Below are positions 1 to 64,000 of a DNA stretch of 64,000 nucleotides, piece by piece. The stretch comes from Parahoeflea alexandrii (GTDB taxonomy: Bacteria > Pseudomonadota > Alphaproteobacteria > Rhizobiales > Rhizobiaceae), in the NCBI RefSeq assembly GCF_024105735.1, contig NZ_JAAAML010000002.1, positions 496,001 through 560,000 of the forward strand, written 5' to 3'. The notes under the pieces are model-generated. The model did not search any database, was not told the origin of the DNA, and saw only the letters and a program-made list of their open reading frames with translations. Made by a program: the position numbers and the translations under genes. Within the stretch, counting starts at the first letter, position 1, and each line of letters opens with the position of its first letter.

Positions 1-137
1 GCATGCTGGTGACGATCCTGCTGTTCATAGCCAAGGCCTGGAACCGGGACCGTCCGTCGGCCCTGCTGTTTCTTCCCTATGCAGCCTGGGTCAGCTTTGC
101 CGGCTGCCTCAACGCGGCGCTATGGTGGTTGAACTAG
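1..137 (+). CDS. TspO/MBR family protein, C-terminal fragment
   Basis: The gene enters from outside the window; only the last 45 or so codons are present, ending in TAG at 135-137. The fragment contains a hydrophobic helix followed by the FLPYAAWVSFAGCLNAALWWLN ending pattern, split here as LPYAAWVSFAG and LNAALWWLN, which matches the last transmembrane helix of TspO/MBR proteins (P-Y-x-x-W-x-x-F-A-x-x-L-N). TspO is a five-helix membrane protein that binds porphyrins and cholesterol-like ligands. The family call rests on this short tail, so it is good but not certain. Confidence 0.75.
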   Translation, partial: MLVTILLFIAKAWNRDRPSALLFLPYAAWVSFAGCLNAALWWLN

Positions 138-216
138 CGTCCCGGACGCGCATCGAAAATTCGCTTGCTGTTTGACCGGCGGATTGGCACCTTCGCATCT
201 GCGAAAGGAAAACCGC

Positions 217-666
217 ATGAACGAGAGGCCGGACGAAAATTTCCGAGAGCGCGTGACCGGCAGTTTTGCCCGCCAGAATGTCATGCAGACCATTGGCGCC
301 GAGTTGACCAGGGTCGAGTACGGCATTGTCGAGATTGAAATGCCGTTTCGCGCCGATCTCACCCAGCAGCACGGCTTTCTGCATGCCGGCATCCTTTCCA
401 CCGCGCTGGATTCCGCCTGCGGCTATGCGGCGCTTTCGGTCATGCCGGAGGATGCCGCGGTACTGACCATCGAATTCAAGATCAATCTGCTGTCGCCCGG
501 GCGCGGTGACCGGTTCCTGTTTCGCGGCGAGGTGACAAAGCCCGGCAGCACCATCATCGTCAGCGACGGACGCGGCTATGCGCTGACGGATGGCCCGGCA
601 AAGCTGGTTGCCTCCATGACCGGCACTATGATGGTGGTTCGGGGACGCGAAGGGATAGCGGGATGA
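217..666 (+). CDS. PaaI-family hotdog thioesterase
   Basis: This encodes about 149 residues of single-domain hotdog thioesterase, the size usual for PaaI-type acyl-CoA thioesterases that act in the cytoplasm. The signature HGFLHAG followed by LDSACGYAA is the hotdog helix with its catalytic Asp in the LDSA segment. An in-frame ATG exists 45 bp upstream at 172, but the ATG at 217 is preceded by AAAGGA at a good distance and starts closer to the family N-terminus. Its TGA overlaps the ATG of the next gene (ATGA, 663-666), so the two are translationally coupled. The acyl substrate cannot be told from sequence. Confidence 0.85.
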   Translation: MNERPDENFRERVTGSFARQNVMQTIGAELTRVEYGIVEIEMPFRADLTQQHGFLHAGILSTALDSACGYAALSVMPEDAAVLTIEFKINLLSPGRGDRFLFRGEVTKPGSTIIVSDGRGYALTDGPAKLVASMTGTMMVVRGREGIAG

Positions 667-1295
667 ATGGCACGATCAAGCCGGTTGGCGGGCGCAAGAT
701 CCTCTATGTTATGGCGGCTGAACCGGAATACGGTCCGCATCTCAAGGCCCGGTTCGAGCCGCTGATCACCGGCGTCGGACCGGTCGAGGCCGCGGGCGCG
801 GTAGCCGCCGGCCTCTCCGTTCCGGGGCGCGACCGTCCGGACTGCATCGTCTGTCTCGGCTCCGCCGGATCGCGCATGCTGGAACAAACCGGCATTTACC
901 AGGTCTCCTCGGTCAGCTATCGCGACATGGATGCAAGCCCGCTCGGCTTCGAGAAGGGCCGCACCCCGTTTCTTGATCTGCCCGCGATCCTGCCGCTGCC
1001 GGTGATCGCCGATGGTGTCCCTTCCGCCAGCCTTTCCACCGGCGCCAACATCGTATCCGGCGCGGCCTATGATCTCATCGACGCCGACATGGTCGACATG
1101 GAAACCTTTGCCGTGCTGCGCGCGGCCAGCCGCTTCGATGTGCCGGTGATCGGCCTCCGCGGCATCTCCGATGGCAAGGCCGAGCTCAATCACATCGACG
1201 ACTGGACCGAGTATCTGCATGTGATCGATGAAAAACTGGCTGAAGCCGTGGATCGCGTCGAGCAGGCGATTGCATCCGGCGCGGCTTTGGCTTAA
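663..1295 (+). CDS. mtnN: 5'-methylthioadenosine/S-adenosylhomocysteine nucleosidase (MTAN)
   Basis: The 210-residue protein belongs to the PNP/UDP phosphorylase fold and probably hydrolyses MTA and SAH to adenine plus the thioribose product, linking methionine salvage to purine salvage. The three expected acidic residues are visible: E20 in MAAEPE, E147 in DMVDMET, and D170 in GISDGKAE, the last being the catalytic acid of the family. It is slightly shorter than the enterobacterial enzyme (about 232 residues). It overlaps the thioesterase gene by 4 bp and lies 9 bp before guaA, so it is probably co-transcribed with both. Confidence 0.85.
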   Translation: MNGTIKPVGGRKILYVMAAEPEYGPHLKARFEPLITGVGPVEAAGAVAAGLSVPGRDRPDCIVCLGSAGSRMLEQTGIYQVSSVSYRDMDASPLGFEKGRTPFLDLPAILPLPVIADGVPSASLSTGANIVSGAAYDLIDADMVDMETFAVLRAASRFDVPVIGLRGISDGKAELNHIDDWTEYLHVIDEKLAEAVDRVEQAIASGAALA

Positions 1296-1304
1296 TCGCT
1301 CGCC

Positions 1305-2876
1305 ATGAACGATATCCTTCACACCACTCATCCCGATTCCATCCTGATCATCGATTTCGGCAGTCAGGTTACGCAGCTCATTGCCCGCCGGGTTCGCGAA
1401 GCCGGCGTGTATTGTGAGATCGTCCCGTTCCAGCTCGCCGATGAAGGCTTTGAGCGGATGCAGCCGAAAGGCGTGATCTTTTCCGGCGGACCGGATTCGG
1501 TCACCCGCGAAGGCTCGCCACGCGCGCCGCAGGCGGTGTTCGATTCAGGTGTTCCCATCCTCGCCATCTGCTACGGCCAGCAGACGCTGTGCACCCAGAT
1601 CGGCGGTAGCGTCGAAGGCGGCCATCACCGCGAATTCGGCCGCGCCGATGTCGAGATCCTCAAATCCTCACCCTTGTTCGAGGGTTTCTGGGAAGTCGGC
1701 AAGAAATATCCCGTCTGGATGAGCCACGGCGACCGGGTCACGCGTCTTCCGGAAGGCTTTGAGGTGATCGGCACCTCGCCGAATGCTCCCTTTGCCATCT
1801 CGGTTGACGAGAAGCGCCGCTATTACACCACCATGTTCCACCCGGAAGTGGTGCACACGCCCGATGGCGCGAAACTCTTGTCCAACTTCGTGCACAAGAT
1901 CGTCGGCCTCAAATCCGACTGGTCGATGGCCGCCTACCGCGCCGAAATGGTGCAGAAGATCCGCGACCAGGTCGGCTCTGGCAAGGTCATCTGCGCGCTT
2001 TCCGGCGGTGTCGATTCCTCGGTCGCGGCGCTGCTGATTCACGAGGCGATCGGCGATCAGCTGACCTGCATCCTGGTCGACCACGGCCTGATGCGCATGA
2101 ACGAGGCGCGCGACGTGGTCGCCATGTTCCACGAGCATTACAATCTCAACCTGAAAATGATCGATGCCTCCGATCGCTTCATCTCGCAACTCGAGGGCGA
2201 GGCCGATCCGGAAGCCAAGCGCAAGACCATTGGCCGCCTGTTCATCGAGGTGTTCGAGGAAGAGGCGAAGAAGATCGGCGGCGCCGATTTCCTCGCCCAG
2301 GGCACGCTCTATCCCGATGTCATTGAAAGCGTTTCTTTCTCCGGCGGTCCGTCGGTCACGATCAAGTCGCACCACAATGTCGGCGGCCTGCCCGAACGCA
2401 TGAACATGCAGCTGGTCGAGCCCTTGCGCGAACTGTTCAAGGACGAGGTCCGTGTGCTGGGCCGTGAGCTCGGCCTGCCCGACAGCTTCATCGGTCGTCA
2501 CCCGTTCCCCGGTCCCGGTCTTGCCATCCGCTGCCCGGGCGGCATCACCCGCGAGAAACTCGACATCCTGCGCCAGGCCGACGCCATCTATTTGGACGAG
2601 ATCCGCAAGGCCGGCCTCTACGACACGATCTGGCAGGCATTCGCCGTGCTTCTGCCGGTGCAGACCGTCGGCGTCATGGGCGATGGCCGCACCTACGAAT
2701 TCGTCTGCGCGCTGCGCGCCGTTACCTCGGTCGACGGCATGACCGCCGATTTCTACCCCTACGACATGGATTTCCTCGGCAAGACCGCGACGCGGATCAT
2801 CAACGAGGTCAAGGGCATCAACCGCGTCGTCTACGACGTCACCTCCAAACCCCCCGGCACCATCGAGTGGGAATAA
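1305..2876 (+). CDS. guaA: GMP synthase (glutamine-hydrolysing)
   Basis: GuaA converts XMP to GMP using glutamine and ATP. The 523-residue length is typical. The N-terminal class I glutamine amidotransferase has the nucleophile C89 in ICYGQQ and the His-Glu pair in FHPEVVHT. The ATP-pyrophosphatase domain has the PP-loop SGGVDSSV near residue 229, and the C-terminal dimerisation domain ends with KPPGTIEWE, the conserved tail of the family. The start at 1305 lies 9 bp after the MTAN stop. An 11-bp stretch that covers the stop region (2864-2874, CGAGTGGGAAT) is repeated at 2881-2891. Confidence 0.98.
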
Positions 2877-2917
2877 CCGGCGAGTGGGAATGAGGCACTG
2901 AAACCACGGGACTGCAC

Positions 2918-3265
2918 ATGACCGTCACCATTTACGGCATCAAGAACTGCGACACGATGAAGAAGGCGCGGACCTGGCTCGCTGACCATTCCATCGAGGC
3001 CGGGTTCCACGACTACAAGGCGTCCGGCATCGATCGGGCGCATCTGGTGCGCTGGTGCAATGAATCTGGCTGGGAAACCGTTCTCAACCGTGCCGGCACC
3101 ACCTTCCGCAAGCTCGATGAGGCCGCCAAGCAGGATCTCGATCAGGAAAAGGCCATCGCGCTGATGCTGGCGCAGCCCTCGATGATCAAGCGTCCGGTGC
3201 TGGAAGCGGACGACCGGATCATCATCGGGTTCAAGCCGGACCGGTACGAGCAGTTCTTCGCCTGA
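2918..3265 (+). CDS. ArsC/Spx-like (YffB-type) reductase family protein
   Basis: The 115-residue thioredoxin-fold protein starts MTVTIYGIKNCDTMKKA. Cys11 in the NCDT motif sits where the ArsC nucleophile lies, and the length and the LLxQP-type ending are those of the YffB subgroup of the ArsC/Spx family. YffB-type proteins are assigned as glutathione-dependent thiol reductases; an arsenate function is not supported here because no ars gene is nearby. The gene sits 41 bp after guaA and 11 bp before ybaK on the same strand. Confidence 0.85.
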   Translation: MTVTIYGIKNCDTMKKARTWLADHSIEAGFHDYKASGIDRAHLVRWCNESGWETVLNRAGTTFRKLDEAAKQDLDQEKAIALMLAQPSMIKRPVLEADDRIIIGFKPDRYEQFFA

Positions 3266-3276
3266 GGAGAGGTGAG

Positions 3277-3750
3277 ATGGCGAAGACCACCCGCGCCACG
3301 ATAGAACTCACCAAGCTCGGTATTGCCTTCACCGTTCACAGCTATGACTACGATCCCGACGCCGAGAGCATCGGCCTGCAGGCAGCCGAGGCGCTCGGCG
3401 AGCCGCCCTCGCGTGTGCTCAAGACCCTGATGGCGGAGCTTGACGGCAAGCCGGTCTGCGTCGTGCTGCCGTCCGACCACGAGGTCAGCATGAAGAAGCT
3501 GGCCGCAGCCCTTGGCGGCAAGTCGGCCACGATGATGAAGTCCGCCGACGCCGAACGGCTTACCGGTTACCATGTCGGCGGCATCAGCCCTTTCGGCCAG
3601 AAAAAGCGGGTGCCGACCGCCATCGAAATGGCGGCCTTGTCGGAGCCCTATGTCTTCATCAATGGCGGTCAGCGCGGGCTGCAGGTCCGGCTTGACCCGA
3701 AGCATGCTGCACAAGCGCTCAATGCGGTTTCTGCCGAAGTCGTCGCCTAA
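3277..3750 (+). CDS. ybaK: Cys-tRNA(Pro)/Cys-tRNA(Cys) deacylase YbaK/EbsC family
   Basis: The 157-residue protein is of the usual size for stand-alone YbaK trans-editing deacylases, which hydrolyse Cys-tRNA(Pro) made in error by prolyl-tRNA synthetase. Family features are the N-terminal AKTTRATIELTKLGIAFTVHSY, the KTLMAELDG strand, and the conserved GYHVGGISPFGQKKRVP segment around residues 90-110. It is preceded by GAGGAGAGG, a strong ribosome binding site. It is the last gene of the plus-strand group and faces the convergent udgX-type gene 55 bp away. Confidence 0.9.
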   Translation: MAKTTRATIELTKLGIAFTVHSYDYDPDAESIGLQAAEALGEPPSRVLKTLMAELDGKPVCVVLPSDHEVSMKKLAAALGGKSATMMKSADAERLTGYHVGGISPFGQKKRVPTAIEMAALSEPYVFINGGQRGLQVRLDPKHAAQALNAVSAEVVA

Positions 3751-3805
3751 TCCCGCAAATTTATAGCCGCGTGATCAGCCAGCGGACTGATACACTTCAG
3801 CCGGT

Positions 3806-5275
3806 TCAGCCTGCCGCCATGTCCTGCCTGCCGGTCCGGGCCGCTAGTGCCGCAACCATCTCGACCGCCCGGCGCAGATCGGCCTCGAACAGAGCCATCT
3901 GCCTTTCCCGCTCCGCCGGATCGGGCAGACGCAGCAGGAACGACGGATGCACGGCCAGCAGCACCGGGGTGCCGTCGGCCAGCTGTTCCACCGTGCCGCG
4001 GCGGCGCAGAATATCGGCGCCGGTTCCGGTCAGCGCTTCCGCGGCCGTGGCGCCGAGCGCCAGGATCAGCTTCGGCTTGACCAAGGCCCGCTCGGCATCC
4101 AGCCACCAGCGGCAATGCTCGATCTCGCCGGAATTCGGCCGCTGGTGCAGCCGCCGCTTGCCGCGCGGGCTAAACTTGAAATGCTTGACCGCATTGGTGA
4201 CGAAGGCCTCCTGTCTCCGTAATCCAGCGGCCTCCGCAACCCGGTCAAACAACTGCCCGGCCGGGCCGACAAAGGGCAAGCCTGCCAGGTCCTCCTGGTC
4301 GCCCGGCTGCTCGCCGACAATCATCAGCGCGGCATCAAGCGGACCCACACCCGGTACGGCCTGGGTTGCGTTTTGGTGCAGCGGACAGCGCGTGCAAGCG
4401 TGGATCGCCGCGGGCAGCGCCTCCTTCGGGCCCTCCCAGGCTGACATGTGCGCGGCAAGCTGCTGGCGGGCCTTTTCGGCGCGGACCGGAGGCAGGGTAG
4501 GCGCTGCGTCCGCCATCGCCCGGGCTCGCGCCGGGGCATTGGCAATCAGGTCGGGGATCGTCGCTGCCTCCGGCAGATTCTTCCAGTATTTCTTTGGCAT
4601 TTCCGAGGTCATCGCCTGCACCTTCAGCCGCGCCGGATTGAAGATACTGCGGAAATAGGTGAGCCACAGCGCCTCGCTGGCATCATCGGGCAGCTCCGGC
4701 TTGGCTTGCCCCGGGGCAAAGGACAGCTTGCCATTCATGAAGATGGCTGTCTTTTCCGGTGTCACGATCCGCCAGTCCATGTCGCCAAACCGCCGCGCAA
4801 AGAAATCTGCCGTGGGCTCCAGCGTGTGATGGGTAGGTTCGAACCAGGCGGCGAAGCTGCGCCTGGGGTCGTCTCGATTGCCGATCTCGCGGAACCGGAC
4901 GAAGGCCTTCATCTTGTGCTGGCAGCGGCGCACCGATTTTTCCATCCCGCGCAGATGCGCCAGTTCCGTGTCGCCACGGTCGGCAATCAGATGGGGTGCG
5001 TCCTTGAGCCGCCACAGGAAGGCATAGAGCCTCGCAAAACGGTCGGGATCGCGGTGCCAGCACACGGTCTCCGCAAGCTCGACGAAGCTGCGCGGCACCG
5101 TCATTTTCACCGGTGCGGCGGCTGCCGCGGGCTGGTCGTCAAACAGTCCACGCTCGGTCTGCTCGCTTCCCCACGAAATGTCGGCAGGCGACAGGCCCTC
5201 GTTCAGACAGGCGCGCGCCGCCTTGCGCCAGGCCGCGGCCGTCCCGAAGTCTGGAACGATGATATGCCGCATCAC
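3806..5275 (-). CDS. DUF4130-UdgX fusion: uracil-DNA-crosslinking glycosylase-like protein
   Basis: This is a 489-residue two-domain protein. Residues about 60-255 match the DUF4130 region commonly found beside radical-SAM DNA repair proteins, and residues about 280-480 are a UdgX-type uracil-DNA glycosylase domain. Visible motifs are GEQPGDQE (321-328), NAVKHFKF (361-368), the KRRLH loop (373-377) and HPS (443-445). In characterised UdgX the His of this loop attaches covalently to the abasic site, freezing the protein on uracil-containing DNA; that His is present (H377). C294, C297 and C388 are probable Fe-S ligands, with H365 where family-4 enzymes carry Cys. It overlaps the radical-SAM gene by 4 bp, so the two are made together. 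Confidence 0.9.
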   Translation of the reverse strand: MMRHIIVPDFGTAAAWRKAARACLNEGLSPADISWGSEQTERGLFDDQPAAAAAPVKMTVPRSFVELAETVCWHRDPDRFARLYAFLWRLKDAPHLIADRGDTELAHLRGMEKSVRRCQHKMKAFVRFREIGNRDDPRRSFAAWFEPTHHTLEPTADFFARRFGDMDWRIVTPEKTAIFMNGKLSFAPGQAKPELPDDASEALWLTYFRSIFNPARLKVQAMTSEMPKKYWKNLPEAATIPDLIANAPARARAMADAAPTLPPVRAEKARQQLAAHMSAWEGPKEALPAAIHACTRCPLHQNATQAVPGVGPLDAALMIVGEQPGDQEDLAGLPFVGPAGQLFDRVAEAAGLRRQEAFVTNAVKHFKFSPRGKRRLHQRPNSGEIEHCRWWLDAERALVKPKLILALGATAAEALTGTGADILRRRGTVEQLADGTPVLLAVHPSFLLRLPDPAERERQMALFEADLRRAVEMVAALAARTGRQDMAAG

Positions 5276-6507
5276 AGCAGCGACAATTGCTGTGGCGGCG
5301 GCAGGAAGCGGCTGCGAAGCTGCGCCGTGTCGATCAAGCCGCCCGGCGACCAGCCCTGCGCGGTCACGAACGGTCCCGCCTTCTTCATCGATCCGCCCAT
5401 TCGCACCACGTCCTCGTAGCGGATGCTGCGATAGCGTCGCGTGCTCAGGATCCGGCTGACGGTTTTCACCCCGAAGCCCGGCACCCGCAAGAGCAACTCG
5501 CGGTCGGCGCGGTTGATGTCGACCGGGAACACTTCCCGATGCTTGAGCGCCCAGGCCAGTTTCGGATCAAGATCGAGGTCGAGATTGCCGTCACGCGCGC
5601 CGCTGACGATCTCCTTGAGGTCGAAACCATAGAACCGCAGCAGCCAGTCGGCCTGGTAGAGCCGGTGCTCGCGCACCAGCGGCGGGGAGATCAGCGGCAG
5701 CCGCGACGTGCTGTCGGGGATCGGCGAGAACGCGGAATAATAGACCCGTTTGAGCTGGTAGGAGGAGTAAAGCCGTGTCGATTCGCCCAGGATCGCGGCA
5801 TCGTTGGAGCCGTCGGCGCCGATAATCATCTGGGTCGACTGTCCGGCCGGCGCAAACTTTGGGGCCTTGCGGCCGGTATGGGTCTTGTCGCGGGCCGCTT
5901 CCTTGCGCAGCCGCACATCGGCCATCGCCCGGCGGATCTGCCCGGGGTTCTTTTCCGAGGCGAAGGTCTTCATGCTGGCGTCCGTCGGCAGTTCCACATT
6001 GATCGACAGCCGGTCGGCCAGCCGCCCCGCTTCCTCGATCAGTTCGGGCGCGGCATCGGGGATGGTCTTGAGATGAATGTAGCCGCGAAAATTCTCTTCC
6101 TCACGCAATTTGCGGACGATCTGCACCATGTCCGACATGGTGGCGTCGGGCGAACGGATGACGCCGGAGGACAGGAACAGACCCTCGATGTAGTTCCGGC
6201 GGTAGAAATCGATGGTCAGGCGCACCACCTCGTCGACCGAAAACCGCGCGCGCGGCACGTTCGATGACACCCGATTGATGCAATAGGCGCAATCATAGAT
6301 GCAGAAATTGGTCATCAGGATCTTGAGCAGACTGATGCAGCGCCCGTCGGGCGCGTAGGCGTGGCATATCCCGCTGCCCTGGTTCGAGCCGAGCCCCTTG
6401 CCGTCGCGGCTGTCGCGCTTGGTTGAGCCAGACGAGGCGCAGGAGGCGTCGTACTTGGCAGCGTCGCTAAGGATCGCCAGCTTTGATTCGAGTGTCTTTC
6501 CGGTCAT
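5272..6507 (-). CDS. Putative DNA modification/repair radical SAM protein
   Basis: The protein has 411 residues from the ATG at 6507; an upstream in-frame extension to 6591 has no family support. The radical-SAM triad C69-x3-C73-x2-C76 lies in NFCIYDCAYC, preceded by other cysteines at 23, 48 and 57. A helix-hairpin-helix element near the C-terminus (ELLLRVPGFGVKTVSRIL) points to DNA binding. This is the family often paired with DUF4130 and UdgX proteins; its reaction is not established. Its stop overlaps the start of the UdgX fusion (ATGA), and xseA lies 113 bp upstream on the same strand. Confidence 0.88.
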   Translation of the reverse strand: MTGKTLESKLAILSDAAKYDASCASSGSTKRDSRDGKGLGSNQGSGICHAYAPDGRCISLLKILMTNFCIYDCAYCINRVSSNVPRARFSVDEVVRLTIDFYRRNYIEGLFLSSGVIRSPDATMSDMVQIVRKLREEENFRGYIHLKTIPDAAPELIEEAGRLADRLSINVELPTDASMKTFASEKNPGQIRRAMADVRLRKEAARDKTHTGRKAPKFAPAGQSTQMIIGADGSNDAAILGESTRLYSSYQLKRVYYSAFSPIPDSTSRLPLISPPLVREHRLYQADWLLRFYGFDLKEIVSGARDGNLDLDLDPKLAWALKHREVFPVDINRADRELLLRVPGFGVKTVSRILSTRRYRSIRYEDVVRMGGSMKKAGPFVTAQGWSPGGLIDTAQLRSRFLPPPQQLSLL

Positions 6508-6620
6508 GTGTTCCTTATATGTTCCACTCGTGACCGCGGCAACAACCCATGTTGCACCTGAAAGGAAACAATGGTTCGGGATTGATGCCACCGTCGAAGC
6601 GGGGCCCTTGCTGTGAAGGG

Positions 6621-8204
6621 TTAGAACAGGCTACCCTGTCCCGGCTCCTTGGGCTTGGCGGCCTTGGCACGCGGCTGTTTCTTCGGAGCCGAGATCGATT
6701 GGTCGCTGCTCGCCAGCGCCGAGACCTCGCCATCGGCAAATTCAATGGCGATCATCGTGCCGGCATCTACCTCAGCCGCGCGCGCCAGAACCTTGCGGTC
6801 GGAATCGCGGATCACCGCATAGCCGCGTCCAAGCACGCTTTGGTAGGACAGCGATTGCAGCATGCGCGTCTGCGCAGCCAGTCCGCGTTTGCGCTGGTCC
6901 AGCATCAGGGTCAACGCATTGTCGGTCCGGCGGACAAGGTCGGTCAGCCGTTCTCTGCCGCGCCCCTGGGTGTCGGTCAGTCTGCGCGGAACCGAGGCCA
7001 GGATTTGCGCATGGCGCTCCAGCCGCGATTTCAGCGCATCGAGCCGGCGCTCCTGCACCCGGTCCATGCGCGCGATCTTGTCGCGGACCTGCTGGTGCTT
7101 CTCGCGGATGGCCGAGACCAATGCGATCGGCGTTACCCGGGCGGCCTGTTGTTCGAAGCGGCGTCGGCGGTTGGCGGTGTTGAGCTCCAGCGCCCGGCCG
7201 AGCGATTGCGCCGAGCGGTCGAGCCGTTGCCGCGGCAGCGCCAGCACGCTGTCGAGCGTCGGCAGGGCCCGCGCCAGTCCCCGGAGAGCCTCACGGCGCC
7301 TGTCGAGTGTGCGTGATTGCGCGGATTTCAGCCTGGCGGCGAGCGTTGCCACATGGGCTTCGAGATCAGCCTTTACCGGAACCGCCATTTCGGCCGCGCC
7401 CGTGGGTGTCGGCGCGCGCCGGTCGCTGGCATGGTCGATCAGCGTCCAGTCGGTCTCGTGCCCGACGGCCGAGATCAGCGGGATGTCGGATTGGGCGGCG
7501 GCGCGCACCACTGCCTCGTCATTGAAGCCCCAGAGATCTTCCAGGCTGCCGCCGCCGCGCGCCACGATGATCAGGTCCGGCCGCCTGATCGGCCCGCCTT
7601 TCTCAAATGCATTGAACCCGGCAATTGCCCGGGCGACCTCGTCGCCCGATGTGTCGCCCTGGACCCGCACCGGCCAGACGATGACATGGACGGGAAACCG
7701 GTCCTCGATCCGGTGCAGGATATCGCGGATCACCGCGCCCGTGGGCGATGTCACCACGCCGATCACCATCGGCATGTAGGGCAGCAACTGCTTGCGCGCT
7801 TCGTCGAACAGCCCCTCGGCGGCAAGCTTGCGCCGCCGTTCCTCGATCAGCGCCATCAGCGCGCCGGCACCCGCCGGCTCCAGCGCCTCGATCACGATCT
7901 GGTACTTTGACGAGCCCGCATAGGTGGTGACCTTGCCGGTGGCGATCACTTCCATGCCTTCTTCAGGCCGGTATTTGAGCCGCGAGAACACGCCCTTCCA
8001 GATCACCGCCTCGATGCGGGCCTTGTCATCCTTGAGCGAGAAATAGGCATGCCCGGATGAATGTGGACCGCGATAACCGGAAATCTCGCCGCGCACGCGC
8101 ACATTGCCGAAGGCATCTTCCACCGTCCGGCGGATCGAGCCGGACAGTTCAGTGACCGTGAATTCGGCGGCATTGGTGGGCGAATCATCCAAAAGCGAAG
8201 GCAT
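6621..8204 (-). CDS. xseA: Exodeoxyribonuclease VII large subunit
   Basis: XseA is the catalytic and DNA-binding subunit of exonuclease VII, which degrades single-stranded DNA to short oligonucleotides. The 527-residue protein has the N-terminal OB-fold (about 15-110), the catalytic core with [17 protein letters not shown] and [10 protein letters not shown] near residues 245-270, a long coiled-coil arm, and a basic C-terminal tail. It is longer than the E. coli protein (456) mainly in the tail. xseB is not adjacent. The start ATG at 8204 gives the usual N-terminus ([17 protein letters not shown]). Confidence 0.96.
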
Positions 8205-8420
8205 CCCCGAATCCGCACCATGATGCGGCCTGCGTCAAGTCCGCGGTTTGACCGGAAAGCGGACGAACGGCAATGCACTTCACGTTATGGCAGGGCTGGC
8301 CTAACATGCTTCCCGAAATCATTTCAAAACCATCGCTTGGTTCGGCTTGCTGGCGAATGTAAACTCAAACATAATTAGTTAAATTTTAGGGTAATTTATA
8401 AAAATTGGGACGGACAGGAT

Positions 8421-8771
8421 TTGAGCGCACCGAAAAATTATTTGTCGCGTCTTCCGGATTTGGATCGGCGCGAGCATCCCCGTCGGCAAACCAACAAGGT
8501 GGCCACCGTGTATTACCTGCGTCACGGGGTCCGCGGGTACTCGTCGCAATCCTGCAGGATGGACAACATCTCCGAAAGCGGTTGTCATGTCTGCCGGCTG
8601 CTGACCGAGCCGATCCCTGATTTCGTTTACTTCGTCCTCGAGGGATTGGAAGCAAAGTTTCCCTGCGCCGTGATTGATCGTTCCGATGATGCCCTGCATC
8701 TGAAGTTCATGACCGACCTGCCCACTGCCATGGTCGACAGGATCGCGGACAAGAGGTTCCCCGCGAAATAG
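8421..8771 (+). CDS. PilZ-domain protein, probable c-di-GMP receptor
   Basis: A 116-residue single-domain protein with a TTG start preceded by ACAGGA. Both parts of the cyclic-di-GMP site are present: RxxxR as R17-EHP-R21 and the [D/N]xSxxG motif as N49-ISES-G54. Residues 45-110 then give the beta-barrel with alternating hydrophobics. A stand-alone PilZ protein of this size usually acts as an adaptor that transmits c-di-GMP levels to motility, polysaccharide or pilus machinery. Neighbours do not reveal the partner. The 216 bp upstream are AT-rich compared with the rest of the window, which fits a promoter region. Confidence 0.85.
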   Translation: MSAPKNYLSRLPDLDRREHPRRQTNKVATVYYLRHGVRGYSSQSCRMDNISESGCHVCRLLTEPIPDFVYFVLEGLEAKFPCAVIDRSDDALHLKFMTDLPTAMVDRIADKRFPAK

Positions 8772-9003
8772 GCGGAAAGCGGCAAATGGGCATCTGAGCC
8801 CGCCGGGTTGAATTCTGGCGCCGGTCTTTGGCGCGCATTCTGCATTCCGCGACACGAGACGGGACAATTGACTTGAGGGATACAGCGATCATCGGCGGCG
8901 CCATCACGGGCGGAAATGTGACCGGCGAAAATCTCAGCGACATCCGGGCGTTTCGGGTGTAGTCGTCAGCCTTAAAAGCTGTACGATTTCCATGTGAGAC
9001 GCC

Positions 9004-10062
9004 ATGAAGACCGAAATTGAGACCATTCCAGGCGAAACCCCCGGCATTGCCTATGAGCTGATTGTCCACAGGCTTGCAGGCGCGGAACCGCGCGCTCCCC
9101 GCGTCTACATCCAGTCGGCTCTCCATGCCGACGAAAGGCCTGGCGTCGCGGCGATGCACTACCTGATCCCGATGCTCGAAAAGGCCGAAGCCGAAGGGCG
9201 GTTGCTGGGTTCGGTGACGCTGGTGCCGCATGCCAATCCGATCGGCGCCGCCCAGCATCTCTACGGTGACCACATGGGCCGGTTCTCGACCGGAACCCGC
9301 ACCAATTTCAACCGTGATTTCCCGGTGCCGGATGTGACCGGCATCAGGCGGCTCGACGCGGCCTCTTCTGCGGTTTTCGCCGAGCGGCGGCTGAAGAGCC
9401 GGCTATTGGAGTTGGCCGATGGCTGCCCGATCGTCCTCGACCTGCACTGTGACGACGAGGGCGTGCAATACATCTACGCACCCGAGCAGCTCTGGCCGCA
9501 AATGGCTGATCTCGCTGCTTGCCTTGATTGCGAAGCGGCCCTTTTATGGGATTCGGGCTCCGACCGGGCTTTCGAGGAGGCGGTCTTTGAGGAGATGAAG
9601 GCCCGCGCGCCCGCTGGGGATCTCACGGGCCATTGCGTCACAACCGTCGAACTGCGCGGCCAGAACGATGTCGATGCGACGCTGGGGCGAAAGGATGCCG
9701 AAGGGCTTTACCGTTTCCTGCAGGGCCGTGGCGTTGTCGCGGCTGACGCGAAGCCTCAGCCGGAACTCCGCAAGGATTTTGTCGGCCAGCCTATCCGCCA
9801 CGTCGAGATGGTGCTGGCGCCTGTTGGAGGCACCATTCTGTTCCATGTTGCGCCCGGTGAAAGGGTAGAGGCGGGGCAGGTGGTGGCTGAGATCATCGTC
9901 AGTCCCGGCCGTGAAGCTGGAACCGTGGCGGTTCCAGCACCGCAGGCCGGTTTTGTGCTGACCCGGCGCATCAGGCGCTTCATCCGCATGGGTGACAACC
10001 TGCTCAAGATCATCGGTGATCAGCCGGCAGTGGCCTCCCGCAAGGGTGCATTGGAGGACTGA
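9004..10062 (+). CDS. Succinylglutamate desuccinylase/aspartoacylase (AstE/AspA) family metallo-hydrolase
   Basis: This is a 352-residue M14-like zinc hydrolase that removes an N-acyl group from an amino acid or related small molecule. Zinc ligands are visible as H41 and E44 in SALHADERPG and a later His in VLDLHCDDEG; TRTNFNRDFP is the arginine-rich substrate segment of the family. A C-terminal small beta domain (APVGGTILFHVAPGERVEAG, about 265-340) resembles a lipoyl-type barrel, common in the longer AstE-like proteins. No ast, ectoine or arginine catabolic genes surround it, so the substrate is unknown. The next gene on the strand encodes a TAXI receptor 140 bp downstream. Confidence 0.85.
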   Translation: MKTEIETIPGETPGIAYELIVHRLAGAEPRAPRVYIQSALHADERPGVAAMHYLIPMLEKAEAEGRLLGSVTLVPHANPIGAAQHLYGDHMGRFSTGTRTNFNRDFPVPDVTGIRRLDAASSAVFAERRLKSRLLELADGCPIVLDLHCDDEGVQYIYAPEQLWPQMADLAACLDCEAALLWDSGSDRAFEEAVFEEMKARAPAGDLTGHCVTTVELRGQNDVDATLGRKDAEGLYRFLQGRGVVAADAKPQPELRKDFVGQPIRHVEMVLAPVGGTILFHVAPGERVEAGQVVAEIIVSPGREAGTVAVPAPQAGFVLTRRIRRFIRMGDNLLKIIGDQPAVASRKGALED

Positions 10063-10139
10063 ACCCCTACGGGTCCCGGATTTCCAATCACCGGCACCTG
10101 CCTGCCTTTGACTTTGCCTGCCGAAACCGCGAACCTGAC

Positions 10140-10159
10140 GCCGGTTGACCAGAACCGGC
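10140..10159. repeat. Inverted repeat between the AstE-like and TAXI genes
   Basis: GCCGGTT (10140-10146) and AACCGGC (10153-10159) form a 7-bp stem with a 6-nt loop, about 40 bp before the TAXI receptor start. There is no run of T after it, so it is not a typical terminator; a weak terminator or regulator site is possible. Confidence 0.4.
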
Positions 10160-10201
10160 AGGGGACCGGTCGTGGGCTGAACGCGTGATGTGGGGGAACA
10201 G

Positions 10202-11224
10202 ATGGGATTTCGGCTATCGGCGCTGATGCGCGTTGTCTGGACGCTGGCAATTGCAAGTGTGCTCGTCACCGGGGCAGGCGCGGCACAGGCTGCGGACATA
10301 CGCTACTTCACCATCGGAACCGCCGGGGTTGGCGGAACCTATTTTCCGCTTGCCGGTACCATTGCCAATTCGATCTCCAATCCACCCGGATCGAGGGGAT
10401 GCGACGAGGGCGGGTCTTGCGGCGTGCCCGGGCTCGTGGCCGTGGCGCAATCCTCCCATGGCTCTGTCTCAAATGTCAGCGCGATCGCGTCGGGTGGACT
10501 GAATTCCGGGTTCTCCCAGGCGGATGTCGCCTACTGGGCCTATTCGGGCACCGGCACATTCGAGGGCCGGGAGCCGATGCGCGACCTGCGCGTGATCGCC
10601 GCGCTCTACCCCGAGCATGTTCACCTGATTGCCTCGCGCTCCTCGGGTATCGCATCTGTAAAGGACCTGAAAGGCAAGCGGGTTTCGCTCGACAAGACCG
10701 ATTCGGGTACCTATCCGGACGCCGTTCTGATCCTTGAGGCCTTTGGCATCGGCGAAGCCGATATCACGGTCGAGAATCTCAAGCCGGAATCAGCATCCGA
10801 AGCCATGCGCGCGGGAGAGCTCGATGCACTGTTCTTTGTCGGTGGCTATCCGGCCCGTGCACTTGCAGAGCTCGCCGCCCAGGCTGATGTGATCCTGGTC
10901 CCGATCTCCGGACCTGAGGTGGACACCATGCTTCTCGAGCACTCGTTCTTCACCCGGGACGAAATCCCCGACGGCGCCTATCCCGATGTCGCAGGCGTCC
11001 CGACGGTTGCCGTGGGCGCGCAATGGCTGACCAGCCTGGCTGCGAGCAATGATCTGATCTACGCCATCACCGCTGCGCTGTGGAACAGCAACACGCGGCA
11101 CCTGCTCGATGTCGGTCACGCCAAGGGTGCATCCGTCACCCGCGAGACTGCGCTCGATGGAATTGGCATTCCGCTGCATCCGGGAGCCGAGCGGTACTAT
11201 CGCGAGGCCGGCATGATCAGGTAA
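10202..11224 (+). CDS. TAXI-family TRAP transporter solute receptor
   Basis: About 340 residues with a clear signal peptide (MGFRLSALMRVVWTLAIAS, cleavage near AQA-AD) followed by the family start DIRYFTIGTAGVGGTYFPLAG. TAXI receptors deliver ligands such as glutamate or other organic acids to a fused TRAP permease in the inner membrane. The ATG at 10202 has GGGGGA just upstream; the in-frame GTG at 10190 is less likely. No TRAP DctQM permease gene lies beside it: the neighbours are an acylase-like gene and the convergent soeC. The permease must be elsewhere or the receptor is an orphan. Confidence 0.9.
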   Translation: MGFRLSALMRVVWTLAIASVLVTGAGAAQAADIRYFTIGTAGVGGTYFPLAGTIANSISNPPGSRGCDEGGSCGVPGLVAVAQSSHGSVSNVSAIASGGLNSGFSQADVAYWAYSGTGTFEGREPMRDLRVIAALYPEHVHLIASRSSGIASVKDLKGKRVSLDKTDSGTYPDAVLILEAFGIGEADITVENLKPESASEAMRAGELDALFFVGGYPARALAELAAQADVILVPISGPEVDTMLLEHSFFTRDEIPDGAYPDVAGVPTVAVGAQWLTSLAASNDLIYAITAALWNSNTRHLLDVGHAKGASVTRETALDGIGIPLHPGAERYYREAGMIR

Positions 11225-11258
11225 GGCTTGACCCTTGGCAGAGCGCCGTCGCTGCGGG

Positions 11259-12170
11259 TCAGCGATGACCGTAATAGAGAGACACCGCGTGTTCGGCCTC
11301 CGCGAAAAACAGCCAGCGCTCCGCCAGCAGTCCGATCAGCATCGAGACCGCAGCCAGCAGGTTCACCAGCGCCGGTGCGCCGCTCAGGCCAACGATAGCG
11401 AGAACGAGCGCCGGTACGATCCCGCCAAGCACCAGCGCCAGCATGCGAAGCCGGCTTGCGTGCTTGCGGCCGATCCGGTGGACCATCTCGCGCGTCAGGT
11501 AATTCTCGCCGGTATGCGGGCGCTCGAGCAGCCGCACCTTGCCGATGAACCCGAGCCCCGTCGCGGTTTCGGGAGTTGAGCCGGCATCGCCAAGCCGCGA
11601 CCGGCTGGCACGCGCCCACCACATCCACTTGGCTGCCCAGGCAAGGCCGATCAGCCCGATCCCCCAGTACTCCGGCGCCTCGTGCGTGCCGAGCGCTGAG
11701 GCCAGCAGCCAGCCGGAGCCGAGCGCAAAGCCGCAATAGACCACCGGGGTGAGCCGGCTGTGCCACTGCGGCACGGTCTTGAGCTGCGCATAGATCATCG
11801 AGGTCGTGAACACCGTCAGCGCGGCGCCAAGCGCCGAAAGCAGCCCCAGCACCTGGTGCCGCGAACCAGTGGCAAGCCAGATCAGCACGTAGATGCCGAA
11901 CAGGATGAGAGTTGCGATCGCCGCAATCCCCTCGCGCGACAGCCAGCTTGAGCGCCACTGGCTCAGCGCCCGCCAGGCCCGTTCAGGATGCCCCAGGTGG
12001 AAGGTCGACGCCAGCAGGCCCGCCACCGCGAGACCCCCGCCGACAACGCCGACGAGGAACACCCAGGCGGCGGAAGCATCGACCGGAAAGCCGAGCCCGA
12101 GGAGAAAGATCATGCCGAGCCCGGCGCCCGACATGACGGTGAAGAAGATGACGGAAACGGCAGGATGCAT
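11259..12170 (-). CDS. soeC: Sulfite dehydrogenase membrane anchor (DmsC/NrfD-like)
   Basis: The 303-residue polytopic membrane protein has about eight or nine hydrophobic segments and begins MHPAVSVIFFTVMSGAGLGM, the start typical of DmsC-type anchors. It would hold the SoeAB dimer on the cytoplasmic face of the inner membrane and pass electrons to the quinone pool. The gene follows soeB by 4 bp, completing the A-B-C order. Assignment to Soe rather than to DMSO reductase depends on SoeA. Confidence 0.85.
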   Translation of the reverse strand: MHPAVSVIFFTVMSGAGLGMIFLLGLGFPVDASAAWVFLVGVVGGGLAVAGLLASTFHLGHPERAWRALSQWRSSWLSREGIAAIATLILFGIYVLIWLATGSRHQVLGLLSALGAALTVFTTSMIYAQLKTVPQWHSRLTPVVYCGFALGSGWLLASALGTHEAPEYWGIGLIGLAWAAKWMWWARASRSRLGDAGSTPETATGLGFIGKVRLLERPHTGENYLTREMVHRIGRKHASRLRMLALVLGGIVPALVLAIVGLSGAPALVNLLAAVSMLIGLLAERWLFFAEAEHAVSLYYGHR

Positions 12171-12174
12171 GGGA

Positions 12175-12921
12175 CTATCCGAGTTTGTCGAGCGCGGCGT
12201 CGAGCCAGCCGAGGAATCCGTCGGCCTTAGGCACGGAAGCCGGGGCGGCGGCGGATGGAGCCGCGGCCTGCGGGCGGGTCTTCGGACGCGGCGGCAGGTA
12301 CTTGTTGACCGGGTGGGTCTCCATCTCCGGCATCAGGTCGATGCCGCCACGCTCGGCGACCAGCCGCGAGACGTCTGACTCCGGATCGTTGAAATCGCCG
12401 AAATGCCGCGCGCTCGAGGGACAGGTGCGCACGCAGGCCGGAATCCGGTCTTCTTCGGGTAAGGTTTCGCTGTAGATCCGGTCGACGCAGAGCGTGCATT
12501 TCTTCATCACGTTCTCGACCGGATCCATCTCGCGCGCGCCGTAGGGGCAGGCCCAGGCGCAGAGCCCGCAGCCGATGCACAGGTCCTCGGTGACCAGCAC
12601 GATGCCATCTTCCGGGCGCTTGTGGCTGGCGCCGGTCGGGCACACGGTCACGCAGGGCGCATCATCGCAATGCAGGCAGGATTTCGGGAAATGCACGATC
12701 TGCGCCGGCGCGTCATCGGGCGTCACCTCGAAGGTGTGGATCCGGTTCAGCCAGGCCCCGGAAACATCTGAACCATAGGCATCTATGTCGGCCAGCGGCG
12801 AGGCGCCGGCACCTGTGTTCCATTCCTTGCAGTTGACCGCACAGGCATGGCATCCGACGCAGGTGTCGAGATCGATGACCAGGCCAAGCCGCTTTTCGGT
12901 GGTGGCGGGAAGACTGGTCAT
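12175..12921 (-). CDS. soeB: Sulfite dehydrogenase iron-sulfur subunit
   Basis: A 248-residue ferredoxin-type subunit with four cysteine clusters, in order: CVGCHACAVNC, CLHCDDAPCVTVC, CIGCGLCAWAC, and CTLC with a later CVRTC. These would bind four [4Fe-4S] clusters that carry electrons from the molybdenum site to the membrane anchor. A proline- and alanine-rich C-terminal tail of about 40 residues is extra compared with DmsB. The start overlaps the end of soeA by 4 bp. Confidence 0.9.
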   Translation of the reverse strand: MTSLPATTEKRLGLVIDLDTCVGCHACAVNCKEWNTGAGASPLADIDAYGSDVSGAWLNRIHTFEVTPDDAPAQIVHFPKSCLHCDDAPCVTVCPTGASHKRPEDGIVLVTEDLCIGCGLCAWACPYGAREMDPVENVMKKCTLCVDRIYSETLPEEDRIPACVRTCPSSARHFGDFNDPESDVSRLVAERGGIDLMPEMETHPVNKYLPPRPKTRPQAAAPSAAAPASVPKADGFLGWLDAALDKLG

Positions 12922-15758
12922 ATGGCTTTCCCCCGTCCGAACGCCACGTTGGTCGGCGCCTCTCCAACCGGACTTTTCTGTGCTCTGACGTCAGGCAGGC
13001 TTTGCCCGCTGCTCTGGTCGGCATCCCTGCGGATCGAAACCCGCAGATCGAACCAGGCCGCCTGTCCGGTGATCGGGTCGGAATTGGCCCAGCGACGCCC
13101 GTCGCCTTTCGGCGGCAGCAACTCGTCGATCAGGTGGTTGAGCAGGAAGCCGCGCGTCGCTTCCGGTGCATCCTTGTCGAGCGCCCAGGCCCCGGCGCGC
13201 TTGCCGATGGCGTTCCATGTCCACAGCGTCGAACCGTTGACCGCGTCCATGCGCGCAATCTTGACCCGGATCTCGCCCGATTGGGAGGACACGAGCGCCC
13301 AGTCACCAGTCTCCAATCCTTGGGCGTCGCAGACCTCGCCCGGGACATACAGCGCGTTTTCGCCGTGAATTTGCCTCAGCCAGGCATTCTGGGAGCCCCA
13401 GGAATGATACATCGCCGCCGGCCGCTGAGTAATCGCGTGCAGCGGATAGGCGTTCTCATCCAGCCCGTCGTCGGCAAAGGGTGGGTACCAGGTCGGCAAA
13501 GGGTCGAAACAGGTCCTGATCCGCTCGCGGTGATGTTCCGGCGGCATCGGCTTGATCTTGCCTTCGGCGGCAAGCTGGAACTTGCGCAAGGGCTCCAGAT
13601 AGAGCTGGAAGATGTTTTCCACCGGCCCGTCCTGCAGCCCTTTTTCAATCGCCCAGTCGCTCCACGCCCGGTTGGCGTGTTTGAAGTAATGCGCCTCTTG
13701 CGGCACATGCACCTGCGAGAAGCCGCCGTTCTCAATGTAGCGCTTGATCTGGTCCGGATTGGGCTTGCCCCGGCCGGTCTTGTCGCCGTCTTCGCCGCGC
13801 CAGCCCGACAGCGGCCCGATGCCCGGCTTGCGCTGGTGATTGACGATATAGTCGGCATAGTTCTTGTAGACCGGCGAGCCGTCCTCGGCGACCATGCCCG
13901 GCAGTTTCAGCCGTGCGCCGAGATCGAGCAGCACGCTCTGGAAGCCGCGCACGTCGCGATCGGGCTCGACCACCGGCCAGCGGATCGAATCGCACAGCGC
14001 CTCGGGCTCGCTGATCGGCCGATCGAGCAGCGAGATGCAGTCATGCCGTTCGAGATAGGTGGTGTCGGGCAGGATCAGGTCGGCAAACGCCACCATCTCC
14101 GAGGAATAGGCGTCCGAATAGATGATCTTCGGAATCACGTACTCGCCGTCCGCGTCCTTGTCGGTCAGCATCTTCATCACCGAAGAGCTGTTCATCGATG
14201 AATTCCAGGCCATGTTGGCCATGTACATGAACAGGACATCGATGCCGTAGGGATCGCGCGCATGGGCATTGGAAATCACCATGTGCATCATGCCGTGCGC
14301 CGACAGCGGCGCATCCCAGGAAAACGCCTTGTCGATGCGCTGGGCGGTCTCGCCGTCGGCTTCGAGCAGCAGATCTTCCGGTCCGCGCGGATAGCCCAGA
14401 TGCGGCCCGGCCAGCGCCGTGTCGGCGCAGGCGCCGCCATGCGGTCGCGGCTGGCCGGCAACCGGCCGCGGGTAGGGCGGCTTGAAGCGGAATCCTCCGG
14501 GGCAATCGATCGATCCGACCAGGATCTGCAGCATGTGCAGCGCGCGGCAGGTCTGGAACCCGTTGGAATGGGCTGAAATCCCGCGCATCGCGTGAAACGC
14601 CACCGGTCGACCGATCATCCGCTCGTGCCGCTCGCCCTTCATGTCGGTCCAGGGCCGCTCGATCACCACTTCGCGCTCGAAGGCGGCTGCGGCGATCTCG
14701 CCGGCGATGCGGGTGATGGTGTCGGCAGCAATTCCGGTCCGCTCGGCAACGGCTGCAGGCGCGTACTGCGGATCGAGATATTTTTGCGCCAGCAGTTCGA
14801 ACACAGGAATGGCGTGACGGCCGTCCGGCAGTTCGAAACGGCCCTTCAGCGCCGGCTTGATCCCCGGGGTTGCAGACGAGACGGGCTTGCCGGTCTGCCG
14901 GTCGGCCACAAGCGGGACACCTTCGTCGTCGCGCGCAAACAACCCGTGACCGGCGCCCTCCGCATCGTCGATCACCAGCCAGGGCGCGTTGGTGTAGCGG
15001 ATCAGGTAGTCGAGATCGATCTTGCCGGTGCGCATCAGCTCGTGCACCAGCGCCAGGATCAGCAGCCCGTCGGTGCCCGGCGTGATGCCGAGCCATTCAT
15101 CGGCAATCGCGTTGTAGCCGGTCCGCACCGGATTGACGCCGATCACCTTGACGCCGCGCTCCTTGAGTTTGCCCAGGCCCATCTTGATCGGGTTGGAATC
15201 GTGATCCTCGGCCACGCCGAAAATCATGAACAGCTCGGTCTTCTCCCAGTCCGGTGCTCCAAACTCCCAAAAGGCCCCGCCCATCGTGTAGATGCCGGCG
15301 GCAGCCATGTTGACCGAGCAGAAACCGCCATGGGCTGCGTAATTGGGAGTACCGTACTGCTGCGCCCACCAGCCGGTCATCGACTGGCTCTGGTCGCGCC
15401 CGGTGAAGAATGCTAGCTTCCGCGGATCGGAGCTGCGGACCTCACCGAGCCATTGGGTGGCAAGCTCCAGCGCCTCGTCCCATTCGATTTCCTTGAATTC
15501 GCCCGAACCTCGTTCGCCGGTCCTTAGCAAGGGCTTCTTCAGCCGTGCCGGTGAATAATGCTGCATGATCCCCGCCGACCCCTTGGCGCAGAGCACGCCC
15601 TTGTTGATCGGGTGATCCCGGTTGCCCTCGATATAGTGGACCTTGCCTTCCGCCATGTGGACATTGATGCCGCACCTGCAGGCACACATGTAACAGGTGG
15701 TCTTGCGAATTTCGGTCTTGCCGTCAGCCGCGCCCGGAGCCCTGCTGGTCTGGTTCAT
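12918..15758 (-). CDS. soeA: Sulfite:quinone oxidoreductase, molybdopterin catalytic subunit
   Basis: A 946-residue member of the DMSO reductase superfamily that resembles SoeA of purple sulfur bacteria, the cytoplasmic enzyme oxidising sulfite to sulfate. The N-terminal [4Fe-4S] motif is C22-x2-C25-x3-C29 with C57 in GVLCAKG. C147 in HGGFCSVNMAA is the likely molybdenum ligand. There is no twin-arginine signal peptide, which fits a cytoplasm-facing enzyme and argues against periplasmic DMSO or polysulfide reductases. Family residues near 110-260 (FTGRDQSQSMTG, NYAAHGGFCSVN, VAEDHDSNPIKM, NPVRTGYNAIADEW) match what I remember of Allochromatium SoeA. Related families include assimilatory nitrate and formate enzymes, but these fit less well. 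Confidence 0.85.
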   Translation of the reverse strand: MNQTSRAPGAADGKTEIRKTTCYMCACRCGINVHMAEGKVHYIEGNRDHPINKGVLCAKGSAGIMQHYSPARLKKPLLRTGERGSGEFKEIEWDEALELATQWLGEVRSSDPRKLAFFTGRDQSQSMTGWWAQQYGTPNYAAHGGFCSVNMAAAGIYTMGGAFWEFGAPDWEKTELFMIFGVAEDHDSNPIKMGLGKLKERGVKVIGVNPVRTGYNAIADEWLGITPGTDGLLILALVHELMRTGKIDLDYLIRYTNAPWLVIDDAEGAGHGLFARDDEGVPLVADRQTGKPVSSATPGIKPALKGRFELPDGRHAIPVFELLAQKYLDPQYAPAAVAERTGIAADTITRIAGEIAAAAFEREVVIERPWTDMKGERHERMIGRPVAFHAMRGISAHSNGFQTCRALHMLQILVGSIDCPGGFRFKPPYPRPVAGQPRPHGGACADTALAGPHLGYPRGPEDLLLEADGETAQRIDKAFSWDAPLSAHGMMHMVISNAHARDPYGIDVLFMYMANMAWNSSMNSSSVMKMLTDKDADGEYVIPKIIYSDAYSSEMVAFADLILPDTTYLERHDCISLLDRPISEPEALCDSIRWPVVEPDRDVRGFQSVLLDLGARLKLPGMVAEDGSPVYKNYADYIVNHQRKPGIGPLSGWRGEDGDKTGRGKPNPDQIKRYIENGGFSQVHVPQEAHYFKHANRAWSDWAIEKGLQDGPVENIFQLYLEPLRKFQLAAEGKIKPMPPEHHRERIRTCFDPLPTWYPPFADDGLDENAYPLHAITQRPAAMYHSWGSQNAWLRQIHGENALYVPGEVCDAQGLETGDWALVSSQSGEIRVKIARMDAVNGSTLWTWNAIGKRAGAWALDKDAPEATRGFLLNHLIDELLPPKGDGRRWANSDPITGQAAWFDLRVSIRRDADQSSGQSLPDVRAQKSPVGEAPTNVAFGRGKAI

Positions 15759-15912
15759 TCACCCTCCCCAAGACGTGCTGCCCGATAGCCTCGTTGCAAC
15801 ACGTTTTCGTCTTTGCCCCTAAAGGCAAACCGACGTCGCCCGCCTCCGCGACCGCACGTCAAACGGACCGTGCAGCCGGGAAAATGTCAAGCCGGGTGGA
15901 TAAAGCCAGTTT

Positions 15913-15926
15913 ACCTAGTTCTAGGT
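15913..15926. promoter_or_regulatory. Perfect inverted repeat upstream of soeA (operator candidate)
   Basis: ACCTAG (15913-15918) and CTAGGT (15921-15926), spaced by TT, form a 14-bp palindrome about 155 bp upstream of the soeA start. It sits in the 292-bp space between soeA and the ArsR-family gene. Its symmetry and spacing suit a dimeric regulator, but it does not resemble the AT-rich SqrR/BigR boxes I recall, so the binding protein is unknown. Confidence 0.45.
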
Positions 15927-15951
15927 CCAGATAGGCGCAGGCACGGGGAGA

Positions 15952-15972
15952 CCTGCATCTTGGGCATGCAGG
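15952..15972. repeat. Inverted repeat, possible hairpin downstream of the ArsR-family gene
   Basis: CCTGCAT (15952-15958) and ATGCAGG (15966-15972) form a perfect 7-bp stem with a 7-nt loop, about 80 bp past the end of the ArsR-family gene in its reading direction. No T-run follows on the minus strand. It could be a factor-independent terminator without a U-tract, or a second operator upstream of soeA. Confidence 0.4.
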
Positions 15973-16050
15973 CGGAGTGAGCCGCTAAGCGATCGCTGGC
16001 GCGGCAAGTAGGAAACAGATCCGGAGACTTCGCGCCCGGAACCGAAATGA

Positions 16051-16386
16051 TCAGCAGGCAGCTTTTCCCGGTGGTCTGCAATAAAGCCCGTGCAGAACCT
16101 CAAGCACCGCACCCACTTCCTTGCCTTTCAGCGAATAATAGATGGTCTGGGCGTCCCGCCGGGTGTTGACCAGATCCGCGTCGCGCAACTTTCGCAGATG
16201 GTGCGACATTGCCGGTTGCGACAGGCCCGCCATGTCGGCCAGCTTCAAGACGCTCTGTTCGCCATCAAGCAGGATGCACAGGATACGCAGCCGGACGGGT
16301 TGCGACAGCATCTCCATCAGTTTGGCCGCTTCACTCATCCGCGGCTCCATTTCAAGCATGTCCTGGGCGTCAAGCATCTCCGGCAT
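16051..16386 (-). CDS. ArsR-family repressor with SqrR/BigR-type cysteine pair
   Basis: The 111-residue winged-helix regulator contains the ArsR helix-turn-helix MAGLSQPAMSHHLRKLRDADLV (about 52-73), split here as AGLSQPAMSHHLRKL and RDADLV, and the wing RRDAQTIYYSL. Cysteines lie at 37 (RLRILCILL), 103 (HGLYC) and 111. The 66-residue separation of C37 and C103 equals that of the reactive pair in the persulfide sensors SqrR and BigR, and both local contexts match those proteins. Metal-binding ELCVCDL-type motifs are absent. The gene lies 292 bp upstream of soeA on the same strand, so control of sulfite oxidation by reactive sulfur is plausible. Confidence 0.85.
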   Translation of the reverse strand: MPEMLDAQDMLEMEPRMSEAAKLMEMLSQPVRLRILCILLDGEQSVLKLADMAGLSQPAMSHHLRKLRDADLVNTRRDAQTIYYSLKGKEVGAVLEVLHGLYCRPPGKAAC

Positions 16387-16437
16387 CCCGTTCGATCACA
16401 TTAATGAGCTCTTATATAAGGAAGTCTCACCGATGTT

Positions 16438-17463
16438 TCAACCTGCAAACGCTCCGGTGCTGTCGCGCTCGATCAGCTCAACATCGAGGATGGTCGTCTC
16501 GATCGGTGGGTTGGAGCTGGCGCCGATATGCTCAATCAGTACCCGGGCGGCGGTCAGGCCCAGCTTTTTTCGCGGTTGCCGTATCGTCGTCAATGCCGGA
16601 ATGAAGCACTGGGCTATGGCGATATCGTCAAAGCCGACGACGGAGACATCGCCAGGAACCGATATCCCTTGCCGTGCCAATTCCGAGATGAACCCGAATG
16701 CCATCTGGTCGGACTGGCTGAACACGGCGCTGGGTCTCTGATCCAGTTCGAGCCAGCTTTGCGCTGCCCGCGCACCGGCATCAAGGCTGAAGTCGCCTGC
16801 GAAGACATGTTCGGGCGCCATTGCCAGGCCCTTTTCCGTCAAGGCATCGATGGCACCCTTGCTCCTGGCATGGGTCAGAACATTATCATCCGGGCCGGTG
16901 ATCATGCCGATGATCCGGTGCCCCAACCCCGCAAGATGGGCGATCGCGAGCTCGCCCCCATGTGCGTTGTTGGCGCGAACGGATGAAAATTCGCCCCCCG
17001 GCGTCCATTCGCAGGCAAAGATGATCGGCGGAGCCCCGATACCGGAACTGGCGACTGCCAGAATGGCGTCTGGCAGCGAGCCGTCGAGCGCGATGATCCC
17101 GTCGGCCCGGGTGGCGTGCAGGTATTCGAGAACCAGTTGCGGCTTCATGTGCGCCTGCCGCGTATCGACGACAAGCATGTTGATATCGCTTTCCGACAGC
17201 ACCGTCTCGATCCCGGCGAGGATTTCGGAGAAGAACGGATTGCCGATATTGGGAACCAGGATGACGATCGCGCCGGTGCGCTGACGCCGCAGGTTCCGCG
17301 CCGACAGATTGACCCGGTACCCGGTCTTCTCTGCTGCGGCAAGAACTGTGTTACGCGTTGATTCAGCGACGCTTTCCGGTTTGCTCAAGGCGCGGCTGAC
17401 GGTCGCGGTGGAGACCCCTGCGAGCCGTGCGACATCGGTAATCTTGGGAGCTTTGGGTTCCAT
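16438..17463 (-). CDS. LacI-family transcriptional repressor
   Basis: About 341 residues. The N-terminal helix-turn-helix and hinge (ITDVARLAGVSTATVSRAL, then KTGYRVNLSARNLR) are typical, followed by a periplasmic-binding-protein-like sensor domain with family segments such as GAIVILVPNIGNPFFSEI and VSVVGFDDIAIAQCF. The start is uncertain: ATG 17463 gives the usual short leader, while ATG 17475 and a TTG at 17514 are also in frame. It is divergent from the sugar ABC operon, and two operator-like sites lie in the shared intergenic region, so it should be the local repressor, released by a sugar or disaccharide. Confidence 0.93.
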   Translation of the reverse strand: MEPKAPKITDVARLAGVSTATVSRALSKPESVAESTRNTVLAAAEKTGYRVNLSARNLRRQRTGAIVILVPNIGNPFFSEILAGIETVLSESDINMLVVDTRQAHMKPQLVLEYLHATRADGIIALDGSLPDAILAVASSGIGAPPIIFACEWTPGGEFSSVRANNAHGGELAIAHLAGLGHRIIGMITGPDDNVLTHARSKGAIDALTEKGLAMAPEHVFAGDFSLDAGARAAQSWLELDQRPSAVFSQSDQMAFGFISELARQGISVPGDVSVVGFDDIAIAQCFIPALTTIRQPRKKLGLTAARVLIEHIGASSNPPIETTILDVELIERDSTGAFAG

Positions 17464-17553
17464 GATGAGTTGCATTCCCGCTTCTGGGAGACGGGCTTGA
17501 GGCACGTTCCGCAAATATCACTTGACTCCAAATCTCATCGCGGTCAACCTTTA

Positions 17554-17567
17554 TGTAATCGATTGCA
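17554..17567. promoter_or_regulatory. LacI-type operator, copy 1
   Basis: TGTAATCGATTGCA is a near-perfect palindrome centred on ATCGAT, in the 223-bp space between the LacI-type gene and the sugar-binding protein gene. The same core recurs 35 bp further on. LacI-family operators of alphaproteobacterial sugar operons commonly have this TGTAATCGATT form. Confidence 0.8.
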
Positions 17568-17588
17568 GTGCAGCATTTTATTCTTCGA

Positions 17589-17602
17589 TGTAATCGATTG
17601 AA
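17589..17602. promoter_or_regulatory. LacI-type operator, copy 2
   Basis: TGTAATCGATTGAA shares 12 consecutive bases with the site at 17554 and is in the same orientation. The 35-bp centre-to-centre spacing is a little over three helical turns, so two dimers could bind on nearly the same face of the DNA. It lies 84 bp before the start of the binding-protein gene. Confidence 0.8.
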
Positions 17603-17686
17603 AATGGTGTGAGGACACCGGTGGGCCCGGATCGCTGCGGCAGAGCAGCAAGGCCGGGAGGAGGAACATTCCTGGGAGGGAACTCG

Positions 17687-18919
17687 ATGAATACATTCAA
17701 GCTATTTCTTGCCGGTGCATCCGCGCTGGCGCTTTCGACGTCTGTCAACGCGACCGATCTGGAAGTCACCCACTGGTGGACCTCCGGCGGCGAAGCTGCG
17801 GCTGTTGCCGAATTTGCCAAGGCGTTTGACGCCACCGGCAACAAATGGGTCGACGGCGCCATCGCCGGCGGCGGCGGCACCGCACGCCCGGTCATGATTT
17901 CCCGCATCACCGGCGGTGATCCGATGGCAGCCACCCAGTTCAACCATGGCCGTCAGGCCGAAGAGCTTGTCGAGGCGGGCCTGATGCTCGATCTCACCGA
18001 GCTGGCCGAAAAGGAAGGCTGGAAGGATATCGTCAATCCGCCGAGCCTGCTCGACAGCTGCACGCTCGATGGCAAGATCTACTGCGTTCCAGTGAACATC
18101 CATTCGCCACAGTGGCTGTGGCTGTCCCATGCGGCCTTCGAGAAGGCTGGCGTGCCCGTTCCCGGCAATTGGGATGAATATGTTGCCGCGGCGCCGAAGC
18201 TGCGCGAAGCCGGCATTCAGCCGCTCGCTCTCGGTCAGCAGCCCTGGCAGTCGAACCTGCTTTTCGGCGCGGTCCAGATCGGTGTCGGCGGGCTTGACCT
18301 GTGGAAGCAGATCAATCTGGAAAAGGACGTGGCTGCGGCCAGCGGTCCTGAAATGGCCAAGGTCTTTCAGGCCATGGCCGATGCCCGCAACATGGCGGAT
18401 GGCTCCAATGTTCAGGACTGGAACCAAGCAACCAACATGGTCATCACCGGTACCGCCGGTGGCCAGATCATGGGAGACTGGGCCCAGGGTGAATTCCAGG
18501 TTGCCAATCAGGTGGCCGGCGAAGATTACACCTGCCTTCCGGGGCTTGGCGTCAACGAATACCTCTCAACCGGTGGTGACGCCTTCTATTTTCCGAAGCT
18601 GAAGGATCCTGAAAAGGCGGCGGCACAGCTTGAGCTGGCCTCGATGATGATCTCGAAGGAAGCCCAGGTTGCCTTCAACCTGAAAAAGGGCTCGCTTCCT
18701 ATCCGCGGCGATATCAACCTCTCCGCAGCCAATGACTGCATGAAAAAGGGTCTGGAGATCCTTGCGACCGGCAATCTGCTCCCCTCGGGCGATCAGGTTT
18801 TCTCGGCCGATACCCAGACCCAGTTCAACGATCTCATGGTTGAGTTCATGAACGACAAGAGCATCACGCCAGAAGATGCTCAGGAGCGCTACGCCGCCAT
18901 CGTCGAAGCTGCTGACTGA
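17687..18919 (+). CDS. CUT1-type sugar ABC transporter, periplasmic binding protein
   Basis: A 410-residue extracellular solute-binding protein (family 1). The signal peptide MNTFKLFLAGASALALSTS ends near VNA-TD, and the mature start DLEVTHWWTSGGEAAA is typical of binding proteins for sugars and oligosaccharides. The ATG at 17687 follows GGGAGGGAA; the longer in-frame extension to 17609 would bury the signal peptide. It is the first gene of the operon controlled by the divergent LacI protein. Downstream GH43 and isomerase genes suggest a xylo- or arabino-oligosaccharide, but the binding site residues cannot settle this. Confidence 0.92.
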   Translation: MNTFKLFLAGASALALSTSVNATDLEVTHWWTSGGEAAAVAEFAKAFDATGNKWVDGAIAGGGGTARPVMISRITGGDPMAATQFNHGRQAEELVEAGLMLDLTELAEKEGWKDIVNPPSLLDSCTLDGKIYCVPVNIHSPQWLWLSHAAFEKAGVPVPGNWDEYVAAAPKLREAGIQPLALGQQPWQSNLLFGAVQIGVGGLDLWKQINLEKDVAAASGPEMAKVFQAMADARNMADGSNVQDWNQATNMVITGTAGGQIMGDWAQGEFQVANQVAGEDYTCLPGLGVNEYLSTGGDAFYFPKLKDPEKAAAQLELASMMISKEAQVAFNLKKGSLPIRGDINLSAANDCMKKGLEILATGNLLPSGDQVFSADTQTQFNDLMVEFMNDKSITPEDAQERYAAIVEAAD

Positions 18920-18936
18920 TCAAAGACCTGATCATG

Positions 18937-18964
18937 CCACCGGTCCGCGCAGGCGGGCCGGTGG
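18937..18964 (+). repeat. Intercistronic hairpin after the binding-protein gene
   Basis: CCACCGGTCCGC (18937-18948) pairs with GCGGGCCGGTGG (18953-18964) through a 12-bp stem with one G-U pair and a 4-nt loop. It lies between the binding-protein gene and the first permease. Hairpins at this place in ABC operons usually protect or partly terminate the upstream message, so that the receptor is made in excess of the permeases. Confidence 0.7.
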
Positions 18965-18988
18965 TTCTCAGTCACCTGGAGACCGGCG

Positions 18989-19900
18989 ATGACCACCACC
19001 AGCACGGCTGCGGCCTCGCAGCGCCCGATACGCCTCTTTCGCAACAAGGCAGCCAAGATTGCCGCCATTCCCATGATTCTGACTGCGCTGGTGGTCTTCA
19101 TGGGGGGAACCATCTGGACGATTGTCTTCTCGTTCACCAAGTCCCGACTGTTGCCCAGGGCGGACTTTATTGGTCTTGATCAGTACGAACGCCTCTGGTC
19201 GAGCTCCAAATGGATGATCGCGATCGAGAACCTGATCATCTTCGGCCTGTGTTCGCTGGTCTTCTCGCTTGTCATCGGGTTCGTTCTCGCCGCCCTGCTT
19301 GATCAGAAGATCCGGTTCGAAAACACGTTCCGGACCATCATGCTCTATCCCTTTGCCCTGTCCTTCATCGTCACCGGTCTGGTCTGGCAATGGATTCTCA
19401 ACCCGGATTTCGGCATTCAGCACGTGGTTCGCTCGGCCGGATGGGAAAGCTTCTCCTTCGACCCGCTCAACAATCAGGCGATTGTCATCTACGGCATTCT
19501 CATTGCCGGGCTCTGGCAGGGCACCGGCCTGATCATGTGTCTCATGCTCGCAGGCCTGCGCGGCATCGACGAGGACATCTGGAAGGCGGCCCGCGTCGAC
19601 GGAATCCCTGCCTGGAAGACCTATATCTTTATCGTCATCCCGATGATGCGGCCGGTCTTCGTCACCACGCTGGTGATCATCGCCTCCGGCATCGTCAGGC
19701 TCTATGACCTCGTCGTCGCCCAGACCTCCGGTGGACCGGGCATCGCCTCGGAGGTTCCGGCCAAATATGTCTATGACGCGATGTTCCTGTCGCAGAATCT
19801 CGGCCAGGGCTTTGCCGGCTCGACGATGATGCTGCTCGCGGTTCTGATCGTCCTCATCCCCTGGGCCTACATGGAATTCGGAGGACGCCAGCGTGACTGA
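18989..19900 (+). CDS. Sugar ABC transporter permease, MalF-like
   Basis: The 303-residue inner-membrane protein has six hydrophobic segments and the EAA loop (EDIWKAARVDGIPAWKTYIFIVIP, split: EDIWKAARVDG and IPAWKTYIFIVIP) that contacts the ATPase. It pairs with the next permease to form the channel of the importer. The gene follows the binding-protein gene after a 69-bp gap holding a hairpin, and its end overlaps the next gene by 8 bp. Confidence 0.93.
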   Translation: MTTTSTAAASQRPIRLFRNKAAKIAAIPMILTALVVFMGGTIWTIVFSFTKSRLLPRADFIGLDQYERLWSSSKWMIAIENLIIFGLCSLVFSLVIGFVLAALLDQKIRFENTFRTIMLYPFALSFIVTGLVWQWILNPDFGIQHVVRSAGWESFSFDPLNNQAIVIYGILIAGLWQGTGLIMCLMLAGLRGIDEDIWKAARVDGIPAWKTYIFIVIPMMRPVFVTTLVIIASGIVRLYDLVVAQTSGGPGIASEVPAKYVYDAMFLSQNLGQGFAGSTMMLLAVLIVLIPWAYMEFGGRQRD

Positions 19901-20825
19901 CGTGACCAGCCTGAACGCGCCACATGCCGTCACCACCAGACGTCTGGACGGACCCAGTGGCGCCAAACCGAAACGCGCCATTTCCCCGCGCAACGTCTTC
20001 ATCTACGGCACCTTGCTGCTGGTTTCGGTCTACTACCTGCTGCCGCTTTACGTGATGATCGTGACCTCGCTGAAGGGCATGCCCGAAATCCGGCTCGGCA
20101 ACATCTTCGCCCCGCCGGTGGAGGTGACCTTCGAGCCTTGGGTCAAGGCCTGGGCCACGGCCTGCACGGGGCTTAACTGCGATGGACTTTCGCGCGGCTT
20201 CTGGAATTCTGTGCAGATCACCGTGCCCTCCGTCATCCTGTCCATCGCCATCGCCTCGGTGAACGGCTACGCGCTCGCCAACTGGCGCTTCAAGGGCGCC
20301 GATGTCTTCTTCACCATCCTGATCTTCGGTGCCTTCATTCCCTACCAGGTGATGCTCTATCCGATTGTCATCCTGCTGCGCGAACTCGGTATTTACGGCA
20401 CACTCTGGGGCCTCATTCTCGTCCACACGATTTTCGGCATGCCCATCCTGACGCTGCTTTTCCGCAACTACTTTACCTCGGTGCCGGAAGAGCTGTTCAA
20501 GGCGGCGCGCGTCGACGGGGCCGGCTTCTGGGGCATCTATTTCAAGATCATGCTGCCGATGAGCTTGCCGATCTTCGTTGTCGCCATGATCATCCAGATC
20601 ACCGGCGTCTGGAACGACTTCCTGTTCGGTGTCGTCTACACCAAGCCCGATGTCTATCCGATGACCGTGCAGCTCAACAACATCGTCAATTCGGTGCAGG
20701 GCGTGAAGGAGTACAATGTGAACATGGCGGCGACCATCATCACCGGGCTTGTTCCGCTGATTGTCTACTTCGTTTCCGGAAAGCTTTTCGTGCGCGGCAT
20801 CGCCGCCGGTGCGGTGAAAGGGTAA
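19893..20825 (+). CDS. Sugar ABC transporter permease, MalG-like
   Basis: A 310-residue permease with a cytoplasmic N-terminal leader, six membrane segments and the EAA motif EELFKAARVDGAGFWGIYFK near residue 205. Between the first two membrane segments is an insertion containing a cysteine pair (ATACTGLNCDGLSRGFW), which is usual in the glucose/oligosaccharide subgroup of MalG-type permeases. It overlaps the preceding permease gene by 8 bp and lies 5 bp before the ATPase gene. Confidence 0.93.
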   Translation: MTDVTSLNAPHAVTTRRLDGPSGAKPKRAISPRNVFIYGTLLLVSVYYLLPLYVMIVTSLKGMPEIRLGNIFAPPVEVTFEPWVKAWATACTGLNCDGLSRGFWNSVQITVPSVILSIAIASVNGYALANWRFKGADVFFTILIFGAFIPYQVMLYPIVILLRELGIYGTLWGLILVHTIFGMPILTLLFRNYFTSVPEELFKAARVDGAGFWGIYFKIMLPMSLPIFVVAMIIQITGVWNDFLFGVVYTKPDVYPMTVQLNNIVNSVQGVKEYNVNMAATIITGLVPLIVYFVSGKLFVRGIAAGAVKG

Positions 20826-20830
20826 GTATC

Positions 20831-21913
20831 GTGACCAGTGTATCGATCCGTGATCTGACGCTGAAATTCGGGTCTCTCGAAGTTCTCAAATCGCTCAACC
20901 TCGACATTGATGAAGGCGAATTTCTCGTCCTTCTCGGACCCTCGGGCTGCGGCAAGTCCACCTTGCTCAACTGCATTGCCGGCCTGCTCGATATCTCCGA
21001 TGGCCAGATTTTCATCGGCGGCAACAATGTCACCTGGTCCGAGCCCAGCGAACGCGGCATCGGCATGGTGTTCCAGTCCTATGCGCTCTATCCGCAGATG
21101 ACGGTCGAGGGCAACCTCGCATTCGGCCTGAAGAACGCCCGCATGCCGAAGGACCAGATCGCCGAGCGGATAGCCCGGGCAGCCGAAGTCCTGCAGATCG
21201 AGCCCCTGCTCAAGCGCAAGCCGGCACAGCTGTCGGGTGGTCAGCGCCAGCGGGTCGCCATCGGCCGCGCGCTGGTGCGCGATGTCGACGTGTTCCTGTT
21301 CGACGAGCCTTTGTCCAATCTCGATGCCAAGTTGCGTGCCGAATTGCGCGTCGAGATCAAGCGGCTGCATCACCGGCTCAAGAACACCATGATCTACGTC
21401 ACCCACGACCAGATCGAGGCGCTGACATTGGCCGACCGCATCGCGATCATGCGCAACGGCATCATCCAGCAGCTTGATACGCCGCACGAGATCTACAACC
21501 GCCCGGTCAATCTCTATGTGGCCGGTTTCATGGGCTCGCCGGGGATGAATTTCATCGAGGGCGACATCACGCATCACAGCGAAGCCGCGATCAATTTCGG
21601 CTCCACCCGGATCCCGCTGGAACGATATCCCTTCATACGGTCCGACCGGCCCGAGAAAGCGATATTCGGGATCAGGCCGGAACATGTGAGCTGCGGAGCG
21701 GCCGCAGCCGGTGAACCCTTTACAGCTGATGTGGAGATCGAGGTGGTCGAGCCCATGGGAGCGGACACGCTCGTCTGGGCCGTGCTGGACGGAAAGGAAT
21801 TCCGCTTCCGGGTCGACGGCCAAAGCCCCTTGCGCGCCGGCGAGACCGCGCGGATCGGCTTTGATCCGGCCAAGGCATCGATCTTCGACATGGCGACAGA
21901 ACTCCGGCTCTGA
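20831..21913 (+). CDS. Sugar ABC transporter ATP-binding protein (UgpC/MsmK type)
   Basis: A 360-residue ATPase of the CUT1 class. Walker A is GPSGCGKST, the signature [15 protein letters not shown], and Walker B VFLFDEPLSNLD; a C-terminal regulatory TOBE-like domain follows from about residue 240. It starts with GTG after GGTAAGTAT and powers the two permeases encoded upstream. As in many alphaproteobacteria, this ATPase could serve several CUT1 importers. Confidence 0.93.
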   Translation: MTSVSIRDLTLKFGSLEVLKSLNLDIDEGEFLVLLGPSGCGKSTLLNCIAGLLDISDGQIFIGGNNVTWSEPSERGIGMVFQSYALYPQMTVEGNLAFGLKNARMPKDQIAERIARAAEVLQIEPLLKRKPAQLSGGQRQRVAIGRALVRDVDVFLFDEPLSNLDAKLRAELRVEIKRLHHRLKNTMIYVTHDQIEALTLADRIAIMRNGIIQQLDTPHEIYNRPVNLYVAGFMGSPGMNFIEGDITHHSEAAINFGSTRIPLERYPFIRSDRPEKAIFGIRPEHVSCGAAAAGEPFTADVEIEVVEPMGADTLVWAVLDGKEFRFRVDGQSPLRAGETARIGFDPAKASIFDMATELRL

Positions 21914-21966
21914 CGAAAATCAGCGCGGGATCGCAGGTCGGTCGGGCGCTTCAGACTAACTAGCAT

Positions 21967-21989
21967 CTCGCCCTGTTTCGGCGGGCGAG
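21967..21989 (+). repeat. Intercistronic hairpin between ATPase and isomerase genes
   Basis: CTCGCCC (21967-21973) pairs with GGGCGAG (21983-21989) across a 9-nt loop. It is in the 138-bp space between the transporter ATPase and the isomerase-like gene. No T-run follows, so partial termination or message protection is more likely than a full terminator. Confidence 0.5.
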
Positions 21990-22051
21990 GTCGCGGAAAC
22001 CGACAAACCAGACGACACTCAGACAAGGCAAGATCAGGAAAGCCCACTCTC

Positions 22052-22804
22052 ATGAACCTCTCGTTTCAGCTCTACAGCGCCCGCAACTTTCAGCCCTGGC
22101 AGGATGTCCTGGCGATGCTCGCCCGCACCGGTTACCGCAATGTCGAGGGCTTTGGCGGGGTCTATGAAGATCCCTCCGCATTTCGCGGGCTCATGAATCA
22201 GAACGGACTTGCCATGCCGTCCGGGCATTTTTCCTTGGACGCGCTGGAAGGCGACATTGATGCGGTGCTGAAGACCGCTTCCGTGCTCGGCATCGAGCGG
22301 ATCTTCTGCCCGCATATCGCAGCTGACCAGCGCCCGTCGGACAAGGCAGGCTGGCAGGAATTTGCAGCCCGCCTGAGCGCGGTTGGCGAGAATGTTCGTG
22401 CGGCGGGATTCGGTTTCGGCTGGCACAATCATGATTTCGAGTTCGTCCCGCTGGCCGATGGATCGGTGCCGATGCAGATCCTGCTTGAAACCGCACCGGA
22501 CATCGATTGGGAGGCCGATATCGCATGGGTGATTCGCGGTGGCGCCGATGCGGCGGACTGGATTGCCCGGCATGGCAAGCGGATCACCGCGGTTCACGTC
22601 AAGGACATCGCGGCAGCCGGTGAGGCCTCGGACGAGGACGGCTGGGCCGATGTGGGGCACGGCACGGTCGACTGGACGGCCCTGTTCCGGCAATTGAAGG
22701 CCGAAACCCCTGCCGGGCTCTTTATCATGGAGCATGACAATCCCTCCGATGTCGGCCGGTTCGCATCCCGATCCCTCGACTGGTGCAAGAGCACCGCGGA
22801 GTAA
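22052..22804 (+). CDS. Sugar phosphate isomerase/epimerase-like TIM barrel protein
   Basis: A 250-residue AP-endonuclease-2/xylose-isomerase-like TIM barrel. Metal-binding segments FGWHNHDFEF (about 128-137) and ITAVHVKDIA (about 180-189) are visible, as is the C-terminal FIMEHDNP acidic strand. Members isomerise, epimerise or dehydrate sugars and inositols in the cytoplasm. Its TAA overlaps the ATG of the Gfo/Idh gene by one base, a tight coupling that suggests sequential steps in one pathway. No specific sugar can be assigned. Confidence 0.88.
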   Translation: MNLSFQLYSARNFQPWQDVLAMLARTGYRNVEGFGGVYEDPSAFRGLMNQNGLAMPSGHFSLDALEGDIDAVLKTASVLGIERIFCPHIAADQRPSDKAGWQEFAARLSAVGENVRAAGFGFGWHNHDFEFVPLADGSVPMQILLETAPDIDWEADIAWVIRGGADAADWIARHGKRITAVHVKDIAAAGEASDEDGWADVGHGTVDWTALFRQLKAETPAGLFIMEHDNPSDVGRFASRSLDWCKSTAE

Positions 22805-23955
22805 TGGACATGACCAAGATTCTCGGCGTCGGCATCATCGGCTGCGGCAACATCTCGACCTCTTACTTGAAGCTTGCTCCGCTGTTCAGGGGGATCGAGG
22901 TTCGCGCCTGCGCCGACATCAATCCCGAGGCAGCCAGCGCCCGCGCGGCCGAATACGGCATCCGGGCCGAAAGCGTCGAGGATCTTCTCGCTGCTGACGA
23001 CATCGACATGATCGTCAACCTGACGGTGCCCGCAGTCCATTATGCGGTTTCTGCCCAGGCGCTCGATGCCGGCAAGCATGTCTATTCGGAAAAGCCTTTC
23101 GTGCTCTCGGTTGCCGAGGGCCGCGACCTTGCGGAGAGAGCCGCGAAGAAGGGGCTCCGGGTCGGCTCTGCCCCGGACACCTTCCTGGGCGGTGCGCACC
23201 AGCTGGCGCGGCATCTGGTTGAGGACGGTTCCGTCGGTCGCATCACTGGCGGCACCTGCCACGTGTTGAGCCCCGGCATGGAGCACTGGCACCCCAATCC
23301 GGATTTCTTCTTCAAGCCCGGCGGCGGTCCGGTACTTGATCTCGGCCCCTATTACATTTCCAATCTCGTGCAGCTGATCGGGCCGGTCGTCCGAGTTGGA
23401 GCCATGTCCTCGATTCCCAGCCCCGAGCGCAAGATCACCTCGGAGCCGCGCAATGGCGAGATGATCACGGTCGAGACCCCGACCACAATCCATGCGCTGC
23501 TGGAGTTCGCCAATGGTGCGGTCGTCACCCTCGGCGCCAGCTGGGACGTCAAGGCGCACGGCCATCGGCCGATGGAACTCTACGGAACCGATGCCAGCCT
23601 CGTGGTTCCCGATCCCAATTTCTTCGGCGGCAAGGTCGAACTCATTGGACAGGGCGGCGAAGCCAGGGCCTTGCCGGAATGGGACCATGCGCTCGGTGTT
23701 CCCAACCAGCAGCACAACCAGGGCATGATGGCCAATTACCGCACCGCGGGCCTTGCCGACATGGCGCTCGCCATCCTCGAAAACCGGTCGCACCGTTGCT
23801 CGCTCGAGTTTGCGCTCCATGTGGTAGACGTTATGACAGCCATTCTCCACTCGGGGGAAAGCGGCGAATTCATTCGCCTGACCACCAGCTGCGAGCAACC
23901 TGCCTCCCTCGGGATCGAGGAGGCGGCCGCGCTCCTCAACACGAAAGACGTCTGA
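22804..23955 (+). CDS. Gfo/Idh/MocA-family NAD(P)-dependent sugar oxidoreductase
   Basis: About 383 residues. The N-terminal Rossmann fold has GVGIIGCGNIS; the family EKP motif is in VYSEKPFVLS near residue 100, and the C-terminal alpha/beta domain follows with GGGPVLDLGPYYI. Enzymes of this family oxidise a sugar or inositol hydroxyl with NAD(P). ATG 22804 was chosen because it overlaps the upstream stop; ATG 22810 is a close alternative. Its partners, the TIM-barrel isomerase and the aldo-keto reductase, are immediately adjacent. Confidence 0.92.
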   Translation: MDMTKILGVGIIGCGNISTSYLKLAPLFRGIEVRACADINPEAASARAAEYGIRAESVEDLLAADDIDMIVNLTVPAVHYAVSAQALDAGKHVYSEKPFVLSVAEGRDLAERAAKKGLRVGSAPDTFLGGAHQLARHLVEDGSVGRITGGTCHVLSPGMEHWHPNPDFFFKPGGGPVLDLGPYYISNLVQLIGPVVRVGAMSSIPSPERKITSEPRNGEMITVETPTTIHALLEFANGAVVTLGASWDVKAHGHRPMELYGTDASLVVPDPNFFGGKVELIGQGGEARALPEWDHALGVPNQQHNQGMMANYRTAGLADMALAILENRSHRCSLEFALHVVDVMTAILHSGESGEFIRLTTSCEQPASLGIEEAAALLNTKDV

Positions 23956-23957
23956 CC

Positions 23958-25001
23958 ATGTGGACACCCGCAGCCAATCGCTATGATTCCATGAGCTATC
24001 GCCGGACCGGCCGGTCCGGCCTCAAACTTCCGGCGATTTCACTCGGCCTGTGGCACAATTTCGGCGGTGACACGCCGCATGAACTTAAGCGCGAGCTGTG
24101 CCGCACGGCGTTTGATCTCGGCATCACCCATTTCGATCTGGCCAACAACTACGGTCCGCCCCCCGGCTCGGCCGAAACAGCATTCGGCGAGATCCTGAAG
24201 ACCGATTTCCATGGCCTGCGCGACGAGATGATCATCTCGTCAAAGGCCGGCTACGGCATGTGGCCCGGTCCCTACGGCGAATGGGGCAGCCGCAAATATC
24301 TGGTCTCGAGCTGCGACCAGAGCCTTAAGCGCATGGGCCTAGATTACGTCGACATCTTCTATTCGCACCGCTTCGATCCCGACACGCCGCTGGAAGAAAC
24401 CATGATGGCGCTCGATCACATCGTCCGCTCTGGCCGGGCGCTCTATGCCGGGATCTCCAGCTACAATTCGAAGCGCACGAAAGAAGCAGCTGCCATTCTC
24501 AAGCAGCTCGGCACGCCATGCCTCATTCACCAGCCGAGCTATTCGATGATCAACCGCTGGGTCGAGGATGACGGCCTGCTTGATACACTCGACGAAGAAG
24601 GCATCGGTTCGATCGTCTTCTCGCCGCTGGCCCAGGGCATGCTCACCGGCAAATATCTGGGCGGCATTCCGGAAGACAGCCGCGCCGCGCAGGACAAGTC
24701 GCTCAATGCGGATTTCCTCAACGAGCGCAATCTCGGCAACATCCGCGCACTCAACGACATCGCCAAACGCCGAGGCCAGACGCTGGCGCAAATGGCGCTC
24801 GCCTGGGTGCTGCGTGGCGGAAGGGTCACGTCGGCCCTGATCGGCGCAAGCCGTCCGCAGCAGATCGTTGATTGTGTCGGTGCGCTCGAAAATCAGGAGT
24901 TTACCGAAGCCGAACTCAACGAAATCGACGGCTACGCCCGTGACGCCGACATCAACCTGTGGGCGGCATCCGCCGAACGTGAGGGACCGAAGAGAAAATG
25001 A
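23958..25001 (+). CDS. Aldo/keto reductase, L-glyceraldehyde-3-phosphate reductase-like (YghZ type)
   Basis: A 347-residue TIM barrel of the AKR superfamily. The catalytic tetrad is visible: Asp and Tyr in FDLANNYGPPPGS, Lys in IISSKAGYGMW, His in DIFYSHRFDP. The motif run THFDLANNYGPP and SSKAGYGMWPGPYGEWGS is characteristic of the YghZ/Gpr branch. It starts 2 bp after the Gfo/Idh stop and its TGA overlaps the GH43 start. In this operon it may reduce or oxidise a sugar aldehyde; methylglyoxal-type detoxification is the other known role. Confidence 0.9.
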   Translation: MWTPAANRYDSMSYRRTGRSGLKLPAISLGLWHNFGGDTPHELKRELCRTAFDLGITHFDLANNYGPPPGSAETAFGEILKTDFHGLRDEMIISSKAGYGMWPGPYGEWGSRKYLVSSCDQSLKRMGLDYVDIFYSHRFDPDTPLEETMMALDHIVRSGRALYAGISSYNSKRTKEAAAILKQLGTPCLIHQPSYSMINRWVEDDGLLDTLDEEGIGSIVFSPLAQGMLTGKYLGGIPEDSRAAQDKSLNADFLNERNLGNIRALNDIAKRRGQTLAQMALAWVLRGGRVTSALIGASRPQQIVDCVGALENQEFTEAELNEIDGYARDADINLWAASAEREGPKRK

Positions 25002-26608
25002 TCACAAACCCGATTCTGCCCGGCTTCAATCCGGACCCTTCGATCTGCCGGGCAGGACCGGACTACTACATCGCCACTTCGACCTTCGAGTGGTACCCCG
25101 GTGTGCAGATCCATCATTCGACGGATCTGGTCAACTGGCGGCTGGTGAGCCGTCCGCTCAACCGCGCCAGCCAGCTCGACATGCGCGGCAACCCCGATTC
25201 CTGTGGCATCTGGGCGCCCTGCCTGTCCTATGCGGACGGGTTGTTCTGGCTGGTCTACACCGACGTCAAGCGGCTCGACGGCAACTTCAAGGACGCCCAC
25301 AATTACATCGTCACTGCCCCGGACATTGCCGGCCCCTGGTCCGATCCGGTCTATGTCAATTCGTCCGGTTTCGACCCGTCCCTGTTTCATGATGAGGACC
25401 GCCGCAAATGGTTCCTCAACATGGTCTGGAACCATCGTACGGATTCGGTTGGCGGCAACCCAAAGCATCCCGCCTTCGCTGGTATCCTGGCGCAGGAATA
25501 CGACCCGGCTGCCGGCAAGCTGATCGGTGAGCCGGTCAACATCTTCGCCGGCAGCTCGCACGGTCTGGTCGAAGGCTCGCACCTGTTCCGGCGCGATGGC
25601 TGGTACTATCTCACCGTGGCGGAGGGCGGCACCGGTTACGATCACGCCGTCACCATGGCGCGGTCGCGCAGTCTGACCGGACCCTATGAGCTGCATCCCG
25701 ACACGTTCCTGATGACCTCGAAGGACGCGCCCGATGCGCCCTTGCAGCGCGCCGGCCATGGCCAGATGGTCGAGACGCCTGACGGGCAGGTCTACCACAC
25801 CCATCTCTGCTCCCGGCCATTGCCGGGCATCCGCCGCTCGCCGCTCGGCCGCGAGACGGCGATCCAGAAATGCGTCTGGGGCGAGGATGGCTGGCTGCGC
25901 CTGGCTCACGGCGGTCTGGTTCCGGCGCTGGAAGTGGACGCACCCGACGCCAACAGCCGCAAGCTGCCCGTCGATCCTGTCCGCTGGGAGTTTTCAGGCG
26001 ACAGGCTGCCCGAGGATTTCCAGTGGCTTCGCACGCCTTACCCGGAGCGGATCTTCTCGATGACCGGTTCCGCTCTGCGGCTTCATGCGCGCGAATCCAT
26101 CGGCAGCTGGTTCGAGCAGGCGCTGGTGGCCAGACGCCAGGAGCATCTCGCGTTCCGCGCTGAAACCAGCGTGAGGTTTGCACCGCGCAATTTCCAGCAG
26201 ACTGCCGGGCTGGTGCACTATTACAACCGCAGCAAGTTCCATTACCTGGCCGTCACCTGGCACGAGGAACTCGGGAGGGTGCTGACCATCCTGAGCTGTC
26301 CTGGAGACTGGCCGCATGGCAAGCTGGAGTTCCCCCTCGCAAAACCCGTCGCCCTGCCGGCGGATGGCCGGGTCGAGCTGGCCATGGAGGTTGGTGGCGC
26401 CGATCTGCAGTTTCAATGGCGCGTGCCCGGCACGGACTGGCAGGCTGTCGGCCCGGTGCTTGATGCCAGCGTCATCTCGGACGAAGGCGGGCGCGGCGAA
26501 CACGCCTCCTTTACCGGCGCATTCACCGGGATGGCCGCCTTCGATACCTCCGGCAGTGCCATCTCTGCCGATTTCGACCGCTTCGACTATATCCCCGCTC
26601 AAACCTGA
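24998..26608 (+). CDS. Glycoside hydrolase family 43 (beta-xylosidase/alpha-arabinofuranosidase type)
   Basis: A 536-residue enzyme with a five-bladed propeller catalytic domain (about 1-310) and a C-terminal beta-sandwich domain (about 325-530) as in beta-xylosidases. The three catalytic acids are D13 (GFNPDPSIC), D126 (SGFDPSLF) and E192 (GLVEGSHLF). There is no signal peptide, so it should cleave imported short oligosaccharides in the cytoplasm. The ATGA overlap with the aldo-keto reductase gene places it in the LacI-controlled operon. The best guess of substrate is xylobiose or arabinoxylo-oligosaccharide. Confidence 0.92.
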   Translation: MITNPILPGFNPDPSICRAGPDYYIATSTFEWYPGVQIHHSTDLVNWRLVSRPLNRASQLDMRGNPDSCGIWAPCLSYADGLFWLVYTDVKRLDGNFKDAHNYIVTAPDIAGPWSDPVYVNSSGFDPSLFHDEDRRKWFLNMVWNHRTDSVGGNPKHPAFAGILAQEYDPAAGKLIGEPVNIFAGSSHGLVEGSHLFRRDGWYYLTVAEGGTGYDHAVTMARSRSLTGPYELHPDTFLMTSKDAPDAPLQRAGHGQMVETPDGQVYHTHLCSRPLPGIRRSPLGRETAIQKCVWGEDGWLRLAHGGLVPALEVDAPDANSRKLPVDPVRWEFSGDRLPEDFQWLRTPYPERIFSMTGSALRLHARESIGSWFEQALVARRQEHLAFRAETSVRFAPRNFQQTAGLVHYYNRSKFHYLAVTWHEELGRVLTILSCPGDWPHGKLEFPLAKPVALPADGRVELAMEVGGADLQFQWRVPGTDWQAVGPVLDASVISDEGGRGEHASFTGAFTGMAAFDTSGSAISADFDRFDYIPAQT

Positions 26609-27438
26609 TGCGGAGCACGCTGTGCATCTGTGAGCCTGCCACCGGCGCCGTCGAGGAACTGCTTCGCACCAACCGGCTCATCGAGGCCCCGAACTGGATG
26701 CCTGATGGCACGTCACTGATCGTCAACGGCGATGGCCGCATGTTCCGGGTTTCGCTCGCAGCAGCCGAGCTTGTTGCACTCGACACCGGCCACGCGGTCA
26801 AGTGCAACAATGATCACGGCATCTCGCCCGACGGAAGTCTGCTGGCGATCAGCGATTCGACCGATACCGGGCAGTCCTGCATCTGGGTGTTGCCCGCCGC
26901 CGGCGGTACGCCACGGCGCATCACCGCAAAGGTCCCGTCCTGGTGGCACGGCTGGTCGCCCGACGGCAGGACACTCGCCTATGTCGGCCGCCGGGATGGC
27001 GCGTTCGGCATCTACACGATTGGCGTTGATGGTGGCGCCGAGCAGCATATTGTCAGCGGCGGTGGCCATTATGACGGCCCTGACTATTCGCCCGACGGCG
27101 CCTGGATCTGGTTCAATTCCGACCGCGGCGGCTCCATGGACCTTTGGCGGATCCCCGTTTCAGGCGGCACGCCCGAACAGATGACCGATGACGAGCGGGT
27201 CAACTGGTTCCCGCACCCGTCTCCCGATGGCCGGGCGGTGCTCTATCTCAGCTATGAACCCGGAACCGAAGGTCATCCACGCGATCGCGATGTGGAGTTG
27301 CGGCTGCTCGATCCGGCGGATGGATCGGTTCGGACATTGCTGGCGCTGTTCGGCGGCCAGGGAACGATCAACGTGCCCTGCTGGTCGCCCGACGCACGGC
27401 GCTTCGCCTTCGTGCGGTATGGGCGGAGCAAGGACTGA
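26608..27438 (+). CDS. Cytosolic TolB-like beta-propeller (PD40 repeats), function unknown
   Basis: The 276-residue protein is a run of PD40/WD40-like repeats, seen as ISPDGSLLAISD, WSPDGRTLAYVG, YSPDGAWIWFNS, PSPDGRAVLYLS and WSPDARRFAFVR. It has no signal peptide, unlike TolB. Segments such as WWHGWSPDG, FNSDRGGSMDLWRIP and NWFPHPSPDG resemble those of beta-propeller oligosaccharide-acting proteins, but I cannot name catalytic residues. It begins on the A of the GH43 stop codon (TGATG) and is the last gene of the operon, so a role in oligosaccharide handling is inferred from context alone. Confidence 0.75.
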   Translation: MRSTLCICEPATGAVEELLRTNRLIEAPNWMPDGTSLIVNGDGRMFRVSLAAAELVALDTGHAVKCNNDHGISPDGSLLAISDSTDTGQSCIWVLPAAGGTPRRITAKVPSWWHGWSPDGRTLAYVGRRDGAFGIYTIGVDGGAEQHIVSGGGHYDGPDYSPDGAWIWFNSDRGGSMDLWRIPVSGGTPEQMTDDERVNWFPHPSPDGRAVLYLSYEPGTEGHPRDRDVELRLLDPADGSVRTLLALFGGQGTINVPCWSPDARRFAFVRYGRSKD

Positions 27439-27474
27439 CCGCCGTCGTCGATCGGGGATGGCCGGGGCTAACGC

Positions 27475-27705
27475 CTACCAGTGCGGCGGCGGCTGGTTGG
27501 CGGGCGGCCCGCCGGTCTGGTCTTCCATGTCCTGAAACCGGTCGTTGAGCCGTGCCAGTTCGCGGCGCAGCCTCTCGTTTTCCTTCCAGCCCTCGGTCAG
27601 CTGCCGCGACAGATCTTCGATCGCAGCCTGCTGGTGTGCCACCAGTTCCTCGAGCCGCACCAGCCGGGGTTCGATATCCGTGTCCTCGTTTTTTGGACTT
27701 GCCAT
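27475..27705 (-). CDS. slyX: SlyX-family protein
   Basis: A 76-residue protein with a coiled coil (LVRLEELVAHQQAAIEDLSRQL then WKENERLRREL, split for length) and the SlyX-type ending GGPPANQPPPHW. Its function is not established in any bacterium. The ATG at 27705 overlaps the stop of the thioesterase gene by one base, so the pair is co-transcribed. Longer in-frame starts upstream would overlap the thioesterase and are not supported. Confidence 0.88.
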   Translation of the reverse strand: MASPKNEDTDIEPRLVRLEELVAHQQAAIEDLSRQLTEGWKENERLRRELARLNDRFQDMEDQTGGPPANQPPPHW

Positions 27706-28136
27706 TACGCGATCTCCCCGAGTGTTGCGCGCCATGTCTCGGGCAATTGTCCCGGCCGGCGTGTAGCGCGGTCGACATAGACATGAACGAACCGGCCATC
27801 GGCGAAAGCCGTCTCTTCGTCGTTGCGAAACAGGCCGATGCCATAGGTTACCGATGAGCCACCGAGCCGGTCGACGCGGATACCGGCGGTAATCCGGTCG
27901 GGAAACATCGCCTCGGCGTGGTAACGGCATCCGGTTTCCACGACCAGACCGACGATGGCGCCACCCAGCGGATCGAGCAGCCCCGCCTCGATCAGCCAGT
28001 GATTGATCGCCGTGTCGAACAGCTGGTAGTGGACCACATTGTTCATGTGGCCGTAGATATCGTTGTCGGCCCACCGGGTCTGCAGGCTCCGGAAGGTCCT
28101 GAAATCGGCGCGGGAAGGTGGCGGTGTTCTGGTCAT
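27705..28136 (-). CDS. Hotdog acyl-CoA thioesterase (4-hydroxybenzoyl-CoA thioesterase/FadM type)
   Basis: About 143 residues. The active-site segment TRWADNDIYGHMNNVVHYQLFD is diagnostic (first Asp of DNDIYGH is the catalytic acid), split here as TRWADNDIYGH and MNNVVHYQLFD. The ATG at 28136 gives the standard short N-terminus; an in-frame ATG at 28274 would add 46 residues unlike the family. It releases free acids from acyl-CoA in the cytoplasm; the chain specificity is unknown. It is followed directly by slyX. Confidence 0.9.
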   Translation of the reverse strand: MTRTPPPSRADFRTFRSLQTRWADNDIYGHMNNVVHYQLFDTAINHWLIEAGLLDPLGGAIVGLVVETGCRYHAEAMFPDRITAGIRVDRLGGSSVTYGIGLFRNDEETAFADGRFVHVYVDRATRRPGQLPETWRATLGEIA

Positions 28137-28452
28137 TTGCGTGCTTTCATCATGCCGGGCGGCCAAGTGCAAGGGGCAGGGCGGCGCCATGGCCCGTGCC
28201 AAGGTCGGCCCGTCGGCGGTGTTGAAAACGGTCGGCCATAAAAGCGCACCCTTAAATGATTCTGGACTTTGCATTCAGAACTGTCGAGACTAAAGCAGGG
28301 ACCCGAAAATCTGAACGGCTTTTGGAAAGCCCGGAACACCCAACCCGTGGGAATGAGCAGCCTGGTTGCATCCCAACCTTTTGGCATGGCTCAATTCCAG
28401 ACCTGCACCAGCAGCTGAACTGGTGATGGCAAACATAAAAAGTCGAGGGGAC
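28137..28452. other. Intergenic region (316 bp) between thioesterase and nucleoside-transporter operons
   Basis: This divergent-promoter space contains no convincing gene. Features seen: a weak inverted repeat TTCTG/CAGAA at 28260-28264 and 28276-28280, and CACCAG/CTGGTG at 28406-28411 and 28420-28425, which is 27 bp before the ATPase start and could be an operator or leader hairpin. No deoxynucleoside repressor gene lies nearby. Confidence 0.5.
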
Positions 28453-29988
28453 ATGAACGACATTGCCATTGAGCTGAAGGGGATCGACAAGAAGTTCGGC
28501 CTCGTTCACGCCAACAAGAACATCAACATGAAGGTCCGCAAGGGCACGATCCACGGGATCATCGGCGAAAACGGCGCTGGCAAATCAACATTGATGTCGA
28601 TCCTCTACGGCTTCTATCAGGCCGACAATGGCGACATCTTCGTTGATGGCAAGAAAACCGTGATCAAGGATCCGAACGCAGCCATTTCTGTAGGCATCGG
28701 CATGGTCCACCAGCATTTCATGCTGGTCGAGAATTTCACCGTGCTTGAAAACATCATGCTCGGCGCCGAAGAAAGCCAGGTGCTCAACGCGGGCATCACC
28801 AAGGCCCGACGCGAGCTCAAGCAGCTCGAGGAGGAATACGAGCTCGAGGTCGATCCCGATGCCATCATCGAGGAACTGCCCGTCGGCATCCAGCAGCGCG
28901 TCGAGATCCTCAAGGCGCTCTACCGCGGCGCCGAGATCCTGATCCTCGATGAGCCTACTGGCGTTCTGACACCGGCCGAGGCCGATCACCTGTTCCGTAT
29001 CCTCGAGCAGCTCAAGTCCGAAGGCAAAACCATCCTGCTGATCACCCACAAGCTGCGCGAGATCATGGCGGTGACAGATGAAGTCTCCGTAATGCGGCGC
29101 GGCGAGATGGTGGCCACCCGCACCACCTCCGAGACTTCGGTGGAGGAGCTTGCCGAACTCATGGTCGGCCGTCATGTGCTTCTGCACGTCGAAAAGGGAC
29201 CGGCATCGCCAGGCGACGTCATGCTCTCGGTCGAGAACCTGACGGTGCGCGACGGCCGCGGCGTCGACATGGTCAAGAACGTTTCGTTCAATGTGCGCGC
29301 CGGCGAGATCGTCGGCATTGCCGGTGTTGCCGGCAATGGCCAGTCCGAGCTGCTGCAGGCGATTTCCGGCATCCGCCGTGCTGTCACGGGCAAGGTGATG
29401 CTGCAGGGCGAGCCGATTCATGTCACCGGCACCGCCGATCCGGCTGAATTGCGCCATCGTGGCCTGGCCCACGTTCCCGAAGACCGCCAGCACATGGGTC
29501 TGGTCCTCAAGTTCGATGAAAGCGAGAACTCCATCCTCGGCTATCACGACGACCCGAAATACCTCAATGGCATGTTTCTCAACATCGACGCGATCCGCAA
29601 GGACGCGGCTGACAAGATCGAGAAATACGATATCCGCCCGCCCAATCCACGGCTCAAAACCGCCAATTTCTCGGGAGGTAACCAGCAGAAGATCGTACTG
29701 GCGCGGGAGATGGAGCGCGATCCCGCGGTTCTCGTCATCGGCCAGCCGACCCGCGGCGTCGATGTCGGCGCCATCGAGTTCATTCACAAGCGCATCATCG
29801 AAATGCGGGATGCCGGCAAGGCCGTGCTGCTGGTCTCGGTCGAGCTCGATGAAATCCGTTCATTGTCGGACCGGGTGCTGGTCATGTTCGACGGCCGCAT
29901 TGTCGGCGAGCGCGCGCCCGACGCCAGCGAAGGCGAGCTCGGGCTGCTGATGGCCGGTGTTGAAGATACCAAGGAGGCAGCACAATGA
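28453..29988 (+). CDS. Nucleoside ABC importer, dual ATPase subunit (NupA/YufO type)
   Basis: A 511-residue protein with two ABC domains. The first has Walker A GENGAGKSTLMS and a less usual signature (LPVGIQQRVEILKAL); the second has a degenerate nucleotide loop (GVAGNGQSELLQ) and the signature FSGGNQQKIVLAREM. This asymmetry is characteristic of the sugar/nucleoside (BmpA-dependent) import class. ATG 28453 follows GAGGGGAC; earlier in-frame starts lack support. The two permeases and a pyrimidine/purine salvage operon follow directly, so nucleosides are the likely cargo. Confidence 0.92.
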   Translation: MNDIAIELKGIDKKFGLVHANKNINMKVRKGTIHGIIGENGAGKSTLMSILYGFYQADNGDIFVDGKKTVIKDPNAAISVGIGMVHQHFMLVENFTVLENIMLGAEESQVLNAGITKARRELKQLEEEYELEVDPDAIIEELPVGIQQRVEILKALYRGAEILILDEPTGVLTPAEADHLFRILEQLKSEGKTILLITHKLREIMAVTDEVSVMRRGEMVATRTTSETSVEELAELMVGRHVLLHVEKGPASPGDVMLSVENLTVRDGRGVDMVKNVSFNVRAGEIVGIAGVAGNGQSELLQAISGIRRAVTGKVMLQGEPIHVTGTADPAELRHRGLAHVPEDRQHMGLVLKFDESENSILGYHDDPKYLNGMFLNIDAIRKDAADKIEKYDIRPPNPRLKTANFSGGNQQKIVLAREMERDPAVLVIGQPTRGVDVGAIEFIHKRIIEMRDAGKAVLLVSVELDEIRSLSDRVLVMFDGRIVGERAPDASEGELGLLMAGVEDTKEAAQ

Positions 29989-31118
29989 GCGCGCCCTATG
30001 CAAAGCTGCCCGCCTGGGTGGATTACGGACTGATCCCGCTGATCAATCTGATTGTCGCTTTTCTCGTTGCCGGCCTCGTCGTGCTGGCAGTCGGTGAAAG
30101 CCCGCTGCGGGCGGCATCGCTTCTGATCGAGGGTGCCTTCGGATACGGCGAAGGCATCGGCTTCACGCTGTATTACGCGACCAATTTCATTTTCACCGGA
30201 TTGGCTGTCGCCGTGGCTTTTCATTGCGGCTTGTTCAACATCGGCGGCGAGGGCCAGGCCTATGTCGCGGGCCTCGGCGTGGCGCTGCCCTGCCTCTGGC
30301 TCGACCAGTTCGCCCCCTGGTACGTCATCTTCCCCGCGGCCATCCTCGGCTCGGCGCTGGTTGGCGGCTTCTGGGCGATGATCCCGGGATGGCTGCAGGC
30401 CAAGCGCGGCAGCCATGTGGTGATCACCACCATCATGTTCAATTTCATCGCCTCGAGTCTGATGGTTTATGTGCTGGTCGACGTGCTCAAGCCGGCGGGT
30501 TCGATGGCTCCCCAAACCCGCACTTTTGCTGAAGGCGGCCAGCTGCCGCGGCTTGACTGGCTGCTGGCCTCCGTCGGCCTGGACATCGGTGGGGCTCCGT
30601 TCAACATGTCCTTCCTGCTGGCGCTGGTCGCGGCCTTTGTCGTCTGGTTGGTGATCTGGCGCACGAAGCTTGGCTACGAGATCCGCACCATGGGGCACAG
30701 CCCGACGGCGGCTAGCTACGCCGGCATCCGCCAGAGCCGCATCATCATCATCACCATGATGATGTCCGGCGCGCTGGCGGGCATGATGGCGCTCAACCCG
30801 ATCATGGGCGACCAGCACCGCATGCAGCTCGATTTTGTCGGCGGCGCCGGTTTCGTCGGGATCGCCGTGGCCCTGATGGGCCGTTCGCATCCGGTCGGCA
30901 TTGTTCCGGCGGCCATTCTTTTCGGCATGCTCTATCAGGGCGGCGCCGAGATCTCGTTCGAGATGCCGCAGATCTCGCGGGACATGATCACCATCATCCA
31001 GGGGCTGGTGATCCTGTTCGCCGGCGCGCTTGAAAACATGTTCCGTCCGGCGATCACGGCGTTTTTCGCCACTCTGGGCGGGGCTCGCTCCGACAAATCC
31101 CTGCCAGCGGCGGAGTAA
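29985..31118 (+). CDS. Nucleoside ABC importer permease 1 (YufP type)
   Basis: The 377-residue integral membrane protein has about nine to ten hydrophobic segments. FNIGGEGQAYVAGLG and GGAGFVGIAVALMGRSHPVG are conserved blocks of the BPD_transp_2 family used by nucleoside importers. Its start overlaps the stop of the ATPase gene (ATGA). It forms the channel with the next gene product. Confidence 0.92.
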   Translation: MSAPYAKLPAWVDYGLIPLINLIVAFLVAGLVVLAVGESPLRAASLLIEGAFGYGEGIGFTLYYATNFIFTGLAVAVAFHCGLFNIGGEGQAYVAGLGVALPCLWLDQFAPWYVIFPAAILGSALVGGFWAMIPGWLQAKRGSHVVITTIMFNFIASSLMVYVLVDVLKPAGSMAPQTRTFAEGGQLPRLDWLLASVGLDIGGAPFNMSFLLALVAAFVVWLVIWRTKLGYEIRTMGHSPTAASYAGIRQSRIIIITMMMSGALAGMMALNPIMGDQHRMQLDFVGGAGFVGIAVALMGRSHPVGIVPAAILFGMLYQGGAEISFEMPQISRDMITIIQGLVILFAGALENMFRPAITAFFATLGGARSDKSLPAAE

Positions 31119-31123
31119 CGGCC

Positions 31124-32095
31124 ATGGAATATTTCGATACACTCATCGTGATCCTGCAATCCACCGTCCGGGTCTCGGTGCCCTTGATCCTGGCGGCTCT
31201 TGCGGGTCTTTATTCCGAGCGCGCCGGCATTTTCGACATCGGGCTGGAGGGCAAGATGCTGGCCGCGGCCTTTGCCGGCGGAGCCGCAGCGGCGGTCACC
31301 GCTTCGGCCCTGATCGGGCTTGCCGCCGCCATCTTCGTTTCTGTCTGTCTGGCGCTGGTGCATGGCTTCGCCTCGATCACCCAGCGCGGCAACCAGATCG
31401 TCTCCGGTGTCGCCATCAACTTCATCGCGCTCGGCGCCACGGTCATCCTCGGCCAAGCCTGGTTCCGCCAGGGCGGCCGGACACCGCAATTGAGCGGGGA
31501 TTCCCGCTTCACCACGGTGGAGCTTCCCTACGCCGCCGAGATTGCCGATATCCCGGTCATCGGTTCGATCTATTCTAACCTGTTGTCGGGCCACTTCATG
31601 CTCACCTACCTGGCCTTTGCGCTGGTTCCGTTCACCTGGTGGGTGCTCTACCGCACCCGCTTCGGCTTGAGGCTGCGGGCGGTGGGCGAGAATCCCGGTG
31701 CGGTCGATACCGCCGGGATCTCGGTCACCTGGTTGCGTTATCGGGCGGTGATCTGTTGCGGCATCCTCTGCGGCATCGCCGGTGCCTATCTGTCGATGGC
31801 CATGACCGCCGGCTTCGTCAAGGGAATGACCGCGGGCAAGGGCTTCATCGCGCTTGCGGCCCTGATTTTCGCCAAGTGGAAGCCGGTCAACGTCATGTTT
31901 GCCTGCCTCCTGTTCGGTTTCCTTGACGCCATGTCGATCCGCATGCAGGGCAATGAGTTGCCCATCATCGGGGTGGTGCCGGTGCAGTTCATGCAGGCCT
32001 TGCCTTATCTGCTGACGGTGATCCTGCTGGCAGGCTTCATCGGCAAGGCCATCCCGCCGCGTGCCGGCGGCGTGCCCTACGTCAAGGAACGCTGA
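31124..32095 (+). CDS. Nucleoside ABC importer permease 2 (YufQ type)
   Basis: A 323-residue BPD_transp_2 permease. Diagnostic segments are YSERAGIFDIGLEGKMLAAAF near the N-terminus (split: YSERAGIFDIG and LEGKMLAAAF) and AGKGFIALAALIFAKWKPVNV near residue 230-250 (split: AGKGFIALAALIF and AKWKPVNV). It lies 5 bp after the first permease and 1 bp before cdd, so importer and salvage enzymes form one transcript. Confidence 0.92.
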   Translation: MEYFDTLIVILQSTVRVSVPLILAALAGLYSERAGIFDIGLEGKMLAAAFAGGAAAAVTASALIGLAAAIFVSVCLALVHGFASITQRGNQIVSGVAINFIALGATVILGQAWFRQGGRTPQLSGDSRFTTVELPYAAEIADIPVIGSIYSNLLSGHFMLTYLAFALVPFTWWVLYRTRFGLRLRAVGENPGAVDTAGISVTWLRYRAVICCGILCGIAGAYLSMAMTAGFVKGMTAGKGFIALAALIFAKWKPVNVMFACLLFGFLDAMSIRMQGNELPIIGVVPVQFMQALPYLLTVILLAGFIGKAIPPRAGGVPYVKER

Positions 32096-32096
32096 C

Positions 32097-32489
32097 ATGG
32101 CCCTGGACCTGTTTGAAGCCGCCCGCGACGCCATGGCCAGATGCCATGCGCCCTATTCGAAATTTCCCGTCGGCGCAGCCATACGCGCCGATGACGGCAG
32201 GATCCATGCAGGCGCCAACATCGAGGTGATCTCCTTTCCGGAAGGCTGGTGCGCTGAAACCACGGCGATCAGCCACATGGTCATGGCCGGAGGCACCCGG
32301 ATTCGCGAGGTGGCGGTGATTGCCGAAAAGCTCGACCTGTGCCCGCCCTGCGGCGGCTGCCGGCAGCGGCTGGCGGAGTTTGCCGACGCCGATACGCTGG
32401 TGCACCTGTGCGATGCTGAAGGGATAAAGAAAACCCTGCGCATGGACGAATTGCTGCCCCATGGTTTCAAGACCGAGGTGATCGGATGA
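32097..32489 (+). CDS. cdd: Cytidine deaminase
   Basis: The 130-residue homotetrameric-type enzyme converts cytidine and deoxycytidine to uridine and deoxyuridine. Zinc ligands and the catalytic acid are visible: C-A-E in PEGWCAETTAIS and P-C-x-x-C in LCPPCGGCRQ; YSKFPVGAAIRADDG is the substrate-binding N-terminus. ATG 32097 lies 1 bp past the permease stop. The end overlaps punA by 4 bp. Confidence 0.95.
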   Translation: MALDLFEAARDAMARCHAPYSKFPVGAAIRADDGRIHAGANIEVISFPEGWCAETTAISHMVMAGGTRIREVAVIAEKLDLCPPCGGCRQRLAEFADADTLVHLCDAEGIKKTLRMDELLPHGFKTEVIG

Positions 32490-33295
32490 GTACGGCCGTC
32501 GATGTCCTGATTGAACGTCTCCACGGTTTGATGCCGCGCCACGCCCTGGTTCTCGGATCCGGCCTCGGGTCGCTGGTGGAAACGGTCACCGATCCGGTGC
32601 GTGTTCCCTATGCCGACTTGCCTGGATTTCCCGAAAGCGGGGTGTCCGGCCATGCCGGCGAGGTCGTGGCGGGATACATCGGCAAGACGCCCGTGGTCAT
32701 CCTGTCAGGCCGTGTGCACTATTACGAGCACGGCAAGGCCGACGCCATGCGGGCTCCGCTGGAAGCGCTGCAGGGCCTTGGTGTCACCAGCCTGATCCTG
32801 ACCAATTCGGCCGGCTCCCTGCGCCAGGATATGCCGCCCGGTTCGGTGATGCGGATTTCCGATCACATCAATTTTTCCGGCACCAATCCGCTGTTCGGCG
32901 AACCCAGTGACCGCCGCTTCGTCGGCATGACCAATGCCTACGACACCGATCTTGGTGAACGCATGCAGGCCGCGGCACAAAGCACCGGCACCGAGCTGCA
33001 TGACGGCGTCTACATGTGGTTCTCCGGCCCGAGCTTCGAGACACCGGCCGAAATCCGCATGGCGCGCACGCTGGGGGCGGACGCGGTTGGCATGTCCACG
33101 GTGCCCGAGGTGATTCTGGCCCGCTTTCTCGGTATGAAGGCGATTGCAGCCTCGGTGATCACCAATTTTGCCGCCGGCATGACCGGAGGCGAGCTCAGCC
33201 ACCAGGAAACCAAGGATATGGCGCCGATCGGCGGCAAGCGGCTCTCGGCCATCCTCACCGCAATGTTTGAAAACCCGGACCAATCCCATGGCTGA
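32486..33295 (+). CDS. punA: Purine-nucleoside phosphorylase (trimeric type)
   Basis: The 269-residue protein splits (deoxy)inosine and (deoxy)guanosine with phosphate. Blocks of the trimeric, PNP2-like class are HALVLGSGLGSLVE, LSGRVHYYEHG, LTNSAGSL, WFSGPSFETPAEIRM and the VGMSTVPEVILAR strand. It supplies purine bases and (deoxy)ribose-1-phosphate, which DeoB converts for DeoC. It overlaps cdd by 4 bp and deoC by 8 bp. Confidence 0.95.
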   Translation: MSTAVDVLIERLHGLMPRHALVLGSGLGSLVETVTDPVRVPYADLPGFPESGVSGHAGEVVAGYIGKTPVVILSGRVHYYEHGKADAMRAPLEALQGLGVTSLILTNSAGSLRQDMPPGSVMRISDHINFSGTNPLFGEPSDRRFVGMTNAYDTDLGERMQAAAQSTGTELHDGVYMWFSGPSFETPAEIRMARTLGADAVGMSTVPEVILARFLGMKAIAASVITNFAAGMTGGELSHQETKDMAPIGGKRLSAILTAMFENPDQSHG

Positions 33296-34076
33296 CGCAA
33301 TCGACCTCACATCTCCCAAGGCCGTCGCAGCGGCAGCATTCGCCTGCCTCGATCTGACCGAACTAGGCGATGCGGCCACCGAGGAGGCAACGCTGGCGCT
33401 GGTCGACAAGGCAACCAACGAGCATGGGTCATCGGCAGCCGTGTGTATATGGCCCCGCTTCGTGGCCGCCGCGCGCAATCGGCTCGGGAATGCATCTCCG
33501 GTCCGCATTGCCACCGTGGTCAATTTTCCGTCCGGTGACCTGCCGGTCGGGGATGTCATTGCCGAGACTTCCCGCGCCGTGACAGACGGTGCCGATGAAA
33601 TCGATCTGGTCATTCCCTGGAAGGCCTTTGCTGCCGGTGACGAACAGGCTGTCCGGACGATGATTCGCGCCGTAAGGGCAGCAGCACCCGCGCCCGTTAC
33701 ACTCAAGACCATTCTGGAGACCGGCGAACTGAAGGATCCGGCGCTCATCGCCCGTGCCTCCGACATCGCCCTTGAGGAGCAGGCGGACTTCATCAAGACC
33801 TCGACCGGCAAGGTCGCGGTCAACGCAACGCTGGAAGCGGCGCGGATCATGCTCGAGGCGATCAGGCGCTCGGGCCAAAAGGCCGGCTTCAAGCCCGCCG
33901 GCGGCATCCGCACGGTCGACGATGCCCGGGCCTATTTTGCCCTGTGCGAAGAGATCATGGGTCCGGGCTGGGTCGCGCCCGAGACGTTCCGCTTCGGTGC
34001 ATCCGGACTTCTCGCAGACATCCTCGCCACGCTGGAAGACCGCTCGGCACCCGTCGGCAAGGGAGAGACCTATTGA
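33288..34076 (+). CDS. deoC: Deoxyribose-phosphate aldolase
   Basis: DeoC cleaves 2-deoxyribose-5-phosphate to acetaldehyde and glyceraldehyde-3-phosphate. The Schiff-base lysine lies in DFIKTSTGKVAV, the second catalytic lysine in KAGFKPAGGIRTV. ATG 33288 (262 residues) is preferred to ATG 33267 because it gives the family N-terminus, although its ribosome binding site is weak; it lies inside punA, so coupling is expected. Its TGA overlaps the TTG start of deoA. Confidence 0.95.
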   Translation: MADAIDLTSPKAVAAAAFACLDLTELGDAATEEATLALVDKATNEHGSSAAVCIWPRFVAAARNRLGNASPVRIATVVNFPSGDLPVGDVIAETSRAVTDGADEIDLVIPWKAFAAGDEQAVRTMIRAVRAAAPAPVTLKTILETGELKDPALIARASDIALEEQADFIKTSTGKVAVNATLEAARIMLEAIRRSGQKAGFKPAGGIRTVDDARAYFALCEEIMGPGWVAPETFRFGASGLLADILATLEDRSAPVGKGETY

Positions 34077-35389
34077 GTTTCCTGCCCCAGGAAATCATTC
34101 GCGCCAAGCGTGACGGCGGCGAGCTCGACCCCGCCGATATCGCGGCCTTCATCCAGGGTCTGACGGACGGCAGCGTCAGCGAAGGACAGGTCGCGGCTTT
34201 CGCCATGGCGATTTTCTTTAAAGGCATGAGCCGCAAGGAGGCGGTGGCGCTGACGCTGTCGATGCGCGATTCCGGCGAGGTGCTGTCCTGGCCGGAACTC
34301 GACCGTCCGGTGGTCGACAAGCACTCGACCGGCGGCGTTGGCGACAATGTCTCGCTGATGCTGGCACCAATCGCCGCGGCCTGCGGGCTGGCGGTCCCGA
34401 TGATCTCTGGTCGCGGGCTTGGCCACACCGGTGGCACGCTCGACAAGATGGAATCGATCCCCGGTTACACGGCGATGCCGGACAGCGCCCTGTTTCGCAA
34501 GGTCGTCGCCGCGTCAGGCTGCGCCATCATCGGCCAGACCGGCAATCTCGCGCCGGCCGACAAGCGGTTTTATGGAATCAGGGATGTGACCGCCACGGTT
34601 GAATCCGTGCCGTTGATCACCGCGTCGATCCTGTCCAAGAAACTTGCCGCCGGACTCGGCGCCCTGGTGCTCGACGTCAAATGCGGCAATGGCGCCTTCA
34701 TGGACAATCCGGACCGGGCCAATGAACTGGCGCGCTCGCTGGTCGAGGTCGCCGTGGGCGCCGGAATGCCGACAACAGCGCTGGTCACCGACATGAACCA
34801 GCCGCTGGCAAGCGCTGCCGGAAACGCCGTTGAAGTCCGCAATGCCGCCTATTTCCTGACTGGCAAGGCCCGCGATGCCCGCTTGCTGGAAGTCACCCTT
34901 GCGCTTGCAGCAGAGATGCTGGTGTCCGGCGGCCTGGCAACCAATGCCGGCGAAGCCCTGACGCGCGCGCAGTCCGTGCTTGATGACGGAAGCGCCGCCG
35001 AAAATTTCAATCGCATGGTTGCCGGCCTTGGGGGCCCGGTTGATTTCCTCTCGGATCCGGATCGCCATCTCGAACAGGCGCCGATTGTGACGCCCTGCCT
35101 CGCCGGCCGGCAAGGTTTTGTGGCTGGCTATGATACCCGCGCCGTGGGGCTGAGCGTGGTTGCGCTTGGCGGCGGCCGCATCAGGCCCCAGGATCCGGTC
35201 GACCATGCTGTCGGAGTGACGGGTTTGCTGCCGGTCGGCACTCCGGTCGAGGAAGACACGCCGATTGCCATGATCCATGCGCGGACCGCAGATCAGTTGT
35301 CCATGGCCGAGCGGGAACTTCGCAAGGCAGTTCGATTGAGCGATACGGCCCCGCAGGCCACACAGGTTATCCTGGGCCGCCACGGATAG
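34073..35389 (+). CDS. deoA: Thymidine phosphorylase
   Basis: About 438 residues. The signature SGRGLGHTGGTLDKMESIPG (about 115-134) is the pyrimidine-nucleoside phosphorylase motif, and DKHSTGGVGDNVS binds phosphate. The start is a TTG at 34073 overlapping the deoC stop (TTGA) and preceded by GGGAGAG; it yields SFLPQEIIRAKRDG, the usual N-terminus, whereas earlier in-frame codons lie inside deoC and do not fit. The product 2-deoxyribose-1-phosphate goes to DeoB and then DeoC. It is the last gene of the operon. Confidence 0.94.
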   Translation: MSFLPQEIIRAKRDGGELDPADIAAFIQGLTDGSVSEGQVAAFAMAIFFKGMSRKEAVALTLSMRDSGEVLSWPELDRPVVDKHSTGGVGDNVSLMLAPIAAACGLAVPMISGRGLGHTGGTLDKMESIPGYTAMPDSALFRKVVAASGCAIIGQTGNLAPADKRFYGIRDVTATVESVPLITASILSKKLAAGLGALVLDVKCGNGAFMDNPDRANELARSLVEVAVGAGMPTTALVTDMNQPLASAAGNAVEVRNAAYFLTGKARDARLLEVTLALAAEMLVSGGLATNAGEALTRAQSVLDDGSAAENFNRMVAGLGGPVDFLSDPDRHLEQAPIVTPCLAGRQGFVAGYDTRAVGLSVVALGGGRIRPQDPVDHAVGVTGLLPVGTPVEEDTPIAMIHARTADQLSMAERELRKAVRLSDTAPQATQVILGRHG

Positions 35390-35459
35390 GGCGGGGGTCA
35401 AACGGCTGAAGCCGGACAGGCCAAATGGCTTCCTGCTGTCCGACCAGGCGTCTGGCGTG

Positions 35460-36014
35460 TTAGTTCACCAGTTCCAGCCTGTTGTCCTTGACCCGGTACG
35501 ACTGCAGCTTCGACATGAAACTCATGCCGATCAGCGTCGATGACAGGGCCTTGTCATCCAGCACGAAGGCCTCGACATCGTCGACGGAAATCGCACCGAT
35601 TTCCATCTTGTCGAGATTGACCAGCGCCGCACGGGTCACCCCGTTGGCGGTCCGCACCTGGTGCCTGAAATCCGAGTTCGCGAGTCCCAGGCCAAGAGTG
35701 CGTGCGGTCGACACGTTGATCGCCACATAGGTCGCCCCGGTATCGATAAGACCCTTGATGAGCCGGCCGTTGATACGAAAATCCGAAGAAAAGTGACCAT
35801 CACCGGTCATGGGTATGACAGCCGCGCGCACACCCGTGGCGTAATGGGCCTTTGGCTGGGCTTTCGCGGTTTGCGGCTGATATGCAACCGGCCTCGCGGA
35901 CGCTGCTTCCGGAGCGGTCTCGCTGGCAAGAAAAGATGAGATATCCTGCGCATAGTAGGGCAGGCCCGAGATGGCGAGCACAGCGCAGGAGACGAGGAAG
36001 ATGTTCTTGATCAT
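35460..36014 (-). CDS. Clan AA retropepsin-like aspartic protease (TIGR02281 type)
   Basis: A 184-residue protein with an N-terminal membrane anchor or signal (MIKNIFLVSCAVLAISGLPY) and a single aspartic-protease half, D91 in LIDTGATYVAIN, followed by RTANGVTRAA and ALSSTLIGMSFM. Retropepsin-like proteins work as homodimers; this family is widespread in alphaproteobacteria without a known substrate, and would act in the periplasm or at the membrane. It sits between deoA and upp but its role is not obviously linked to nucleosides. Confidence 0.85.
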   Translation of the reverse strand: MIKNIFLVSCAVLAISGLPYYAQDISSFLASETAPEAASARPVAYQPQTAKAQPKAHYATGVRAAVIPMTGDGHFSSDFRINGRLIKGLIDTGATYVAINVSTARTLGLGLANSDFRHQVRTANGVTRAALVNLDKMEIGAISVDDVEAFVLDDKALSSTLIGMSFMSKLQSYRVKDNRLELVN

Positions 36015-36127
36015 GCCGGTACTCCAGAAGGTACCGGTCCATTCAACCTGTTCAAGGCTAACAGCCGGTGAAGCCGCGGCTCCTCCCGGTCAAAACCCGA
36101 TTGCTTGGTTAAGAGACCGCAAACGTC

Positions 36128-36757
36128 TTATTTGGTGCCGTACATGCGGTCGCCCGCGTCTCCGAGGCCCGGGACGATATAGCCCTGCTCGTTGAGATGG
36201 CTGTCGATGGAGGCCGTGTAGATCGGCACATCCGGGTGGGCGGTCTGGAAATTGCGGATACCTTCCGGCGCCGCCAGCAGGCAGAGAAAGCGGATGTTGC
36301 GCGCCCCGCGCTCCTTGAGCTTGTCAATCGAGGCGATCGAGGAGTTGCCGGTGGCAAGCATCGGATCGACGACGATGATCAGCCGGTTGCTGACATCTTC
36401 CGGCGCCTTGAAATAGTACTCGATCGCTTCGAGCGTTTCGTGGTCCCGGTAAACACCGATATGCGCGACACGGGCGGAGGGCACCAGATCCAGCATGCCT
36501 TCAAGCAGACCGTTGCCTGCGCGCAGGATCGAGGCAAACACCAGCTTCTTGCCTTCAAGAACCGGAGCATCGATTTCCTTCAGCGGAGTTTCGATCCGCT
36601 CCATGGTCAGTTCGAGATCGCGGGTGACTTCGTAGCACAGCAGTGTCGAAATCTCCCTGAGGAGCCGGCGAAAACCTGCTGTCGAGGTTTCCTTCTTGCG
36701 CATGATGGTGAGCTTGTGCTGCACCAGCGGATGATCGATGACCGTTACGCCGTCCAT
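36128..36757 (-). CDS. upp: Uracil phosphoribosyltransferase
   Basis: A 209-residue enzyme forming UMP from uracil and PRPP. The PRPP-binding loop is [14 protein letters not shown], and [14 protein letters not shown] and the C-terminal [18 protein letters not shown] (uracil-binding) are family blocks. It is preceded by AGGCAGGAC. It uses the uracil released by the pyrimidine phosphorylase route encoded nearby. The 175-bp upstream region holds an inverted repeat. Confidence 0.96.
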
Positions 36758-36791
36758 TTTGTCCTGCCTTGACGCTATGACCGCGTTCCGC

Positions 36792-36810
36792 TCCGGTTGT
36801 GAAAACCGGA
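36792..36810. promoter_or_regulatory. Inverted repeat in the upp leader
   Basis: TCCGGTT (36792-36798) and AACCGGA (36804-36810) form a perfect 7-bp stem with a 5-nt loop, 34 bp upstream of the upp start. It could be an operator or a leader hairpin. No T-run follows closely. Confidence 0.45.
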
Positions 36811-36932
36811 AAGCGGGTTTGCGCGGCCCTTAAAAATCTACGTCTCCGACACAAAAGGGTGCCCGGGAGCGTGATCTACCTTTTTTGATTTAGACACCGA
36901 TTGGCAGCTTCCGGCAACCATTTGAACGGTAT

Positions 36933-37904
36933 TCAGGCAAGCTGTCCCAAGAGAAATGCCCTTGTCGGCTCGTCAAGGAACGCCGCTTCGATCGATGTGC
37001 GGGTGATTCCGGTCAACATCGCGTCGTCGTAGCCCCATGCGTCTGCGGCCATCTGGTATTCCCGGCCGATGGAGCTGCCAAAATGCGGCGGGTCATCCGA
37101 ACTCAACGTCACCTTCACGCCGGCCCGCCGAAGCCGGTCAAAAGGATGGCTTGCGATGTCCGGAAACACATTGAGGGCGAGATTGGAGCCGGGGCACACC
37201 TCGAGCACCACCCCTGTATCCGCGATTCTCTGGACAAGTGTCTTGTCCTCGATCGCCCTCACGCCGTGACCTATGCGGGCCGGGCGGACGTGATCCAGCG
37301 CATCGCGCACGCTTTCGGCTCCCGCAAGTTCTCCCGCGTGGATGGTGATGCCAAGCCCGGCGTCGCGGGCAATGTCAAAGGCGCGGGCAAAATCGGCAAC
37401 CCTGCCGAACCGCTCTTCGCCGGCCATGCCGAAGCCGGTGATCAGCGGGTGCGGCCTGCTGCTGGCGAGCCTCGCTGCGGCTTCCACCTTCTCTGCTCCG
37501 AGATGCCGCACGCCGACAATGATCATTCGGCATTCGATCCCGGTCGAGGCCTTCGCTGCGGCTATGCCATCGGCCAGCCCGTCGAAATAGGCTGCCGGAG
37601 ACAATCCGGCGGCCGCCGCGTGATCGGGTGAAACGAAGATCTCCGCATAGATGGCGTTTTCAGCGGCAATGCCTTCGAGATAGGTCCGCGCCAGCAGCGC
37701 GTAGTCCTCTTCGCTGCGAAACAGTGAGGCGGCGCCGTCATAGGCCACAAGAAATTCGGTGAAATCTGACCAGACATAAGCGTCATCAGAGATGAAACCG
37801 GACACATCCGCATTGTACTTGCGTGCCTGTGCCTTCACCAGGGCCGGGGAAGCGGCGCCCTCGATATGGCAATGCAGCTCGGCCTTCTTGATCCTCGTTG
37901 TCAC
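36933..37904 (-). CDS. add: Adenosine deaminase
   Basis: The 323-residue TIM-barrel hydrolase converts (deoxy)adenosine to (deoxy)inosine. Zinc ligands lie in ELHCHIEGA and [12 protein letters not shown], with GHGVRA and [16 protein letters not shown] in the C-terminal half; the Asp pair is typical. The start overlaps the deoB stop by 4 bp. A family alternative is adenine deaminase, but the neighbours favour the nucleoside enzyme. Confidence 0.92.
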
Positions 37905-39121
37905 AGGAAGCTCCTTCCATTGCCGGTTGCAGGCAGGCCCAGATGTTGCGCCAGCGTGGCGCCGATATCGGCATAAGTCGAGCGAACACCGATGTCGCGC
38001 GGGGCGATACCGGGACCGAAGCCCAGCACCGGAACGCGCTCACGGGTGTGATCGGTGCCGCGCCAGGTAGGATCACAGCCGTGATCCGCCGTCATGATCA
38101 CCAGGTCACCGCGTTTGAGAAGCTTGGCAAAGCGCGGCAGCATTGCATCGAGCGCTTCCAGCGCCGCGGCATACCCCGCCACATCCCGGCGATGCCCGTA
38201 GAGCATGTCGAAATCGACGAAATTGGTAAACACCAGGTCCCCGTCCTGAGCATCTTGAGTGGCCTTCAACGTTGCTTCGAAGAGCGCTGGGTTGCCGCTC
38301 GCCTTGCGCACATCGGTGACACCCTGATGGGCATAGATATCGCCGATCTTGCCCACTGCGAACACGCGGTGACCGCTTTCGCTGACCTGATCGAGCAAGG
38401 TCGGACCCGGCGGAGGAACCGAAAAGTCGCGCCGGTTGCCGGTCCGGTCAAACCCCGCCTTGACCGATCCAACGAAAGGCCGGGCTATCACGCGTCCGAT
38501 GTTGAGCGGATCGACCAGCTTGCGCACGATCTGGCACAGCTCGATCAGACGCTCAAGGCCGAAAGTCTCCTCGTGAGCGGCAATCTGGAACACCGAGTCC
38601 GACGATGTATAGCAGATCGGCTTTCCGGTCTTGATATGCTCCTCGCCCAGCCGGGCAATGATCTCGGTCCCCGATGCATGACAGTTCCCCAGGATACCCG
38701 GCAATCCCGCTTCCGATACGATGGCCGAAACCAGTTCATCACTGAATGCCGGCCCGTCATCGGGAAAATACCCCCAGTCGAACATCACCGGCTGGCCGGC
38801 AATCTCCCAGTGACCCGAAGGTGTGTCCTTGCCATGCGACACCTCGCTGGCCGCGCCGTGGATACCGCGCGGGCGGGAGGTAAGCGTCCAGCCCGCGGGC
38901 AGGTCACCGGTGGCTGTCAGCGCCGCTTCGGCAAGACCGAGCGACTGCATGTGCGGCAAGGCCAGCGGGCCCTTGCGCAGGTCGGCTCTGTCAGCCAGGC
39001 CCGCCGCACACTGCTCCGCGATGTGGCCGAGTGTATTGGCCCCCAGGTCGCCATAGGCCTCCGCATCCGGGGCGCCGCCTATGCCAAAGGAATCAAGAAC
39101 AAACAGGAATGCGCGTGCCAT
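37901..39121 (-). CDS. deoB: Phosphopentomutase
   Basis: The 406-residue alkaline-phosphatase-superfamily enzyme converts (deoxy)ribose-1-phosphate to the 5-phosphate. Metal-binding blocks are [19 protein letters not shown] at the N-terminus and [21 protein letters not shown] in the C-terminal half (split: [12 protein letters not shown] and TDHTRERVP). ATG 39121 has GGAG upstream and gives the standard start; a longer reading frame to 39214 is not supported. It is first in the deoB-add pair, divergent from the PhnD-like gene. Confidence 0.96.
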
Positions 39122-39252
39122 CAAGAAATCTCCAATTGAACGGCAGGTTAGCCGGTTTGATGCATGACCGGAAGACGTCGAAGCGCTCGTGCGCGGTAAC
39201 CTTGTTTTCACCATAACCGTGCAAATTCGGCCGGTCGTGGTATAGACCCCTC

Positions 39253-40194
39253 ATGGTTATGATCAAGCGCATTGTCGGACTTGCAGGATGCCTTCGCGCG
39301 CTCGGTGCCGCGGCGATCTGGGCAACGGTTTTCTGTGCGGCCACGGCGCGCGCGGATTACCGTGAATCGGTGCCGATCCTGCGCATAGGCCTCGTAGAGA
39401 CCCATGTTGCCGCAACCGATCCGGTAAAGCTGGAAGCGGTCCGGCGTGCCTTCGCCGATGCGCTTTCGATCCCTGTGGAAATCATCAAGCTTGGCAGTTA
39501 CACCGCTCTGATCGATGCCCATGCAAGCGGCCGTGTCGGTTACGCCATCCATTCCGCGAAGTCTTTCGCAGCCACGGACGCGGCCTGCGGCTGTGTGCGT
39601 GCCCTGCGCAGCCCGGTTGCCGCCGATGGCTCGACCGGCTTCCGTTCGGTTCTGGTGGCGCGCGAGGGAGTCAACAGGCCGGTCTCGGAACTCAGGGTGG
39701 GCTATTCCGACGAAGCGTCCGTTTCGGGCTGGCAGATCCCGCGCCAGGCCATCCGGTCGGGCAGTCTGGACCAGCCGGTTCTGGTCCGTGCCGGCAGCGT
39801 TTCATCTGTCATCGAACTCTACCAGTCCGGCCAGGTCGATGGTTTCTTCGCCTGGCTGCCGGATATCCCCGGTGATCAGGGCTCGGATATCGCGCGCCTG
39901 TTCGGCGGCTGGAACCAGGCCGGCATCAGCTCGGCAGATCCGCTGCGGATCCTCTGGTCCTCCCAGCCCATTCGCTATGGCCCGCATGCCATGCACCGGT
40001 CCCTGCCCGATGATCTCGGCGAGGCTCTCGGATCCTTTCTTGACGGGATGCCAAATTCGGCTCCGGGCCTGCTTGACCTGCTCGAGCCCGCCTTTGCGGG
40101 AGGCTACATCACACCGGGTCCTGATGATTACCGCAGTGTCAGGGGGCTGGTCGAAGCCTTGTCCGACCAGCAGTCCGCGATAACGCTGCAGTGA
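39253..40194 (+). CDS. PhnD-family phosphate/phosphonate-type solute-binding protein, orphan
   Basis: A 313-residue periplasmic binding protein with a signal peptide ending near ARA-DY. The mature start (VPILRIGLVETHVAATDPVK) and segments KLGSYTALIDAHASGRVGYA and VIELYQSGQVDGFFAWLP match the PhnD fold. No phn transport or C-P lyase gene is adjacent, and the next gene is the convergent tadG-like gene, whose stop directly abuts this one. Some PhnD-like proteins act as sensors rather than transport receptors. No clear ribosome binding site was seen; ATG 39259 is an alternative. Confidence 0.8.
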   Translation: MVMIKRIVGLAGCLRALGAAAIWATVFCAATARADYRESVPILRIGLVETHVAATDPVKLEAVRRAFADALSIPVEIIKLGSYTALIDAHASGRVGYAIHSAKSFAATDAACGCVRALRSPVAADGSTGFRSVLVAREGVNRPVSELRVGYSDEASVSGWQIPRQAIRSGSLDQPVLVRAGSVSSVIELYQSGQVDGFFAWLPDIPGDQGSDIARLFGGWNQAGISSADPLRILWSSQPIRYGPHAMHRSLPDDLGEALGSFLDGMPNSAPGLLDLLEPAFAGGYITPGPDDYRSVRGLVEALSDQQSAITLQ

Positions 40195-40767
40195 TCAGCA
40201 ATTGCTGCAGGTGACGCTGTCGCCGACGCGCTGACGAAGATGGTAGGTCTTCTTCATGTGGAGGGTCCGGACGTCGATGTTCTTGATGTCGGGCATGATC
40301 ACCAGAAGCTTGTGGTCCATTTCCAGTTCGGTGCGAACCAGGAATGTGTTCGGAATTGCCAGGTCCTTCGGCAAAGCCTGATCGGAACCCACAGTGTAAG
40401 GCCGTGTGTTGTCCTGCTGCCAGGACCATGCAGTCTTGCCTTTTCCCGCCCCATCGATCGCAATGCCGGTGACCTTGACCTCGACGCCTTCCGCACGGAA
40501 CGGCATCATCACGCTCTGGGCCACGTTCACCATGGAGGCCAGCGTCGCTTTGTTGACCGTTTCGTCCTGCGTGACCAGATCCGCGACCGTGCTTGCGGCA
40601 CGCGCGAGCTTCTTGTTGACCGACATGGCCACGGAAATTTCCAGCGACCCCATGTAGAGAACGATCAGTACGGGCGCGATCAGTGCAAACTCCACCGCGC
40701 CCACACCGGAGCGGTCACCGCGGAGCTTTCGCACCGTCTGGTTTGCCGCCATCAGAATGCCTCTCAT
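40195..40767 (-). CDS. TadE/TadG-like pilus assembly protein
   Basis: A 190-residue protein with a short basic leader and one membrane segment in the TadE motif GVGAVEFALIAPVLIVLYMGS, followed by a periplasmic domain with a C-terminal CSNC pair. ATG 40767 was chosen for the AAGGAAG ahead of it; an in-frame ATG lies at 40800. TadE-type minor pseudopilins carry the same Glu+5 as Flp pilin and are cut by the prepilin peptidase. It is last in a minus-strand set with the next TadE-like gene and the CpaC-N-like gene. Confidence 0.82.
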   Translation of the reverse strand: MRGILMAANQTVRKLRGDRSGVGAVEFALIAPVLIVLYMGSLEISVAMSVNKKLARAASTVADLVTQDETVNKATLASMVNVAQSVMMPFRAEGVEVKVTGIAIDGAGKGKTAWSWQQDNTRPYTVGSDQALPKDLAIPNTFLVRTELEMDHKLLVIMPDIKNIDVRTLHMKKTYHLRQRVGDSVTCSNC

Positions 40768-40817
40768 CGGCCTACTTCCTTGTGATTTGCGCTCTGCCAT
40801 ATTTGTCATCCTGCAGC

Positions 40818-41426
40818 TCACGGGTAGTTTTCGTTGCGGAACGCGGCGGTTGCCACCATCAGATAGTCGCGCGGCATTTCGCCATCCTTGCGGATATTGG
40901 TGATGAAGGGTCTGACCAGATCTGTCATCACTTCCCACCGGTAATAGGCGCGAACGATATTGATGCTCTTCGGGCCGCCCGGCTTGTAATCGAAGCTGGA
41001 GGGATCAAGGTCAGCGAACTGACTGTTGCTGGCTTTCGGAATGTAGTTCGGAATGGCCGAAAAGGTCGCGAACTCGCGTACATCGAGATAGAGCTTCTGG
41101 TCGTCCGGATCCTCCTCGTCTGCGCAGGTGATCATCAGGCTGATCTCGGCACAGAACTTGGTGCGGAACTCCTCTTCGGTCACGTTCTTGAACTGGCCGG
41201 TACGGATCTGCCGGGCCATCGTGTCCACCGCGTTTTCCAGCAGCTGTTCACCGGCAAATGCAACAAAGGCTTCGATGGTGGCGAAGATCAGAAGAAAGAA
41301 CGGGAAGGCCAGCAATGCGAACTCGATGGCAGCCGTCCCGTCGCGCGAGCGGCGGAAACGGGCCAGCCGACGCCGCATGCGCCGCGGTGGCTTTCGCATG
41401 GTAGTGATGTGATCGTCGACATTCAT
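40818..41426 (-). CDS. TadE-like pilus assembly protein
   Basis: About 202 residues. A very basic N-terminus (RKPPRRMRRRLARFRRSRDG) precedes the TadE segment GTAAIEFALLAFPFFLLIFA, the only membrane helix. ATG 41426 is preceded by GGGAG. The periplasmic part contains a Cys pair (FCAEISLMITC). It lies 50 bp before the neighbouring TadE/G-like gene, so the two minor pseudopilins are likely made together. Confidence 0.85.
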   Translation of the reverse strand: MNVDDHITTMRKPPRRMRRRLARFRRSRDGTAAIEFALLAFPFFLLIFATIEAFVAFAGEQLLENAVDTMARQIRTGQFKNVTEEEFRTKFCAEISLMITCADEEDPDDQKLYLDVREFATFSAIPNYIPKASNSQFADLDPSSFDYKPGGPKSINIVRAYYRWEVMTDLVRPFITNIRKDGEMPRDYLMVATAAFRNENYP

Positions 41427-41571
41427 CGTCGGACTCCCGGACACTCGTTTCCTGAGAGCAACGCTAGGCCAAACTGGTTGAATAATGGTAACGCCGGCAA
41501 GAACAAGCTCGCCGGCTGGTTAACAGGTTCTGAAGATCGGGAATGTCAGGCGGATGGCGGATAAGACCGGA
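41427..41571 (-). other. Intercistronic region with a TTAACCAG element
   Basis: This 145-bp space between the CpaC-N-like gene and the TadE-like gene has, on the minus strand, TTAACCAG at 41516-41523, one base off the CtrA half-site TTAACCAT. A GCCGGC pair at 41493-41498 and 41510-41515 flanks 11 bases and could form a hairpin. Confidence 0.4.
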
Positions 41572-41985
41572 TTACGGACTTACGGCCGCTGTCGGAACGT
41601 GTTCTTCACAGGCTGGGGAGCAGGAATAGACCGACCGTGAAGTCTGCTTGAAAACACGCAGCGTGTTGGCCTCGTCCACCGATACCAGAATGCGTTCATC
41701 GACAATTGCGTCACCGGCCTGGTCGAGAATGACCAGGTTTGTGGTTCCGTAGGACTTGCCGGTCAGGACGATGGTCTGTGGATCGGACACGGTCACATCA
41801 GCCACATTGGCGTTTCCAATGATCACCTTGCTCACAGAGCGGTCCAGCTTGAGGATGCGGGCATGATCCATGAACACCCGGATGACGTCTTCCGCCGCAT
41901 GGGCCGGCAGCGACGCCATCAGAACCAGGGCCGCACCACAAGCCATTGTTGCGAGCCGGCGATAGGCGGGAAGGGTGTGAATCAT
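41572..41985 (-). CDS. Stand-alone CpaC N-terminal-like pilus assembly protein
   Basis: The 137-residue protein has a signal peptide (to about AHA-AE) and one domain that matches the N-terminal region of CpaC/RcpA secretins: VIIGNANVADVTVSDPQTIVLTG (split: VIIGNANVADVTVSDPQT and IVLTG), then GTTNLVILDQAGD. It lacks the secretin pore. The full CpaC is encoded at 44339 on the other strand, so this is a second copy of the domain, perhaps a periplasmic chaperone or a gate for the outer-membrane channel. Cysteines near the end (YSCSPACEE) may form a disulfide. Confidence 0.82.
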   Translation of the reverse strand: MIHTLPAYRRLATMACGAALVLMASLPAHAAEDVIRVFMDHARILKLDRSVSKVIIGNANVADVTVSDPQTIVLTGKSYGTTNLVILDQAGDAIVDERILVSVDEANTLRVFKQTSRSVYSCSPACEEHVPTAAVSP

Positions 41986-42416
41986 GCCATTTCCTCGGAA
42001 TTGCGATTACGTCCCTAAAATCGCCGGGATTGGTGAACGAAGGCTTAAGGCTGGATGATCAACATCAATTCTTCGCAAAATGGGCAATTTGCATCCATCG
42101 TGGTGGCGGTTCCGGCCTGTGATATCGCACTTAGGGCCGACTCCTTATAATAGGGGCGCAGCAAGGCGGTGCTGGAAACGGAAGGACGGCCGTGCCCTGA
42201 TCCGGAAGCGTGCCTTCCGCGTAAGGCTTTCGAGCGGGTTGCAGCCACCGATAATTTAGAAGGCTGTTTACCATGCGTATGGCTTTGGCCGCGAAAGATT
42301 TTACTAACCTTGTTCGTTAAGCGGTTTGAAAACCCCCTCTCCTATGATCGTGACATCCGACCAACCGAAGCAGCTGGCGGAGTGCTGAAAACACAAGTGG
42401 ATGAAGGAACAAACCC
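41986..42416. other. Divergent intergenic region (431 bp) upstream of the Flp pilin
   Basis: I see no convincing gene. This space must hold the flp promoter and that of the minus-strand pilus genes. It contains TTTACCAT at 42267-42274 and CTAACCTT at 42304-42311, near matches to the CtrA half-site TTAACCAT, and an imperfect inverted pair CGGAAGG/CCTTCCG about 42178-42220. A long untranslated leader or small RNA cannot be excluded. Confidence 0.5.
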
Positions 42417-42590
42417 ATGAAGAATCTTTTCGATCGTTTCGTCAAAGACGAATCCGGCGCCACTGCAATCGAGTACGGCCTCATCGCCGCCCTTATCTCG
42501 GTCGCACTCATCACCGGCGCCACCACGCTGGGCAACGCCCTGAACAACCAGTTCAACGCCCTGTCCGGCAAGCTGAACTACACCGGCTGA
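42417..42590 (+). CDS. flp: Flp/Fap-type major pilin
   Basis: The 57-residue type IVb pilin has a short leader, MKNLFDRFVKDESG, cut after Gly14 by the prepilin peptidase. The mature protein starts ATAIEYGLIAALISVALI with Glu at +5 and Tyr at +6, the diagnostic Flp motif, and continues as one hydrophobic helix. Its orthologues are ctpA/pilA in rhizobia. A strong terminator follows 37 bp after the stop, so pilin is probably transcribed separately and at higher level than cpaA onwards. Confidence 0.95.
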   Translation: MKNLFDRFVKDESGATAIEYGLIAALISVALITGATTLGNALNNQFNALSGKLNYTG

Positions 42591-42627
42591 TACCCGGTTG
42601 TCTTCAGACAAGACACAATCATGAAAT

Positions 42628-42652
42628 GGCCGCCTCTAGGGGCGGCCTTTTT
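42628..42652 (+). terminator. Rho-independent terminator after flp
   Basis: GGCCGCC (42628-42634) pairs with GGCGGCC (42641-42647) across a 6-nt loop and is followed by TTTTT. This is the clearest intrinsic terminator of the plus strand in the window. Confidence 0.92.
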
Positions 42653-42722
42653 GCGTCTGGGGCCTGTTGTGGTTTGTTAATGTCTTTGTCTTAGCCTCCC
42701 GTGCAGATTCAGGAGTGACGCA

Positions 42723-43238
42723 ATGGTAGAGGCCGCGATTTTTGTCATCTTCCCGCTCTGCGTGGCCATGGCAGCATTCTGCGATTTCATTTCAATGAAA
42801 ATACCGAACAGGATTTCAGTCATCCTGGCGGTTTCCTTCTTTGTCGTTGCGCCCTTCAGCGGCATGGACTGGATGACGATAGCCTGGTCTGTTGCTGCAG
42901 CGCTTGTTGTTTTTGCCGGTTGTTTCACCCTGTTTGCGTTCAACGTGATGGGTGGTGGGGACGCCAAGATCTTAAGCGCCGCGGCCCTCTGGTACGGCTT
43001 CAACGTCAATCTCGTCGCATTTCTCGGGTTCACCGGGATTTTTGGCGGCGTCCTCGCCCTTGTGGTCCTGATGATCCGCGCAAACCAGAACCAGCTTCTG
43101 GTCTCGCCGATTCCGCTTCCAATGCATTTCTTCAGGGATCGCGAGGGAATACCCTACGGCGTCGCCATTGGTGTTGCGGCCTTCGCCACCTATCCTCAGA
43201 CAGAGATCTTTCTGCATGCGCTTGGTCGCCTGAGCTGA
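42723..43238 (+). CDS. cpaA: Prepilin peptidase CpaA (A24 family)
   Basis: The 171-residue membrane protease processes Flp pilin and the pseudopilins. Both catalytic aspartates are present: D21 in AAFCDFISM and D80 in the GGGDAKIL motif. It is of the short TadV/CpaA type without the N-terminal methylase domain. It begins 71 bp past the flp terminator. A 282-bp gap separates it from cpaB, unusual for this cluster. Confidence 0.93.
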   Translation: MVEAAIFVIFPLCVAMAAFCDFISMKIPNRISVILAVSFFVVAPFSGMDWMTIAWSVAAALVVFAGCFTLFAFNVMGGGDAKILSAAALWYGFNVNLVAFLGFTGIFGGVLALVVLMIRANQNQLLVSPIPLPMHFFRDREGIPYGVAIGVAAFATYPQTEIFLHALGRLS

Positions 43239-43250
43239 GAGCGGCGATCA

Positions 43251-43266
43251 GGCTGCGGCCGCAGCC
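43251..43266. repeat. Perfect 16-bp palindrome after cpaA
   Basis: GGCTGCGGCCGCAGCC is a perfect palindrome 13 bp past the cpaA stop. A hairpin could form but no T-run follows, so its role is unclear: weak terminator or message-end stabiliser. Confidence 0.45.
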
Positions 43267-43426
43267 TTAACCGCGCCTCGCGCAGATCACCAAAGACACG
43301 TTCACCGTCGCAGGCTTGCTGAAGCTCTGCCGGCGCAATTTGTGCTGCTTGTCGGGCATCTGGAGCGCCTTGGGCTCACCGGCTGGCCAATCCACTCGAT
43401 CCGCACCAGCCGTGGGCAATCTTCCG

Positions 43427-43458
43427 TTAACCCTGTTTGCTACCGGGTCATTAACCAT
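43427..43458 (+). promoter_or_regulatory. Pair of CtrA-like half-sites upstream of cpaB
   Basis: TTAACCCT (43427-43434) and TTAACCAT (43451-43458) lie in tandem with start-to-start spacing of 24 bp, 63 bp before cpaB. TTAACCAT is the half-site form of the CtrA recognition sequence of alphaproteobacteria, and CtrA drives pili genes in Caulobacter. Similar elements recur in other spaces of this cluster. Confidence 0.55.
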
Positions 43459-43520
43459 AATTACACGATTGCCAATGCATTCTGCCGCCAGCGTACCCAA
43501 TATCCGTTCGAGGAAACAGT

Positions 43521-44330
43521 ATGAAAACCCCGCGCGTCGTCATCATGTCAGTGGCAGTCCTGGCCGCAGGATTGGCCGGATATCTGGCCATGAACCTGAC
43601 TTCTCCGACCGTTCAGGTGACTGAAATGTCCTCGGAGCCGGTTATCGAAAAGATGCCGACCATCGACGTGCTTGTGACAACCGCAAATCTGCCGGTGGGG
43701 GCGCGTCTTGGCGAAGACTCCCTGGAGTGGAAGGGCTGGCCCGAAGACGGCGTGATCGACGGGCTGATTCGGCGCGACAACCGACCTGATGCAATCAGTG
43801 AACTCACTGGCGTGGTTGTGCGCCTGCCATTGTTTGCCGGTGAACCCTTGCGCAACGAAAAGATCGTCGATTCGTCTTCGCGCATCATGTCCTCGCTGCT
43901 CCCGGCAGGGAAACGGGCCATAGCCACCGAAATCTCGGTCGCAACCAGCGCGGGCGGCTTCATACTGCCCAATGACCGTGTCGACGTGATCATGGTCCGC
44001 CGCAAGACCGGAGAGGAGGGGTTCCTCACCGAGGTCATTCTCTCCAACATCCGGATCCTGGCGATCGACCAGCGGATCGAGGAAAACGCGGACGGCAGCC
44101 GCACCGCGGTCGGAACGACGGCCACGCTCGAGCTGACGCCCGATCAGACAAAAATCATCACCGTCGCCCAGCAGATGGCCGACCGGCTGACACTCGCCCT
44201 GCGCAGTGTTGCCGACGTCCAGGAGTCCGACAGCGACGGTGCGAAATATCTCTTGAGCGGCGAAGACGGCAGTGCGGCCATCCAGCTGATCCGCTCCGGC
44301 ACCATAACCAAAGTTGGCGCCACCAACTGA
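43521..44330 (+). CDS. cpaB: Flp pilus assembly protein CpaB (RcpC)
   Basis: A 269-residue periplasmic protein with an N-terminal membrane segment, an SAF domain (DVLVTTANLPVGARLGEDSL, about 50-115, with an antifreeze-like fold) and the RcpC/CpaB domain (SVATSAGGFILPNDRVDVIM, then TLELTPDQTKIIT). It helps stabilise the secretin and periplasmic channel. It lies 8 bp before cpaC. Confidence 0.94.
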   Translation: MKTPRVVIMSVAVLAAGLAGYLAMNLTSPTVQVTEMSSEPVIEKMPTIDVLVTTANLPVGARLGEDSLEWKGWPEDGVIDGLIRRDNRPDAISELTGVVVRLPLFAGEPLRNEKIVDSSSRIMSSLLPAGKRAIATEISVATSAGGFILPNDRVDVIMVRRKTGEEGFLTEVILSNIRILAIDQRIEENADGSRTAVGTTATLELTPDQTKIITVAQQMADRLTLALRSVADVQESDSDGAKYLLSGEDGSAAIQLIRSGTITKVGATN

Positions 44331-44338
44331 AGCGGAGA

Positions 44339-45877
44339 ATGAACGTGCGTCATATTGCAAAATCGCTCCTGGCATCCTTCACCAGCTTTGCGCTGGTCAG
44401 TTCGACCATGGTGGCCGGCCTCGGGCTGGATCCGTCCAGCGGCCGGATCATGTCCTCGGCTGCTGCCGCGGAAAGTGTTATAAAGATCAAGCGGACCGGC
44501 CCCGGCACCAGCAGGCGGGTCAAGCTTGGCCTGAACAAGGCGATCGTGGTTGATCTGCCCACCGACGCTCACGACATTCTCGTGGCCGACCCGAGCCTCG
44601 CCGATGCGGTCACCCGGACCTCCCGCAGGCTTTATCTGTTCGGCAAGACCGTCGGTCAGACAAACATCTTCATCTTCGGTCCCAATGGCGAGGAAATCGT
44701 CGCCATTGAACTCGAGATCGAACGCGATGTGGCGGGTCTTCAAGCCTATCTCAGCCGCTTCATTCCCGACTCGGACATCCAGGTGGAAATTCTCTCCGAC
44801 AACATCGTTCTGACCGGCTCGGTGCGCACACCGCAGGATGCGGCGCAGGCCGCAAGCCTGGCTGACATCTTCCTGACCGGCGGTGAGGCCACAACCCGTG
44901 TCACCACAGCGACCAGTGAAGGCGGAGACGCGGCGATCAACGCCGAAGCCCGCCAGAAATCGAAGATCGTCAATCTGCTCAAGATAGACGGCGAGGATCA
45001 GGTTACGCTCAAGGTCACGGTTGCCGAGGTCAGTCGTCAGGTGCTCAAGCAGCTTGGCTTCAATTCGTCCATCACCGGCACATCGGCACGTTTTGTCAAT
45101 TCGAACCCGGCCAATCTGGGAACGCTCAGCACCGGCTTGAACTATGCTCAGCTTGCCAAGACAATCGGCGGCGCCAGCGTCAGCAGCTATGTCAACGCCA
45201 TGGAACAGGCCGGTGTCATGCGCACGCTGGCGGAGCCGAGCCTCACAGCCATCTCCGGAGAAAGCGCAAGGTTCTACGTCGGCGGTTCGTTCCAGTTGCG
45301 CAACGAGGTTGATTACGACGACAACGGCAGGGCGACCTATACCGATCGTGAGGTCGAGTACGGGATTCGCCTGAACTTCACCCCGGTTGTGCTGTCGCCG
45401 GGCCGCATATCGCTCAAGGTTTTGACCGAGGTTTCCGAGCCGAGCTTCGAGGATTCCACATCCCTTCAGGGAGCCGGTGGCGCCCCCGGACTGACCCGGC
45501 TCTCGATCAAGCGCCGCGAGGCGGAAACCGCGGTAGAACTGCCATCAGGCGGCTCGATCGTGCTGGCGGGTCTTGTCCAGGACAACATCCGCCAGGCCAT
45601 GTCGGGTTATCCCGGGCTTTCCAAGGTTCCGGTTTTCGGCACGCTTTTCCGCAGCCGGGACTTTGTCCGCAACGAGACCGAACTGGTCATCATTGCCACG
45701 CCTTACATCGTCAAGCCCGTTGCCCGCAGCGAAATCGCTCGTCCGGATGACAACTTCAATGCGGCCAGCGACGGAGCGGGCTTCTTTCTCGGGCGGGTCA
45801 ACCGGGTTTATGGCCGGATGGAAACCGAACTGCCGCCCGGCCGGTATCACGGCGTTGTCGGCTTCATTTACAAGTGA
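44339..45877 (+). CDS. cpaC: Outer-membrane secretin CpaC (RcpA)
   Basis: A 512-residue secretin with a signal peptide (cleavage near AAA-ES, after about 45 residues), an N-terminal pilus assembly domain (LNKAIVVDLPTDAHDILVAD, YLFGKTVGQTNIFI), a BON-like domain (NIVLTGSVRTPQDAAQAASL), and the secretin core from about 195 to 460 with the VELPSGGSIVLAGLVQDN and SGYPGLSKVPVFGTLFRS motifs. It forms the outer-membrane pore for the pilus. The start codon may instead be the nearby GTG at 44345. Confidence 0.95.
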   Translation: MNVRHIAKSLLASFTSFALVSSTMVAGLGLDPSSGRIMSSAAAAESVIKIKRTGPGTSRRVKLGLNKAIVVDLPTDAHDILVADPSLADAVTRTSRRLYLFGKTVGQTNIFIFGPNGEEIVAIELEIERDVAGLQAYLSRFIPDSDIQVEILSDNIVLTGSVRTPQDAAQAASLADIFLTGGEATTRVTTATSEGGDAAINAEARQKSKIVNLLKIDGEDQVTLKVTVAEVSRQVLKQLGFNSSITGTSARFVNSNPANLGTLSTGLNYAQLAKTIGGASVSSYVNAMEQAGVMRTLAEPSLTAISGESARFYVGGSFQLRNEVDYDDNGRATYTDREVEYGIRLNFTPVVLSPGRISLKVLTEVSEPSFEDSTSLQGAGGAPGLTRLSIKRREAETAVELPSGGSIVLAGLVQDNIRQAMSGYPGLSKVPVFGTLFRSRDFVRNETELVIIATPYIVKPVARSEIARPDDNFNAASDGAGFFLGRVNRVYGRMETELPPGRYHGVVGFIYK

Positions 45878-45891
45878 TCAGGAACCTTACC

Positions 45892-46590
45892 ATGTCGAGC
45901 AAGAACACTGTTCCCGCCACTCCTGATCTGCGAACCCTCAGAACAGCCGCCGCACCTTTGCTGGTCGCCGTCTCGCTGCTGTCCGGCTGTGCCGGATGGC
46001 CCGGCCACAGCGTCACCGTGGGTGCTGTCCCCGATGACTACCGGACCAACCATCCGATCATCGTTGCCGAACAGGAACGCACCGTCGACCTCCCGGTGGC
46101 CTCCGGTGATCGCCAGCTGACAATTTCCATGCGCGAGATCGCGCGCGGCGCGGCCCAGAACTACCGGTCGAGCGCGTCGGGCGCGGTTCGCATCATGGTG
46201 CCGGTAGGCTCCGGCAATGCCGGCGCGGCTTCGGTGCTTGCGCCCCAGGTGGCCGATATCCTGCGCAAGGAAGGCGTGCCGGGCGATCGCATCATTTCCT
46301 CTCCCTACCACGTGTCTTCTCCCGAAGACGCGGCCCCGATCCGCATTGCCTTCATGGCCATGACCGCCTCCACCGGAGAATGCGGACGCTGGCCCGACGA
46401 TCTCCTGGCCAACACCTCGGAGAACAAGCACTACGCCAATTTCGGCTGCGCCAGCCAGAACAACCTGGCCGCCCAGATCTCCAATCCGGGTGATCTCATC
46501 GCGCCGCGCGGCATGACCCCGATCGATGCCGAACGGCGTTCGGCCGTGATCGAAGCCTATCGGACCAACGGTGCGATAGCAGGCAACTGA
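45892..46590 (+). CDS. cpaD: Pilus assembly lipoprotein CpaD
   Basis: About 232 residues with a lipobox near residue 34 (LLSGC-AG), so it should be anchored to the outer membrane and help the secretin. The rest contains the family segments HPIIVAEQERTVDLPV and CASQNNLAAQISNPGDL with a Cys pair (ECGRW, FGCASQ). ATG 45892 follows CAGGAAC; a GTG at 45874 overlaps cpaC but would place extra residues before the signal. Confidence 0.93.
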   Translation: MSSKNTVPATPDLRTLRTAAAPLLVAVSLLSGCAGWPGHSVTVGAVPDDYRTNHPIIVAEQERTVDLPVASGDRQLTISMREIARGAAQNYRSSASGAVRIMVPVGSGNAGAASVLAPQVADILRKEGVPGDRIISSPYHVSSPEDAAPIRIAFMAMTASTGECGRWPDDLLANTSENKHYANFGCASQNNLAAQISNPGDLIAPRGMTPIDAERRSAVIEAYRTNGAIAGN

Positions 46591-46636
46591 TGAGCTGGCG
46601 AAACTGAAACATGCTCTTTGAAGCAGGACAACGTTG

Positions 46637-47923
46637 ATGACCAATCTTGACTATGAGCTGCAGCAGGAAACACCGGTTGACGAGGCCGACACCGCCGCCG
46701 CGCGTGGCGATTTCGAGCGAATCCGCCCCTTGCCGAGGATTTCGGTGCACGTCTTTGTTGAAACCGAAGGCCTGGGCAAGACCATGGAGCGGTGTTCTCA
46801 GGACCGGCGCATGGCCAAGGTCAATCTTCGCATCAATTCCGGCGGCGTTTCAGCTGCGGCAAACATGTTCGCCGGCTCGCCCACACCCAACCTGCTGATC
46901 CTGGAAACCCGTGCCGACGGGCAGACCTTGCTCGAGGAGCTCGGCGAGCTTGCCGCGGTTTGTGATCCGGACACGCGGGTTGTGATTGTCGGGCACGTCA
47001 ATGACGTGGCCCTGTACCGCGAACTGATCCGCAACGGCGTGTCTGAATACATCGTTGCACCGGTTTCCATGGCTGATGTGATCAGCGTGATCTCGACGAT
47101 TTTTGTCGATCCCGATGCCGCGCCACTCGGCCGGTCCATCGCTTTCGTCGGCGCCAAGGGCGGTGTTGGCTCTTCCACCATCGCGCACAATTGCGCCTGG
47201 AGCATCTCCAGCCTTTTTTCCAGCGAAGTCATTCTGGCCGATCTCGATCTCGCCTTTGGCACCGCGAACCTGAATTTCGATACAGACCCGGCCCAGGGCA
47301 TTGCCGAAGCGGTGTTCTCGCCCGATCGTCTTGACGAGGTGTTTCTGGACCGGCTGCTGGCCAAGTGCTCCGAGCATCTGTCCATGCTTGCCGCACCGTC
47401 GATGCTGGACCGGACCTATGATTTCTCGGGTGACGCGTTCCTTCCGATTCTCGACATCATCCAGCGCAATGCGCCGGTTGCCGTCCTCGACGTTCCGCAT
47501 GTCTGGAATGACTGGACCCGCAAGGTGCTTTGCGCGGCTGACGAGATCGTCATCACCGCAACCCCGGATCTGGCCAATCTGCGCAACACAAAGAATCTTT
47601 TCGATACCCTGCGCAAACTGCGTCCGAACGATCATACGCCGCTGCTGGTGCTCAATCAGGTCGGCATGGCCAAGCGGCCTGAAATCGCGCCGGAGGCATT
47701 CTGTGACCCGCTTGAAATCGAGCCGCTGGCGATCATTCCCTTTGATGCACCGCTGTTCGGCGAGGCCGCCAATTCCGGTCTGATGATCGCGGAATCATCG
47801 GCCAAGTCGCCGGTTGCCGAATCGCTCTCGCAGATTGCCCATGTCGTCACCGGCAGGGCCGAGGTGAAGAAGCGCAAGAAGGCCGGATTGTCGTCGCTGA
47901 TGGGCCTTCTGGGCCGCAAGTAA
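46637..47923 (+). CDS. cpaE: Pilus localisation ATPase CpaE (ParA/MinD-like)
   Basis: The 428-residue protein has an N-terminal receiver-like domain (about 65-155) and a MinD-type ATPase domain with the deviant Walker loop AKGGVGSSTIAHN near residue 170. In Caulobacter CpaE positions the pilus machinery at a pole. A GTG/TTG-type extension at 46634 is one codon upstream; ATG 46637 has AGGAC ahead. Confidence 0.94.
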   Translation: MTNLDYELQQETPVDEADTAAARGDFERIRPLPRISVHVFVETEGLGKTMERCSQDRRMAKVNLRINSGGVSAAANMFAGSPTPNLLILETRADGQTLLEELGELAAVCDPDTRVVIVGHVNDVALYRELIRNGVSEYIVAPVSMADVISVISTIFVDPDAAPLGRSIAFVGAKGGVGSSTIAHNCAWSISSLFSSEVILADLDLAFGTANLNFDTDPAQGIAEAVFSPDRLDEVFLDRLLAKCSEHLSMLAAPSMLDRTYDFSGDAFLPILDIIQRNAPVAVLDVPHVWNDWTRKVLCAADEIVITATPDLANLRNTKNLFDTLRKLRPNDHTPLLVLNQVGMAKRPEIAPEAFCDPLEIEPLAIIPFDAPLFGEAANSGLMIAESSAKSPVAESLSQIAHVVTGRAEVKKRKKAGLSSLMGLLGRK

Positions 47924-47949
47924 TCTGTAAGACTGGAGTGGAACGCAAC

Positions 47950-49473
47950 ATGTTCGGCAAACGCAGCAATGATGGATCGGGCAAGCCGCCGCAAGCTCCG
48001 GCGCCCAAGCCCATGGTTCATGCCGAACCGGAGCCCGTAACCGCACCCGCGCGTTCCCCGGAGGCGGCAATGCCGTCGATGCCTGCCGCTCCGCAGGCGC
48101 CTGCGCCGCAGGCCGCTGCGCCACAGCCGGCACCCCAGCCCGCCGCACCGCGCCGCGAAGAGCCGCCTGTCAAGCGCAAGTCTGCCCGCAACGAAGCCTA
48201 TTACGACACCAAGAGCCAGGTCTTCTCGGCCCTGATCGATACCATCGACCTGTCGCAGCTGGCCAAGCTCGATGCCGAGAGCGCGCGCGAGGAAATCCGT
48301 GATATCGTCAACGATATCATCACCATCAAGAATTTCGCACTGTCCATCGCCGAGCAGGAGGAACTGCTTGACGATATCTGCAACGATGTTCTCGGGTATG
48401 GTCCGCTGGAGCCGCTGCTGGCGCGGGACGACATAGCCGATATCATGGTCAATGGCTCCGGCATGACCTACATCGAAGTTGCGGGTAAGGTTCTCGAAAC
48501 GGACGTCCGTTTCCGTGACAACAGCCAGCTGCTGTCGATCTGCCAGCGCATCGTCAGCCAGGTCGGACGCCGCGTCGACGAATCGAGCCCGATATGCGAT
48601 GCGCGCCTGCCCGATGGCTCCCGTGTCAACGTGATTGCCCCGCCGCTGGCGATTGATGGCACCGCGCTGACCATCCGTAAGTTCAAGAAGGACAAGCTGA
48701 CCCTCGATCAGCTGGTCAAGTTCGGCGCCATCACGCCCGAAGGCGCTGCGGTTTTGCAGATCATCGGCCGGGTTCGCTGCAATGTGGTGATTTCGGGCGG
48801 TACCGGTTCCGGTAAGACCACCCTTCTCAACTGCCTGACCGCCTATATCGATCAGGACGAGCGGATCATCACCTGCGAAGACTCCGCCGAACTCCAGCTG
48901 CAGCAGCCGCATGTCGTCCGGCTCGAAACCCGTCCGCCCAACATCGAGGGCGAGGGCGAGATCACCATGCGCGATCTCGTCAAGAACTGCCTGCGTATGC
49001 GTCCCGAACGCATCATCGTCGGCGAAGTCCGTGGCCCGGAGGTGTTCGACCTCCTGCAGGCCATGAACACCGGTCATGATGGTTCCATGGGAACGATCCA
49101 CGCCAACAGCCCGCGCGAATGTCTCAGCCGTATGGAATCGATGATCGCCATGGGCGGTTTCACCCTGCCGGCCAAGACCGTGCGTGAGATCATCGCCGGC
49201 TCTGTCGACGTCGTGATCCAGGCAACCAGGCTTCGCGACGGCTCCCGCCGCATCACCCACATCACCGAGGTTGTCGGCATGGAAGGCGATGTCATCATCA
49301 CCCAGGACCTGATGAAATACGAAATGCTTGGTGAAGACGCCAACGGCAAGATCGTCGGTCAGCATCGCTCGACCGGCATCGGTCGCCCGAACTTCTGGGA
49401 TCGCGCCCGTTACTATGGCGAAGACAAGCGGCTGGCAGCGGCGCTCGATGCAATGGAAAAAATGACCTCTTAA
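47950..49473 (+). CDS. cpaF: Pilus assembly ATPase CpaF (TadA)
   Basis: A 507-residue hexameric secretion ATPase driving pilus extension and retraction. A proline/alanine-rich leader (about 10-75) precedes the N-terminal domain; Walker A is [13 protein letters not shown], the Walker B/Asp-box region [21 protein letters not shown], and the His box [15 protein letters not shown] 47950 is preferred to GTG 47938 because GGAG lies 12 bp ahead. Confidence 0.96.
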
Positions 49474-49485
49474 GGAGACGCTCGC

Positions 49486-50496
49486 GTGTTTGGTCTGGAT
49501 ACAGTGGTAGTCGCCATCATCGGCCTGGCCGCGCTTTCGGCGGGGGCGCTGGGCTATGGCGTGCTCTATTCCCGTATCGAGGTCGAACGCAAGGCGGAAA
49601 CCCGGGTCAAGCGGGTCAAGGCGGCCGAGACCGATCGCTCCAAGGCAACCGCCGCGCGCGACAGGCTGAACGAGGCCAACAAGAGGCGCAAATCCGTTCA
49701 GGATTCACTCAAGACACTGGAAGAGAAAAACAAGGAGAATGATCGCCGCAAGTCACCGGCCCTGAAAGACCGGATCGCCCAGGCGGGACTGACAATCTCG
49801 ATCCAGCAGTTCTATATTTTTTCCGCGATTCTGGGCTTCGTGACCGGCTTTCTCGCCTTCATTTTTCAGGGGAATCTCTACGTTGCCCTGGGGGTCATGA
49901 TCATCTTTGCCGTCGGGATACCACGCTGGCTGGTGGGATTTCTGCGCAATCGCCGCATGAAGGCATTTCTTGCCGAATTTCCGAATTCGCTTGATGTGAT
50001 GGTGCGCTCGATCAAGTCCGGTCTGCCGCTCAATGATGCCATCCGGATGATTTCCGCCGAAGGCCAGGAGCCGGTCCGCACCGAATTCAAACGCATCGTC
50101 GAGGCCCAGCAGATGGGCATGAACATTCCCGAGGCTTGCGCGCGGCTCTACACCCGGATCCCGCTGTCGGAAGCGAATTTCTTCGCGATCGTGATCGCCA
50201 TCCAGGCCCAGGCCGGCGGCAACCTGTCCGAAGCGCTGGGCAACCTGTCCCGCGTCTTGCGCGATCGCAAGAAGATGAAGGGCAAGATCAATGCAATGTC
50301 GATGGAAGCCAAGGCGTCCGCCGCCATCATCGGCGCGCTGCCTTTCATCGTCAGCCTGCTCGTCTATCTCACGTCGCCCGAATACATCTCGCTGCTGTTC
50401 ACCGACAGCCGCGGTCATTTCATCCTCGGCGTTTCGCTGGTCTGGATGTCGTTGGGCATCCTGGTAATGCGCAACATGATCAATTTCGACATCTAG
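49486..50496 (+). CDS. tadB: Pilus platform protein TadB
   Basis: A 336-residue inner-membrane protein of the type II secretion F superfamily. It has an N-terminal membrane segment, a charged coiled linker (about 25-85), and the GSPF domain with FPNSLDVMVRSIKSGLPLNDA, the family block. It starts with GTG after AAGGAGACG. It forms the platform with TadC on which CpaF acts. Confidence 0.94.
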   Translation: MFGLDTVVVAIIGLAALSAGALGYGVLYSRIEVERKAETRVKRVKAAETDRSKATAARDRLNEANKRRKSVQDSLKTLEEKNKENDRRKSPALKDRIAQAGLTISIQQFYIFSAILGFVTGFLAFIFQGNLYVALGVMIIFAVGIPRWLVGFLRNRRMKAFLAEFPNSLDVMVRSIKSGLPLNDAIRMISAEGQEPVRTEFKRIVEAQQMGMNIPEACARLYTRIPLSEANFFAIVIAIQAQAGGNLSEALGNLSRVLRDRKKMKGKINAMSMEAKASAAIIGALPFIVSLLVYLTSPEYISLLFTDSRGHFILGVSLVWMSLGILVMRNMINFDI

Positions 50497-50508
50497 GGAC
50501 CACAAGCC

Positions 50509-51522
50509 ATGTTCTCCGATATTGTCTCGTCCCTGACCGACCCGGCCTATCTGGTTCCAATCCTGATCTCGATTGCGGTTTTCGCCACGATCTACACGGT
50601 GCTCGCTCCCTATTTCGAGGGCGGCAACCTGGACTCGCGGATGAAGTCGGCGGCGCTCGAGCGCGATGAGATCCGCGCCCGGGAGCGTGCCCGTCTCAAT
50701 GCCGAGCAATCCCGCGCCGGTGCGAAGAGCGCCGGCCTGCGCTCCCGCGACAACGCCTCCGTGCGCGGCATTGTCGAGCAATTGAACCTGAAGGATGCGC
50801 TTGCCGATGGAGCAACGGTGGCCAAGCTTCGTGCCGCCGGCTACCGCACGCAGAACGCGCTCAACATGTTCCTGCTGGCGCGTTTCGTGCTGCCTTTCGT
50901 TTTCCTTGTCGCCTCCGTGGTCTATGTTTTCGTGCTCGACAACCTGGTCGACAAGCCCTTCACGGTCAGGGTGCTCGCCTGCATCGTCGGGGCCTATATC
51001 GGTTTCTACACGCCGAACATGTTTGTCTCCAACCAGGCCAAGAAGCGTCAGGTCTCGATCAAGCTTGCCTGGCCGGATGCACTCGACCTGATGCTGATCT
51101 GCGTGGAATCGGGTGTTTCCATCGAGGCCGCGATGAAGCGTGTGGCCGAGGAAATCGCCGTGCAGTCGACGGCCCTTGCGGAGGAGTTCCTGCTCACCAC
51201 CGCTGAGCTGTCCTATCTGCAGGACCGCCGCATGGCGTTTGAAAACCTGGGAAGCCGCACCGGGCTCGAACAGGTGAAATCCGTCACCCAGGCCTTGATC
51301 CAGTCCGAACGCTACGGCACCCCCATCGCCCAGGCCTTGCGCGTTCTTGCCCAGGAGAGCCGTGACCAGCGCATGACCGAGGCCGAAAAGAAGGCCGCGG
51401 CGCTGCCTCCGAAACTCACGGTGCCGATGATCGTGTTCTTCCTGCCGGTCCTGATCGGCGTCATTCTCGGGCCGGCGGCGATCCAGGTGATGGACAATTT
51501 CTCGGGCGGCGTTCCGAATTAG
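50509..51522 (+). CDS. tadC: Pilus platform protein TadC
   Basis: A 337-residue GSPF-family protein; the conserved stretch is WPDALDLMLICVESGVSIEAAMKRV (split: WPDALDLMLICVESG and VSIEAAMKRV), with further membrane segments near residues 10, 125, 155 and 305-330. It begins 12 bp after tadB and ends the forward pilus operon. Confidence 0.94.
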   Translation: MFSDIVSSLTDPAYLVPILISIAVFATIYTVLAPYFEGGNLDSRMKSAALERDEIRARERARLNAEQSRAGAKSAGLRSRDNASVRGIVEQLNLKDALADGATVAKLRAAGYRTQNALNMFLLARFVLPFVFLVASVVYVFVLDNLVDKPFTVRVLACIVGAYIGFYTPNMFVSNQAKKRQVSIKLAWPDALDLMLICVESGVSIEAAMKRVAEEIAVQSTALAEEFLLTTAELSYLQDRRMAFENLGSRTGLEQVKSVTQALIQSERYGTPIAQALRVLAQESRDQRMTEAEKKAAALPPKLTVPMIVFFLPVLIGVILGPAAIQVMDNFSGGVPN

Positions 51523-51866
51523 AAAGAGACCTGGTCGCGCAGACCTGCATGGCTTAAACGCAGCGCTGTAGGGGGAATCCTCGCAAGCCCGAGCCTTTCG
51601 TTTCCCAGACCATAAAGACCCCGCTTGCCGCATGAGCGCTTGCCGGCACCCACGACCAACCAAGACTCCACGGCAAGTGCCTTCCCACCCCCGCTTGCTG
51701 CCGGAGGAAGATCGGAAAGCGGATGCGGCGCATGCCGGACAATGTCCGGTTCAGGCGGGATCTGATCTGAGAGCGTGGGGTCCTGTTTGGATTCGCGAAC
51801 GGCTGCACCGAAGACGGGAGCAATTGCCCGGGTGGCTAACGGCTCTTGCCGGCGTCGTCCGGGAAA
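51523..51866. other. Intergenic region (344 bp) between tadC and tadD
   Basis: These two genes converge here. I see no gene with support, no T-run terminator, and only one notable element, CCGGAC/GTCCGG at 51735-51740 and 51744-51749, a 6-bp inverted repeat with a 3-nt loop. Confidence 0.5.
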
Positions 51867-52682
51867 TCAGTTGGTGTTCTTGCGGTCCGAGTCCTTGAGC
51901 TTGTTCCAGGCGTTCTGCTGGGACAGCATGGCGCGCAGGTAGCTCACATTCGCCTTCGCCTGCTCGGTGGACAGCTCGGAGCTGGCGATCTGCTCGGCCT
52001 CCTGGAAGCGGCCCTGAAGGCCGACCACCAGTGCGAGGTTCTGCCGGACCCGGCTGTCGGCGCCAGGCTGCCGGACGGCGGATGCAAGGTAGGTCTCCGC
52101 CGTTCTCAGGTCGCCCTGCAGCACATAGGACATGCCCAGGTTCGACAGGATGGAAGGCTCGTTCGGCTGAAGGTCGAGCGCCTTGCGATAGCGTTGCCGT
52201 GCGGAGGCCGGATCGCCCATTTGGTCGTAGATGGCCCCTTCCGCCGACAGAAGCTGCCAGTCCGGCCTGTCGGGGGTCTGGGCCCGCTGGATGGCATCGA
52301 GCGCCTTTTCCAGTTGGCCGGCGCCGGCCAGCGCCTTGCCGTAGGCGGCCAGCACCGTCCGGTCGGTTGGATTGTGAATGGCAACCTGCTGCATCACCGC
52401 GAGCGCCTGTTCGGCGCGGCCGCCCATGGTCAGGACCGAAGCATACTTCATGCCGACTGCGGCATCCTTGGGATTTCTGTCATAGACCCGACCGATGCTC
52501 TCGGCGGCCGAATGCAACTCGGTCGCATTCATGGTCTCGAGCGGCTTGTTCAGCGATGGAATCGAGCCGGTGGTCATCTGCCCCTTCGATGCGCAACCGG
52601 CCAGAGTCACGCTGATCGCTGCAATGCAGACGGCCGAGAGCAGCCGGCGGGGAAAAACGGAGCTTTGATGGGTCGCTGACAT
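51867..52682 (-). CDS. tadD: Pilus lipoprotein TadD, TPR-rich
   Basis: A 271-residue lipoprotein (lipobox VTLAGC near residue 25) with tetratricopeptide repeats between about 80 and 230 (for example GQLEKALDAIQRAQ, DPASARQRYRKALDLQPNEPS). TadD is thought to help assemble the CpaC secretin in the outer membrane. ATG 52682 gives the signal peptide directly; a frame extension to 52772 is unsupported. It is convergent with tadC and divergent from the aminopeptidase gene. Confidence 0.9.
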   Translation of the reverse strand: MSATHQSSVFPRRLLSAVCIAAISVTLAGCASKGQMTTGSIPSLNKPLETMNATELHSAAESIGRVYDRNPKDAAVGMKYASVLTMGGRAEQALAVMQQVAIHNPTDRTVLAAYGKALAGAGQLEKALDAIQRAQTPDRPDWQLLSAEGAIYDQMGDPASARQRYRKALDLQPNEPSILSNLGMSYVLQGDLRTAETYLASAVRQPGADSRVRQNLALVVGLQGRFQEAEQIASSELSTEQAKANVSYLRAMLSQQNAWNKLKDSDRKNTN

Positions 52683-52757
52683 GGTCTGATCCCGGAAAGT
52701 GTGCGTCGTGGTGATCCTCAAAGTCGATCTCCACAGTCTCCGCACCAGCAATAATCT

Positions 52758-52780
52758 GTTAACCCTAATCAAGAGTTAAC
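52758..52780. promoter_or_regulatory. Paired GTTAAC elements between tadD and the aminopeptidase gene
   Basis: GTTAAC occurs at 52758-52763 and 52775-52780, with start-to-start spacing of 17 bp. The first reads TTAACCCT on the plus strand, a near match to the CtrA half-site also seen before cpaB. It is placed to control tadD, the aminopeptidase, or both. Confidence 0.45.
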
Positions 52781-52824
52781 GACTGATTCTCCGTGCCCGG
52801 AGCCGGAGAACAAGAGGAGATGCC

Positions 52825-54225
52825 ATGCCGCCCTTCAGCCAGATCGATAGATCCTCACCGTTTGCGGAAATGTCCGGAGATTCGCTGCCGGTCTGGGCGG
52901 TCTCGCGCTCAGACATCGAGCGTGGTCATTTCGACAAGACGGCGTTGGCCTGGGCGAAAACCGCCGGGTTCCAGGCCGGAGAAGGAAACATGCTGCTGGT
53001 GCCCAACCGCCATGGCAAGCTCGCCGGCGCGCTGTTCGGTCTCGGCGAGGACGGGCAATGTCATCCCTTCGTCGGCGGCAAGCTGGCCCGCGTACTTCCC
53101 AAGGGCGACTGGCACATCGAGACATCGCCGATCCCCGGTGCCGTCATGGCGCTGGCCTTCGGCATGGGCGCCTATCGCTTCGAGAGCTACCGCAAGCCCG
53201 CGACCGACAGCCCGCGTCTGGTCATTCCGGCAGATGCAGACGCTGCCGCCATAACGCGGACCGTCGCCGCTGTCGGATTGGCGCGCGACCTCGTCAACAC
53301 GCCGGCCAATGACATGGGGCCGGATGCGCTCGAAGCCGCCTTCCGCGGCCTTGCCGGGCATTACAGCGCCGAAGTCAGCGTCATTGCCGGCGAAGAGTTG
53401 CTGTCGGGCGGGTTCCCGATGATCCATGCCGTCGGCCGCGCAGCCGATCAGGCGCCGCGTCTGCTCGAGATGCGCTGGGGCAAGCCCGGCGCCTTCAGGC
53501 TGACGCTGGTCGGCAAGGGCGTGTGTTTTGACACCGGCGGCCTCGACATCAAGCCGGCTTCCTCGATGCTCAACATGAAAAAGGACATGGGCGGCGCTGC
53601 CAATGTTCTGGCGCTCGCGATGATGATCATGGATGCCGGACTGCCGGTGGATCTGCGTGTGCTGGTGCCTGCCGTCGAGAACTCGATTTCGGCCTCCGCC
53701 TTCCGTCCCGGCGACGTGCTTTCAAGCCGCAAGGGATTGACTGTCCAGATCGACAACACCGACGCTGAGGGTCGCCTGGTGCTGGGCGATGCGCTGACCT
53801 ACGCCTGCGAGGACAATCCCGGCCTGCTCATCGACATGGCCACGCTGACCGGCGCTGCCCGCGTGGCGTTGGGTCCGGATCTGCCGCCGTTCTACACCGA
53901 CGACGAGACCCTGGCCGGCGAGATCGCAACCGCCTCCGAAAGCACGGTCGACCCGCTCTGGCGGATGCCGCTCTACAAGCCCTACGAAGCCGATGTCAAA
54001 TCCAGGATTGCCGATCTGACCAATGCGCCGTCGGGCGGGTTTGCCGGGTCGATCACCGCGGCCCTGTTCCTCAAGCGTTTTGTCTCGCCGGAAACCAGCT
54101 GGGTGCATTTCGACATCTTCGCCTGGTCGCCGAAGGACAAGCCGCATGCGCCGATGGGTGGCGAGGCGCAAGGCATCCGTGCCCTGTTCGACGTCATCAG
54201 CAAGCGCCATCCAGCCTTAGGGTGA
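52825..54225 (+). CDS. M17 leucyl aminopeptidase family protein
   Basis: The 466-residue enzyme has the M17 catalytic domain: VGKGVCFDTGGLDIKPASSM (metal ligands Lys and Asp), the signature NTDAEGRLVLGDALTYA (residues about 311-327), and the later TLTGAARVALG. It releases N-terminal residues from peptides in the cytoplasm. It begins ATG with GAGGAG upstream. It lies in front of a MarR gene and a signal-less NlpC/P60 gene on the same strand, a set common in alphaproteobacteria, and may take part in peptide or cell-wall peptide recycling. Confidence 0.93.
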   Translation: MPPFSQIDRSSPFAEMSGDSLPVWAVSRSDIERGHFDKTALAWAKTAGFQAGEGNMLLVPNRHGKLAGALFGLGEDGQCHPFVGGKLARVLPKGDWHIETSPIPGAVMALAFGMGAYRFESYRKPATDSPRLVIPADADAAAITRTVAAVGLARDLVNTPANDMGPDALEAAFRGLAGHYSAEVSVIAGEELLSGGFPMIHAVGRAADQAPRLLEMRWGKPGAFRLTLVGKGVCFDTGGLDIKPASSMLNMKKDMGGAANVLALAMMIMDAGLPVDLRVLVPAVENSISASAFRPGDVLSSRKGLTVQIDNTDAEGRLVLGDALTYACEDNPGLLIDMATLTGAARVALGPDLPPFYTDDETLAGEIATASESTVDPLWRMPLYKPYEADVKSRIADLTNAPSGGFAGSITAALFLKRFVSPETSWVHFDIFAWSPKDKPHAPMGGEAQGIRALFDVISKRHPALG

Positions 54226-54249
54226 GCACCCGGCTTGCGCGGTTTGCGA

Positions 54250-54279
54250 GTTTCGGTCAGTATAATACGGTACCGAAAC
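54250..54279 (+). promoter_or_regulatory. Promoter -10 box embedded in an inverted repeat (MarR operator candidate)
   Basis: GTTTCGGT (54250-54257) and ACCGAAAC (54272-54279) are perfect 8-bp arms separated by 14 bp that include a consensus TATAAT at 54261-54266. The MarR-family start is 17 bp downstream of the second arm. A repressor bound here would cover the -10 box, so autorepression is the natural reading. Confidence 0.65.
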
Positions 54280-54295
54280 GAACCAGGCGCGCCGC

Positions 54296-54664
54296 ATGCC
54301 ACTCGATCTCCGGCCATCCGAAGCCCTTGGATTGTGGCACGCAGCCACTCTCGAGCATGTTCGCGTCATCGGGCCCGATCTCACCATCAGGCAGCTGGCG
54401 ATCCTCTTGCATATCTATCTGGCGCCGCCGCCGCACACGGTGCGCGGCCTGGCCGCAATGCTTGGTGTGACCAAGCCGGTGATCACCCGGGCGCTCGACA
54501 CCATGGGGCATATGGGGCTGGTGCGCCGGGTGCGCGACGACCGCGACAGGCGCAACGTCATCATCAAGCGAACGGTCGATGGAGCGCTCTTTGTCGAGAA
54601 GCTTGGCGACATCATCATCGCGGAAGGGCGCAAGCTGGCGCTGGCGGAAGGATCGGGGGCATGA
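54296..54664 (+). CDS. MarR-family regulator, small
   Basis: A 122-residue winged-helix protein. The recognition helix is GLAAMLGVTKPVITRALDTMGHMGLV near residues 45-70 (split: GLAAMLGVTKPVITRAL and DTMGHMGLV), followed by a wing RRVRDDRDRRNVIIKR. It is slightly shorter than usual MarR proteins (140-ish). It overlaps the NlpC/P60 gene by 4 bp (ATGA) and sits right after the aminopeptidase gene, so it probably regulates this group. A perfect inverted repeat lies just upstream. Confidence 0.85.
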   Translation: MPLDLRPSEALGLWHAATLEHVRVIGPDLTIRQLAILLHIYLAPPPHTVRGLAAMLGVTKPVITRALDTMGHMGLVRRVRDDRDRRNVIIKRTVDGALFVEKLGDIIIAEGRKLALAEGSGA

Positions 54665-55521
54665 GTGAACAACTGGACCGCCGGTCTCATGCCTACAGGC
54701 CGGATCTTGCGGACATCCGCCTCAGGGGCCGGGTCACGGCCGACCGCTACATCGAGGGGATGCCTGCAGAGGTGATCGTGCCGGTTGCCGCCCTTCACCC
54801 CCGGCCCGACCCCGAGTCCAGCATCGACACACAGGCTTTGCGCGGCGAGGCACTCAGCGTCTTCGACATCTCCGGCGGCTGGGCTTGGGTGCAGCTCGCA
54901 GCCGATGGCTATGTCGGTTATGTGCGCGAGCAGGCGATCGGGCAGGGCGCGGGCCCGGCGACCCATGTCGTCTCGGTTCCGCGCAGCTTCCTCTATCCAG
55001 GCCCCGATCTGCGCTTTCCGCACCTCGATGCCCTGTCGATGGGCAGCCGGCTAAGGATCGTCGGGACAGCCGAGACCCGGGCAACCCCTTACGCCATTCT
55101 GGAGGACGGATCAGCCATCATCGCCGCGCATCTTCTGCCGGTTGCAGAGAACCTGACAGACGATACCGTGTCGGTGGCATCGCGCTTTCTCGAAACGCCC
55201 TATCTCTGGGGCGGGCGATCGGGTTTCGGAATCGATTGCTCGGGCCTGGTGCAAATGGCGCTGGCCATGACCGGCAAGTCCGCGCCGCGCGATTCCGACC
55301 AGCAGGCCGCCAGCCTGGGCCGGATCATCGACCCTGACACTGACGGCCTGCAACGCGGTGACCTGGTGTTCTGGAAAGGCCATGTCGGCTTCATCGAGGA
55401 TCCTGAGACGCTCCTCCACGCCTCGGGTGGAACCATGTATGTCACGCGGGAACCCTTGCGCGATGCGATCGACCGTATCGCCCGGCTGTACGGATTGCCG
55501 ACCTGTTATCGGAGGCCGTAA
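54661..55521 (+). CDS. Signal-less SH3b-NlpC/P60 peptidase (YkfC-like)
   Basis: A 286-residue C40 peptidase. Residues about 30-160 make two bacterial SH3-like domains, followed by NlpC/P60 with the Cys nucleophile C193 (GIDCSGLVQMAL), H241 (KGHVGF) and H253 (LLHASGG). No signal peptide or membrane helix is visible at the N-terminus (MSEQLDRRSHAYRPD), so it should be cytosolic. In Bacillus, YkfC with the same architecture cuts gamma-D-Glu bonds in recycled murein peptides; this role is inferred here. The start overlaps marR by 4 bp. Confidence 0.88.
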   Translation: MSEQLDRRSHAYRPDLADIRLRGRVTADRYIEGMPAEVIVPVAALHPRPDPESSIDTQALRGEALSVFDISGGWAWVQLAADGYVGYVREQAIGQGAGPATHVVSVPRSFLYPGPDLRFPHLDALSMGSRLRIVGTAETRATPYAILEDGSAIIAAHLLPVAENLTDDTVSVASRFLETPYLWGGRSGFGIDCSGLVQMALAMTGKSAPRDSDQQAASLGRIIDPDTDGLQRGDLVFWKGHVGFIEDPETLLHASGGTMYVTREPLRDAIDRIARLYGLPTCYRRP

Positions 55522-55527
55522 GCCGGC

Positions 55528-56490
55528 TCAATAGCCCGCCTTGCGGTCCACCAGGTTGAGCAGCGGCTCGCCGCGCTCGAAGGCATCGATCTGTTCCACC
55601 ATCGGTGCAATCAGCGATGACGGCATCGACGCCGCCGCGGCATGCGGCGTGATTGTCACCTTGGGATGGCTCCAGAACGGGCTTTCCGGATCGAGCGGCT
55701 CCTGCTGGAACACATCGAGCGTCACTGCCGAGAGCAGCTCCTCATCCAGGGCTGCGAGGATGTCCGCCTCGTTCTGCAGCCCGCCACGCCCGGCATTGAT
55801 CAGCACCGGCGCGCCCAGCGGCCCGCGTTTGGTCATCCGGGCGAAGAGGTCGCGATTGAGGATTTCGTGGGTGTCGGGCGTTAGCGGCAGCAGCACGACG
55901 AAGATGTCGGCAGAGGCGAGGAAAGCGTCAAGTCCAGCCTCCCCCGCATGACAGGTGACCCCCTCTACCTGTTTCTGCGTTCTCGACCATCCGGTCACGG
56001 CAAAACCCATGACCTGAAGCTTGGCGGCTGCGTCGCGGCCAAGTTCCCCCAGGCCCATGATTCCCACGGTGATGTCAGCGGCAGCCTTCTGGTCACGGTC
56101 CTCGTACCAGGTCCGGCTGGCCTGCTGGGCCCGGTAACGCGGCCCCAGCCGGTGATGGTCAAGCACCTGCCAGACCACGTATTCGCTCATCCGCGTGGTC
56201 AGGTTCGGCGAGACGACACGCACGATCGGCACGTCCGGCAGATCGGGGTCGGCAAAGACATGGTCAACGCCGGCGCCGAGCGAGAAGATCACCTTGAGGT
56301 TCGGCAGTTTCGACAACAGGCCCGGGCGCTGCTTCCAGACAATCGCATATTCTATGCTCGGATCGGTCTCTCCGTCCGGTTCAAGCGTCACCTGCCGTCC
56401 AGGTGCAGCCTTGGCGAGCTCCTGGGTCCATACGTCCGGCGCCCAGCCGGTGAGGGCGAGCAGGATTCGCCCCTTCTTGGTGTCTGACAT
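55528..56490 (-). CDS. ghrA: Glyoxylate/hydroxypyruvate reductase A-like 2-hydroxyacid dehydrogenase
   Basis: A 320-residue D-2-hydroxyacid dehydrogenase of the GhrA branch. The Rossmann GxGxxG appears as VGIMGLGELGRDAA, and the catalytic set as the Arg in INAGRGG, Glu in DVFQQEPLD and His in ITPHAAAASMP. It would reduce glyoxylate or hydroxypyruvate with NADPH. It lies 8 bp downstream of yejF on the same strand, hence maybe co-transcribed, and converges with the NlpC/P60 gene with a 6-bp gap. Confidence 0.88.
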   Translation of the reverse strand: MSDTKKGRILLALTGWAPDVWTQELAKAAPGRQVTLEPDGETDPSIEYAIVWKQRPGLLSKLPNLKVIFSLGAGVDHVFADPDLPDVPIVRVVSPNLTTRMSEYVVWQVLDHHRLGPRYRAQQASRTWYEDRDQKAAADITVGIMGLGELGRDAAAKLQVMGFAVTGWSRTQKQVEGVTCHAGEAGLDAFLASADIFVVLLPLTPDTHEILNRDLFARMTKRGPLGAPVLINAGRGGLQNEADILAALDEELLSAVTLDVFQQEPLDPESPFWSHPKVTITPHAAAASMPSSLIAPMVEQIDAFERGEPLLNLVDRKAGY

Positions 56491-56498
56491 TGTTCCGC

Positions 56499-58142
56499 CT
56501 ATTCGCTGACCGCTCCGCCGGAGGCGGCTTCGAGATTGAAGGCCGCCGCCATCAGGGCCTTGGTGTATTCAGTGGTCGGGTGATCGAATATCTGGTCCGC
56601 CGTTCCCTGTTCCACCACCTTGCCGGCGCGCATGACGATCACGTCATTGGCCAGAGCCCGCACAACCTTGAGGTCATGGCTGATGAACAGGTAAGCCAGA
56701 TCATGCCGGCGCTGCAGATCCCTGAGCAGGTCCACCACCTGCGCCTGAACGCTCATGTCGAGCGCCGAGGTCGGCTCGTCCAGCATCACGAAACGGGGCT
56801 TGAGCACCATGGCCCGGGCAATCGCGATGCGCTGGCGCTGGCCACCGGAAAACTCGTGCGGATAGCGCCAGCGCGTCGAGGCGTCGAGCCCCACTTCCTC
56901 GAGCGCCGCAGCCACCCGCCGGTCGCGATCCTGGGCGGAAAGATCCCTGGCGTGGATTGCCAGCCCCTCGCCAACGATGTCGGCGATCGACATGCGCGGA
57001 CTGAGTGATCCGAACGGGTCCTGAAACACCACCTGCATGGAGCTTCTGAGCGACCGCATCTGCTTGAACGACCGCTCGTGCAGCGGCAGCTTGTTGAAAT
57101 GGATCGCGCCTTCGCTGCGGATCAGCCGCATCAGCGCTAACCCGAGTGTGGTCTTGCCCGATCCCGATTCGCCGACGACGCCAAGCGTCTGGCCTGATTT
57201 CAGGGAAAGCGACAGCCCGTCCACGGCCTTGACGTGGTCAACCGTGCGCCTGAGAAAACCCTGCTTGACCGGAAACCAGACCTTGATGTCGCTGGCCTGC
57301 ATCACCTCGGGCGCCGATGGCTTGCGCCTGGGCGGCTCACCCTTGGGTTCGGCGGCGAGCAGGTGCTTGGTATAGGCATGCTGCGGATTGGCAAAGATTT
57401 CCGCTGTCGGACCGGTTTCCACGATCTTGCCATTGGTCATCACGCAGACCCGGTCGGCGAATTTGCGCACGATTCCCAGATCGTGCGTGATGAACAACAT
57501 GGCCATCCCGTGCTCGTTCTTCAGCTCACGCAGCAATTCGAGGATCTGCGCCTGTACTGTGACGTCGAGCGCCGTGGTCGGTTCGTCGGCAATCAGCAGT
57601 TCGGGACGGTTGGCAAGCGCCATCGCGATCATCACCCGCTGCCGCTGACCGCCCGAAAGCTGGTGCGGGTAGGAGGCAAGCCGCTTCCGCGGTTCACGAA
57701 TGCCAACCTGTTCGAGCAATTCCAGAACCTGGCGCTGGGCCTCGTCCGGCTGGATCTGCTGGTGCAGATGCAGGATTTCCGAAATCTGCTTCTCAACCGT
57801 CTGCAGCGGATTGAGCGAGGTCATCGGCTCCTGGAAGATCATGGTGATGTCGTTGCCGCGTACCTCCCGGATCTCCGGTTCGGGCGCCGAGAGCAGGTCC
57901 TGTCCCTTGAACAGGATCTCACCCGAGGGATGGCTCGCGGCCGGGTAGGGCAGCAACCGCAGCACCGACAGCGCCGAGACCGATTTGCCGGACCCGGATT
58001 CGCCCACCAGCGCGACTGTTTCACCTCGTTTGATGTCAAACGAAATGTGGTCGACCGCCGTCTGGCTGTCGCCGCCCTGGTGGAATTCCACCGACAGGTC
58101 GCGAACCGACAGCAGCACCTCGTCTTTGTTCGCACCACTCAT
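56499..58142 (-). CDS. yejF: Peptide ABC importer, dual ATPase YejF
   Basis: A 547-residue protein with two ABC domains: Walker [13 protein letters not shown] with signature [15 protein letters not shown] in the first, and Walker [13 protein letters not shown] with [15 protein letters not shown] in the second. It is the ATPase of the YejABEF system, which in enterobacteria imports microcin C and peptides and in Agrobacterium (with the receptor YepA) muropeptides. Its start overlaps yejE's stop by 4 bp. Confidence 0.94.
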
Positions 58143-59290
58143 CGGAACGTCTTTCGCGGGTCGAAGGCGTCACGGGTCGCTTCGCCGATGAAGATCAGCA
58201 GCGACAGCATGATCGAGATGGTGAAGAAGGCCGTCAGCCCGAGCCAGGGTGCCTGCAGGTTGCGCTTGCCCTGCGCGATCAGTTCGCCCAGCGAGGCCGA
58301 GCCGGGCGGCAGCCCGAAGCCGAGGAAATCGAGCGAGGTCAGCGTGGTGATCGAGCCGGAAAGGATGAACGGCAGGAAGGTCAGCGTCGCCACCATCGCG
58401 TTGGGCAGCAGGTGGCGGAACATGATCGTGGTGTTGCCCACGCCCAGCGCCCGGGCGGCGTTGACATATTCGAAATTGCGCGCCCGCAGGAACTCCGCCC
58501 GCACGATGCCGACGAACGATACCCATGAGAACAACAGCATGATGCCGAGCAGGATCCAGAACCCGGGTGGCAGCACCGCGGCAATGATCAAGAGGATGTA
58601 GAGCACCGGCATCGACGACCAGATCTCGATGAAACGCTGCATCAGAAGGTCGGTCCAGCCGCCGAAATAGCCTTGCACGGCACCTGCGGCGATGCCGATC
58701 AGCGCCGAGAAGATGGTCAGTGTCAGGCCGAACAGCACCGAGATGCGAAAGCCGTAGATCATCCGGGCAGTGACGTCCCGCGCCTGGTCATCAGTCCCGA
58801 GCCAGTTCATGTTGCCCAGCGTGCAGCCCGGATCCTCGTCCTTGAGCGGATAGGCCGAGCAGGCCTCCCCTTCATCGAGCAGCCAGAAGGGTGCGGTCGG
58901 CGCGGAGTGGGGGATGTAGGAGTTGGCCGTGGTGTAGGAGTAGCGGATCGGTGGCCAGATCATCCAGCCGTTTGCCTCGATCTCGTCCTGGATGAACGGG
59001 TCGCGATAGTCCGTGCGCGCAAGAAAGCCGCCGAACTTTTCTTCCGGGTAGTCAACCACAACCGGATAGAGGATCTCGCCCTTGTAGGACGCCAGGATGG
59101 GGCGGTCATTGGCGATGAATTCCGCCAGGAGGCTGGCAATGAACAGGATCATGAAGATCCACAACGACCAGTAGCCGCGGCGGTTGGCCTTGAAATTGGA
59201 CCAGCGCCGCCTGTTGGTCGGCGACAGCCAGCCCTTCGGCCGGCCTTGGGCATCATAGGCCTGTGCATTGCTGGAAGCCGGCGCGTTCAT
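58139..59290 (-). CDS. yejE: Peptide ABC importer permease YejE
   Basis: A 383-residue permease (OppC-like) with a cytoplasmic N-terminus (SPTNRRRWSNFKANRRG), one membrane helix, a large periplasmic insertion (about 60-180) typical of YejE, and five further helices. The EAA-like block is VNAARALGVGNTTIMFRHLLPNA (split: VNAARALGVGNTT and IMFRHLLPNA). It overlaps yejF and yejB by 4 bp on each side. Confidence 0.94.
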   Translation of the reverse strand: MNAPASSNAQAYDAQGRPKGWLSPTNRRRWSNFKANRRGYWSLWIFMILFIASLLAEFIANDRPILASYKGEILYPVVVDYPEEKFGGFLARTDYRDPFIQDEIEANGWMIWPPIRYSYTTANSYIPHSAPTAPFWLLDEGEACSAYPLKDEDPGCTLGNMNWLGTDDQARDVTARMIYGFRISVLFGLTLTIFSALIGIAAGAVQGYFGGWTDLLMQRFIEIWSSMPVLYILLIIAAVLPPGFWILLGIMLLFSWVSFVGIVRAEFLRARNFEYVNAARALGVGNTTIMFRHLLPNAMVATLTFLPFILSGSITTLTSLDFLGFGLPPGSASLGELIAQGKRNLQAPWLGLTAFFTISIMLSLLIFIGEATRDAFDPRKTFR

Positions 59291-60393
59291 CCGACATCCC
59301 TTTTCTCGAAATCGATGCGCGGATCGACCCAGGTGTAGACCAGGTCGGAAATCAGCCCGACCACCAGGCCCATCAGCGAGAAGATGAACAGCGTCGCGAA
59401 CACAACCGGATAATCCCGCTTGATCACCGATTCAAAACCGAGCCGGCCCAGCCCGTCGAGCGAGAAGATCGTCTCGATCAGCAGTGAGCCCGAAAAGAAC
59501 GCGGAGATGAAAGCACCGGGAAAGCCGGCGATGACGATCAGCATCGCGTTGCGAAAGACGTGGCGGTAGAGCACCTGGCTTTCGCTCAGCCCCTTGGCAC
59601 GCGCGGTTGTCACATACTGCTTGCGGATTTCGTCGATGAAGGAGTTCTTGGTCAGCAGCGTGGTGGTGGCAAAGGCCGCCAGCGACAGCGCGATCAGCGG
59701 CAGCGCTAGGTGCCAGAAATAGTCGACGATCTTGCCGAACAGGCTGAGCTCGGCGAAATTGTCCGATGTCAGCCCGCGCAGCGGAAACCAGTCGAAGAAC
59801 GATCCGCCGGCAAACACGACGATCAGCAGGATACCGACCAGAAAGCCAGGCACCGCATAGGCGACGATGATCAGGCCGGATGTCCACACATCGAAGCGCG
59901 AGCCGTCGGAGACGGCCTTCTTGATCCCCAGCGGAATCGAGATGATGTAGGAGAGCAGCAGGATCCAGACGCCGAGCGAGATCGACACCGGCATTTTTTC
60001 GATGATCAGGTCGATCACATCGATGCTGCGGAAATAGCTCTCGCCGAAATCGAAGCGGATATAGTTCCACATCATCAGTCCGAACCGCTCGAGCGGCGGC
60101 TTGTCGAAGCCGAACTGCGCTTCCAGTTTGGCGATGAATTCCGGATCGAGCCCCTGCGCGCCGCGATATTGCGAAGTGACCGAATCGCCGAAATCCTGGC
60201 TCTGCAGCCCGGGATCGTCGCCGCCGCCGCCGGAAATGCGGTCGGTCGCCGAATCGCCCTGCCCGGTCAGCTGCGCGATCACCTGTTCCACCGGACCGCC
60301 CGGCGCGAACTGGATCACCGCGAACGAGATCGCCATGATACCGACAATGGTCGGGATCATCAGAAGCAGGCGGCGAAGAATATAGGCGCCCAT
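59287..60393 (-). CDS. yejB: Peptide ABC importer permease YejB
   Basis: A 368-residue OppB-like permease starting MGAYILRRLLLMIPTIVGIM. YejB features are the long periplasmic loop between the first two helices with a Gly-rich run (ISGGGGDDPG), and the EAA block YVTTARAKGLSESQVLYRHVFRN (split: YVTTARAKGLSE and SQVLYRHVFRN). The ATG at 60393 is the family start; a 40-residue upstream extension of the frame is not real. Confidence 0.94.
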   Translation of the reverse strand: MGAYILRRLLLMIPTIVGIMAISFAVIQFAPGGPVEQVIAQLTGQGDSATDRISGGGGDDPGLQSQDFGDSVTSQYRGAQGLDPEFIAKLEAQFGFDKPPLERFGLMMWNYIRFDFGESYFRSIDVIDLIIEKMPVSISLGVWILLLSYIISIPLGIKKAVSDGSRFDVWTSGLIIVAYAVPGFLVGILLIVVFAGGSFFDWFPLRGLTSDNFAELSLFGKIVDYFWHLALPLIALSLAAFATTTLLTKNSFIDEIRKQYVTTARAKGLSESQVLYRHVFRNAMLIVIAGFPGAFISAFFSGSLLIETIFSLDGLGRLGFESVIKRDYPVVFATLFIFSLMGLVVGLISDLVYTWVDPRIDFEKRDVG

Positions 60394-60409
60394 CAGTCCA
60401 CCCGTCGGA

Positions 60410-60423
60410 TGCCCGTCCGGGCA
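60410..60423 (-). repeat. Short hairpin upstream of yejB
   Basis: TGCCCG (60410-60415) and CGGGCA (60418-60423) form a 6-bp stem. It is in the 180-bp space between yejA and yejB, a place where hairpins often limit transcription into the permeases or protect the receptor message. No gene lies in this space. Confidence 0.45.
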
Positions 60424-60573
60424 ACGGCAGTGTGGCAGGGTCTGGTGCCGGTGACAGACTTCAAGTGCATTCCTTCCCGGCCCGGAAACCCTGGGCCTGA
60501 GGGTGATTCGCAACGGCCCAATTCAGAATCGAATGTGACCGTCCGCGCAAGGCCAAAGCAGCCCCTTCGGTGA

Positions 60574-62406
60574 TCAAGGCTTGCCGTTGAACCACCATAC
60601 ACCGGGAAACCCGAGCGAATAGTAGGGCAGCTCTTCGGGATGCGAGAGCCGGTCCCAATAGGCAATGCGCGAGTTGCGCAGCGTGTAGGTGGGGATGACG
60701 AAATGATTGGCCAGCAGCACCCGGTCGAGCGCCCGTGCTGTCTGGATCAGCGTCTCGCGGTCCTTGGCGAAGGCAATCTTGCGCACCAGTTCATCAATGG
60801 CCGGGTCGGCAATGCCGGCATAATTGGCGGAGCCCTCCCGGTCCGCTGCCCTTGAGCCCCAGTATTCGGCCTGCTCGTTGCCGGGCGAAAGCGATTGCCC
60901 CCAGCCATTGTAGATCATGTCGAAGTCCCGCGATCGCAGCCGGTTCACAAATTGTGACGAATCGAGCACCCGGATGGAGACGTCGACGCCGATCCGCCGC
61001 AGGTTTTGCGCAAAAGGCAGCGCGACTTTTTCAATAAGCGGACCATTCAGCATGATTTCGAAGGTAAAGGGCTCACCGGTCTCCTCATTGACCATCTGGT
61101 TGCCGCGCAGCGTGTATCCGGCTTCGCGGAACAGCGACACTGCTTCGCGCAGGTTGGAGCGCATGTTGGCCTGGACATCCTGCTCCGTGCCGCCCACCGG
61201 GTTCTCATAGGGCGTGGTGAACACGCTCTCGGGAACTTCGCCCTCAAGCGATTTCAGGATGTCGAGTTCCTGGCCCTGAGGCAGCCCGGAAGAGGCCAGC
61301 TCGGTGCCGAAGAAGAAGCTGTCGACCCGGTCATACTGTCCGAAGAAGAGGTTCCTGTTCTGATCCTCGAAATTGTAGGCATAGTTCAGTGCGCGGCGAA
61401 CCCGTGGGTCCTTGAACTTGTCGCGGCGCAGATTGGGAATGAAGCCGACAAGAACCCCGCTTGACCGGTAGGCGTTTTCCGGAGTCTCCCGAATGATGCG
61501 GCCTTCCGTTGCCGCCGGGAAATCATAGGCATTGACCCATCGTTTGGCTTCGTTTTCCTGCCAGAAATCCACATTGTCTGATTTGAACGCCTCGAACTCG
61601 ACATTGCGGTCGGCGAAATAGGTGTAGGTGATGCGGTCGAAATTGTTGCGGCCGATATTGACGTTGAGATCTGCACCCCAGTAATCCGCCACCCGCTCAT
61701 AGGTCAGGCTTTCGCCAGGGCGGACATTGGCAATGCGGTAGGGACCCGAGCCCAACGGCGGTTCCAGGGTCGTCTCGCCGATGGCGGCCGTTTCGCCGTC
61801 GCGTTCCTGCCACCAGTGTTTGGGCAGGATGAGCAATTCGCCGACGATCTTGGGCAGCTCGAGGTTGTTTTTCTCATCAAAGGTGAAGGTGATCTCCCTC
61901 GGTCCGGTGATTTCCGCCTTGGTGACATGCCGGTAGTAGAATTCGCGCTGCGGATTGTTCGCCACCGTTTGCTCGAAGGTCCAGACCACGTCTTCCGGCG
62001 TCACCGGTTTGCCATCATGCCAGCGGGCGCCTTCGCGCAGCCGGTAGGATACCCAGGAATAGTCATCGGGATAGCGGACGGCTTCCGCCAGCAGGCCATA
62101 GTCGGCGGAAATCTCGTCTTCCGAGGAGACCATCAGGGTTTCGAAGACAAGGCCCAGTCCAACCGCCAGATCGCCCTTGGCAGGCACAGGGTTGAGCGTA
62201 TCGAAGGATCCGTCTTCCGAGAGCCTCAGGGTGCCGCCCTTGGGAGCATCGGGGTTGACGTAGTCGAACCGCGCAAACCCTTCCGGATATTTCGGCTCGC
62301 CGACAATTGCCGTTGCGTGCCGCCAGGCCGGTTCCTCGGCCAGAAGAGCCGGTGTGCTTGTCAGCAGCCAGGCGATCGCCAGCATGAAAGGGGCGGTGCG
62401 GTTGAT
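60574..62406 (-). CDS. yejA: Peptide ABC importer solute-binding protein, YejA/YepA type
   Basis: A 610-residue family-5 extracellular solute-binding protein. The signal peptide MINRTAPFMLAIAWLLTST ends near ALLA-EE, and the mature start WRHATAIVGEPKYPEGFARFDY (split: WRHATAIVGEPK and YPEGFARFDY) is characteristic of YejA. ATG 62406 has GGAGG ten bases ahead; a frame start at 62436 would add residues before the signal. In Agrobacterium the equivalent receptor YepA binds muropeptides, so the ligand could be cell-wall peptides; sequence alone cannot decide between YejA and YepA. Confidence 0.92.
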   Translation of the reverse strand: MNRTAPFMLAIAWLLTSTPALLAEEPAWRHATAIVGEPKYPEGFARFDYVNPDAPKGGTLRLSEDGSFDTLNPVPAKGDLAVGLGLVFETLMVSSEDEISADYGLLAEAVRYPDDYSWVSYRLREGARWHDGKPVTPEDVVWTFEQTVANNPQREFYYRHVTKAEITGPREITFTFDEKNNLELPKIVGELLILPKHWWQERDGETAAIGETTLEPPLGSGPYRIANVRPGESLTYERVADYWGADLNVNIGRNNFDRITYTYFADRNVEFEAFKSDNVDFWQENEAKRWVNAYDFPAATEGRIIRETPENAYRSSGVLVGFIPNLRRDKFKDPRVRRALNYAYNFEDQNRNLFFGQYDRVDSFFFGTELASSGLPQGQELDILKSLEGEVPESVFTTPYENPVGGTEQDVQANMRSNLREAVSLFREAGYTLRGNQMVNEETGEPFTFEIMLNGPLIEKVALPFAQNLRRIGVDVSIRVLDSSQFVNRLRSRDFDMIYNGWGQSLSPGNEQAEYWGSRAADREGSANYAGIADPAIDELVRKIAFAKDRETLIQTARALDRVLLANHFVIPTYTLRNSRIAYWDRLSHPEELPYYSLGFPGVWWFNGKP

Positions 62407-62505
62407 CATCTTTGCCAGTCCTCCGGTAACCTTCATCGATCACAAGACAATAGGTCACTTGTGCGGCACTTGCAGGGGCTCACGCGGATTTCTGTCTCGA
62501 TTCAT

Positions 62506-62532
62506 AAAAAAAGCCGGGCTCAAGGCCCGGCT
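62506..62532 (-). terminator. Rho-independent terminator after cycM
   Basis: Read on the minus strand, AGCCGGGC (62532-62525) and GCCCGGCT (62519-62512) form an 8-bp stem with a 5-nt loop, followed by a run of seven T (62512-62506). It ends the cycM transcript 20 bp past the stop codon. Confidence 0.92.
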
Positions 62533-62551
62533 CCTTAAATCCATGCACGCA

Positions 62552-63106
62552 TCACTCGCCCGGCAGAGGCGGCGGCGTATCTGCAACCGTGCGGAGATAG
62601 GCGATCAGATCGGCCCGTTCCTCGATTTTCTTCAATCCCGCAAAGCCCATTGAAGTACCAGAGATGTACTTCTTCGGAGCGGCGAGGAAATTGCTCAGAC
62701 GCTCATAGGTCCATTCCACGGAGCCGCCTTCGGAGTATTCCGTCAGAGCTCCGGAATAATTGAAATCGGCGTGGGTCGCGACCGGACGGTTGACGATGTT
62801 CCAGAGGCCGGGGCCAACCTTGTTGGCGTTGCCGGCGTCATTGGTGTGGCAGGCCGCGCACTTCTTGAAGACGTTCTCACCCTTTGCAGGGTCGGCGCTG
62901 GCCAGCAGCGGCTCGATCAGTTCCGGTGCGGCTTCTTCGGCAGGTTCCGCGGCATCGCCGCCGCCCTCGGCAACTTCAATCATGAAGCCTTCGGTTTCCG
63001 GTTCGGCGGCATGGTAGATACCATCCGAAACAATCGAGAGTGTCATCAGGATGAACAGGAGGCCGAGAAAGGCGCCCGCCGCCGAGTTGAAGTATGAGGA
63101 GTTCAT
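62552..63106 (-). CDS. cycM: Membrane-anchored cytochrome c (CycM type)
   Basis: The 184-residue protein has an N-terminal membrane anchor ([21 protein letters not shown]), an acidic linker rich in Ala/Glu/Pro (about 40-65) and a class I cytochrome c domain with haem site CAACH near residue 83 and axial Met in GTSMGFAGL. This matches CycM/c552 of rhizobia, which carries electrons from the bc1 complex to an aa3-type terminal oxidase. It is followed by a strong terminator and is divergent from kdsB. Confidence 0.93.
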
Positions 63107-63209
63107 GTTCCGTCGCTCCGTTTCGGTTCGGCTTCCGCCCAGTTATCCGCAATATCCGAACCAGTCTTGAAATCGCGCGGAACCTATGTCTTTTGCAAGT
63201 TCGTTGCAA

Positions 63210-63226
63210 CACCGTTTGTAACGGTG
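63210..63226. promoter_or_regulatory. Inverted repeat between cycM and kdsB
   Basis: CACCGTT (63210-63216) and AACGGTG (63220-63226) are 7-bp arms with a 3-nt centre, in the 171-bp divergent space. It may be an operator for cycM or kdsB. TTGCAA is also repeated just upstream, at 63194-63199 and 63204-63209. Confidence 0.45.
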
Positions 63227-63277
63227 GCAGTGAGACTTTTTGACACTTGCGCCGCAAACCGAGGGATTGGACGCGCC

Positions 63278-64000
63278 ATGGCAGCAGGTTCCGAGCATAC
63301 GCTCGTCATTATTCCGGCCCGATTGGCGTCAGCCCGGCTGCCCAACAAACCGCTTGCCGACATTGCCGGCGAGCCGATGGTGGTTCGCGTGGCACGGCAG
63401 GCAGCGCTCGCCGATGTCGGACGCGTCGCGGTCGCTACTGATTCGCTCGAGATTGCGGATGTCGTCAGAGCCGCCGGCTTTGAAGCGGTGATGACCCGCG
63501 ACGATCATCAGTCCGGGTCGGACCGTGTGTTCGAGGCGGCAACGATCATGGATCCCGATGCGAAAGCCGGCATCATCCTCAATGTGCAGGGCGACATTCC
63601 GGCAATCGAGCCGGAAACCATTCGCCGCTCAGTCCTGCCGCTTGCCGCTTCTGCGGCAGATCTCGCCACGCTTGCCGTCGAGATTGTCGATGAGGCGGAG
63701 AAGACCAATCCGAACATCGTCAAGGTGATCGGTACTCCGATCGGCGACGGGCTGCTGCGTGCACTCTATTTCACCCGGGCCACGGCGCCTTACGGCGAAG
63801 GCCCGCTCTACCACCATATCGGGCTTTATGCCTGGCGCCGACCGGCGTTGCAGCGCTTCGTGTCGCTCAGGCCGTCGACGCTGGAAAAGCGCGAATCGCT
63901 CGAGCAGTTGCGGGCGCTCGAGGATGGCATGCGCATCGACGTGGCGATCGTTGACTCCGTACCGCTCGGTGTCGATACTCCCGCCGATCTTGCGCGCGCC
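63278..64000 (+). CDS. kdsB: 3-deoxy-manno-octulosonate cytidylyltransferase, truncated by the window end
   Basis: KdsB activates Kdo with CTP for lipopolysaccharide inner core synthesis. The first 241 codons are present; the family is about 245-255 residues, so only a few C-terminal codons are missing. Motifs are [16 protein letters not shown] (nucleotide-binding), [10 protein letters not shown] and the [13 protein letters not shown] strand, where family members commonly have Asp-Glu in place of Asp-Ile. The ATG at 63278 follows GAGGGA at a 9-nt spacing. No stop codon appears before 64000. Confidence 0.95.

Follow-up and report, generated by a model that had tools for sequence, protein, structure and literature searches.

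Results

The window, a stretch of 64,000 nucleotides from Parahoeflea alexandrii, carries three minus-strand genes in a row, each of which scored above the curated cut-offs of NCBIfam models by profile search (Table 1). A first-pass annotation had described the same arrangement, and its coordinates agree with ours. The fusion protein scored 204.2 bits for TIGR03915 (cut-off, 112.25) and 330 bits for TIGR03914 (cut-off, 189.95), and matches to DUF4130, UDG, and Radical_SAM were obtained in Pfam. The 113-bp gap between xseA and the radical-SAM gene stood as described, but the 4-bp overlap between the radical-SAM gene and the fusion gene presupposes a GTG start at 5275, and a start at the ATG at 5272 leaves a 1-bp overlap (TGATG). 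Likewise, the radical-SAM protein could be identified as TIGR03916, but the helix-hairpin-helix attributed to it (HHH_3, residues 329 to 357) fell below the Pfam cut-off (20 versus 27 bits; E value, 7e-4). The other border of the pair is an ORF to which we give the provisional label ybaK.

Table 1. Features of the locus, with positions numbered from the first letter of the window
Feature	Position	Strand	Remarks
ORF labelled ybaK	3277..3750	+	Other border of the pair
DUF4130-UdgX fusion	3806..5275	-	TIGR03915 at residues 11-237, TIGR03914 at residues 240-469
Codon of H377 (KRRLH loop)	4145..4147	-	Equivalent of crosslinking H109 of M. smegmatis UdgX
Radical-SAM protein, TIGR03916 (rSAM_link_UDG)	5272..6507	-	581.3 bits against a cut-off of 343.5
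LexA (SOS) operator, predicted	6510..6524	.	GTTC-N7-GTTC on the plus strand, GAACATATAAGGAAC on the gene strand
xseA, exonuclease VII large subunit	6621..8204	-	TIGR00237, 442.9 bits against a cut-off of 180; resident neighbor, outside the module

Membership of the radical-SAM protein in TIGR03916 is indicated both by its score and by a CX3CX2C motif (C69/C73/C76) that is invariant in 34 aligned proteins, as are three further cysteines, C23, C48, and C57. Its pairing with the fusion, also proposed in the annotation, proved to be constant, and by BLAST analysis, DUF4130 follows the radical-SAM gene in 85/85 loci (a set from which L061 and L065, shorter copies of L130 and L131, were excluded) and in a further 80/80, as it does in the window. 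At L130 and L131, DUF4130 lies farther off, about 4 kb from the radical-SAM gene. A match to TIGR03916 was also obtained in a Caulobacter genome used as a control. The UdgX domain, by contrast, is separable. Of 70 carrier genomes (84 matches minus 14 genomes with weak TIGR03916 matches below the cut-off), 16 have the radical-SAM/DUF4130 pair with no UdgX above the cut-off, with L129, a locus cut by a contig end, not scored as lacking UdgX; conversely, 14 of 68 genomes with UdgX have no radical-SAM gene. The predicted structure of the radical-SAM protein was moderate (pLDDT, 77) and matched many radical-SAM enzymes equally weakly, including HydE, lipoyl synthase, and MiaB, with query-normalized TM-scores of about 0.35 to 0.41. 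No spore photoproduct lyase was among the best 50 of 1345 Foldseek matches to this model, and no relative in the PDB was detected by profile search at an E value of 0.01.

Within the fusion, the histidine to which crosslinking had been attributed is present as H377 of the KRRLH loop, accompanied by R375. Equivalents were found of E52, Q53, D56, D59, F65, N91, K94, R107, H109, and H178, such that motif 1 (Q53/D56/D59), motif 3 (N91/K94), motif 2 (H178), and the R-loop of UdgX are all represented. Among 137 fused proteins, R107, D56, and K94 are each conserved in 137, H109 in 136, and H178 in 135; L118 was omitted from the set, its DUF4130 and UDG parts being in different frames. One fused protein, L162, has no aligned histidine. 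By structural alignment, the fusion is 47 to 51% identical to M. smegmatis UdgX over about 190 residues, but its UdgX domain is fused behind DUF4130 and shares an operon with a radical-SAM gene. From the complete residue set, we infer that the window fusion would crosslink DNA and is likely to attach covalently to abasic sites derived from uracil, as the annotation had proposed. Ordinary family-4 UDG-like matches are also present in the window genome. The matches listed for a two-domain model were mostly UDG-superfamily or polymerase-fused UDG-like proteins and offered nothing on the fold of DUF4130.

A perfect GTTC-N7-GTTC box (GTTCCTTATATGTTC), overlooked in the annotation, ends 2 bp before the ATG of the radical-SAM gene. 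We take the pattern to be the alphaproteobacterial LexA consensus, and it agrees with the window genome itself, in which the same kind of box precedes lexA and imuA-imuB-dnaE2. A single match per 64 kb is unremarkable in number (1.8 were expected in shuffles), and the pattern alone is weakly specific, with 144 matches in the genome versus 108 for the pattern read backwards. What gives the box weight is not its count but its conservation and its distance of only 2 bp from the start codon that follows. It is present at 63/63 loci of the same class (the window, 15 relatives, and 47 of the phylum sample), in 40 distinct sequences, and lies within 45 bp of the start in 58 of the 63. At 14/22 loci of other classes, the box is CTGT-N8-ACAG, and neither type was found in the other class group (63 and 22 loci). 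Five further nonalphaproteobacterial loci have an imperfect box only, and three (L062, L063, and L101) have no recognizable one. In the remainder of the 85 loci (624,019 bp), such boxes number 11 and 5. Finally, 75/80 named genomes have a perfect box, and L198, one of the other five, shows none by eye. A sigma-70 scan of 6400 to 8300 found no promoter-like site. We note that a TATAAG can be seen by eye inside the LexA box, and its use would make the mRNA nearly leaderless, which is offered as an idea only.

In some genomes, the pair is linked to the ImuA-ImuB-DnaE2 mutasome. ImuA- or DnaE2-like matches occur in 15/165 loci, whose flanks differ in length; four of the DnaE matches, at 30 to 42% identity, could be another DnaE. 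L214 and L216 both have the co-oriented arrangement imuA-imuB-radical-SAM-fusion-dnaE2, and L216 shows overlaps of 1 bp. The mutasome shares its LexA box type with the pair and forms one operon with it in some genomes, but in the window genome the two are separate, and dnaE2 lies some 450 kb from the pair on the same contig.

The exonuclease gene xseA adjoins the pair in 7/7 carriers of the window's genus, but it was found near the pair in 0/9 carriers outside the genus, in 0/69 further phylum-sample loci within about 2 to 2.5 kb, and in 0/80 of the named genomes, for which at most 5 kb was covered. Throughout, including the box and mutasome counts above, some loci are related and the named and unnamed sets share species, such that the numbers do not represent independent events. 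On these counts, we reject xseA as part of a module; in the sets sampled, its linkage to the pair is limited to the window's genus. The annotation had itself given the lack of a conserved xseA neighborhood in related genomes as grounds for refutation, and that is the outcome observed. Two members of the genus, L222 and L223, lack the pair, and in both the ybaK-labelled ORF and xseA are direct neighbors with nothing between them. In a tree of 79 rows (the window, 15 relatives, 18 of the 47 same-class loci of the phylum sample, and 45 of the 80 named loci), the radical-SAM protein of the pair groups among Roseobacteraceae. Both the tree and an AU test (p = 6.7e-7), for which the group was picked after the tree was seen, reject vertical descent of the pair inside its own family. 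The pair looks to have been acquired horizontally into the flank of xseA, and because the cassette would have arrived by such transfer, the neighboring nuclease gene looks like an accident of its landing site.

Discussion

We favor, with a probability of roughly 0.55, a two-gene SOS operon in which LexA represses a radical-SAM gene and a DUF4130-UdgX fusion, UdgX is an optional cap, and the adjacent xseA is incidental. In P. alexandrii, LexA would bind the operator overlapping the start of the radical-SAM gene and repress the operon. DNA damage would then give rise to RecA filaments and LexA cleavage, and both proteins would be induced alongside RecA and the translesion polymerase ImuB/DnaE2. 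UdgX would excise uracil, above all in single-stranded DNA exposed during SOS, and by remaining covalently attached via H377 would cap the abasic site such that it is not converted into a strand break. The radical-SAM protein and DUF4130 may constitute the older, obligatory core, to which UdgX is an optional addition, and may perform radical chemistry on the backbone or on a damaged base, a substrate and a reaction that we infer in whole.

SOS control of such an operon is already known from other bacteria. An SOS operator of the COG1573-COG4277 operon, which has the same families (TIGR03914/TIGR03915/TIGR03916) and gene order, has been printed for Bacteroidetes (PMC8565304), and that paper cites one in Verrucomicrobia and Alphaproteobacteria (Caulobacter); in the window's genus, the set adjoins xseA. 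In print, the set is treated as a base-excision system with the UDG part as a turnover glycosylase, and both SOS control and the operon shared with dnaE2 in some genomes would suit that proposal. Here, however, the UDG part retains the UdgX crosslinking residues, and a domain with covalent-capture residues would be expected to act a single time rather than turn over as a glycosylase. Moreover, some carriers have no UdgX domain above the cut-off, and the window genome has ordinary family-4 UDG-like matches besides, such that base excision by turnover seems unlikely. Because the histidine is retained in 136/137 fused proteins, the SOS "uracil glycosylase" of the operon is instead probably a suicide crosslinker, as judged by its residues. 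Next in rank, and improbable as well, is that the radical-SAM protein directly reverses a thymine lesion in the manner of spore photoproduct lyase, with DUF4130 binding DNA or handling bases as its partner and UdgX acting on another lesion. SOS control suits UV lesions, but neither the best 50 of 1345 fold matches nor the profile search of the PDB at an E value of 0.01 pointed to a photoproduct lyase.

The annotation itself envisioned a module in which uracil lesions are trapped covalently by UdgX and the adduct is freed by exonuclease VII, the radical-SAM enzyme, or both. The three genes are indeed adjacent and co-oriented in the window with the UdgX residues intact, but xseA was near the pair in none of the loci sampled outside the genus, and the pair carries a LexA operator of its own and seems to have come by horizontal transfer. 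Moreover, carriers of the pair without UdgX above the cut-off imply that the radical-SAM chemistry cannot be adduct release alone, and together with the genomes that have UdgX and no radical-SAM gene, they weaken the case for a dedicated resolver; we regard the module as very unlikely. Least credible of all is a DNA hypermodification or anti-phage system, which might be suggested by the NCBIfam name ("DNA modification/repair") and by the presence of the cassette on 158 plasmid records. The pair has no match in the defense and phage families of PADLOC-DB or PHROGs, however, and both the mutasome linkage and the conservation of the LexA operator indicate a damage response. The cassette is found in 10 of 50,697 phage records, but the 240-kb "Acinetobacter phage" among them, in which glyS, glyQ, and an aidB-like gene lie next to the cassette, could be of bacterial origin.

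SRAP proteins (YedK/HMCES) cap abasic sites covalently, and the fusion of the SOS operon may be analogous to them both in capping and in its SOS and ImuB ties. The fold and chemistry are unrelated, however, as UdgX uses a histidine and makes its own abasic site from uracil. PMC3765255 ties SRAP proteins to SOS and ImuB neighborhoods. For UdgX, PMC10359453 terms the physiological role largely unknown and gives abasic-site capping as a proposed one, and the UdgX papers searched make no mention of SOS, LexA, DUF4130, or radical.

The gene neighborhood of a single genus can mislead, as xseA did here. A shared LexA operator, together with the dnaE2 operon in some genomes, would indicate when UdgX and the radical-SAM protein act, namely, during SOS and at single-stranded gaps. 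Perhaps, and we advance this only tentatively, many Pseudomonadota deploy UdgX as an SOS-induced suicide cap at ImuB/DnaE2 translesion gaps, with DUF4130 and the radical-SAM protein as obligatory partners that repair damaged DNA by radical chemistry within the mutagenic SOS response. If true, SOS induction should yield uracil-dependent protein-DNA crosslinks and alter mutation spectra.

Results

The three minus-strand genes that the first-pass annotation placed in a row (xseA, a radical-SAM gene and a DUF4130-UdgX fusion) are real, and all three match above curated cut-offs. Farther along, at window positions 11259-15758 (minus), ORFs of 303, 248 and 946 aa resemble by eye the subunits of a molybdopterin oxidoreductase, the 248-aa ORF having ferredoxin-like cysteine motifs by eye.

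Features of the locus in window coordinates
Feature	Position	Strand	Remark
xseA	6621-8204	minus	above curated cut-off
Radical-SAM gene, TIGR03916	5272-6507	minus	above curated cut-off
DUF4130-UdgX fusion, TIGR03915+TIGR03914	3806-5275	minus	above curated cut-offs
Box GAACATATAAGGAAC	6510-6524		directly before radical-SAM ATG; sole GTTC-N7-GTTC in window

How the locus is controlled is suggested by GTTC-N7-GTTC, which we take to be the LexA consensus (the box). The count of boxes in the window proves nothing, because 1 was observed and 1.8 were expected in shuffles, and the pattern alone is common in the window genome (144, versus 108 for the reversed pattern). Position and conservation, not number, carry the weight. 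A perfect box lies within 84 bp of the radical-SAM start in 63 of 63 same-class loci (the window, 15 relatives and 47 of the phylum sample) and within 45 bp in 58 of them, with 40 distinct box sequences represented; elsewhere in the same 85 loci, the box occurs 11 times in 624,019 bp. Loci from other classes carry CTGT-N8-ACAG in 14 of 22 cases and TACTG-N10-CAGTA in four (L097-L100), with L085 close to the latter pattern and no box found in L062, L063 and L101. Among the named genomes, 75 of 80 have a perfect box, three loci (L153, L177 and L203) are one base short of it, L207 has ACTG-N10-CAGT, and no box was found in L198; the phylum-sample and named-genome sets overlap in species, and the counts are not independent. 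Moreover, the same kind of box precedes lexA and the imuA-imuB-dnaE2 operon of the window genome, and no perfect box was among the nearby places listed for recA. The box leaves 2 bp before the ATG, as do 54 of 134 boxes in relatives. The radical-SAM transcript may be nearly leaderless, because a -10-like TATAAG (within window 6508-6540) lies inside the box.

The first-pass annotation had proposed that xseA joins the radical-SAM gene and UdgX in a module that captures uracil lesions and then resolves the adduct. Conservation of xseA beside the pair (the radical-SAM gene and the fusion) proved to be confined to the genus. Among 61 related genomes, counting that of the window, 16 carry the radical-SAM gene; within the genus, 7 of 18 members have it. 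In all seven of these genus carriers xseA adjoins it, at a distance of 92 to 113 bp in six (113 bp in the window) and of about 270 bp in the remaining one. In the neighborhoods examined for the nine carriers outside the genus xseA was never nearby; in those genomes it maps elsewhere, to a separate contig or, for G055, to a place over 100 kb off. Nor was it found within about 2 to 2.5 kb of the pair in 69 further phylum-sample loci or near the pair in the 80 named genomes (up to 5 kb searched; some loci were shorter). We conclude that xseA is no part of the proposed SOS cassette. The site beside xseA may be a variable one, because five genus members without the pair (L221, L224, L225, L227 and L229) have 1.5 to 2.8 kb of other DNA beside xseA. 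Regions around xseA were taken for 9 of the 11 genus noncarriers, the other two having no xseA match. Two of these regions (L222 and L223) show the site empty of the pair: xseA directly neighbors the ybaK-labeled gene that forms the other border of the pair in the window, at distances of about 50 and 110 bp; in L226, arsC and xseA are neighbors with no ybaK match, and the L228 region stops at a contig end.

The radical-SAM protein of the genus groups with those of what is probably another family, the window being most likely Rhizobiaceae-like. In a 79-row tree, the seven genus radical-SAM sequences form one group (100/100), nested in Roseobacteraceae-named rows (12 rows, 96/97) and apart from the Rhizobiaceae and Phyllobacteriaceae rows, where the window's own family groups. 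Constraining the genus with 14 Rhizobiaceae-type rows, a group picked after the tree was seen, cost 148 log-likelihood units (p-AU, 6.7e-7), and the best matches are Roseobacteraceae at 80 to 82% identity versus 64 to 70% for Rhizobiaceae-type rows. The radical-SAM gene also turns up on plasmids: 158 of 72,556 plasmid records carry it, Phaeobacter accounting for 58, and a Sulfitobacter plasmid has the radical-SAM gene, UdgX and the box all together. A 240-kb record labeled Acinetobacter phage (CAKLQH020000003.1, L233), which may be bacterial chromosome, has radical-SAM and DUF4130 genes beside glyS, glyQ and an aidB-like gene.

The crosslinking histidine reported in the fusion was upheld: H377 lies within KRRLH and aligns with H109 of Mycobacterium smegmatis UdgX. 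Across 137 fused proteins (from 67 of the 85 loci and 70 of the 80), this histidine is kept in all except L162, R107, D56 and K94 are each kept in 137, and H178 is kept in 135. The predicted model of the fusion superposes on UdgX structures (best E value, 4.8e-20). Fourteen of the 137 (L027, L030, L077, L079, L080, L083, L086, L094, L114, L146, L147, L152, L154 and L194) have lost the whole set of three aligned iron-sulfur cysteines of the UdgX domain, each being substituted or falling in a gap, and are probably UdgX variants without the cluster; at least 13 of these keep the histidine, and L162 is not among them. In L118, the DUF4130 match is not in frame with the UDG match, owing to a frameshift or to an error in the sequence. 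As for the radical-SAM protein, C69, C73 and C76 are invariant in 34 aligned proteins, and a second metal site is suggested because C23, C48 and C57 are also invariant. Its predicted model (pLDDT 77) weakly matches HydE, lipoyl synthase, biotin synthase and MiaB, and no photoproduct lyase was among the 50 structure matches listed.

Discussion

The partners of the pair are separable. In 349 genomes of the phylum, TIGR03916 is above cut-off in 70 and TIGR03914 in 68; by hand comparison of the lists, 54 genomes have both, 16 have the radical-SAM gene alone and 14 have UdgX alone. The 16 radical-SAM-only genomes have a DUF4130 gene with no UDG domain. UdgX-only loci L132, L133 and L134 keep a short DUF4130 tail remnant in front of UdgX, as if the radical-SAM gene and DUF4130 had decayed and UdgX had stayed, and at L139 (1150-2715 and 2760-3590) a DUF4130-UdgX gene and an imuA-like gene diverge, with no radical-SAM gene beside the fusion. 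Judged from these gene contents, radical-SAM/DUF4130 does not need UdgX in order to work, and UdgX can persist after they are lost. The pair has ImuA- or DnaE2-like matches as neighbors in 15 of 165 loci. In two (L214 and L216), imuA, imuB, the radical-SAM gene, the fusion and dnaE2 follow on one strand, the last three joined by 1-bp overlaps in L216; at these two loci, DnaE2 was above its curated cut-off, ImuB was called by Pfam IMS, and ImuA was under its cut-off or called by BLAST. In five more (L119, L120, L124, L125 and L127), the pair and imuA are transcribed divergently.

Earlier work has placed DUF4130 in SOS neighborhoods together with UDGs and with radical SAM proteins that are SplB-like (PMC3765255), and SOS-type motifs precede a COG1573-COG4277 operon in Bacteroidetes (PMC8565304, which cites SOS control in Verrucomicrobia [Erill 2016] and Caulobacter [Paes da Rocha 2008]). 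UdgX is proposed to protect AP sites, its adducts being resolved by RecA-dependent pathways or proteases (PMC10359453), and its residue roles are described (PMC10776899). Neither SOS nor LexA is mentioned in the two UdgX papers searched for them, and the open-licence literature searched yielded no paper on UdgX together with radical SAM and none that joins crosslinking UdgX with SOS. Ultimately, an SOS cassette of a probable suicide crosslinker and a radical enzyme is a better account of the locus than one built on xseA.
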